Origin: Kitasatospora cheerisanensis KCTC 2395
GTDB taxonomy: Bacteria; Actinomycetota; Actinomycetes; Streptomycetales; Streptomycetaceae
Reading direction: 5' to 3'
Assembly: GCF_000696185.1 (NCBI RefSeq)
Contig: NZ_KK853997.1
Span: forward strand, 1,054,068-1,086,337
Length of the DNA stretch: 32,270 nt
The notes below the pieces were generated by a model, which ran no database searches, had not been told where the DNA came from, and worked only from the letters and a program-made list of their open reading frames with translations. Below, piece by piece: positions 1 to 32,270 of the stretch. Numbering within the stretch: the first letter of the stretch is position 1; each line of letters opens with the position of its first letter. The position numbers were made by a program, and so were the translations under genes.

Positions 1-112
1 GGAGCGCCGCAACGCGCCGAAGGTCGGCTGGTGCTGGGCGGGCAACCGGCACACCTGGCTGGGCTTCGGCTCGGCGACGGGCCGTCAGGTCGCGGGCGGC
101 CGCGCCGCCTGA
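1..112 (+). CDS. C-terminal end of an unidentified protein (partial)
   Basis: The reading frame starting at base 2 stays open from the left edge to a TGA at 110-112 and gives 36 residues containing the run KVGWCWAGNRHTWLGFGSA. Third codon positions are almost all G or C, as expected for a real gene here. A strong hairpin lies 18 bp downstream at 131-173, which fits a gene end. Too little is visible to name a family; the tail is Trp- and Gly-rich. The gene starts outside the window. Confidence 0.5.
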   Translation, partial: ERRNAPKVGWCWAGNRHTWLGFGSATGRQVAGGRAA

Positions 113-130
113 CCTGCCCCGGCCGCTGAT

Positions 131-173
131 CCGCCGGCGCCGCCCGCAGTCACGACACGGGCGGCACCGGCGG
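131..173 (+). terminator. Hairpin terminator of the partial first gene
   Basis: Left arm 131-146 pairs with right arm 158-173 at 15 of 16 positions around an 11-base loop (147-157). There is no T tract, which is usual for streptomycete terminators. It lies directly after the TGA at 110-112 and before the start at 262. Confidence 0.5.
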
Positions 174-261
174 GTTCGGCCGCCGGGCCCGGTACGGTCG
201 GATCCGGAACCTGCGGGCCCGCGGCGGCCCGCGCACCCTCGAAGCGGCAGGAGCAAGCACC

Positions 262-1227
262 GTGCAGCAGCTCACGTACGGCGACATCAAGGCGGCCGGC
301 GACCGGATCGCCGGGCGGGTGCGGCCCGTCGCGGTGGCCCCGCTCACCGGCGGCGGCGACGGGCGGGGCGCGGAGGTCTGGGCCGCGCTCGAACTCCTGC
401 AGCACACCGGCTCGTTCAAGGCCCGGGGCGCGCAGAACTTCCTGACGGCGCACCGCGAGGCCGGCACGCTCCCGGACGCGGGGGTGACCATCGCGTCCGG
501 CGGCAACGCCGGCCTGGCGTGCGCGTGGGCCGCGCAGCAGCAGGGCGTGCGGGCGACGGTGTTCCTGCCGGAGACCGCCCCGGCGGTGAAGGTGGCCCGG
601 CTGCGCGGGTACGGGGCCGACGTCCGGCTGGTCGGCGAGGAGTACGCGGAGGCGCTGGCGGCCTGCGAGGAGTTCGCTGCCTCCGCCGGGGCGCTGGCCT
701 CGCACGCCTACGACCATCCGCTGATCGCCGCCGGCGCGGGCACCCTGCTGGACGAGATCCTCCGCCAACTGCCGTCCCTGGACACGGTGGTGGTCTCGGT
801 CGGCGGCGGCGGACTGCTCGCGGGCGTGGCCACGGCGGCGGCCGAGCACGGGGTGCGCACCGTCGCCGTCGAGCCGGAGGGGTCGCGGGCGCTGCACGCG
901 GCGCTGGCGGCGGGCGAGCCGGTGGACGTGCCGGTGCACTCGGTCGCCGCCGACGCGCTGGGCGCCCGGCGCGCCTCCGCGGCGGCCGTCCGGGCGGCCC
1001 GGCAGGGCGAGGTGCGGAGCGTGCTGGTGCCGGACACGGAGATCGTCCGGGCCCGCCAACTCCTGTGGAGCGGGCACCGGCTGGCCGTCGAGCACGCCGC
1101 CTCCACCGCGCTGGCCGCGCTCACCGGCGGCGCGTACCGGCCCGCGGACGGCGAGCGGGTGTGCGTGGTGCTGTGCGGCGCCAACACGGACCCGGCCACG
1201 CTCGACCGGGCCGCGCAGACTGACTGA
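262..1227 (+). CDS. PLP-dependent threonine/serine dehydratase-like protein
   Basis: A 321-aa fold-type II PLP enzyme related to threonine ammonia-lyase and serine/threonine dehydratase, expected to deaminate hydroxyamino acids to 2-keto acids in the cytoplasm. The PLP lysine is K53 in GSFKARGA. The substrate loop SGGNAGLACAW follows at about residues 79-89, and the glycine-rich phosphate-binding loop SVGGGGLLAG is at about 175. The length matches the short catabolic form without a C-terminal ACT regulatory domain. The GTG start at 262 is chosen because AGGAG lies at 249-253, eight bases upstream. It could instead be a racemase or a related lyase; the family is secure, the substrate is not. 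It looks monocistronic, with a hairpin before it. A small inverted repeat (ACTGAC/GTCAGT, 1223-1239) overlaps its stop. Confidence 0.85.
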   Translation: MQQLTYGDIKAAGDRIAGRVRPVAVAPLTGGGDGRGAEVWAALELLQHTGSFKARGAQNFLTAHREAGTLPDAGVTIASGGNAGLACAWAAQQQGVRATVFLPETAPAVKVARLRGYGADVRLVGEEYAEALAACEEFAASAGALASHAYDHPLIAAGAGTLLDEILRQLPSLDTVVVSVGGGGLLAGVATAAAEHGVRTVAVEPEGSRALHAALAAGEPVDVPVHSVAADALGARRASAAAVRAARQGEVRSVLVPDTEIVRARQLLWSGHRLAVEHAASTALAALTGGAYRPADGERVCVVLCGANTDPATLDRAAQTD

Positions 1228-1295
1228 CCGGCCGTCAGTTCGCGCTGCTCGCAGGGATTTCCGCCCTGTCGGACGACGGCGCTACGGTGCCGCCC

Positions 1296-2060
1296 ATGAC
1301 TTCACTCTCCACCGCCGCGGCCGACTGGGACCGCCGACTGGCCGACGCCTTCGGCATGATGCTCGGCCGGCCGCTGCACGAGTTCGACCCGGGCGCGGTG
1401 TACGCGGCCGGCATCGGCGGGAACCTGATCCACGAGCTCGGCTTCGACCGGGACGCCGCCTGGGTGCGGCCGCAGGCGCTGAGCGGCGCCGAACCGGTCG
1501 GCTGGGACTGCCCGTTGTTCGACGACAGCCCGCGGACGCCGGTGTTCGACGCCGCCGGTTCGCTCTTCGCGATACCGGCGGACCGGGACGCGCCGGCCCT
1601 GCCCGGGCCGTTCGCCGCCGCGGTCGCCGCCGCCTGCTTCGCCGAGGGCCTGATCCGCGGCGCCGACCTCGCCCCGCTGGTGGTCGAGCACGGCGTCGAC
1701 CTCGGTGCGCACCCCGGCAGTTGGGCGGTCTTCTTCGCCCGGCTGCGCTCGGACGGCACCCTGCTGGACGCGTTCCGCGCCGCCCTCGACACCGGCCGCA
1801 CGCCCGAGGACCTGGTGCCCTTCGAGGCCGCCCCGGACGAGGACTGGGAGGAGGCGCTCGCCGCCGTCGAGCCGCCCGAACTCCGCGCCCATCTCGGCTA
1901 CTTCCTCACCGACGGCGAGGAGGGCCTGATGCCGATGCTCGACGAAGCGCCGGCCTGGGGGCTCGACGCCCACGGCTGCGAGCCGGTGATGGGCTGGGAG
2001 GACGGCTTCGGCCAGGTCGACCTGGCGGTGATCCGCCTGAGCGGGCTGGTCGCCGGCTGA
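1296..2060 (+). CDS. Conserved acidic protein of unknown function
   Basis: A 254-aa soluble acidic protein with no signal peptide or membrane segment and no family I recognise. The C-terminal half is rich in Asp, Glu and Trp (for example MGWEDGFGQVDLAVIRLSG), and the N-terminal half contains many Gly and Pro residues. ATG 1296 is preferred over the in-frame GTG at 1287. A -10-like TACGGT at 1283-1288 ends seven bases before the ATG and no ribosome binding site is visible, so the transcript is probably leaderless and starts at the ATG. The gene ends 13 bp from the convergent DUF6159-like gene. The coding bias is clear, so the gene is real even though its function is unknown. Confidence 0.75.
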   Translation: MTSLSTAAADWDRRLADAFGMMLGRPLHEFDPGAVYAAGIGGNLIHELGFDRDAAWVRPQALSGAEPVGWDCPLFDDSPRTPVFDAAGSLFAIPADRDAPALPGPFAAAVAAACFAEGLIRGADLAPLVVEHGVDLGAHPGSWAVFFARLRSDGTLLDAFRAALDTGRTPEDLVPFEAAPDEDWEEALAAVEPPELRAHLGYFLTDGEEGLMPMLDEAPAWGLDAHGCEPVMGWEDGFGQVDLAVIRLSGLVAG

Positions 2061-2073
2061 ACCGGCTTTCCCG

Positions 2074-2820
2074 TCAGGCCCGTTCGGCGACCGCTTCGCG
2101 GTACAGCACGGTGCGGAAGATCCCGGAGACCGTCGCGCCCACCAGCAGCGCGGCGGCCAGGACCAGCCCGGCGAGGACGGCGGCGGCGACGGCCGGCCCG
2201 GGGCGGTCGGACTCGATGGCGAGCATCACCGCGACCAGGCCGCCGAGCCCGGCCAGCAGGAGCGGCAGGCCGATCCACAGGGAGCCGAAGATCTGCCGGG
2301 TGAAGGTGGCGCGCAGCAGCCGGCCGGAGCGGCGGGTGGCCTCGCGGATCGGCAGGTCGTCCAGCGCGATGCCGGGCAGCACCAGGTAGGTGGCCAGCGA
2401 CCAGGCGACGTCGACGAGTTGGTCCAGCAGCTCGCCGACCACCGGGATCCGGTCGAGCTGGCGGGCGGCGAGCAGCACCGTGCTGCCGAGCAGGCTCCAG
2501 CCCAGCAGCCTGCGCCAACCGGCGAGCGCCGCCCGGAGGTTGGCCCCGTACCGGGCGGGCGTTCCGTCGAGGGCGTCGGCCACCGCGCGGATCAGGGCGG
2601 CGGTGCTGACGGTCAGTCCGAAGCCGAGTGCCAGGTACCCGGCCACCAGCGCCGCCACCGTGCCCGGGCCGGCCCCGCCCGTGCCGTTCAGCACGGCGGG
2701 CGCGACGGCGGCCGATCCGATCACCAGGACCTGCGCCGCCCCGAGCAGCGGGAACACCACCAGCCCGCCGCGCCGCCGCAGTATCCCCCAGGACGCCCGC
2801 ACCGGATGCGCCGTCGCCAT
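2074..2820 (-). CDS. Polytopic membrane protein, DUF6159-like
   Basis: A 248-aa membrane protein with about five or six hydrophobic helices: around residues 20-45, 55-78, 105-122, 140-155, 178-200 and 208-235. The opening pattern (SWGILRRRGGLVVFPLLG) and the amphipathic stretch DDLPIREATRRSGRLLRATF in the middle resemble the DUF6159/YIP1-like membrane proteins common in actinomycetes, whose function is unknown. The ATG at 2820 has GGGGAGCGGGCG just upstream. The gene is convergent with the unknown acidic protein gene and has no obvious operon partner. The topology is visible; the family assignment comes from recognition only and is tentative. Confidence 0.65.
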   Translation of the reverse strand: MATAHPVRASWGILRRRGGLVVFPLLGAAQVLVIGSAAVAPAVLNGTGGAGPGTVAALVAGYLALGFGLTVSTAALIRAVADALDGTPARYGANLRAALAGWRRLLGWSLLGSTVLLAARQLDRIPVVGELLDQLVDVAWSLATYLVLPGIALDDLPIREATRRSGRLLRATFTRQIFGSLWIGLPLLLAGLGGLVAVMLAIESDRPGPAVAAAVLAGLVLAAALLVGATVSGIFRTVLYREAVAERA

Positions 2821-2889
2821 CGCCCGCTCCCCTGCCGTCTCCGCCGAACCGCCGTGTCGATCAACGGCAGGGGTGAGCGTACCGGCAGG

Positions 2890-3074
2890 TCACGACGGCC
2901 CCGCACCGGGTGGGCCTGCCCGCCGGCGGGGTGGTCGGTGCCGATCGCCTCGACCGTCGCCTCGGCGCGGGCCGCCCCGTCCTCGGCCGCCAGGGCGGCG
3001 TGGAACAGCGGCGCCGGCGCGGACACCTCGCTCGGCCCCTGGCGGTCCACCACCGACGACCGGCCGTCGCTCAA
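2890..3074 (-). CDS. Possible small gene or gene remnant, probably frame-disrupted
   Basis: Reading leftward from a TTG at 3074, codons have almost fully G/C third positions and encode a natural-looking stretch (FHAALAAEDGAARAEATVEA) before running into arginine-rich sequence near 2890. Restoring one base near 2905 would move the frame to a TGA at 2890-2892 with a plausible Gly/Pro-rich tail. That is the same kind of one-base deletion seen in other genes of this window. No ribosome binding site or clear start is visible and no family is recognised. It may be a remnant or non-coding sequence. Confidence 0.25.
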
Positions 3075-3116
3075 GCAGTGAGCAGTGCACCGCCATGGCT
3101 GAACTCGGGCCCGGAA

Positions 3117-4124
<1,008 letters not shown>

Positions 4125-4208
4125 GGCGCGCTCCTGGGACGACGATCACGGCTACGGGCCGGGGCCGCCGACGCTCGGGGGTGCGGTCGGCGGCCCGCGC
4201 GCCCGAGT

Positions 4209-4224
4209 CTAAGCAAGCGCTTAG
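4209..4224. promoter_or_regulatory. Perfect palindrome, candidate TetR-type operator
   Basis: CTAAGC-AAGC-GCTTAG is an exact inverted repeat (6-bp arms, 4-bp spacer) in AT-richer sequence between the reductase gene and DUF3291. TetR-family operators often look like this. No TetR gene adjoins it, so the cognate regulator is unknown. Confidence 0.45.
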
Positions 4225-4746
4225 TCATCTGACCAGACGTCGGACCCGTTCAGTCCGCGACCGGGGCCGCGGCCGGAGCCGCGGCGGGACCGGCGCCGGG
4301 TGGCGGTCGCGGAAGGTGAAGGCGTCCGGCCCCGGGCCGTGGTCGCGGATCCGGGCGAGCCGGTCCATCACCTCGGTGACGCTCGGGCGGTGGCCCGCCG
4401 GCACCCACCACATCGCCTGGTGCGGGCCGTCGGGGCGCTCGAACCACTCCCGGCGGCGGCTCAGCACCCGCAGGTGGTCGCTGCGGTAGGTGTACTCCCA
4501 CAGCGCCTCGGCCGACTCCCACACCGAGGCGTTGATCAGGAACCGCTCGTCCGCCACCCGGGGGTGCACCGCGGCCGCCTCCGCGTCCACGGTGCCGTCG
4601 TCCACCAGCCGCCAGACGAAGCCGGGGCTGCGGTCGGCGAGCGCGTTCAGCTCGTCCAACTGGCCGACGAAGTCGGCGACCCGCGGGGAGTCCCGTGGCG
4701 CGACGAGGCGGCCGACGTTGACCTGAGCAAGGTGAAAGCCAGTCAT
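4225..4746 (-). CDS. DUF3291 domain protein (3' end probably frameshifted)
   Basis: A 173-aa product as read. It opens with FHLAQVNVGRL and contains the Trp-rich core LINASVWESAEALWEYTY and WFERPDGPHQAMWW that mark DUF3291, a compact alpha/beta-barrel-like family related to antibiotic-biosynthesis monooxygenase folds; its function is not established. ATG 4746 is chosen because homology starts there; longer in-frame starts add only unrelated residues. The last 20 or so residues are Arg/Pro-rich and unnatural. Restoring one base near 4300-4310 gives a typical Ala/Pro tail ending at a TGA at 4250-4252, which I think is the true end. The gene lies 32 bp after the SufR-like regulator on the same strand, with an operator-like repeat between them. 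Confidence 0.75.
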   Translation of the reverse strand: MTGFHLAQVNVGRLVAPRDSPRVADFVGQLDELNALADRSPGFVWRLVDDGTVDAEAAAVHPRVADERFLINASVWESAEALWEYTYRSDHLRVLSRRREWFERPDGPHQAMWWVPAGHRPSVTEVMDRLARIRDHGPGPDAFTFRDRHPAPVPPRLRPRPRSRTERVRRLVR

Positions 4747-4772
4747 GGCGCAAGCATGACCCGGACCTTCAT

Positions 4773-4792
4773 CTAAAGTCAACGATCTTTAG
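4773..4792. promoter_or_regulatory. CTAAAG-N8-CTTTAG inverted repeat, candidate operator
   Basis: Exact 6-bp arms at 4773-4778 and 4787-4792 flank eight bases. The site straddles the stop codon of the SufR-like regulator and lies 27 bp before the DUF3291 start. A second CTAAAA copy lies beside it (4794-4799). The stretch is markedly AT-rich for this genome, as expected for a promoter or operator. Confidence 0.5.
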
Positions 4793-5414
4793 TTTTAGAG
4801 AGCGCCACACAGCAGCCGCCCGCGCACGCCTCCATCGCCGCCGTCCACTCCTCCCCCGCCAGACCGTCCAGCAGCGCCAGGTTCATCCCGCACACCAGCC
4901 CCGGGAACTCCTGCGCCAGCGCGTGGAACGGGCAGTTCCGCAGCCGCAGCACCTCGCCGTCGCGGAACGGCGCGTAGCCGCGCGCGCGGAGCTCCTCCTC
5001 CAGGTCCGCACCCGTGCCCGCACCCGCCGCTCCGGCCGCGCGCGCCGCCGCCTGCAACTCCAGGTCCAGGCCCGCCCGTTCGACGGTCTCCGCGAGCAGC
5101 CGGCCGGCCGCGTCGTACGACCGGGGCGGCACCGACACCGCGAACTCCCCGTCGGCGCGCCGGTACAGCTTCGCCGGACGCCCCGCGCCCGGCCCCGTCC
5201 GCCCCGTCAGCCGACGGAACGACACCGCCAGCAGCCCGGCCTCCACCAGCTTCTCCAGGTGGAACGCGGCCAGCGACCGGGAGATCCCGGCCGCCTCCGC
5301 CACCGCATCCCGCCCCATCTCCTCCGGCGCCGCCGCCACCAGCCGGTACAGCCGGCGCCGCACCGGGTCGCCCAGCAGGCCCAGCGCCGCGTACGAGTCG
5401 TCCTCTGCAGTCAT
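4779..5414 (-). CDS. Winged-helix regulator, SufR/COG2345-like, with C-terminal cysteines
   Basis: A 211-aa predicted DNA-binding regulator. The N-terminal winged helix (about residues 8-75, with DPVRRRLYRLV and SRSLAAFHLEKLVEAGLL) is followed by a dimerisation region. The C-terminal domain has conserved cysteines C161 (NCPFHAL), C175 (LVCGMNLALL), C197 and C201/C202 (GGCCVAL). This matches the COG2345 group to which the Fe-S-sensing repressor SufR belongs, where the cysteines hold a cluster. No suf genes are nearby, so the target is more likely the adjacent DUF3291 gene. The final codons (AAA ACT AAA GAT CGT) are AT-rich, unlike the rest of the gene, because they overlap the inverted repeat at 4773-4792. 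Redox or Fe-S sensing is an inference from the cysteines. Confidence 0.75.
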   Translation of the reverse strand: MTAEDDSYAALGLLGDPVRRRLYRLVAAAPEEMGRDAVAEAAGISRSLAAFHLEKLVEAGLLAVSFRRLTGRTGPGAGRPAKLYRRADGEFAVSVPPRSYDAAGRLLAETVERAGLDLELQAAARAAGAAGAGTGADLEEELRARGYAPFRDGEVLRLRNCPFHALAQEFPGLVCGMNLALLDGLAGEEWTAAMEACAGGCCVALSKTKDR

Positions 5415-5522
5415 CCGGCGAGTCTATGACCAGCCGTCGCAGCTCAAAGACCGCGAGCCGCGCGAATCCGCCCGGTGCCGGACCGCCGTGCGCCGGGCTC
5501 CGGGGATTCCCCGCCACCACTA

Positions 5523-5560
5523 TCTACACCTCTGTAGAGTGAGTCCGACCGATCGGACTC
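5523..5560. promoter_or_regulatory. Two adjacent perfect inverted repeats upstream of a small gene
   Basis: TCTACA-CCTC-TGTAGA (5523-5538) is followed after two bases by an exact 8-4-8 repeat with arms GAGTCCGA and TCGGACTC (5541-5560). The ribosome binding site at 5561-5568 comes directly after. The first resembles a TACA/TGTA-type repressor site and contains a possible -10 (TAGAGT, 5535-5540). The second would form a hairpin in the 5' leader just ahead of the Shine-Dalgarno sequence. Confidence 0.5.
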
Positions 5561-5574
5561 GAAGGAGGCCCGCA

Positions 5575-5820
5575 GTGCACCCGCAGCAGCTGCAGACCGA
5601 CCCCACCTGGTCCCCGCCGGAACCCGAAGTCCGCCCCGCCTACCAACCCGTCGAGGTCCGCCTCGACGACACCGACACCTGGACGCTCGGCCGCATCAAC
5701 GCCTGGTGGCACGCCCCCGACGGCACCCCCTGGTGCCGGCTGCGCCTGATCGGCGCCGCACCGCACTGGCGCCGCTACGACCCCGAGCGGATCCTCCTGC
5801 TGCCCACGTACGGCACCTGA
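5575..5820 (+). CDS. Small conserved hypothetical protein (81 aa)
   Basis: The GTG start at 5575 is set by GAAGGAGG at 5561-5568. The product is an 81-aa protein with a Pro-rich N-terminus and a basic, Trp-rich C-terminal half (INAWWHAPDGTPWCRLRL, then HWRRYDPERI). The pattern of short beta strands with W-x-R-L-R-L looks like a small nucleic-acid- or protein-binding barrel of the kind common in streptomycetes, but I do not recognise a named family. Two palindromes immediately upstream suggest tight regulation. It is convergent with the large NTPase gene, 14 bp away. Confidence 0.65.
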   Translation: MHPQQLQTDPTWSPPEPEVRPAYQPVEVRLDDTDTWTLGRINAWWHAPDGTPWCRLRLIGAAPHWRRYDPERILLLPTYGT

Positions 5821-5834
5821 CGGCCCGTCGGCGC

Positions 5835-8800
5835 TCAGGCCGCGTCCTCCTCCGCCGCCGCCAGCACCAGGTCCACCAGCAGCGGGACGAGTTCGGGCGC
5901 GGCCCGGGCGAACTCCTCGACGATCCCGTCCCACGGCGTCAGCGCCAGCGCCTCGACCAGCAGCCGCCGGCCCTCGGGGCCCGGCCCGCGGCGGGCCGCG
6001 AGCATCGCCAGCGCCCGGCCCCGGTCGGCGGGGCCCTTGAGGCCGTCGGCGAGCGCCCGGGCGGCCGGCCACCGGCCGTTGTCGGCCAGGCAGGCCGCCA
6101 GGTGCGGGGCGGTGTGCTCCTTGCGCGGCGAGGACTCCAGCCGGGCCAGCCACGCCTCCGCGCGCGCGAGGTCGCCGGCGGCGGCCGCGGCCCGGACCAC
6201 GGCGGCGATGCTGTTGCTGTGCTCGTTCTCGTGGCGGACCCGCGCCACCAGCCGCTCGGCGGCGTCCAGTTCGCCCCGCTCCGCCAGCGCCTCCACCACC
6301 ACGTGCAGGTGCACGTCCGCGTCCCAGCTGTCGTCGAACCCTTCGATCAGCTCCAGGCAGCGGTCCAGCTGCCCGGTCGCCGCGCAGGCCCGGATCGCCG
6401 CGCTCCGGTACCAGACCAGCCGGGCCGGGCCCGTGGTCACCGCCATCAGCGCGAGCAGTTCGGCCGTGATCCGCTCCGCCGGTCCGCGCTCGCCGATGCC
6501 GACGAAGGCCTCGGCCACGTCCGCCAGCGCATCGCTGCGCTCGGCCGGGTGCGGCAACTGCCGAACCAGCTCGGCCTCCTCCGCTAGCAGGCGCCCGGCC
6601 TCCTCGGCCAGCCCGACCGCGTTCAGCCCCAGCGCCAGGGTGATCCGGTGCAGCGTCCCGGCGAACTGCCGCTCCGTCAGCTCCTCCCGGCTCCGGAGGT
6701 GCCGGAGCAGTCGGACCCCGTCGTCGCGATGGCCCAGGCGTCCCAGGGTCGCCGCCGCCGACGCGACGGACCGGAGCGTCGCGGTCGTCACGGCGCGCCG
6801 CCGGGCGAGCAGGGCGGCTGCGCTCACCAGCTCGCAGGTGTCCTGCTCCTCACCGGCCTGCCACAGCACGTCCGCCATCTCTACCAGCAGCAGGGCGACC
6901 TCACGATCGCTCGCCAGCTGTGGTGCCAGCGCGTTCCCGTGCTCCCGGACGTGGGCGGCGGCCTCCTCGGGCCGTCCGTCGCGCAGCAGCCGCCGGGCGA
7001 TCGCGCGCCGCACCAGCCAGGTGTCCTCGGGCTCCGCGATCTCCTCCAGTGCGGCCTCCGCCCCGTCGAGGTCGCCGTTGCGGGCGCGCGCCCGCGCGAT
7101 CCGGGCGTACGCGTAGTCCCGGTACTCCTCGCCCAGTTCCGAGCGGTCGACCAACTCCCGTGCCTCCCGGTGGAATCCGCCCCGGGCCAGGTCCTCGGCG
7201 ATGTCCGGCAGCGACCACTCCGCCTCGGCCGGATCCAGCAGGTCGGCTTCCGTCACCGCGGCCTGCTGGATCCGTTGCAGCGCCGCCGCGAGTGCGCGGC
7301 CGCCCGACGCGTGTCGAACGATCCCGGCACGCCACACCACCCGCAGCCGACCGTCCCGCTCCGCAGCCACCACGCTCTCGGCCCGCCGCAGCGCCTCGTG
7401 CGCGCCCCGCACGTCGCCGAGCAGGTCCAGCGCGCCGGCCCGGGCGGCCGACAGCTCCATCCTCCGGCCGCGGCCCTCCACGGCGGCGATGGCCGCCCCC
7501 GCGTCCTGCGCCACCGCCGCGGCGAACTCCGGGTGCTCCACCGCGATCCGGTCGGCCGCCATCGCCCGGAGCAGCGCCGTCAGCGCGCCCGCCCGCCGCT
7601 CGGGGTCGGTCAGCTCCCGCGCCAACTGCCGGGCCTCGCCGAACCGTCGGGCGTCGACCAGCCCGCGGGCGATCCCCTCCCGGCACCTGGTCCGGTCGGC
7701 GGAGGAGTCCAGCCCGTCGGCCACCGCGTGCGCGCGGGGCAGCTCGCCCCCTGCCGCCAGCACCCGGGCGACCGCGGTCAGCGACGTGATCCGGTCGTAC
7801 GGGTCGCGGTGCGAGTGCGCCAGGTTGATCGCCCGGTCCACGTGGCCGAACTTGGCCCAGCAGGCGACGACTTCGGTCGGCACCCGCGAGGTGAGGTCGT
7901 GCAGGGCGTCCCGGGACACCGCGATCCGCAGCGCGCCCGCCACCGGTGCCTCGCCCGCTCCGCCGCTCCGCGCCACCAGCACGTCCATCGCCGCGCCCAG
8001 TTCGCCGAGCGCGTCGAAGTCCGAGCCGGTGGTCTCCCACAGCCGCTGCTGCCGCGCCCGGTTGGTGACCAGCTCCACCAGCCGTTCGGCGTCGCCGAGT
8101 TCGCCCAGCAGCCGCCCGTAGCCGCGCAGCAGGTACTCGGGCGTCCCGGCCGGCCAGCCGGCCTCGCGGTGGCCGTCCGCCCAGTGGTGCAGCCGCGTCC
8201 GGTGCTCCGCGAGCTCCTTGCGCGGCATCAGCTCCTCGGCGCTGCGCCGGATCTCCTCGTGCGCCAGCAGGTACGCCCCGGGCCCGTCGGCGTCCCACTG
8301 GCCGGCCCGCCACTGGAAGCTGCGGCCGTCCACCGCCGACAGTTCGCGCTCCACCAACCGCCGTGGGGTGTCGGTCAGTTCGGCAAGGTCGGGGGCGCTC
8401 AGGCCGCCGCCCGCGGCGACCGTGAGGCCGACCAGCTCCCAGCCGAGGCCGCCCGCCTCCTTGAGCCGCAGCAGGTCCTCCTCGGCGTGCAGGCGGATCG
8501 CCTGCGCCGCCGCCGAGAGCGCCAGCGGATGGTCGATGCCGGTGCTCCGCAGCGGGTGCCCGGGCGGGACGTCACCGGGGACGGGCGGGTGCGGCCGGCC
8601 CGCCAGGACGAGGCGCAGGCCGTGCGGCGGGGTGCGCGGCAGGAGGGCGGCGATGCTGTGGCAGTCCGGGCCGGGGCGGACGCCGCGGTCCTCGTCGAGG
8701 CCGTCGACCACCAGCACCAGGCGGCGTCCCTTCTCGGCGCAGTGCGCGGCGGCCCGGTCCAGGGCGAGCCGGAACTGCTCGTCGCGGGTGTGCGGCGTGC

Positions 8801-9221
8801 AGAGCGGCTCCTCCTCGCCCAGCAGCGCGTACAACTGACGCTGCACCACCTCGCAGAACGCGGCGGCGTCCGCCTGGCCGGCGAGGCGCGAGGTGATGAA
8901 GAACGCCGCGATGTCCGTCCCGGCGGGCGGGCGCAGCACCAACTCGGCCAGCAGCGCGGACTTTCCGGCCCAGGCCGGGGCGAGCCAGCGCCAGTAGCCG
9001 CCGGGGCCGGGCTCCGTGCAGAAGGCGTGCAGCTGCGCCAACTCCTCCTCCCGGCCGACGAATTCCGCGGCCGCGAGGGCCTGCACCTGGTGCAGGTACC
9101 CGGAGACGGCGATCGGCCGCCCCGCGGCGAGGTGCACATCGCCCCTGTGCACGCCGCTGTTGGCGTAGCCGCCCGTCCGGGCGTTCGCCTGCCCGCTCCC
9201 CCGCACCAGCGCCCCGACCAC
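5835..9221 (-). CDS. Large STAND/NACHT-like P-loop NTPase with C-terminal helical repeats
   Basis: A 1128-aa signal-transduction NTPase. Residues 5-31 carry a Gly/Asn motif (SGQANARTGGYANSG, S9-G23) shared with the upstream membrane protein. A conserved linker (SGYLHQVQALAAAEFVGREEEL, around 40-61) leads to the P-loop: Walker A is A81-PAWA-GKS (K87, S88), with Ala where the first Gly is usual, and Walker B is LVLVVDGLDED (168-178, D173). FFITSR and AGRPHPP are further core motifs. From about residue 350 to the end come Ala/Leu/Glu-rich helical hairpins of TPR-like type, the usual sensor or superstructure of NLR-like bacterial proteins. GTG 9221 is the first start in the frame after the TGA at 9234-9236, and it has no good ribosome binding site, which suggests translational coupling or a split gene. 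A role in defence or conflict signalling is inferred from architecture. Confidence 0.8.
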   Translation of the reverse strand: MVGALVRGSGQANARTGGYANSGVHRGDVHLAAGRPIAVSGYLHQVQALAAAEFVGREEELAQLHAFCTEPGPGGYWRWLAPAWAGKSALLAELVLRPPAGTDIAAFFITSRLAGQADAAAFCEVVQRQLYALLGEEEPLCTPHTRDEQFRLALDRAAAHCAEKGRRLVLVVDGLDEDRGVRPGPDCHSIAALLPRTPPHGLRLVLAGRPHPPVPGDVPPGHPLRSTGIDHPLALSAAAQAIRLHAEEDLLRLKEAGGLGWELVGLTVAAGGGLSAPDLAELTDTPRRLVERELSAVDGRSFQWRAGQWDADGPGAYLLAHEEIRRSAEELMPRKELAEHRTRLHHWADGHREAGWPAGTPEYLLRGYGRLLGELGDAERLVELVTNRARQQRLWETTGSDFDALGELGAAMDVLVARSGGAGEAPVAGALRIAVSRDALHDLTSRVPTEVVACWAKFGHVDRAINLAHSHRDPYDRITSLTAVARVLAAGGELPRAHAVADGLDSSADRTRCREGIARGLVDARRFGEARQLARELTDPERRAGALTALLRAMAADRIAVEHPEFAAAVAQDAGAAIAAVEGRGRRMELSAARAGALDLLGDVRGAHEALRRAESVVAAERDGRLRVVWRAGIVRHASGGRALAAALQRIQQAAVTEADLLDPAEAEWSLPDIAEDLARGGFHREARELVDRSELGEEYRDYAYARIARARARNGDLDGAEAALEEIAEPEDTWLVRRAIARRLLRDGRPEEAAAHVREHGNALAPQLASDREVALLLVEMADVLWQAGEEQDTCELVSAAALLARRRAVTTATLRSVASAAATLGRLGHRDDGVRLLRHLRSREELTERQFAGTLHRITLALGLNAVGLAEEAGRLLAEEAELVRQLPHPAERSDALADVAEAFVGIGERGPAERITAELLALMAVTTGPARLVWYRSAAIRACAATGQLDRCLELIEGFDDSWDADVHLHVVVEALAERGELDAAERLVARVRHENEHSNSIAAVVRAAAAAGDLARAEAWLARLESSPRKEHTAPHLAACLADNGRWPAARALADGLKGPADRGRALAMLAARRGPGPEGRRLLVEALALTPWDGIVEEFARAAPELVPLLVDLVLAAAEEDAA

Positions 9222-9233
9222 GGCCGTGCCCGA

Positions 9234-9578
9234 TCAGCCGTTCCGGTGACCGGAGTTGGCCGTACCGCCGGCCTCCGCGCGGGCCTCGCCGGTGTCGGCC
9301 ACCCGGACCTGGCCGCCGGCCGGACCGTCGGCCCGGTAGCCCGAGTTGGCGCTGCTCCCGGGGCCGGTGGCGACGGCCGCCCCGGTGCCGGAGACCTCGA
9401 CCGTGCCGCTCCTCGCCCCCGCGACCAGCGGGTAGCAGGCGGCCCCGAGCGCGGCGACCGCGACCACGGCGGACACCACCCCCGCCACCTTGTCCGCCTG
9501 ATCCCACGTCAGGAACGCCAGCACCCCGGCGAACCCGGCCACCGCGAGCCCGGTCACCACGATCACGGTCCGCCGCAC
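9234..9578 (-). CDS. Two-helix membrane protein with repeated T-G-x-A-x-A...A-N-S-G motif
   Basis: A 114-aa protein. GTG 9578 is chosen because GGGGAGG lies five bases upstream. Two transmembrane helices (about 4-23 and 31-53) are joined by a short acidic turn (WDQAD). The remaining 60 residues are a Gly/Ala/Ser/Asn-rich tail with two copies of one motif: TGAAVATGPGSSANSG (65-80) and TGEARAEAGGTANSG (96-110). A third copy opens the NTPase encoded next. The TGA at 9234-9236 is in the same frame as the NTPase start, only four codons earlier, and the motif period (31 then 32 codons) is kept across it. The protein could be a membrane anchor or pore-type effector recruited by the NTPase, or the N-terminal part of a gene split by a nonsense change. 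No named family is recognised. Confidence 0.75.
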   Translation of the reverse strand: MRRTVIVVTGLAVAGFAGVLAFLTWDQADKVAGVVSAVVAVAALGAACYPLVAGARSGTVEVSGTGAAVATGPGSSANSGYRADGPAGGQVRVADTGEARAEAGGTANSGHRNG

Positions 9579-9790
9579 GACTACCTCCCCGAACCCCCCG
9601 AATGATGCCCATACTCCACCAGACTCCGTCCCCCGCACGCAAAACCGGCCGGACGGGCTTTCGGCGGGTCTCCCCCGGCCGCGGGTAACGGTCCGGCGAC
9701 GAGTCGGACACCGATGTCGTCGCGGCGTCGGACCGAACTCCCGCAGTGGGACACTCGGTTGACGGCGGACCACCCCGAGGAGTTGCACGC

Positions 9791-10606
9791 ATGGCATCCG
9801 ACTTCGACGAACCGGCTTCGGCCTCGGGCGGATCGGGGAGGCGGGTCCTCGACCTGCTGGACAAGGCGATCGGCGCGCAGAGCCCGCTGGTGCGCAGGAA
9901 CATCGCCCGGGCCCGCCAGCGGAACCCGGAGGCGACGCCGGCGGAGGTGGTCCGCAATCTGGAGCGGATGTACGTCAGCGCGCTGACCGGCACGGGCGCG
10001 GCCGTCGGCGGCGCGGCGGCCGCCCCGGGCGTCGGCACGGGAGTCGCCCTGGCGCTGTCGGCGGGCGAGGCGCTGTCCTCGCTCGAACTGAGCGCCCTCT
10101 TCGCGCTCTCGGTCGCCGACGTCCACGGCGTCCCGCTCGGCGAGATCGAGCGCCGCCGCACCATCGTGATGGGCATCATGCTCGGCGGCAGCAGCTCGGC
10201 CACCATCACCAAGATCGCCGAGCGGACCGGGCAGCACTGGGGCCGTCAGGTCGTCGCCAAGGTGCCGTTGGAGACCCTGCGCCGGATCAACAGCGTGCTG
10301 GGGAAGAACTTCGTCACGAAGTACGGCACCAAGCAGGGCATCATCGTGCTCGGCCGGGCCGCGCCGTTCGGCATCGGGGCGGTGATCGGCGGGGGCGCCA
10401 ACGCCGCCGTCGCCGCGCTGGCCGTCCGGGCCGCCCGCCGCGCCTTCGGCCCGGCGCCGGACGCCTGGCCGTGGCCGGTCGGGGGCGAGGCTGCGGAGAC
10501 CGGGCCGGTGACCGTCCCCGCCCCGCACTGCCCGGCCTCCGACGGAACTCCGGCGGAGGGCCTCGCCGCCGCCGAGTCCGCCGCCGGGAGCCCCGCCGAG
10601 GAGTGA
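9791..10606 (+). CDS. EcsC-like protein of unknown function
   Basis: A 271-aa protein. ATG 9791 follows GAGGAG after a short gap. The core from about residue 20 to 215 has an amphipathic helix (LVRRNIARARQRNPEATPAEVVRNLER) followed by glycine-rich hydrophobic segments (TGTGAAVGGAAAAPGVGTG, then GIGAVIGGGANAAVAAL). This layout resembles the EcsC family and its actinomycete relatives, which are thought to be membrane-associated. The last 50 residues are a low-complexity Ala/Pro/Glu tail. It is divergent from the membrane-protein/NTPase pair across a 212-bp gap that must hold both promoters, so co-regulation is possible but not shown. The family call is moderate and no biochemical role is known. 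Confidence 0.6.
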   Translation: MASDFDEPASASGGSGRRVLDLLDKAIGAQSPLVRRNIARARQRNPEATPAEVVRNLERMYVSALTGTGAAVGGAAAAPGVGTGVALALSAGEALSSLELSALFALSVADVHGVPLGEIERRRTIVMGIMLGGSSSATITKIAERTGQHWGRQVVAKVPLETLRRINSVLGKNFVTKYGTKQGIIVLGRAAPFGIGAVIGGGANAAVAALAVRAARRAFGPAPDAWPWPVGGEAAETGPVTVPAPHCPASDGTPAEGLAAAESAAGSPAEE

Positions 10607-10660
10607 GCGGCGCCGTCCTGACGGCCCGTCACCCGCAGGCCGGTGCCCCCGCCCGGCGAC

Positions 10661-10691
10661 GGGCCCGGCCGTGGGGCGGCCGGGCCCCTTT
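10661..10691. terminator. Hairpin terminator between convergent genes
   Basis: Exact 11-bp arms at 10661-10671 and 10677-10687 around a five-base loop are followed by CTTT on the + strand. It sits between the EcsC-like gene (+) and the zinc-ribbon gene (-) and can serve both. Confidence 0.65.
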
Positions 10692-10702
10692 GCGGGGGTG
10701 TG

Positions 10703-11362
10703 TCAGCGGCGGGTGCCGCAGGACGGGCAGAACGCGGAGTCGGCGGGGACGTCCGCGTGGCACGAGGTGCACTGCGGGGGCCGGGCCAGGCGGAAGCCGC
10801 AGGACGGGCAGAACGGGGTGCCGTGGGTCTCGGCGCTGCACTGCGGGCAGACCAGCTGGCGGGCCGCCGTGACGTCGAACTGCTGGGCCTGGGACTGGCC
10901 GTGCTGGTAGGCGTTCTGGGTGACGGCGTCGTTGAGGCCGCGCTGCTGGGCGGCGAGGGCCTCGGCTGCGGTGTCGGGGGCGCAGCCGAGGCAGAGGCCC
11001 TGGGCGGCGTTCCAACAGCGGGCGCAGACGTAGTGGGTGCAGCGGGCGCAGCGGTGGAAGTGCTGCTTCGCGCTGGTGACGGCGCGTTCGAAGGCGGCGT
11101 CCCGGCCGCTGCCCCAGCTCGCGCCGGCCAGGCCGTCGGCGGCGTTGGTGAGGCCGTTGGAGGCGCTGCCGCCGAGCAGGCTCCACGCGGCGCTGACGCC
11201 CTTGTTGATCCAGCCGGCGGCCTGTCCGGTGCGGAACGGCTCGAACGGGGTGCGCCAGCTGTCGTAGCAGCGTGCGCAGGAGAACTCGAACTGGAACCCC
11301 GCGCCGGTGCCGTGCTGCTCGCTCAGGTCCCGGTAGTTGTTGCTGAAGTGGATCTCGCTCAT
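10703..11362 (-). CDS. Zinc-ribbon protein with multiple CxxC pairs
   Basis: A 219-aa protein. Two treble-clef or ribbon units lie in the first half (SCARCYDSW near 28, and RCARC...VCARCW...CLGC around 97-125), and a double zinc ribbon ends the protein (CPQC...CPSCG then CTSC...CPSCG, about 170-215). The middle is Gly/Ala-rich with weakly hydrophobic stretches. ATG 11362 is chosen because a natural sequence begins there; residues further upstream are Cys/Arg-rich and out of character. Such proteins usually act as scaffolds or nucleic-acid/protein adaptors, and nothing here fixes the partner. It is followed by the shared terminator at 10661-10691. Confidence 0.7.
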   Translation of the reverse strand: MSEIHFSNNYRDLSEQHGTGAGFQFEFSCARCYDSWRTPFEPFRTGQAAGWINKGVSAAWSLLGGSASNGLTNAADGLAGASWGSGRDAAFERAVTSAKQHFHRCARCTHYVCARCWNAAQGLCLGCAPDTAAEALAAQQRGLNDAVTQNAYQHGQSQAQQFDVTAARQLVCPQCSAETHGTPFCPSCGFRLARPPQCTSCHADVPADSAFCPSCGTRR

Positions 11363-11477
11363 GGCCGCCGCCCCGTCCTCACACTTCCTACACGTTCGTG
11401 GTGTCGCACAGGCTCCCACACCCGTGTGCGGGGGCCGGGACCGGGGTCTGCCCGCCTGCCGCCCGCCGTCGCGGCGG

Positions 11478-12818
11478 TCAGCCGCCGAACAGGACCGGTC
11501 CCAGCACGGAGGGACGGAACAGCGTGCTCGGCGGTTCCACCAGCGAGGTGACGCGGTGGAAGGCGGCGGAGACGGTGGCGTCGGTGGCGGCGCGGGTGAG
11601 GACGCGGTCCAGGAAGCGGTGCTGGAGGCGGACGACGGGGCCGCGCGGGCCGCCGGTGGTGCCGGCGAAGCGGACGTCCTCGCCGGCGGCCATCATCCAG
11701 GGGTCCTTGGTGGCGGCGGTGATCGCCCGGCGGGCCTCGCGGACGGCGGCGGGGCCGAGTCCGCCGTGCCGGCGGGCGGCGTCGCGCAGGGCGCGGGCGC
11801 CGAGCGCGGCGACGGTGATGCCCTGCCCGTACACCGGGTTGAAGGTGCAGGAGGCGTCGCCGAGGGCGAGGAAGCCGGGCGGGTCGATGCGTTCGTGGTG
11901 CCGGCGGAGGCTCGGTCCGGGCACGAACCCCCGTGCGGGGCCGACGGGTTCGGCCCCGGCGATGGCCTCGGCGATGGCGGGGTCGCGGAGTTGGCCGAGC
12001 TGCTTCTCGAACTCCTCGGGCTGGATGGACGGTTCGAAGCCGCGCATGCCGCCGATGCCGATGATCCAGCGGTCGCCCTCGACGGGCAGCAGGACGCCGA
12101 AGCGGCCGTGCTCGGGGGCGTGGCTCTGCACGTACAGGGCGACCTGGTCCGCCCGGCCGGGCGGGCGGTGGTAGAAGCGGCTGGCGTAGGCGACGCCGGC
12201 GTCGACCCGTTCGACGGGCGTGGTGCGGAAGCCGAGGTCGATCAGCCAGCGGCCGGAGCGGGTGCCGCGGCCGGCGGCGTCGACCACCAGTTCGGCGGGC
12301 AGGTCGGTCACGGGCGCGCCGTCCCGGCCGCGTTCGCGGATCCGCACGCCGGTGATGCCGCGCCGTCCGCCGAGCAGGCCGACCGCCTCGGTCCCCTCCA
12401 GGATCTCGATCGACGGCTCGGCGCGGACCCGTTCCAGCACCACGTGGTCGAGCAGCGGGCGGCTGCAGCTGAGCATCGCCAAGTCGCTCTCGAACTGGGC
12501 GAGTCGGCCCACCGAGGTGTGCCAGCGCAGCCCGCCGGGGACGGCCACCCGGTGGGCGCCGGCGGCGAGCAGGTCGGCGACGGCGCCGGGCAGCAGCTCG
12601 TCGACGGTGCGGTGCCCGGCCTCCATCAGCAGGTGCCCGTGCCGGGCCTGCGGGACGCCCGCGCGGAAGTCCACGCCGTCCGGGTAGCGGTCGCGTTCGA
12701 CCACCACCACCCGTTCCGCGACTCCGCGCAGCGCCCACGCGGCCAGGCACCCGGCCAGTCCGCCGCCGATCACCACCGCCGTGCCGCGGTCCCCGACCGC
12801 CCTCCCCGCAGGACTCAT
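11478..12818 (-). CDS. FAD-dependent oxidoreductase (squalene-epoxidase/halogenase-like fold)
   Basis: A 446-aa flavoprotein. The N-terminal Rossmann motif is VVIGGGLAGCLAAWAL (about 15-30), followed by an acidic residue at the end of strand 2 (VVVVERD). The second FAD motif, LGDASCTFNPVYGQG, lies at about 325-340, as in group A flavin monooxygenases and geranylgeranyl-reductase-like enzymes. Substrate unknown; class A flavoprotein hydroxylases of this type often act on lipophilic or polycyclic compounds. ATG 12818 is chosen because the Rossmann fold starts a few residues later. It is divergent from the antiporter gene with 151 bp between them. The reading frame is intact, in contrast to the next three genes. 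Confidence 0.8.
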   Translation of the reverse strand: MSPAGRAVGDRGTAVVIGGGLAGCLAAWALRGVAERVVVVERDRYPDGVDFRAGVPQARHGHLLMEAGHRTVDELLPGAVADLLAAGAHRVAVPGGLRWHTSVGRLAQFESDLAMLSCSRPLLDHVVLERVRAEPSIEILEGTEAVGLLGGRRGITGVRIRERGRDGAPVTDLPAELVVDAAGRGTRSGRWLIDLGFRTTPVERVDAGVAYASRFYHRPPGRADQVALYVQSHAPEHGRFGVLLPVEGDRWIIGIGGMRGFEPSIQPEEFEKQLGQLRDPAIAEAIAGAEPVGPARGFVPGPSLRRHHERIDPPGFLALGDASCTFNPVYGQGITVAALGARALRDAARRHGGLGPAAVREARRAITAATKDPWMMAAGEDVRFAGTTGGPRGPVVRLQHRFLDRVLTRAATDATVSAAFHRVTSLVEPPSTLFRPSVLGPVLFGG

Positions 12819-12969
12819 GCCCCGTACAGTAGGCGACGCGAAGCGCACCGTCACCGGTACGCGCACACCCGCTCCGCCGCCGCTCGGGCCCGCCGGGCGC
12901 TGGGCCGCCCGGGTGACCTTGCGGGCGCGCAACCCGGTGCGCGGCCGGTTCCCGTCGTGGGATGGGACG

Positions 12970-14717
12970 GTGACCTCTGAGCAGATCCTGACCGGCGCCG
13001 GGCTGACGGTGGTGCTGGCCGTGGCGTCCCAGCTGCTGGCGGCCCGGCTGCGCGTCCCGGCGATCATCCTGCTGCTGCCGGTGGGCTTCGCGGCGGGCGC
13101 GCTCACCGACGACATCCACCCGGACCGGCTGCTCGGCCCCGCGTACGCGCCGCTGGTCTCGCTCGCCGTCTCCGTGGTGCTGTACGACGCCGGGCTCGGC
13201 CTGGACCTGCGGCGGCTCACCGGCGGCACCCGGCACGCGGTGGTCCGGCTGGTGTGGGTCGGCGTCCTGGTGACCGCGCCCGCCGCCGCGCTGCTGTCCG
13301 CGCCGCTGCTCGGACTGTCGGCCGCGGCGGCGACCATGCTCGGCACGATCCTGGTGGTGTCGGGCCCGACGGTGGTCGGGCCGCTGCTGAACTTCGTCCG
13401 CCCGACCGAGCGGGTGCAGCGGATCCTGATGTGGGAGGGCTCGCTGATCGACGCGGTCGGCGGCATCCTCGGCGCGCTGGTCTTCCACGCGCTGGTCGAC
13501 CAGCAGCGCCGGACGCTCGGCCGCGGCCTGCTCGAATTCGCCGCCAGCGTCGGCGCCGGCCTGGCCGGCGGCTGCTCGGCGCGGCCGTCCTGTGGTGGCT
13601 GCTGGTCCGCGTCCGGCTCGGCGAAGTCCTCGGCACCAGCGCCCAGTTGGCGGCCGTGCTGGGCGTCGCGGCGGGCTGCGACGCGCTCCGCGACGACACC
13701 GGGCTGATCGCCGCGGTGGTGATGGGCGTCCTGGTCGCGACCGTCCCCGCCTTCGACCTGCCGGCCCGCCGGCCGTTCTTCGAGACCCTGGTGTCGCTGG
13801 TGGTCGGCGTGCTGTTCGTGTCGATCTCCTCCACCGTCTCCTGGTCCGCGCTGCGCCCCGTGCTGCTGCCCGCGCTCGCCCTGGCCGCGGTGCTGGTGCT
13901 GCTGGTCCGGCCGCTGGTGGGATCGCTGTCCACGGTGGGCTGCGGACTCGCCGAGGGCGAACGGGCGTTCCTCGGCTGGATGGCGCCGCGCGGGATCGTC
14001 GCCGCGTCCACCGCCGCGACCTTCTCCGCGGGCCTCGCCGCGGCGGGCATCGGCGGCGCGCAGAAGATCCTCCCCGCCACGTTCACCGTCATCGTCGCCA
14101 CCGTCACCGTGTACGGGCTGACCGCCGTCCCCGCCGCCCGCCTGCTCCGGGTGGTCCGGCGGGCCCGGTCGCGGCCGCTGCTGGTCGGCGGCGAACCGTG
14201 GACGGTCGAACTGGCCGCGGTACTGCGCTCCGCCGGGCTGGACGTCCTGCTGTGGGCCGGCCGCGACGAGCAGCGCGCCCGCATCGCCGCCGCCGGACTC
14301 CCGCTCGCGGACGGCGAGTTGCTCGCCACCGTGAGCGGCGAGGCGGTCGAGCAGGAGGGCGTCACGGCGGTCTACCTGCTCACCGCCGAGGACGAGTTCA
14401 ACGCGCTCGCGGCGGTGCTGCTGGGCGACGACTCCGCGCTGCCGGTGCACCGCCTGGCCGCCGCCCGGCCCGGCCCGGGCGTCCACGCCCCGGCCCGTCC
14501 GTCACCGTCCTGCCCGCCGCCCTCACCGCGGCCGAACTCGCCGCCGCCACGCCGCCGGCGCCCGCATCCTCCGCCGCCCCGCCACGGCCCGCTCCCGCCC
14601 GGCCACGACCTCCTCTTCACCCTCGACCGCACCGGCCTGCTGCGCCCCGCCACCTCCCACGGCCGCCCGGCCAAGGGGGCACCCGTCGCCGAACGCATCG
14701 TGCTCGGCCCGGCCTGA
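12970..14717 (+). CDS. Cation/proton antiporter with C-terminal TrkA-N-like domain (frame broken)
   Basis: Monovalent cation:proton antiporter (CPA type). The membrane part has about 12 helices, with the marker SGPTVVGPLLNFVRPTERV and MWEGSLIDAVGGILG; it is followed by a cytoplasmic nucleotide-binding (TrkA-N/RCK-like) region from PLLVGGEPWTVELAAVLRS. The likely start is GTG 12970. The frame is broken four times, each explained by one missing base: near 13570 (GLAGG then LLGAAVLWWLL) and three times between about 14488 and 14590. The last three add to a whole codon, so the final frame (PLPPGHDLLFTLDRTGLL) is recovered and ends at 14717. All four breaks are deletions in G/C runs. I regard the gene as functional in the organism and damaged in the sequence. 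The transported ion (Na+ or K+) cannot be read from the sequence. Confidence 0.8.
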
Positions 14718-14724
14718 CGGCCGA

Positions 14725-14758
14725 TCAACGAGCCTTTGCGGCAAGGCCGTTGACGACC
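14725..14758 (-). repeat. Second copy of the TetR gene's 3' end
   Basis: On the - strand this encodes VVNGLAAKAR followed by a stop, almost the same as the true TetR C-terminus VVNGVAATAR and stop at 14831-14864. The DNA matches at about 29 of 34 positions and the stop is included. Similarity ends upstream of the tail, so only the last ten codons were duplicated or survive from a lost paralogue. Confidence 0.6.
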
Positions 14759-14799
14759 GAAACCGGCCCTGCCGCCGCCGGCCGCTCACCGCGGCCCCG

Positions 14800-14822
14800 C
14801 GGGCCGCCTCGCCCGCGGCCCG
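14800..14822. terminator. Hairpin between convergent antiporter and TetR genes
   Basis: Exact 8-bp arms CGGGCCGC (14800-14807) and GCGGCCCG (14815-14822) around a seven-base loop, in a G+C-rich stretch between the two gene ends. A bidirectional terminator is plausible. Confidence 0.4.
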
Positions 14823-14830
14823 GCGCGGCC

Positions 14831-15514
14831 TCAACGTGCCGTCGCGGCAACCCCGTTGACGACCATGCGGAAGGTCCAGGCGAGGCGCTGGGCCGGGCTG
14901 CCGGAGACCAGTTCCTCCGCGGTCGCGGCGACCCGCGGGTAGCGTTCCGGGTCCGCCTCGCGCAGGGCGCGGACCATGGCGCCGTGTTCGGCCTCCGCGT
15001 CCGCGCCGGTGCGGGCGGAGTGTTCGGCGGCGGTGGCGGTGGCGACCTGGAGCAGGGTGTCGACGCCCACGCGGCCTGGCCGTCCGGGACGCCGCCCTCG
15101 GCGAGCAGGGCGAGCAGGGTCTCGACCAGGGCGAGGTAGTGCGGCCCGGCGGGCGGGCGAGCAGCGCGGAGTGGGCGAGGGCGGGGTGCTGGAACAGCAC
15201 GCCGGTGTACGACTCCAGGACGGCGGCGAGCCGCTCGCGCCAGTCGCGGCCGGCCTCGGCGGCCGCGCCGAGGTCGACGGTGCCGAGGTGGTGTTCGAGG
15301 ATCGCGGCGTGCAGTTCGGCCGTGTTGGCGACGTACACGTACAGCGAGGCGGGGCCGGTGTCGAGCTCCTGGGCGAGGCGTCGCATGGTGACGCGCGGGA
15401 GGCCCTCGGTCTCCATCAGGCGGACCGCCGCGTCCACGATGCCCCGGTGGGTGAGCGCGGGCTTGGCGGGCCGTTCGCGTCGGCTGCGGGGGCGGGCGCG
15501 GTGCTGTCGTCCAT
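14831..15514 (-). CDS. TetR/AcrR family repressor (frame broken)
   Basis: TetR-type regulator. The helix-turn-helix is clear: GIVDAAVRLMETEGLPRVTM then RRLAQELDTGPASLYVYVAN. The effector domain follows, ending in FRMVVNGVAATAR. The start is probably ATG 15514 (MDDSTAPAP), which needs one base restored in a C run near 15485 to enter the HTH frame. Two more single-base deletions are needed, near 15155 (before PHYLALVETLLALL) and near 15075 (AAW then GVDTLLQ). The three deletions add up to one codon. It lies 31 bp after the FAD monooxygenase on the same strand, so the two form an operon. The three palindromes ahead of that operon are its likely binding sites, giving autorepression with release by a small ligand, probably the monooxygenase substrate. 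Confidence 0.8.
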
Positions 15515-15545
15515 GGCCACCAACCTATCCGACGCCCGCCGGGCC

Positions 15546-16685
15546 TCAGCCCTGCTCGGGCCCGTGGCCGGCGAACATCGCCAGCAGCGCGCCCACCGGG
15601 TCGGGGCCGAACATCGTCCGCAGGCTGTCCGCCGACTCCCGGGCGGACTTCTCGGCGCGGACGAACATCTCCTGCTCGTAGGCGCGCAGCGCGGCCCGCT
15701 GTCGCCGGGGTGGGCGGTCAGCGCGAGGGCGAGCTCCGCGCCGTCCTGCATGGCGAGGTTGGCGCCCTCGCCCGCGAACGGCGACATCAGGTGCGCGGCG
15801 TCGCCGAGCAGGGTGACGCCCGGGACGTGCTCCCAGCGGTGTCCGACGGGCAGCGCGTGGATCCGGCGCAGCGTCAACTCCCCGTCGGCGTCGGCGAGCA
15901 GGGCACGCAGAGCGTCGCTCCAGCCGTCGAAGGCGGCGAGCGCGCCCGCCCGCAGCTCGGCCGGTCCGGCGCCGGCGAGCCAGTCCTCGGCGGCGCGGAC
16001 GGCGGCGTACACGTGGATGCTGCCGTCGGGCTCCTGGTGGGCGAGGAAGCCGCGTTCGCCGGCGAGGGCGAGGAAGAAGCCGCCGCCGATCAGGTCCACC
16101 GCTCCGGGGTGGCGGCGGGCCGCCTCGTGCAGGTCGGCCTCGACGAAGGAGATGCCGGTGTACGCGGGCCGGGCGTCGGACAGCAGGGGCCGGACCTTCG
16201 ACCAGGCGCCGTCCGCCCCGATCAGCACGTCGGCGGTGATCGCGCCGCCGTCGGCGAACTCGACCCGGTGCCGGCCGCCCGGCTCCGCCCGCACCGCGAC
16301 GGCCTTGCGCCCCCACCGGACAGTGCCCGCGGGCAGCGATCCGAGCAGCAGGTCGCGCAGCGCGCCGCGGTCGACCTCGGGCCGCCCGCCGGTCCCGTCG
16401 TCCTCCTCCGCGAGGTGGACCGTGCCGTCGGGCCCGAGCAGCCGCAGGCCTGCCCGCCGGGGTGGATCAGCTTCTCGAACTCCTCGGACAACTCGGCGGC
16501 GCGCAGGGCGAGTTGTCCGGAGTCGTGGTGGATGTCGAGCATCCCGCCCTGGGTCCGGACGTCCGGCCGGCCTCCAGGTCGAAGACGGCGGCGTCGAGGC
16601 CGTGGACGTGCAGCACCCGGGCGAGGGTGAGCCCGCCGAGGCCGCCGCCGACGATCGCGAGGGGGTGGTGGGTGGTGATGGTCAT
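15546..16685 (-). CDS. TetX-like FAD-dependent monooxygenase (frame broken)
   Basis: Class A flavin monooxygenase of the TetX/aromatic-ring hydroxylase group; it hydroxylates a planar substrate with NADPH and O2. Visible parts are the N-terminal Rossmann motif LAIVGGGLGGLTLARVL, the family segment GGMLDIHHDSGQLALRAAEL, the middle motif LIGADGAWSKVRPLL, and the second FAD motif LLGDAAHLMSPFAGEGANLA. ATG 16685 has AGAGGAG upstream. Three single-base deletions break the frame, near 16562 (after DLEAG), near 16455 (after HPGGQA) and near 15700 (after TAHPGD), and they restore the frame in sum. Resistance to a tetracycline-like compound is possible from the family, but close relatives act on many substrates. 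It is the first gene of the operon with TetR. Confidence 0.8.
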
Positions 16686-16730
16686 GGCGAAGCGACTCCT
16701 CTGCTCTCTTCCGGACTCCCTCCAAGGTAA

Positions 16731-16772
16731 CGAACATGTTCGCTCCGAACAAGTTCTCAACGAACATGTTCG
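16731..16772. promoter_or_regulatory. Three tandem operator palindromes, 15-bp spacing
   Basis: CGAACATGTTCG occurs exactly at 16731-16742 and 16761-16772 (the latter extends to a 14-bp palindrome at 16760-16773), with a 10/12 match, CGAACAAGTTCT, at 16746-16757. Starts are exactly 15 bp apart. The array lies 46-87 bp ahead of the monooxygenase start and is the likely binding region of the TetR encoded in the same operon. Confidence 0.75.
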
Positions 16773-16793
16773 TCATCTCGTGGCCGGCTCCGC

Positions 16794-17750
16794 TCAGCCC
16801 AGCAGGATCGGATTCGTCAGCGCCGCCACCCGCCCGTCCCCGTGCCGCACCTCCACCCGGACGAAGGAGGTCTCCGCGGCCGAGGTGCTCCACCCCGGCT
16901 CCCACTGCGCCTTTCCGCGTTCGGTGTGGACCCGCACCTGCGGCTCGGGCACCCCGGACAGGCGCAGCCGCAGCACCACGGAGCCGCCACCGGTGTCCAG
17001 CCGTTCGCCGACGCCCGCCCGCCGCCCGCCCGCCTCGGCGGTCAACTCCAGTCGCACGGCGGCGGATTCGGCGATCCAGCTGCGCCCGGCCCGCAGCGCG
17101 GCCAGGATCGCGGGGGCGCTGAGCTCCTCGGCGCGGACGACGGTCTGCGGGGTGCCGAGCTGCCCGTCCAGGTGGGTGTCGCTGTTGCCGAGGGCGGGCT
17201 GCCAGCGCCCCGCCCGCACGCCGGCGGCCAGCCGGCGGCCCCACTCGGCGAGCGCGGCGCCGTTGTCGGCGTTCCACGGCAGCGCGGAGGACCACTGCCC
17301 GTTCCACACCTCGACGGCGTCGAACTCCTCCAGCGGGAACATCAAGTCCCCACCGGGGTACGGCGCGTGGGGGTGCGCGGCGACGCACAGCCCGCCGGCC
17401 GCCCGGACCTCGCGCAGCGCCCGCCGGAAGCCGGGTTCGCCCACCCGGTGCCGCCAGTCGACGAGTTGGCCGGGGCGCAGGCCGAGCGCCAGCCAGTGCC
17501 CGGTGCGGGTGGTGACCTCCTGGCCGAGCAGGATCAGCAGGCCGTCGCCGCCGAGCCCGGCCCAATCCCGGTGCGGCGCGGCGAGGTTGTGCTCGGTGAC
17601 GGCCAGGAAGTCCAGGCCGGCGGCCCGGGCCCGGGCGGCCAGTTCGGCGGGGGTGAGCTCCCCGTCCGAGTGCACCGTGTGCGTGTGGCAGTCGCCGCGG
17701 TACCAGCCCGGTGCGCCTCCCAGCCGGCCCGCCGGTGGGAATCCCGTCAC
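16794..17750 (-). CDS. PHP-domain metallohydrolase (CehA/McbA-like)
   Basis: A 318-aa PHP-superfamily metal-dependent phosphoesterase or esterase. The first metal motif is H22-T-H24 in CHTHTVHSDGE. AVTEHN, then AAHPHAPY and GNSDTH, supply the further His, Glu and Asp ligands expected for a two- or three-metal site. The last 100 residues (from about LELTAEAGG) form a beta-rich domain, as in CehA-type proteins. GTG 17750 is preceded by AGAAGGGGGG. Relatives hydrolyse phosphoesters or carbamate esters; the substrate here is unknown. It lies 56 bp after the Nudix gene on the same strand, so the pair may be co-transcribed, which suggests a shared nucleotide or phosphoester clean-up role. Confidence 0.8.
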   Translation of the reverse strand: MTGFPPAGRLGGAPGWYRGDCHTHTVHSDGELTPAELAARARAAGLDFLAVTEHNLAAPHRDWAGLGGDGLLILLGQEVTTRTGHWLALGLRPGQLVDWRHRVGEPGFRRALREVRAAGGLCVAAHPHAPYPGGDLMFPLEEFDAVEVWNGQWSSALPWNADNGAALAEWGRRLAAGVRAGRWQPALGNSDTHLDGQLGTPQTVVRAEELSAPAILAALRAGRSWIAESAAVRLELTAEAGGRRAGVGERLDTGGGSVVLRLRLSGVPEPQVRVHTERGKAQWEPGWSTSAAETSFVRVEVRHGDGRVAALTNPILLG

Positions 17751-17806
17751 TCCGCCCCCCTTCTCCCGTCGCGTCAACGCCGGTGCGCGGGGGCGCGGTT
17801 CCGGGC

Positions 17807-18277
17807 TCAGCCGAGGGCGAACCAGGGGGCGGGGTCGTCCTCCAGGGCCTTGGCCAGCAGGAAGGTGTCGTTCCGGGAGAGCTGCGGGAGGGCGTTCAGC
17901 GGGAACCAGTCGACGGCGAGGGACTCGTCGTCGTTGACGCGGGCGGTGCCGGTGAGCGGGCGGCAGCGGAAGGCGATGTTCAGGAACTGGACCTGGTCGC
18001 CGTTGGCGCAGACCGAGGCGGGCAGCGTGTGGACGCTGGTGATCCGTTCGGGGCGGACGGTGACGCCGGTCTCCTCCAGGACCTCCCGCACGATCGCGTC
18101 CGCGGGCTGTTCGCCGGGCTCCATGATGCCGTGCAGCAGGGCCCAACCTCCGGTGTCGGTGCGCCGGTTGAGCAGGATCCGGCCGTCCTCCACGACCGCC
18201 GCGGTGACGCCGGAGAGCCACAGCGGGGCGTGTCCGACGTGCTCGCGCAGGTCGAGGATGAATTGCGGGGTGACCAT
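17807..18277 (-). CDS. Nudix hydrolase
   Basis: A 156-aa Nudix-family pyrophosphohydrolase. The signature is complete: G50, E56, R64-E65, E68-E69, G71 and V72, spaced as in GX5EX7REUXEEXGU. Members hydrolyse nucleoside diphosphates linked to another group with Mg2+; the substrate cannot be told from sequence. ATG 18277 is used. The promoter TTGCAG-18-TAGGGT ends seven bases before this ATG, so the mRNA is probably leaderless and no ribosome binding site is needed. An in-frame GTG at 18286 would lie inside the promoter and is rejected. Confidence 0.85.
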   Translation of the reverse strand: MVTPQFILDLREHVGHAPLWLSGVTAAVVEDGRILLNRRTDTGGWALLHGIMEPGEQPADAIVREVLEETGVTVRPERITSVHTLPASVCANGDQVQFLNIAFRCRPLTGTARVNDDESLAVDWFPLNALPQLSRNDTFLLAKALEDDPAPWFALG

Positions 18278-18284
18278 ACACCGC

Positions 18285-18314
18285 ACCCTAGGCAGCGGCC
18301 CCGGCGCACTGCAA
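18285..18314 (-). promoter_or_regulatory. Promoter of the Nudix gene (leaderless)
   Basis: On the - strand: TTGCAG (18314-18309), an 18-bp spacer, TAGGGT (18290-18285), then seven bases to the ATG at 18277. Initiation would fall on or next to the start codon. Confidence 0.55.
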
Positions 18315-18350
18315 CCACCCTCGCCCTGTGTGTCGGCCGCCCACGACGCG

Positions 18351-18393
18351 GCACGCCGCCGCCGGCCCCGCGAGGGGGACGGCGACGGCGTGC
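18351..18393 (-). terminator. Terminator of isocitrate dehydrogenase gene
   Basis: Arms 18351-18364 and 18380-18393 pair at 13 of 14 positions around a 15-base loop, 20 bp beyond the end of the isocitrate dehydrogenase gene. Confidence 0.55.
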
Positions 18394-18412
18394 GCGGGGT
18401 GCTGACGGGGCG

Positions 18413-20679
<2,267 letters not shown>

Positions 20680-20777
20680 CGACTCGGGGGCATCTCCGCA
20701 ACCAACCCCCCGCGCGGGTCGCCCGGAGCGGCCCGGCCGGACCTCCGGCAGGGCCCGCGCGGGCGGCCCCGCGCAGC

Positions 20778-22277
20778 TCAGCGGGCCTCCGCGCGGATCT
20801 CCCGGAGGGCCTCCGCGCGGGCCGCGATGTTGCGGGCCATGCCGCCGAACACCACGGCGTGGAACGGGGCCACCGACCACCAGTAGGCGTGCCCGGCCAG
20901 GCCGTGCGGGTGGAACAGTGCGCGCTGGCGGTAGGTCGCGCCCTCGCCGTCGGGGGTGACGGTGAGTTCCAGCCAGGCCAGTCCGGGCAGCCGCATCTCG
21001 GCGCGCAGGCGCAGCAGCCGGCCGGGTTCGATCTCCTCGACCCGCCAGAAGTCCAGCGAGTCGCCGACCCGCAGCCGGCCGGCCGAGCGGCGTCCGCGGC
21101 GCAGCCCGACGCCGCCGGCGAGCCGGTCGAGCGCGCCGCGCACCGACCAGGCCAGCGGGAAGGAGTACCAGCCGTTCCGGCCGCCGATGCCCTCGACCAC
21201 CTGCCACAGCGCCTGCGGGGAGGCGTCGACGTGCCGCTCCCGGACGTCCTGGTAGAGGCTGCCGCCGGCCCAGTCCGGGTCGGTGGGCAGCGGGTCGCTG
21301 GGCGCGCCGGGCAGCGAGGCGGAGGACCAGCGGGTGGTGACCTCGTCGTCGCGGATCCGGCGCAGCGCGAGGGTGACGGCCTCGTCGAACCCGATCGCGC
21401 CGCCGGGCGGGTCGGGGATCCACCGGGCGAGGTCGTGCTCGGCGCACACCACCTCGTGCCGCAGCGACTCCACCAGCGGCCGGGCCAGCGCGCCGGGCAC
21501 GGGCGTCACCAGGCCGACCCAGTGCGAGGACAGGCCGGGCGTCAGCACCGGCACGGAGACGATCAGCCGCCGGCGCAGCCCCGCCAGCCGGGCGTAGCGC
21601 TGCATCATCGCGCGGTAGGTGAGCACCTCGGGCCCGCCGATGTCGAACACCCGGTCGGTCTCCGGGACGTCCGGCAGGCCGGCCGCGCCGACCAGGCAGC
21701 GCAGCACCTCGCGCACCGCGATCGGCTGGATCCGGGTGTCCACCCAGCGCGGGGTGACCATGACCGGCAGCCGCTCGGTCAGGTACCGCAGCATCTCGAA
21801 CGAGGCCGAGCCGGAGCCGATCACCACGGCGGCCCGCAGCTCGGTGACCGCCACCCCGCCCTCCCGCAGGGCCCGGCCGGTGGCGACCCGCGACCGCAGG
21901 TGCGGCGAGAGCCGCCCCTCCGGCACGTCGACGGGCACCAGCCCGCCGAGATAGACGATCCGCCGGACACCGGCCCGCGCCGCGGCACGCCCGAACGCCC
22001 GGGCGGCCTCCCGGTCCACGGCCTCGAAGTCCGGGCCGGTACCGAGCGAATGCACCAGGTAGTAGGCCACGTCGACGCCCTCGAACGGCCCGTCCAGCGT
22101 CTCGGGCCGGGTGACGTCCCCCGCGACGGCCTCCACCGCCCCGCGCCACGGATGGTCACGCAGCCGGGCCGGATCGCGGACCAGGCAGCGCACCCGGTGG
22201 CCCTCCGCGAGCAGTTCCGGCACCAGCCGCCCTCCGAGATACCCGGTCGCCCCGGTCACCAGACACCGCACCGTCAC
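20778..22277 (-). CDS. NAD(P)-binding SDR fused to DUF2867
   Basis: A 499-aa two-domain protein. The N-terminal 300 residues are an atypical SDR of the NmrA/epimerase type: VTGATGYLGG (T8, G9, G12, G15) begins the cofactor loop and VAYYLVHSLG carries the YxxV-like segment. From about residue 315 (DWAGGSLYQDVRERHVDASPQ) to the end is a DUF2867 domain, a START/SRPBCC-like fold with the WRVEEIEPGRLLRLRAEM core. Such fusions are common in actinomycetes and of unknown substrate. GTG 22277 follows GCGAGGAGGCG. It lies 30 bp after the CGNR gene on the same strand and is probably co-transcribed with it, which places it under the same operator. Confidence 0.8.
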   Translation of the reverse strand: MTVRCLVTGATGYLGGRLVPELLAEGHRVRCLVRDPARLRDHPWRGAVEAVAGDVTRPETLDGPFEGVDVAYYLVHSLGTGPDFEAVDREAARAFGRAAARAGVRRIVYLGGLVPVDVPEGRLSPHLRSRVATGRALREGGVAVTELRAAVVIGSGSASFEMLRYLTERLPVMVTPRWVDTRIQPIAVREVLRCLVGAAGLPDVPETDRVFDIGGPEVLTYRAMMQRYARLAGLRRRLIVSVPVLTPGLSSHWVGLVTPVPGALARPLVESLRHEVVCAEHDLARWIPDPPGGAIGFDEAVTLALRRIRDDEVTTRWSSASLPGAPSDPLPTDPDWAGGSLYQDVRERHVDASPQALWQVVEGIGGRNGWYSFPLAWSVRGALDRLAGGVGLRRGRRSAGRLRVGDSLDFWRVEEIEPGRLLRLRAEMRLPGLAWLELTVTPDGEGATYRQRALFHPHGLAGHAYWWSVAPFHAVVFGGMARNIAARAEALREIRAEAR

Positions 22278-22307
22278 CGCCTCCTCGCTCCGCCCCGCTC
22301 CCTCCGA

Positions 22308-22895
22308 TCATCCCCGCCCGGGCGGCTCCTGCCGCGTCCGCGCGACCCGGGCGCGCCGGTGCGCCGCCACGCGTTCGCGCGTGGCGCAGCGACGCGAGCA
22401 GTAGCGACGCTCCGGCCCGCTCCCCTGCGTCAGGTACACGTTCCCGCACCGCGCCGCCGCGCAGACCCCGCCGGGCGGGCGGCCGCGCTCCCACAGCAGC
22501 ACCGCGAGCGCCAGACAGGACGAGGCGATCAGCCACTCGTCCCACGGTACGTCGTCGTCCCCGTCCAGGTGCGGGTGCCAGCCGACCGTCCCGCCGTGAG
22601 CAGTGAGCCGCAACGGCCCGGTGCGCTCGCGCAGCAAGCGGTTGAGCGCGGCGGCGGCACGGTCGGTGTCGGGTGCCGCGAACACCTCCCGCAACAGGCC
22701 GGCGGCGGCCCGCAACGCCTCCACATCCTCCCCGGTGACCCGGACGGGATCGGGCTCGCCATGAGCGCGCAGAATCCCCTCAAGCTCCTCCGGGCCGGGG
22801 TCACCGGCGGCAAAGGCGTTGATCACGGCGGCAGCACGACTCGCCGAGGTCGCCACGGAGGGCCGCAACGGCGGGGCGTCGGGGGTGGTGGGCAT
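22308..22895 (-). CDS. CGNR-type zinc-finger regulator
   Basis: A 195-aa predicted transcription regulator. The N-terminal 130 residues are an all-alpha ABATE-like ligand domain; the C-terminus carries the zinc finger GVCAAARCGN...RRYCSRRCATRERVAAHR (about 146-180). The four cysteines are present (C-x4-C and C-x3-C). The name-giving CGNR box at the fourth cysteine reads CATR here, although a CGN follows the second cysteine. ATG 22895 lies five bases after a -10-like TACATT (22906-22901), so the transcript is probably leaderless. The operator GTAACG-N17-CGTTAC overlaps this promoter and recurs before the divergent MFS gene, which points to autoregulation plus control of the exporter. Confidence 0.75.
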   Translation of the reverse strand: MPTTPDAPPLRPSVATSASRAAAVINAFAAGDPGPEELEGILRAHGEPDPVRVTGEDVEALRAAAGLLREVFAAPDTDRAAAALNRLLRERTGPLRLTAHGGTVGWHPHLDGDDDVPWDEWLIASSCLALAVLLWERGRPPGGVCAAARCGNVYLTQGSGPERRYCSRRCATRERVAAHRRARVARTRQEPPGRG

Positions 22896-22903
22896 GCCCG
22901 AAT

Positions 22904-22932
22904 GTAACGCACCTCTGCCCCCGTTCCGTTAC
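22904..22932. promoter_or_regulatory. Operator copy 1: GTAACG-N17-CGTTAC (CGNR promoter)
   Basis: Exact arms at 22904-22909 and 22927-22932. The left arm overlaps the -10 region of the CGNR gene, where repressor binding would block transcription. It is identical in arms and spacing to the copy at 23166-23194. Confidence 0.65.
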
Positions 22933-23165
22933 TGCGGCGATCAGGAGGGCTTTCCTGGCGGGCGGGCCGCGCTCCCGGCGGGCGGGGGCGGGTGCCCCGG
23001 ACTCCCGACGACCGCCAGCACCCGGTGACGGAACGTCAGGGCCCGCCCTGCTGCCGACGGCGCGCCTTTGAGGATGGGGTTCTGGCGTCCGGCCGTTGCC
23101 TCCCCACTCCTGCCGGTGCTCGTCGGGGGTGGCCGTGGCGGCCGTCGCGGTCGGCGCGACCGGAG
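22933..23165. other. Intergenic stretch holding a partial copy of the MFS 5' region
   Basis: No gene is supported here. Bases 22938-22955 (GATCAGGAG...CTTTCCT) repeat the first codons of the MFS gene (23214-23231), so this arm looks like a decayed duplicate of the MFS promoter and gene start. The rest, including short G/C runs, shows nothing further. Confidence 0.4.
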
Positions 23166-23205
23166 GTAACGCACCTTGTCCAGTTTTCCGTTACCGACGT
23201 AGCGT
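23166..23205 (+). promoter_or_regulatory. Operator copy 2 with MFS promoter
   Basis: GTAACG (23166-23171), N17, CGTTAC (23189-23194) brackets the -35 element TTGTCC (23176-23181). After an 18-bp spacer comes TAGCGT (23200-23205), and the GTG start follows seven bases later, so the MFS mRNA is probably leaderless. Confidence 0.6.
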
Positions 23206-23212
23206 CCGGCGG

Positions 23213-24568
23213 GTGATCAGGAGTTCTTTCCTCCGCCGTTGCCTGGCGGGTGCCGTGGCTGCCCGGACCGGTGACGAGATGTCGGGGCCGGCGCTGTTGC
23301 TGGCGGGTTTCGCCGTGGCCGGTTCTGCGGGCGAGGCGTCCGCGTTGCTGGCCGCGTTGACGGCCGCTTCGGCGCTGGGCGGCCCGCTGCTCGGTGTCCG
23401 GCTCGATCGGGCCGGCCGCCCCGGCCGTCTGCTGGCCGTCGCGCTGGCGCTGTACGCCGCGGGGCTGCTCGGCGTCCTGCTGGCGCTGGACCGCCTGCCG
23501 TTGCCGCCCGTGCTGCTGCTGGCCGCGGCGGCGGGGCTGCTCGGCCCGGCGCTGTCCGGCGGCTGGACGGCCCAACTGCCCCGGGTGGCTCCCGGTGACC
23601 GGCTGGCCCGGGCGAACGCCCTGGACGCGATGACCTACGGCGTGGCGGCTCTCGCCGGCCCGGCGCTCGCGGGCGCGGTCGCGGTGGCGTTCGGTCCGGG
23701 CCCGGCGGTCCTGGTCGCGGCCGGCCTGATCGCGGTGGCCCTGCCCGCGGCCTGGACCCTGCCCGCCCGCACCGACACCCGCCACGACCGGCCCGCCGTC
23801 CGCACCGAACTCGTCGCGGGTTTCCGGGTGTTGACGAAGCGTCCGGCGCTGGCCCGGGCCACCGTCGTCTCGCTGGGCTCCAGCGCGGGCCAGGGCATGC
23901 TGGCCGCCTGCCTGCCGCTGCTGGGTGAGGCCGCACTGGGCGGCGCGAGCCGCGGCCCGCTCCTGCTGGCCTGTACGGCGGTGGCCGCGCTCCTGGCGAA
24001 CGCCGCTCTCGCCCGCCGCCCCGACCTGCTCGCCCCGGACGCCGCGGTCCGCGTCGGCGCACTGCTGCAAGCGGCGGCCCTGGCCCTCGCCGCGACGGCG
24101 CACCCGCTCCTGCTGGTCGCCGCGGCCGCCCTGGCCGGCCTCGGCGAGGGGCCGCAGCTCACGGGCCTGTTCGCCGTCCGCCACCGCGAAGCGCCCGACC
24201 ACCTCCGCAGCCAGATCTTCACCACCGGCGCCAGCCTCAAGATCACCGCTTTCGCCCTCGGCACCGCCCTCGCCGGCCCGCTCGCCACCCGATCCGCTCC
24301 CGTCACCCTCGCCCTCGCCGCCACCCTCACCGCCGCCACCGCCCTGCTCCCCTCCCCGGCCCGCGCCGGCCCGCCCCGGCAAGAACCCGCACCTGACCGG
24401 GCCTCGCAAACCCCCTGTCACTCCCGGCCGCTCCCGGCTCTCGCCGGCGTCCGGCTGGCTAGTGCTGGAAGAGCACCTCCGGGTTGTTCGGCGAGGGGCC
24501 GTCCAGCAGCGGGCTGTGGACGGACTTCAGCGACTGGTCGAAGAACGCCGTCACGTACTCGCGCGTGA
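23213..24568 (+). CDS. MFS transporter (3' end probably frameshifted)
   Basis: A 12-helix major facilitator type exporter; hydrophobic segments run throughout, with the basic loop LDRAGRPGRLLAVAL between helices 2 and 3 and the segment WTAQLPRVAPGDRLARANALDAMTYG typical of the group. GTG 23213 is chosen from the leaderless promoter TTGTCC-18-TAGCGT. As read, the frame continues to 24568 and overlaps the convergent hydrolase gene by 110 bp with an unnatural Pro/Arg/Cys tail. Restoring one C near 24375 would end it at the TGA at 24394-24396 after ARTRT, leaving a normal 62-bp gap. I prefer that end. Its operator is shared with the divergent CGNR regulator, so it is probably induced by the CGNR ligand and exports it or a relative. 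Confidence 0.8.
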   Translation: MIRSSFLRRCLAGAVAARTGDEMSGPALLLAGFAVAGSAGEASALLAALTAASALGGPLLGVRLDRAGRPGRLLAVALALYAAGLLGVLLALDRLPLPPVLLLAAAAGLLGPALSGGWTAQLPRVAPGDRLARANALDAMTYGVAALAGPALAGAVAVAFGPGPAVLVAAGLIAVALPAAWTLPARTDTRHDRPAVRTELVAGFRVLTKRPALARATVVSLGSSAGQGMLAACLPLLGEAALGGASRGPLLLACTAVAALLANAALARRPDLLAPDAAVRVGALLQAAALALAATAHPLLLVAAAALAGLGEGPQLTGLFAVRHREAPDHLRSQIFTTGASLKITAFALGTALAGPLATRSAPVTLALAATLTAATALLPSPARAGPPRQEPAPDRASQTPCHSRPLPALAGVRLASAGRAPPGCSARGRPAAGCGRTSATGRRTPSRTRA

Positions 24569-25655
24569 GCTCGATGCCGCGTTCGGGGTCGAGGGGCGGC
24601 ACCGGGAACCCGGCCTGCTGCTTCAGCAGGTCCACGTCGGTGAAGCTGGGGTGGTCGGCGCCGGTGACCGCCAGCCAGGTCTTGTGGCTGCCGAGGGCGG
24701 CCCAGGACTGCCCCCAGTTGTCGTGGCCGCCGGTCGAGTGGTAGGCGGCGGCGCCCAGCATGAGGAACGGCCGGTCGATCTGGCCGGGCATCGGGGCCGG
24801 GCTGAAGGTGCCGTCCATGTTCACCCCGGCCCGGACGCGCGGGTCGGCGACCATCGTGTCGGCCGCGGCCGCTCCGCCGATGGAGTGCCCGGCCATGCCG
24901 ATCTGGTGTTTGTCGATCAGGTGGGCCAGGGGCCACGCGGAGTTGCCGTGCGTCAACCGGTCGATCACGAAGGACATGTCCAGCGCGCGGCTGGCGGTGA
25001 CCGTGTCCATGTCGAGGTTCGGGTCGTCGCAGATCGCGCACGGCGGCGTCTCGCCGTTCGCCAGCGTCTCGCCGCTGTCCTCGTGGGTGGGGCCGACCAG
25101 GGCGACCACGTAGCCGTGGCTGGCCAGGTCGGTCGCGAGCGAGGTGAGCATCATGCGCGGATCCCCGAACCCGGGCGAGAGGACCACCAGCGGGTACTTC
25201 CCGCGCTGCGGCCGCGCGCCGTCGAAGTCCTGGGTGGTGACGCCGGCGAGGTTCTCCGGGGTGATGCCGGAGCTCGCCGGTATCTTCGCCCGCTGGATGT
25301 GTCCGGCGGCCTCGGCGAGGGTCATGTACGGGGCCGGGGTCCCCGTCCCGGGGACGGCCGGGTAGACCATGGTGACGGCCAGCCGGCGCGGTCCGGACGA
25401 CGGCACCCACGGGTCGGGACGGGTCGCGTCGGTGAGCTGGATGACCTCCTCGCCGGCGGCGTAGCGGCCGGTCGGCGCGGGCAGCGTGCCCTGGAGGGAC
25501 CGCGCGGGCGCGGCGACGGCCGTGGCGGCGGCCGCGTGCACGGTGGACGGCGGGGTGGTGGCGGCGAGTCCGGTGCCGCTCGCGGCCACCGATGCGGCGA
25601 GACCCAGGAGCGCGACGGCGCCGATACGGCGCTTGACGTGCGAAGTGGTGTTCAC
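24459..25655 (-). CDS. Secreted alpha/beta hydrolase (PAF-acetylhydrolase-like)
   Basis: A 398-aa exported hydrolase. A Sec signal peptide spans about residues 8-34 (KRR, then GAVALLGLAASVAASGTGLAA), followed by a low-complexity Ala/Pro linker. The catalytic core has the nucleophile elbow GHSIGG, the oxyanion-side motif VVLSPGFG, an Asp in VNMDGTF and a His in GADHPSFTD. This pattern fits bacterial platelet-activating-factor acetylhydrolase-like lipases and esterases. The start is GTG 25655, or GTG 25661 two codons earlier; neither has a strong ribosome binding site. The final residues EVLFQH end at 24459. Substrate unknown; extracellular ester hydrolysis is the safe statement. It appears monocistronic. 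Confidence 0.8.
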   Translation of the reverse strand: MNTTSHVKRRIGAVALLGLAASVAASGTGLAATTPPSTVHAAAATAVAAPARSLQGTLPAPTGRYAAGEEVIQLTDATRPDPWVPSSGPRRLAVTMVYPAVPGTGTPAPYMTLAEAAGHIQRAKIPASSGITPENLAGVTTQDFDGARPQRGKYPLVVLSPGFGDPRMMLTSLATDLASHGYVVALVGPTHEDSGETLANGETPPCAICDDPNLDMDTVTASRALDMSFVIDRLTHGNSAWPLAHLIDKHQIGMAGHSIGGAAAADTMVADPRVRAGVNMDGTFSPAPMPGQIDRPFLMLGAAAYHSTGGHDNWGQSWAALGSHKTWLAVTGADHPSFTDVDLLKQQAGFPVPPLDPERGIELTREYVTAFFDQSLKSVHSPLLDGPSPNNPEVLFQH

Positions 25656-25661
25656 AGGCAC

Positions 25662-25967
25662 GATGCTGCCCCGCCCCGCCCTGACCGGTCGCTCATGCAG
25701 GGTTCACTCTTCGGGGTGGTGCTGGCTACACCCCGAGATCGGCGCGAGGCCCACCCGGCACTGCCCCACCCCCACACCGACCCACCCCGCGCCGACCCAC
25801 CCGCGCCGGCCGCGTGAACGCGTTGCAGGGTGTTGTGAACGCTGTGCCAACTCCCGTGCCGCGCGGGCGAACTACCGTGGCGGCCGTAGGCTCGGACGGG
25901 TTGCGGAGGTGGACACCGCACGCCGTCCGGCGGCACGCGGCCCGATGTGGCGGGCGGCGCTGCTTCA
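25662..25967. other. Intergenic region without a convincing gene
   Basis: About 300 bp with C-rich sequence on the left. On the right is a promoter-like patch: two GTGAACGC direct repeats at 25814-25821 and 25835-25842, 21 bp apart (two helical turns), then TACCGT at 25873-25878 and TAGGCT at 25887-25892. A short + strand frame from GTG 25877 is arginine- and cysteine-rich and is not supported as a protein. Confidence 0.4.
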
Positions 25968-26017
25968 CCGCCCCGGGCCCCGCGTCGGATGTGAGGACGA
26001 CGCGGGGCCCGGGGCGG
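25968..26017 (-). terminator. Strong terminator, 20-bp perfect stem
   Basis: Arms 25968-25987 and 25998-26017 are exact complements over 20 bp with a 10-base loop (25988-25997). It lies 12 bp beyond the stop of the XRE-PNPOx gene and is the longest perfect hairpin I found in the window. Confidence 0.75.
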
Positions 26018-26029
26018 ACTTGCGACGGC

Positions 26030-26689
26030 TCAGCTCGCGCGGGGCGTGCGGATGCTGCGGCCGGTGACGGTCGTCGGGGTCAGCCGGACCCAGCGGCCGT
26101 GCGCGGGCGGCTGCGGCAGTTCGGCGAGCAGCGCGGGTTCGGTGACGTACTCCAGCGGGCCGATCATCAGGACGCTCCAGCCCTCGCCCAGCTCGGTGTC
26201 AGCGCGGTCCACCTCGAACGCGGCGTCGCCGCCCGCGCCCGGCGCGAGCACCCCGTCCGGGCTGGTCCGGTAGAGCACCGTCCGGTCGTGCACCAGGTAG
26301 CCGACGGGCCGGACCACGGGGCCGTCGGGGCCGGTGCGGGCGAGGCGGCCGAGGCCGTTGCTGCCGAGGCGGGTCCAGCATTCGGCCTCGTCGAGTTCGC
26401 CGAGCACGGGCGGGCCGACGAGCGGCCCGCGGTCGGGGTCGGCGGTGCGGACGCGTTCCGCGGGCCGGCCGGCGACGAGCTCCTGGTACTCGAGGCCGAG
26501 GACGGCGGCGAGGCGCAGCAGCGCCGGTGGGTCGAAGTCGCCTCCGAGGTCCAGCACCCGGCGCAGGTAGGCGATCGACATGCCGGCCCGGGCAGCGGCC
26601 TGCGCCTCGGTGAGTCCGAGGTCGGCGAGGCGGTCGGCGAAGCGCCGGGCGAGCGCGGCCCTCGGGGCGGTTGCGTGGTCGGTGGTCAC
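26030..26689 (-). CDS. XRE helix-turn-helix fused to PNPOx-like flavin-binding domain
   Basis: A 219-aa fusion. Residues about 10-65 form an XRE-type HTH (LGLTEAQAAARAGMSIAYLRRVL, then PALLRLAAVLGLEYQELVAG). Residues about 90-219 form a pyridoxamine-5'-phosphate-oxidase-like split barrel (LGELDEAECWTRLGSNGLGRLA, VVRPVGYLVHDRTVLYRT, SVLMIGPLEYV) that normally binds FMN, F420 or a related ligand. GTG 26689 is chosen because GGGAGG lies eight bases upstream; an in-frame GTG three codons earlier overlaps that site. The gene is divergent from a universal stress protein, a pairing familiar from actinomycete redox or hypoxia-response loci. Flavin-dependent sensing is inferred. Confidence 0.8.
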   Translation of the reverse strand: MTTDHATAPRAALARRFADRLADLGLTEAQAAARAGMSIAYLRRVLDLGGDFDPPALLRLAAVLGLEYQELVAGRPAERVRTADPDRGPLVGPPVLGELDEAECWTRLGSNGLGRLARTGPDGPVVRPVGYLVHDRTVLYRTSPDGVLAPGAGGDAAFEVDRADTELGEGWSVLMIGPLEYVTEPALLAELPQPPAHGRWVRLTPTTVTGRSIRTPRAS

Positions 26690-26977
26690 GTCGGTCACCT
26701 CCCGTTTTGCGGTGGTATGTCCAGCATGCCCGGCGGGCGGCGGCTTAGGCAGAGGCCTAGGACCCGAACCGCCCGAGACCGGCCCGCCCCGGCCCGCCCC
26801 GCCCGGGCCCGAACCGGATCCGCCCGCTCCGGCTCCGCCTCCGTCGAAGGGACCAACGGCCCACCCGTGCGGGCCCCGCGACCCTGGCAGCCTTCCGGGG
26901 GTGGGAGAAGAGTGGGCTGCGACTCCCGGAGCGGGCGGCAGGGCCCGCGGGGGACTCGACCAGGGAAAGGCACTGCC
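26690..26977. other. Divergent intergenic region between XRE-PNPOx and USP genes
   Basis: No gene is supported in these 288 bp. TAGGC-AGAG-GCCTA (26746-26759) is an exact 5-bp inverted repeat close to the XRE-PNPOx side. The middle is long G/C runs and the right part leads to the USP ribosome binding site GGGAAAGG (26963-26970). Confidence 0.35.
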
Positions 26978-27841
26978 ATGACTCGTCCCGTTCTCGCCGC
27001 CGTAGACGCCTCCGTCCGCAGCCGGGCCGCCGCCCACTGGGCGGCCCGGGAGGCCGACCGCCGGGGGGCGCCGCTGCGGCTGCTGCACGCCTGGCCCTAC
27101 CTGGGGCGCAAGGCCAACGACCTGGTGAAGGTCGACGATCTGGAGACCGGCGCGCAGACCATGCTGGGCGACGTCGCACAGGAGCTGGCGACCGCGTACC
27201 CGGGGGTGGCGGTCTCCACCGAGCTGGTGCCGGACTCGGCGATCGACGGGCTGACGGCCGCCGCCGAGCAGGGTCAGCTGCTGGTGATCGGCACCCGCGG
27301 CCTCGGCGGTTTCCGCGGCCTGCTGGTCGGCTCGGTGAGCCTGGGCGTGGCCGGCCGTTCGAAGGCTCCGGTGATCCTGGTCCGGGAGGGCGGCCCGATG
27401 CCGGACTCGCCCGAGCCGGAGGTCGCAGTCGGCTTCGACGCGCTCGAACCGGCCGACGCCGTCCTGGAGTTCGCGTTCGAGGAGGCCCAGCTGCGCGGTG
27501 CCCGGGTGCGGGTCGTGCACGGCTGGGAGCTGCCGCCGACGTACGGCTACGCGGGCTGGATCCCGGTGGAGAGCGAGCGCCAGGAGCTGGGCGCGCTGGC
27601 CGTCGGCATGGTGTCCGACGCGGTCGCGCCGTGGCGCGAGAAGTACCCGCGGACGCTGGTGCTGGAGGACGTCCGCACCGGTGGCGGCGCGGCCGCACTG
27701 GTCGAGGCGTCCGCGCAGTCGGACCTGGTGGTGGTGGGCCGCCGCTCGCGCACCCTCAACCTCGGCCCGAAGCTCGGCTCGGTCGCGCACGCGGTGATCC
27801 ACCACGCGCAGGCCCCGGTCGCAGTCGTCCCGCACGACTGA
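26978..27841 (+). CDS. Universal stress protein, tandem USP domains
   Basis: A 287-aa protein of two USP domains. Domain 1 (about 1-142) has the nucleotide-binding pattern VIGTRGLGGFRGLLVGSVS, a complete G-x2-G-x9-G-S, so it should bind ATP. Domain 2 (about 148-287) reads VVGRRSRTLNLGPKLGSVAH, where the second glycine is replaced by serine, so binding may be weaker. ATG 26978 follows GGGAAAGG. Such tandem USPs accumulate in stress, stationary phase or hypoxia in actinomycetes. The divergent XRE-PNPOx protein is a possible regulator. A strong hairpin ends the transcript at 27882-27928. Confidence 0.9.
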   Translation: MTRPVLAAVDASVRSRAAAHWAAREADRRGAPLRLLHAWPYLGRKANDLVKVDDLETGAQTMLGDVAQELATAYPGVAVSTELVPDSAIDGLTAAAEQGQLLVIGTRGLGGFRGLLVGSVSLGVAGRSKAPVILVREGGPMPDSPEPEVAVGFDALEPADAVLEFAFEEAQLRGARVRVVHGWELPPTYGYAGWIPVESERQELGALAVGMVSDAVAPWREKYPRTLVLEDVRTGGGAAALVEASAQSDLVVVGRRSRTLNLGPKLGSVAHAVIHHAQAPVAVVPHD

Positions 27842-27881
27842 CGCCCCTCAGCCCCCGGCTCCTCCCCCGGCCGGGTCACCA

Positions 27882-27928
27882 GGCCGCCCCGTCCCCACCC
27901 ACCGCCTCCGGGTGTGGACGGGGCGGCC
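27882..27928 (+). terminator. Terminator of the USP gene
   Basis: Arms 27882-27900 and 27910-27928 pair at 18 of 19 positions around a nine-base loop, 40 bp after the USP stop. Confidence 0.65.
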
Positions 27929-27985
27929 GTGCGTTCGCCGCCGGCCGGACGCCCGCTGTCAGTCCCTGCGGGCAGGCTGACCGCC

Positions 27986-28555
27986 ATGGACAACGACGAG
28001 TTCTGGCAGCTGATCGACGCCGCCCGCGCGGCGACCACCCCCGCCCTCCCCGTCGAGGAGGCGCTGGTCGACGTGCTGGCCGGCCTCCCGGAGCCGGAGA
28101 TCTTCCGCTTCGAGGACTGCTTCATGCGCCTGCACGGCGCCCTGTACCGGTGGGACGTGTGGGCGGCGGCGTACCTGATCGGCGGCGGCTGCTCCGACGA
28201 CTCGTTCATGGACTTCCGGGCGGGCGTGATCGCCGAGGGCCGGGCCTGGTACGAGAAGGTCCTCGCCTCGCCGGACGCGCTCGCCGAGCACCCCGCCGCC
28301 GCGGGCGAGGACCCCTTCGAGGCGGAGGGGCTGTTCTTCAACGAGGCCGTCAACTACGTCGCGCCGCACGCCTTCGAGCGCCGCACCGGCGACCGCGAGG
28401 CCTTCTACCCGGCGTACGACCTGTACCGCGCCGAGCAGGGCGTCGAGAGCCCGGCCGACCCGGAGGCGGGCATGGGCGAGGAGTTCGACTTCGACGACGA
28501 CGAGGAGATGGAGCGCCGGCTGCCCCGGCTGGCCGCCCTCTACCTGGTCGACTGA
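27986..28555 (+). CDS. DUF4240 domain protein
   Basis: A 189-aa acidic protein. The N-terminal FWQLIDAARAAT, the central FEDCFMRLHGALYRWDVWAAAYLI and GGCSDDSFMDFRAGVIAEG match the DUF4240 pattern common in streptomycetes. The C-terminus is strongly acidic (EEFDFDDDEEMERR). Its function is unknown; the fold is thought to be all-alpha. ATG 27986 is used because the conserved start of the family (MDNDEFW) lies here, although the ribosome binding site is weak (GGCAGG). It ends 28 bp from the convergent phosphatase gene. Confidence 0.85.
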   Translation: MDNDEFWQLIDAARAATTPALPVEEALVDVLAGLPEPEIFRFEDCFMRLHGALYRWDVWAAAYLIGGGCSDDSFMDFRAGVIAEGRAWYEKVLASPDALAEHPAAAGEDPFEAEGLFFNEAVNYVAPHAFERRTGDREAFYPAYDLYRAEQGVESPADPEAGMGEEFDFDDDEEMERRLPRLAALYLVD

Positions 28556-28587
28556 CCGCCGAAAGACGGCAGTTGACGGCCGGTCAG
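28552..28587. terminator. Small hairpin spanning both convergent stop codons
   Basis: CTGACCG (28552-28558) pairs with CGGTCAG (28581-28587). The TGA of DUF4240 lies in one arm and the TGA of the phosphatase in the other. It is short, so a terminator role is only possible. Confidence 0.3.
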
Positions 28588-30259
28588 CGGTCGAAGCGGA
28601 ACGCCAGCAGCGTCGCGTCGTCCTCCGACAGCGGGCCGGACATGTCGCGGACCACGACGTCCACCAAGGTCTGCAGGACGGGCTCGGCGGCGTGCGCCTC
28701 GACCGCCGCGCAGAGGGCGTCGAGGCGGACGTCGATGTCCTGGTCGCGGCGTTCGATCAGGCCGTCGGTGTAGAAGAACACGGTGTCGCCGGCCCGGACG
28801 TGGGTCTCCACGGCCCGGTAGGCGACCACCGGGAGGACGCCGAACGGCGGGCCGAGTTCGGCGGGCAGCAGCGAGGCGCGGCCGTCGCGAAGCAGCACCG
28901 GCGGCGGGTGGCCGGCGCAGATCCAGCGCAGCAGGTGCCGGTCGGGGTAGTAGCGGGAGACGATCGCGGTCGCGGTGGACTCGTCGCTGTCGTCGCAGGC
29001 GATCCGGTTGAGCCAGCCGCCGAGCGACTCCACCAGCGCGCCGGTGAACGCCAGCCCGGCCAGCGCGTGCCGCAGCATCGACATCAGCGCGACCGCGTCC
29101 AGCCCGTGCCCGCGGGCGTCGCCGACGGCCAGCAGGGCGCGCCCGTCCGGGAGTTGACGGACCTTGAACCAGTCGCCGCCGACCCGGCCCTCGGCCGGGC
29201 GGTAGGCGACGGCGGAGGTCACGCCGAGGCCGACCAGGGTCGCGGAGCGCGGCTGCAGGGCGTCCTGGAGGCGCTGCACGACGCTGTGCTCGGCGTCCGC
29301 CCGGCGGGCCTGACGCTCCGTCTCCTCCTGCTGCTCGCGCAGCCGGCGCTGGCTCTCGTACAGCTCGGTGACGTCCTGCAGGACGGCGCGCAGGCCCTCG
29401 ATCGGGCCGTCCTCGTCGCGCACCACCTCGGCGACCAGCCTGATCCGGCGGGGGCGGCCGACGCCGTACAGCTCGGTGAGCACGTCGATGTCGGCGCCGG
29501 TGCTGAACAGCCGGTCGAGCTCGCGGTAGAGCGCGGGGCGGGCGGTCTCGGTGACCCGGCCGAGCACCTGGTGGGTGGTCATCGTCTCGGTGTCGGGGGT
29601 GCGGCCGAGCAGCACGGCCAGGCCCGGCGAGACGTCGAGCCGGCCGTCGCGCAGGTTCCACTCGGCCCAGCCGACCCGGGCGATCCGCTGCGCGGCCCTG
29701 GCCACCTCCTCCGTCCGGTCGTCGGTCCACAGCAGCAGCAGGCGGCGGCCGAGGCGGTGCACGGTGAGCCGCTCCCGGCGGCTGCGGGCGCTGCCGTCCG
29801 GGCCGGCGCCCTCCCAGCGGACGGCGAGGTCGCGCGCGGCGTGCCCGGTGCGCAGCACCTCCGCGACGGCGGCCGCGACCGGCTCCGTCCACAGCCCGGG
29901 GTACGCCTCGCGCAGCGACAGGCCGTGCCCGTCGGCGGCCCGGCCCGCCAGCTGCTCCGGGTGGTACGGGTGCCGGGCGGCGGACTCGTTGACGATCACC
30001 ACGGCCAGGTCGAGGACGGTGCCGTCGCCGTCGCGGACGGGTTCGGCGAGCAGCGAGGCCTGCGGGACGGCGTCCAGCAGGCGGTGCAGGTCCTGGTCCG
30101 GCGGGCGGGCGAGGTCCGGGTCGAGGGCGGCGTCCGGCACGATCTGCGGCGGCGGCCCGGGCGGCAGGCCGACGTCCGGCCGGGGAGCTCCTCGCGCAGC
30201 CGGCGGACGGTCCGGCGCAGCGCCTCGCCCCAGTCGGCCTGTTCGGCTCGCCCGTACAA
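28584..30259 (-). CDS. PAS-containing SpoIIE-type PP2C phosphatase (frame broken near N-terminus)
   Basis: A Ser/Thr phosphatase of the SpoIIE/RsbU type, which usually dephosphorylates anti-sigma-factor antagonists in stress signalling. In order: a PAS-like domain (LLDAVPQASLLAEPVRDGDG), a second PAS with DVTELYESQRRLREQQEETER as its exit coiled coil, then the PP2C core with metal motifs GGDWFKV, GDARGHGLDAVALMSML, CAGHPPPVL and FFYTDGLIERR. All catalytic Asp motifs are present. One base is missing near 30183: LRREEL-type sequence in one frame continues as PDVGLPPGPPPQIV in the next. The start is uncertain; TTG 30259 after GGAGAGGGG is used, and a GTG at 30379 after GGGAGG is the main alternative. 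It is divergent from TerD. Confidence 0.85.
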
Positions 30260-30426
30260 GCCCCGCCCCTCTCCGCTCGGCGTTCCCTGCCACTGTTCCG
30301 GCCCGCCCCACCGCCCGGCGACCGCACCGGCCCGGACGGGTGAGCACCGCCACCGGCAGGTCCGACGATACGTCACCACCCGCCTCCCGGACCGGGAACC
30401 CCCTGCTCAGGCGGGGCGTTGTCGGC

Positions 30427-30498
30427 TCGGAACGATCTTCGGAGCGCTCCTCGGACCGATCGTCCGGCCGGTCTTCTGACAGGTCGTCGGACGGTCCC
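30427..30498. repeat. Six degenerate 12-bp tandem repeats upstream of TerD
   Basis: Units start every 12 bp at 30427, 30439, 30451, 30463, 30475 and 30487, each beginning TC[GTC]G and centred on a CGGACCGATC-like core; the third unit reads TCGGACCGATCG. A separate palindrome GACGATCGTC follows at 30511-30520. The array sits between the divergent phosphatase and TerD promoters. Confidence 0.55.
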
Positions 30499-30552
30499 GG
30501 GAGAGCACCGGACGATCGTCGGCACGACTCACGGTTCGACTGGAGGAGCAGC

Positions 30553-31651
30553 ATGTCAACGGCCTTGGCGAAGGGCGCCAACGTTCCCGTGCTCCGGGAC
30601 GGCAAGGGCCCCGCGACCGTCCTGATCGGCCTCGGCTGGCAGGCCGCCGACGACTACGACCTGGACGCGAACGCGCTGCTGTGCGACAGCGCTGGGAAAG
30701 CGCTTTCCGACCAGCACTTCGTGTTCTTCAACAACCTCACCAGCCCCGACGGCGCCGTCACCCACCTCGGCGATCCCGGCGACGGCACCGACCGCGAACA
30801 GCTCCGCGTCGAGCTCGGCGCGGTCGAGCAGGGCGTGCAGCGGATCGTCTTCACGGTCGCCGTCTACCAGGCCGAACAGCGCCGGCAGGCGTTCGGCTCG
30901 GTGCGCGGCGCGTACGTCCGCGTGGCGGACGCGGCGAGCGGCGCGGAACTCGCCCGCTACGAGCTCGGCCCCGAACTCACCACCGAGACCGCCGTCGTCT
31001 TCGGCGAGCTCTACCGGCACGGCGGCGGCTGGAAGTTCCGCGCCATCGGCCAGGGCTACTCCTCCGGCCTGGCCGGCATCGCCACCGACTTCGGCGTCGC
31101 GGTCCTCGCCCCGGCGCCCCGGCCGCTTCGGCTCCTGCCGCCCCGCTGCTCCTGCGGCCCCGGCTCCCGCCGTCCCGCCGGTGCCCGCCGTCGCGCCCGT
31201 GCCCGCGCCGGCCCCCGTGCCCGTCGCGGTCCCCGCGCCGCCCGTCGCCGTCCTGCCCGAGACCGTCGGAGGTTCCCCGATGACCTGCTTCTTCGACCCC
31301 GCCCACGGCCCCGGCACCACGGCCGTCCTCTGGTCCCCGCAGTGGGGCGTCCCGCGCCAGATCCACTCCTGCGGAGCCTGCGCCCAGCGCGTCCAGACCA
31401 CCCCGCCGCCGTACTACACCGCGCCCGCCGCCCCGGGCTACGCCCAGCAGGGCTACCCCGCCCCGCAGCAGGGCTACCCCGCTCCCCACCAGGGCGGCGG
31501 CTACCCGGCCGAGCAGCCCCAGGGCCGCCGGTACGGCACCGGCGCCCTCATCGGCGCCGGCGCGGCCGGCCTGGTCGGCGGCGTCCTCCTCAACGAGGCC
31601 CTCAGCGACGACAGCCCGGACGTGATCGTCAACAACTACTACGAGGACTGA
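30553..31651 (+). CDS. TerD-family stress protein with C-terminal Cys/Tyr-rich extension (frame broken)
   Basis: The TerD domain spans residues 1 to about 185: LIGLGWQAADDYDLDANALLCD carries the Asp-rich calcium site, and HFVFFNNLTSPDGAVTHLGD and ELYRHGGGWKFRAIGQGY are typical. TerD proteins bind Ca2+ and are linked to tellurite and general stress. After a Pro/Ala linker comes a distinct C-terminal part: MTCFFDPAHGPGTTAVLW with CGACAQRV, then three QQGYPAP-like repeats, and a Gly-zipper-like hydrophobic segment GTGALIGAGAAGLVGGVLL before NNYYED. Two single-base deletions, near 31115 and 31140 in the linker, separate the parts. The alternative is a short separate gene from GTG or ATG near 31181-31280. 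ATG 30553 has GGAGGAG upstream. Confidence 0.75.
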
Positions 31652-31662
31652 CCGCTCCCCGT

Positions 31663-31695
31663 CGCGCCCCCGCACCCGCCCGGTCCGGGGGCGCG
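31663..31695. terminator. Hairpin terminator between convergent genes
   Basis: Exact 10-bp arms CGCGCCCCCG (31663-31672) and CGGGGGCGCG (31686-31695) around a 13-base loop, between the end of the TerD gene and the convergent 87-aa gene. Confidence 0.6.
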
Positions 31696-31697
31696 GC

Positions 31698-31961
31698 TCA
31701 CCATCCCGGGTCGTCGGGACGCTGGTGCCCGCACGGCACGTGGCTGCCGTCCTTCGCGAACACCTGGGCGTCGTTGGCCGAGTTCACCCACACCGAAATG
31801 CCCTGGGCGTGAACGACGACGTTGAACGGAGCCTCCTCCGGCTCCAGGTCCGTCACCACGGTGAACTCCTCACCGGGGCGCATCCAGTGATCGGTTCCCC
31901 AGGGCTCCACCCACAGGCAGAGCATGCTCTCGGTCTCGTTGCTCACGCTGGTCTTCGACAC
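31698..31961 (-). CDS. Small hypothetical protein (87 aa)
   Basis: An acidic 87-aa protein with a compact beta-rich look: MLCLWVEPWGTDHWMRPGEEF then FNVVVHAQGISVWVN. No signal peptide or membrane helix is present. I do not recognise a named family; similar short W-x-E-P-W-G proteins are frequent in streptomycetes. GTG 31961 is preceded six bases upstream by TAGGGT (31973-31968), which would make the transcript leaderless. Confidence 0.65.
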   Translation of the reverse strand: MSKTSVSNETESMLCLWVEPWGTDHWMRPGEEFTVVTDLEPEEAPFNVVVHAQGISVWVNSANDAQVFAKDGSHVPCGHQRPDDPGW

Positions 31962-31967
31962 GTCGGA

Positions 31968-31973
31968 ACCCTA
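31968..31973 (-). promoter_or_regulatory. -10 element of the 87-aa gene
   Basis: TAGGGT on the - strand, six bases before GTG 31961. No good -35 is visible. This is the same hexamer and nearly the same distance as at the Nudix gene. Confidence 0.4.
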
Positions 31974-32019
31974 GCGAGCCGGGTTCATCGCCCGAGCAGC
32001 TCCCCATCGGGCTCCTTCC

Positions 32020-32072
32020 CGGCGTAGCGGTGTCCCGGCGTACCGGTGTCCCGGCGTACCGGTGTCCCGGCG
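32020..32072. repeat. 16-bp tandem repeat, three copies and a partial fourth
   Basis: Units CGGCGTACCGGTGTCC at 32036-32051 and 32052-32067 are identical. The copy at 32020-32035 has one change (TAGCGG for TACCGG) and CGGCG begins a fourth. It lies between the 87-aa gene promoter and the promoter at 32165. Confidence 0.8.
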
Positions 32073-32164
32073 GCTTCCCGTCCGTATCCGCCGTCCCTGT
32101 GCTCACTTGTGTCTCGAACCGGTCGGTCGGGCTCCGGGGGCGGAGGCCGGTGCTGCGCGAAGTC

Positions 32165-32194
32165 TTGACGGTCCACCGACGACGCCCCTACGGT
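32165..32194 (+). promoter_or_regulatory. Consensus-like promoter reading off the right edge
   Basis: TTGACG (32165-32170), an 18-bp spacer and TACGGT (32189-32194), close to the housekeeping sigma consensus of streptomycetes. Confidence 0.6.
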
Positions 32195-32263
32195 GCGGGA
32201 CACCGGTGGCCCCGGGCGGGTGGCCACGGCATCCCCCACTCCGCGCCAGGAAGGGCGGCCGCG

Positions 32264-32270
32264 TTGCCCG
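32264..32270 (+). CDS. Possible start of a gene running off the right edge
   Basis: AGGAAGG at 32248-32254 is followed nine bases later by TTG at 32264, downstream of the promoter at 32165-32194. Only two codons are visible, so the product cannot be named. Confidence 0.3.

Follow-up and report, generated by a model that had tools for sequence, protein, structure and literature searches.

The motifs BASS1-10 of bacterial NLR/Bell amyloid signalosomes were reportedly described by Dyrka et al. in 2020. In fungi, the repeats of HET-s form beta-solenoid rungs. The bacterial design, as set out in the available passages of PMC7889193, consists of an NLR with an N-terminal motif and a small, adjacent, membrane-type effector with the motif at its C-terminus, and is found in filamentous actinobacteria. 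In the accessible parts of the respective papers, BASS4 frequently occurs as a repeat in the Bell partner (PMC8086366), a BASS1 motif in an NB-ARC protein from Streptomyces spans residues 9-27 (PMC12261475) and the BASS3 motif of S. atratus residues 70-124 of its protein (PMC9815663). For HET-s/HET-S, an effector with two pseudo-repeats of about 21 residues and an NLR with a single one are reported in excerpts of PMC7889193 and PMC8086366. Furthermore, the viral decoy RHIMs, e.g., VZV ORF20 and MCMV M45, are virus copies of a host amyloid signalling motif, which are proposed in the available text of PMC7375649 to sequester the sensor. What microbial NLRs with amyloid motifs do biologically was called a 'major blind spot' in 2021 (PMC7889193, available passages).

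The window analyzed here is a stretch of 32,270 nucleotides from Kitasatospora cheerisanensis KCTC 2395. The two genes of interest and their parts are located on its minus strand, and both open reading frames were recovered by ORF listing and translation at the positions given in the initial annotation. The effector gene (9234-9578), the start of which agrees with the homologues P0004 and P0005, encodes a two-helix membrane protein of 114 amino acids with two C-terminal motif copies. It is separated by 12 bases from the STAND NTPase gene (5835-9221) on the same strand, which encodes a NACHT-like protein of 1128 amino acids with TPR-like C-terminal repeats. The membrane topology of the effector is predicted from hydrophobicity and the AF2 model only. 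The putative helices comprise residues 2-22 (9513-9575; AF2 helix with a block pLDDT of about 62-77) and residues 30-53 (9420-9491; AF2 helix and alignment), with the signature DQADKVAGVVSA just before and in the second helix. The effector has no significant match in Pfam, and the profile searches linked it to neither an enzymatic nor a pore-forming family. Structure searches showed no solved structural relative, which does not exclude one.

The two effector copies were identified at residues 60-83 (9330-9401) and 91-113 (9240-9308), scoring 34.6 and 33.8 bits, respectively, with a motif model from which the own row was left out. The initial annotation had placed copies of 15 residues at 65-80 and 96-110; these positions hold, but the first copy spans 16 residues, and the motif as a whole is longer, at about 23 residues, as the preceding V-x-V strand belongs to it. 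A third copy, proposed for residues 9-23 of the NTPase, was also found there (9153-9197). For the scoring in the window, the model was trained on effector tails without the rows of the window and of K. griseola, and gave 17.5 bits for the N-terminal 60 residues of the NTPase, a score reached by none of 20,000 shuffles. A plain local alignment of this N-terminus with the effector tail has a score of 52, equalled by 11 of 5000 shuffles, and the score of the alignment between copies 1 and 2 was equalled by 2 of 5000. The survey model was trained on 17 of 20 alignment rows, some of them from loci scored afterwards; motif matches of at least 10 bits numbered 89 as compared to none in reversed sequences (1.55 million residues). 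Nearly all of the 89 are located at NTPase N-termini or in small C-terminally tagged proteins, with a few in short or secondary frames. Thus, one motif is common to the effector, which carries two copies, and the adjacent NTPase, which carries one at its N-terminus.

The P-loop domain and the roughly 780 residues of helical repeats anticipated for the NTPase were both recovered. Its Walker A motif APAWAGKS (residues 81-88; 8958-8981) is atypical, yet common to close relatives, with G86, K87 and S88 invariant in seven aligned sequences including the window, and in the Walker B motif LVLVVDGLDED (residues 168-178; 8688-8720) D173, D176, E177 and D178 are invariant in 39 aligned sequences. The P-loop of locus L026, ASAWAGKT, lies outside the search pattern, and this protein is still a homologue (46% identity over 507 columns). 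The C-terminal 780 residues or so are predicted to be helical in the AF2 model (mean pLDDT 87.7 over the whole model), and a TPR/PPR-like alpha-solenoid, the presumed sensor, is expected at about residues 360-1124 (5850-8144) from the AF2 helices and profile matches to TPR/PPR structures. The protein thus has the architecture of STAND NTPases, in which a P-loop core with both Walker motifs precedes a repeat sensor; it is named NACHT-like only, because Pfam NACHT (PF05729) scores 15.5 bits, below the gathering cutoff of 26.7. PADLOC STAND_TPR (PDLC01173) matches residues 42-935 with an E-value of 4.6e-101. That family is described as fused to an Xre-HTH and accompanied by a cas1-less type I-E system, whereas the N-terminus is formed by the motif here. 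The fold matches include Apaf-1, the maltose-system regulator 8bob and Avs3 (8dgc), the latter being the best Foldseek match (E 6.7e-10). Like Avs, the NTPase combines a STAND core with a long helical repeat domain, but it is without a visible fused effector domain, its output presumably passing through the separate membrane protein, and the overall TM-score is low, at 0.23.

In the AF2 model of the effector, each copy is predicted to form a three-strand rung (strands 60-63, 68-71 and 76-83, and 91-94, 99-102 and 106-113), so that the tail would build a two-rung beta-solenoid, and the copy of the NTPase is predicted to be disordered in the monomer (pLDDT below 50). As modelled, this corresponds to the HET-s arrangement: the effector has two copies against a single one in the NLR, the repeats are similar in length (23 residues here, about 21 in the available descriptions of HET-s), and beta-solenoid rungs are known from HET-s and predicted here. 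In contrast to the fungal HeLo domain, the bacterial effector has a two-helix domain. As to amyloid formation by the motif, the predicted strands are suggestive only; a search of the motif profile against solved chains gave a single match to an unrelated chain (E 4.6). The pair belongs to the known BASS/Bell kind of NLR-effector design, since in a filamentous actinobacterium the NLR starts with the motif in which a small membrane-type effector, encoded by the adjacent gene, ends, and the motif is repeated on the effector side, like BASS4 in the accessible part of PMC8086366.

The NTPase relatives surveyed were the best 80 of 234, which represent 77 distinct named loci, all of them actinobacterial. 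For the pairing count, 75 of these relatives (L192 and L233 were left out due to a short core) were combined with the window, whose effector was entered by hand. A motif-bearing partner is present at 32 of 35 loci with the motif on the NTPase, as opposed to 4 of 41 without it. The initial annotation had named a partner lacking the motif as evidence against a link; this does not apply in general, except for L212, L224 and L225, where no motif-bearing partner is present in the fetched DNA. At L027 and L097 the motif-carrying neighbour is not an NTPase. When the two-copy tail was searched against 297 genomes of the family, 62 matches with E < 1e-4 were obtained. Of these, 39 fall in the N-terminus of an NTPase or in a small protein with a P-loop ORF behind it (an automatic rule assigned 38, and the window pair was added by hand), nine more were assigned by reading, three were left out and eleven gave no NTPase partner. 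The proposed profile search thus showed the motif to recur at NTPase N-termini and in adjacent small proteins, and a wide spread among unrelated proteins is generally not seen. Counting the own genome as well as weak and other-motif matches, the family is present in 51 of the 297 genomes.

The gene adjacency is retained in most homologous loci read, with other arrangements at L108, L201, L207 and L210. The K. griseola locus contains both genes and lacks only the EcsC-like gene of an otherwise colinear region, for which reason this gene (9746-10606) was rejected as a third component. An Rfam scan of the window at gathering thresholds found nothing.

Relatives with other N-terminal NTPase motifs often have partners with those same motifs, and the motif type of the partner changes along with that of the NTPase. 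On the NTPase tree of the relatives taken from the best 80 of 234, class A requires 13 changes, of which at least six are forced by strongly supported branches. In a re-pairing test on 40 of 75 loci, namely those with a hydrophobic upstream ORF from which the partner was picked by rule, the cognate pairs scored 1905 versus a maximum of 1813 in 20,000 re-pairings. Outside class A, 22 pairs were picked by eye (L115 was left out), a sample that favours pairing, as both partners had to be visible; the re-pairing test is its rule-based counterpart. Pair-level specificity within class A was rejected as unsupported (p 0.13). Relatives of the membrane part, some of them weak profile matches, occur with other motifs that are matched in their NTPase, and NB-ARC NTPases as well as further effector domains are also combined with the motif itself. 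A fusion of the membrane part with a NACHT domain in L144 was discarded, the similarity being too weak (E 2.9e-4). Judged from these sequences, the conserved motif pairing of NTPase and effector is family-wide.

The phage Coruscant and each of the seven Frankenweenie-type Streptomyces phages of the collection have a gene for a soluble protein of 62-73 amino acids, which consists of little besides two motif copies and has neither a membrane helix nor an NTPase. In the Frankenweenie-type proteins the N-terminus is basic and possibly amphipathic. The dN/dS values of 0.21-0.51 (five genes, L264 left out) indicate that the phage genes are under purifying selection. These stand-alone double copies of an NLR-effector motif are new in this analysis: they are absent from the accessible accounts of BASS/Bell, and the literature covered, as titles, abstract starts and passages and with subscription papers and preprints mostly outside, contained no report of a bacterial NLR signalling motif being copied in phages. 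For three other motif classes, BLAST with the low-complexity filter on found no phage copies, a weak negative because of this filter and because the tail and the effector of the window also missed the class-A phage proteins. Matches of the Coruscant protein to 13 further phage records (Salmonella, Proteus and Escherichia phages; E 4) were taken as chance, its Pfam DUF4774 score of 19.2 lies below the cutoff of 25, and the single PHROGs match (E 0.051) is below interest.

Taken together, the two-helix membrane protein and the NACHT-like STAND NTPase probably form an immune switch, and the interpretation proposed in the initial annotation is supported. The NTPase would oligomerize upon activation, and its motif copy would template those of the effector into a beta-solenoid, amyloid-like assembly, which would break through the membrane of the infected cell and kill it. 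Defence and cell death are inferred here, with indirect support from the phage-encoded copies. The phage proteins are candidate decoys, which would jam the switch by capping or sequestering the assembly. We lean towards the view that two Streptomyces phage groups captured the motif as free-standing decoy proteins, as the phage counterpart of herpesviral decoy RHIMs and as evidence that motif-coupled NLRs are antiviral immunity. In the proteins of Satis and JustBecause, the first copy is receptor-like and the second effector-like. The likeness to VZV ORF20 and MCMV M45 lies in a virus bearing a copy of its host's amyloid signalling motif. Here, however, the motif is unrelated, the partners are phage and bacterium, and the protein is little but two copies with a presumed decoy role. 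The RHIM core tetrad is I/V-Q-I/V/L-G; it is absent from the sequences of the phage motif proteins, so that the likeness is meant as working alike only.

The repeats might be regarded as Gly/Ala/Ser-rich linkers of high-GC DNA, given that G, A, S, T and N make up most motif residues and the window has a GC content of 70-79%. The shuffle and reversed-sequence controls led us to reject such a low-complexity artefact, and given that the motif also occurs in a phage with a GC content of 48% (value from the accessible text of PMC7650747) and given the dN/dS values of the phage genes it is hardly conceivable. The chances are about even, on comparing layout descriptions, that the motif falls into one of the ten BASS families already catalogued, possibly BASS1 or BASS4, on an effector with a Bell domain, and that the mechanism is the same. 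It recurs across Streptomyces and Kitasatospora and therefore may well have been seen before, and the accessible descriptions cited above agree in layout, in the repetition of BASS4, in BASS1 at residues 9-27 and in the S. atratus BASS3 protein, which resembles this 2TM family. The missing Pfam match of the effector speaks against it, and even then the published accounts, as far as accessible, do not extend to the phage copies.

Some STAND-TPR proteins are regulators, such as MalT and AfsR, and together with the fold match to 8bob and a small effector without an enzymatic or pore-forming family this would suit a plain homotypic adaptor, which holds the NTPase at the membrane in order to regulate, e.g., development or antibiotic production, with the small protein as receptor platform and no death switch. 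We consider this improbable: a change of motif in the receptor goes with one in the effector, the motifs are combined with various effector domains, phages carry the motif, and profile searches gave no DNA-binding family for the NTPase. Less doubtful, though still rather unlikely, is that the phage proteins seed the host effector for lysis, exclude other phages or are themselves the trigger sensed by the NTPase. A protein with two copies might act as a seed just as it might act as a cap, the N-terminus of the Frankenweenie-type proteins would fit, and the gene is found in 7 of 7 such records, as for a useful core gene; early seeding of a host death switch would, however, presumably be costly to the phage, and, like the VZV decoy RHIM (available text of PMC7375649), a motif that lacks the membrane part looks like a dominant-negative design.

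If the decoy reading of the phage proteins is true, proteins made of the signalling motif would point to phages as the target of these NLRs. Mimicry of the motif would then be a counter-move common to bacteria and mammals, and the phage proteins would be small natural inhibitors for the study of a bacterial death switch.

The genes of the 114-aa effector (9234-9578) and the 1128-aa NTPase (5835-9221) are open reading frames on the minus strand, separated by 12 bases. The effector consists of two hydrophobic helices and two copies of motif A, and a third copy forms the N-terminus of the NTPase. This arrangement, already claimed in the initial annotation, was borne out by a motif model trained without rows of the window and of K. 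griseola, as the effector copies scored 34.6 and 33.8 bits and the NTPase N-terminus 17.5 bits, a value reached by none of 20,000 shuffles. The T/S-G-x-A core proposed there is present, but its extent is better described as about 23 residues starting with V-x-V (V-x-V-x-x-T-G-x-A-x-A-x-(G)-G-G-x-A-N-[ST]-G).

K. griseola has sequence colinear with positions 4268-9652 and 10702-12895. An EcsC-like gene (9746-10606, plus strand; Pfam EcsC 16.5 bits, below the cutoff) lies between the effector gene and the adjoining double-zinc-ribbon gene (10703-11419, minus strand, 88% identical in K. griseola). It is missing in colinear K. griseola, a gain or loss next to the module, which was therefore taken as two genes. 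The small protein of about 85 aa encoded convergently with the NTPase (about 5560-5820, plus strand) is 79% identical in K. griseola. Elsewhere, the AT skew is strongly negative at 13001-14000 (-0.44) and 23001-24000 (-0.42), which sets these two stretches apart from the remainder of the window and may reflect T-rich membrane-protein codons on the plus strand.

The effector search gave matches in 16 of the 297 family genomes (own genome counted), of which the weakest (L015-L017) are probably due to chance. With the effector profile, matches were obtained in 51 of these 297 and in 25 of 394 genomes of the class; both counts include the own genome as well as weak matches and matches with other motifs. 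A two-copy effector followed by a one-copy NTPase was found in nine loci (L018-L023, L025, L026, and L029), and the pair is a system recurring beyond one locus. The NTPase frame of L019 ends early (484 aa), the NTPase of L029 belongs to the unrelated NB-ARC type, and both partners in L026 share a variant A-x-S-G ending. In L024, the DNA downstream of the effector showed no intact NTPase frame.

At E <= 0.01, a model built from the two-copy tail alone had matches in 53 of 297 genomes. Of its 62 matches with E < 1e-4, including the window's own pair, which was added by hand, and three in unfetched DNA, 16 sit within NTPase N-termini, and 23 belong to small proteins that are followed by a P-loop ORF. 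Another 20 lacked a P-loop ORF under the automatic rule, which overlooks the APAWAGKS type; eight of these (L018-L023, L025, L026) do have an NTPase of this type, and for a ninth, L108, the partner is a divergent NB-ARC-type protein within the same stretch. The proposed position of the motif at the termini of STAND NTPases and their neighbors holds for 39 of the 62 (38 by rule and the window's pair by hand) plus these nine. No NTPase partner was found for 11 matches (one each in L024, L027, and L111, two each in L091, L097, L120, and L125). Some of the latter are broken genes or contig ends, and in L027 and L097 the motif-bearing neighbor is a non-NTPase. At least two further types of effector N-terminal domain carry the double motif as well, the L099/L109/L112 type and the L108/L110/L120/L123 type; a Pfam scan of L110, L112, and L123 gave no significant match.

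Motif and partner change together. The genome contigs were searched with an NTPase-alignment profile, and the best 80 of 234 relatives corresponded to 77 loci, or 78 with the window, 76 of them with a usable NTPase core. Class A was called at an NTPase N-terminus of at least 9 bits, and a motif-A ORF of less than 700 aa anywhere within the fetched locus counted as partner (the window's being set by hand). Among the 76 NTPases drawn from these best 80 and the window, 35 are class A and 32 of the 35 have a motif-A partner, vs. 4 of 41 non-class-A NTPases, those four resembling degenerate class A by eye (Fisher p 1.3e-13, relatedness not removed). A stricter threshold gave 28/31 vs. 8/45 (p 1.8e-10, relatedness likewise not removed). 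On the NTPase-core tree, class A requires 13 changes, at least six being forced by strongly supported branches. Independent contrasts (n = 6) went the same way in 4.6, the other way in 0.0 and were undecided in 1.4 cases (median p 0.0625); with HMM-only labels (n = 7) the values were 4.2 and 1.0 (p 0.375). They agree in direction with the motif-partner link, short of significance.

The summed score of rule-picked cognate pairs (partner by hydropathy rule, 40 of 75 loci) was 1905 and exceeded all 20,000 re-pairings (maximum 1813). For 37 hand-picked pairs it was 1853 vs. a re-pairing maximum of 1488, and for the 22 non-A pairs among them 1115 vs. 928. Since within class A the hand-picked pairs showed no significant cognate specificity (p 0.13), specificity is seen at the level of motif families and none between individual pairs. 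Other matched motifs are RHIM-like I-Q-I-G copies (L028), A-x-G-G-x-I-G-x-A-V-T-G-D (L215, L241), G-V-Q-I-G (L217, L235, L250), and several further ones. The L028 motif, present in the effector (about 2037-2471) and in the NTPase downstream, is possibly BASS3, a published amyloid signaling motif family; five relatives of this membrane protein were found. In L113, L114, L118, L119, L121, L124, L133, L136, L140, L141, L143, L215, L232, L239, and L241, NTPases with other motifs adjoin small membrane proteins, many of which show an ADKxASV-type signature, and several matched motifs of these 15 loci may be undescribed signaling motifs. The NTPase N-termini of L225 and L231 apparently carry two motif types in tandem, V-V-Q-A followed by class A, making a hybrid specificity possible. 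For class C NTPases (V-x-Q-A-G type, e.g., L240, L246, L248), 12 of 13 had no rule-based hydrophobic upstream partner; their effectors may be soluble proteins or have their genes elsewhere.

The AF2 model of the effector (60 sequences, mean pLDDT 78.5, pTM 0.46) has helices at residues 2-22 and 30-53 and strands at 60-63, 68-71, and 76-83 in the first copy and 91-94, 99-102, and 106-113 in the second, with block pLDDT of 88-90 across most of both copies. The predicted tail can be read as two three-strand rungs, one for each copy. No match was obtained with the model against solved structures. HET-s is a two-rung beta-solenoid. Its arrangement of two effector copies and one receptor copy is that of the window pair (PMC7889193 and PMC8086366).

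In a Foldseek search with the effector model, a single viral match had a high probability (1.00; E 0.059, target-normalized TM 0.62, 41% identity over 56 columns). It is a protein of 62 aa from Streptomyces phage Coruscant, identified by phage and length as HUN41_00107/QMP84231.1 (MT711976, 72202-72390). Coruscant (accession MT711976) is predicted to be virulent, with 48% GC and 41 tRNAs (PMC7650747). In the six-frame translation of its fetched stretches only this ORF scored (31.3 and 20.6 bits; next-best ORF 5.8, reversed best 4.5), and it lacks a hydrophobic segment (maximum 17-residue hydropathy -0.10). As a query against the phage collection it retrieved seven further Streptomyces phages, EhyElimayoE, Satis, Kradal, Quantum, and Frankenweenie at E 1e-4 to 3e-4 and JustBecause and Kela at E 0.08, all confirmed with the Frankenweenie protein at E 2e-7 or better. 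All seven proteins contain two copies and no membrane segment, those of EhyElimayoE and Satis being identical. The gene occurs in 7/7 Streptomyces phage records with a Satis-type helicase at >= 82% identity; Frankenweenie is labeled cluster BM (PMC10652959). Further copies were found in three metagenomic viral contigs. The Coruscant capsid gene is common to 194 records, 127 of them Streptomyces phages, and as only Coruscant's two records yielded the motif gene, it seems accessory among these relatives, a result which the low-complexity filter of the search may affect. In plasmids, the phage protein had four matches (E 0.02-0.08), each within a gene annotated as a TPR or NB-ARC protein or overlapping the start of such a gene. 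Among the other products of Coruscant (L254-L255, 45001-133000) are a NADAR protein, RNA ligases, and a polynucleotide kinase, which together with the tRNAs may serve other counter-defense. Beside the double-motif gene, Satis gene 90 (L256, 2474-2893) encodes a protein with hydrophobic segments, whose counterpart is annotated or noted as a membrane protein in EhyElimayoE, Kradal, Quantum, and Frankenweenie and which might act together with the double-motif protein.

The second copies of all four phage proteins tested fit the effector-second-copy model best (41.2, 43.2, 43.4, and 33.9 bits). With an NTPase-first-copy model built on nine peptides, the first copies of Satis (33.6 vs. 26.0) and JustBecause (29.2 vs. 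16.8) fit the NTPase best, those of Frankenweenie and Coruscant being near ties leaning to the effector. The first residues of the Coruscant protein, MWPFSKKK, are similar to those of NB-ARC NTPases, e.g., MVRWPWSKG in L109. The dN/dS of 0.21-0.51 in ten pairs of five Frankenweenie-type genes indicates that the phage protein is maintained.

The two-gene NLR/effector design is of an already known kind. In STAND proteins, ligand sensing by the repeats drives oligomerization of the NTPase. Here, a sensed ligand would thereby cluster the N-terminal copies, which could nucleate a beta-solenoid fiber joined by the two rungs of the effector, and the fiber would concentrate the two-helix domains and damage the membrane. 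Phage-encoded stand-alone motif copies were unreported in the literature surveyed, a limited negative. The chief alternative for the phage protein is that it seeds the assembly instead of capping it. As a putative decoy, with the decoy RHIM of VZV ORF20 as closest analog (PMC7375649), the soluble two-copy protein would join the fiber without a membrane part and so cap or titrate it.
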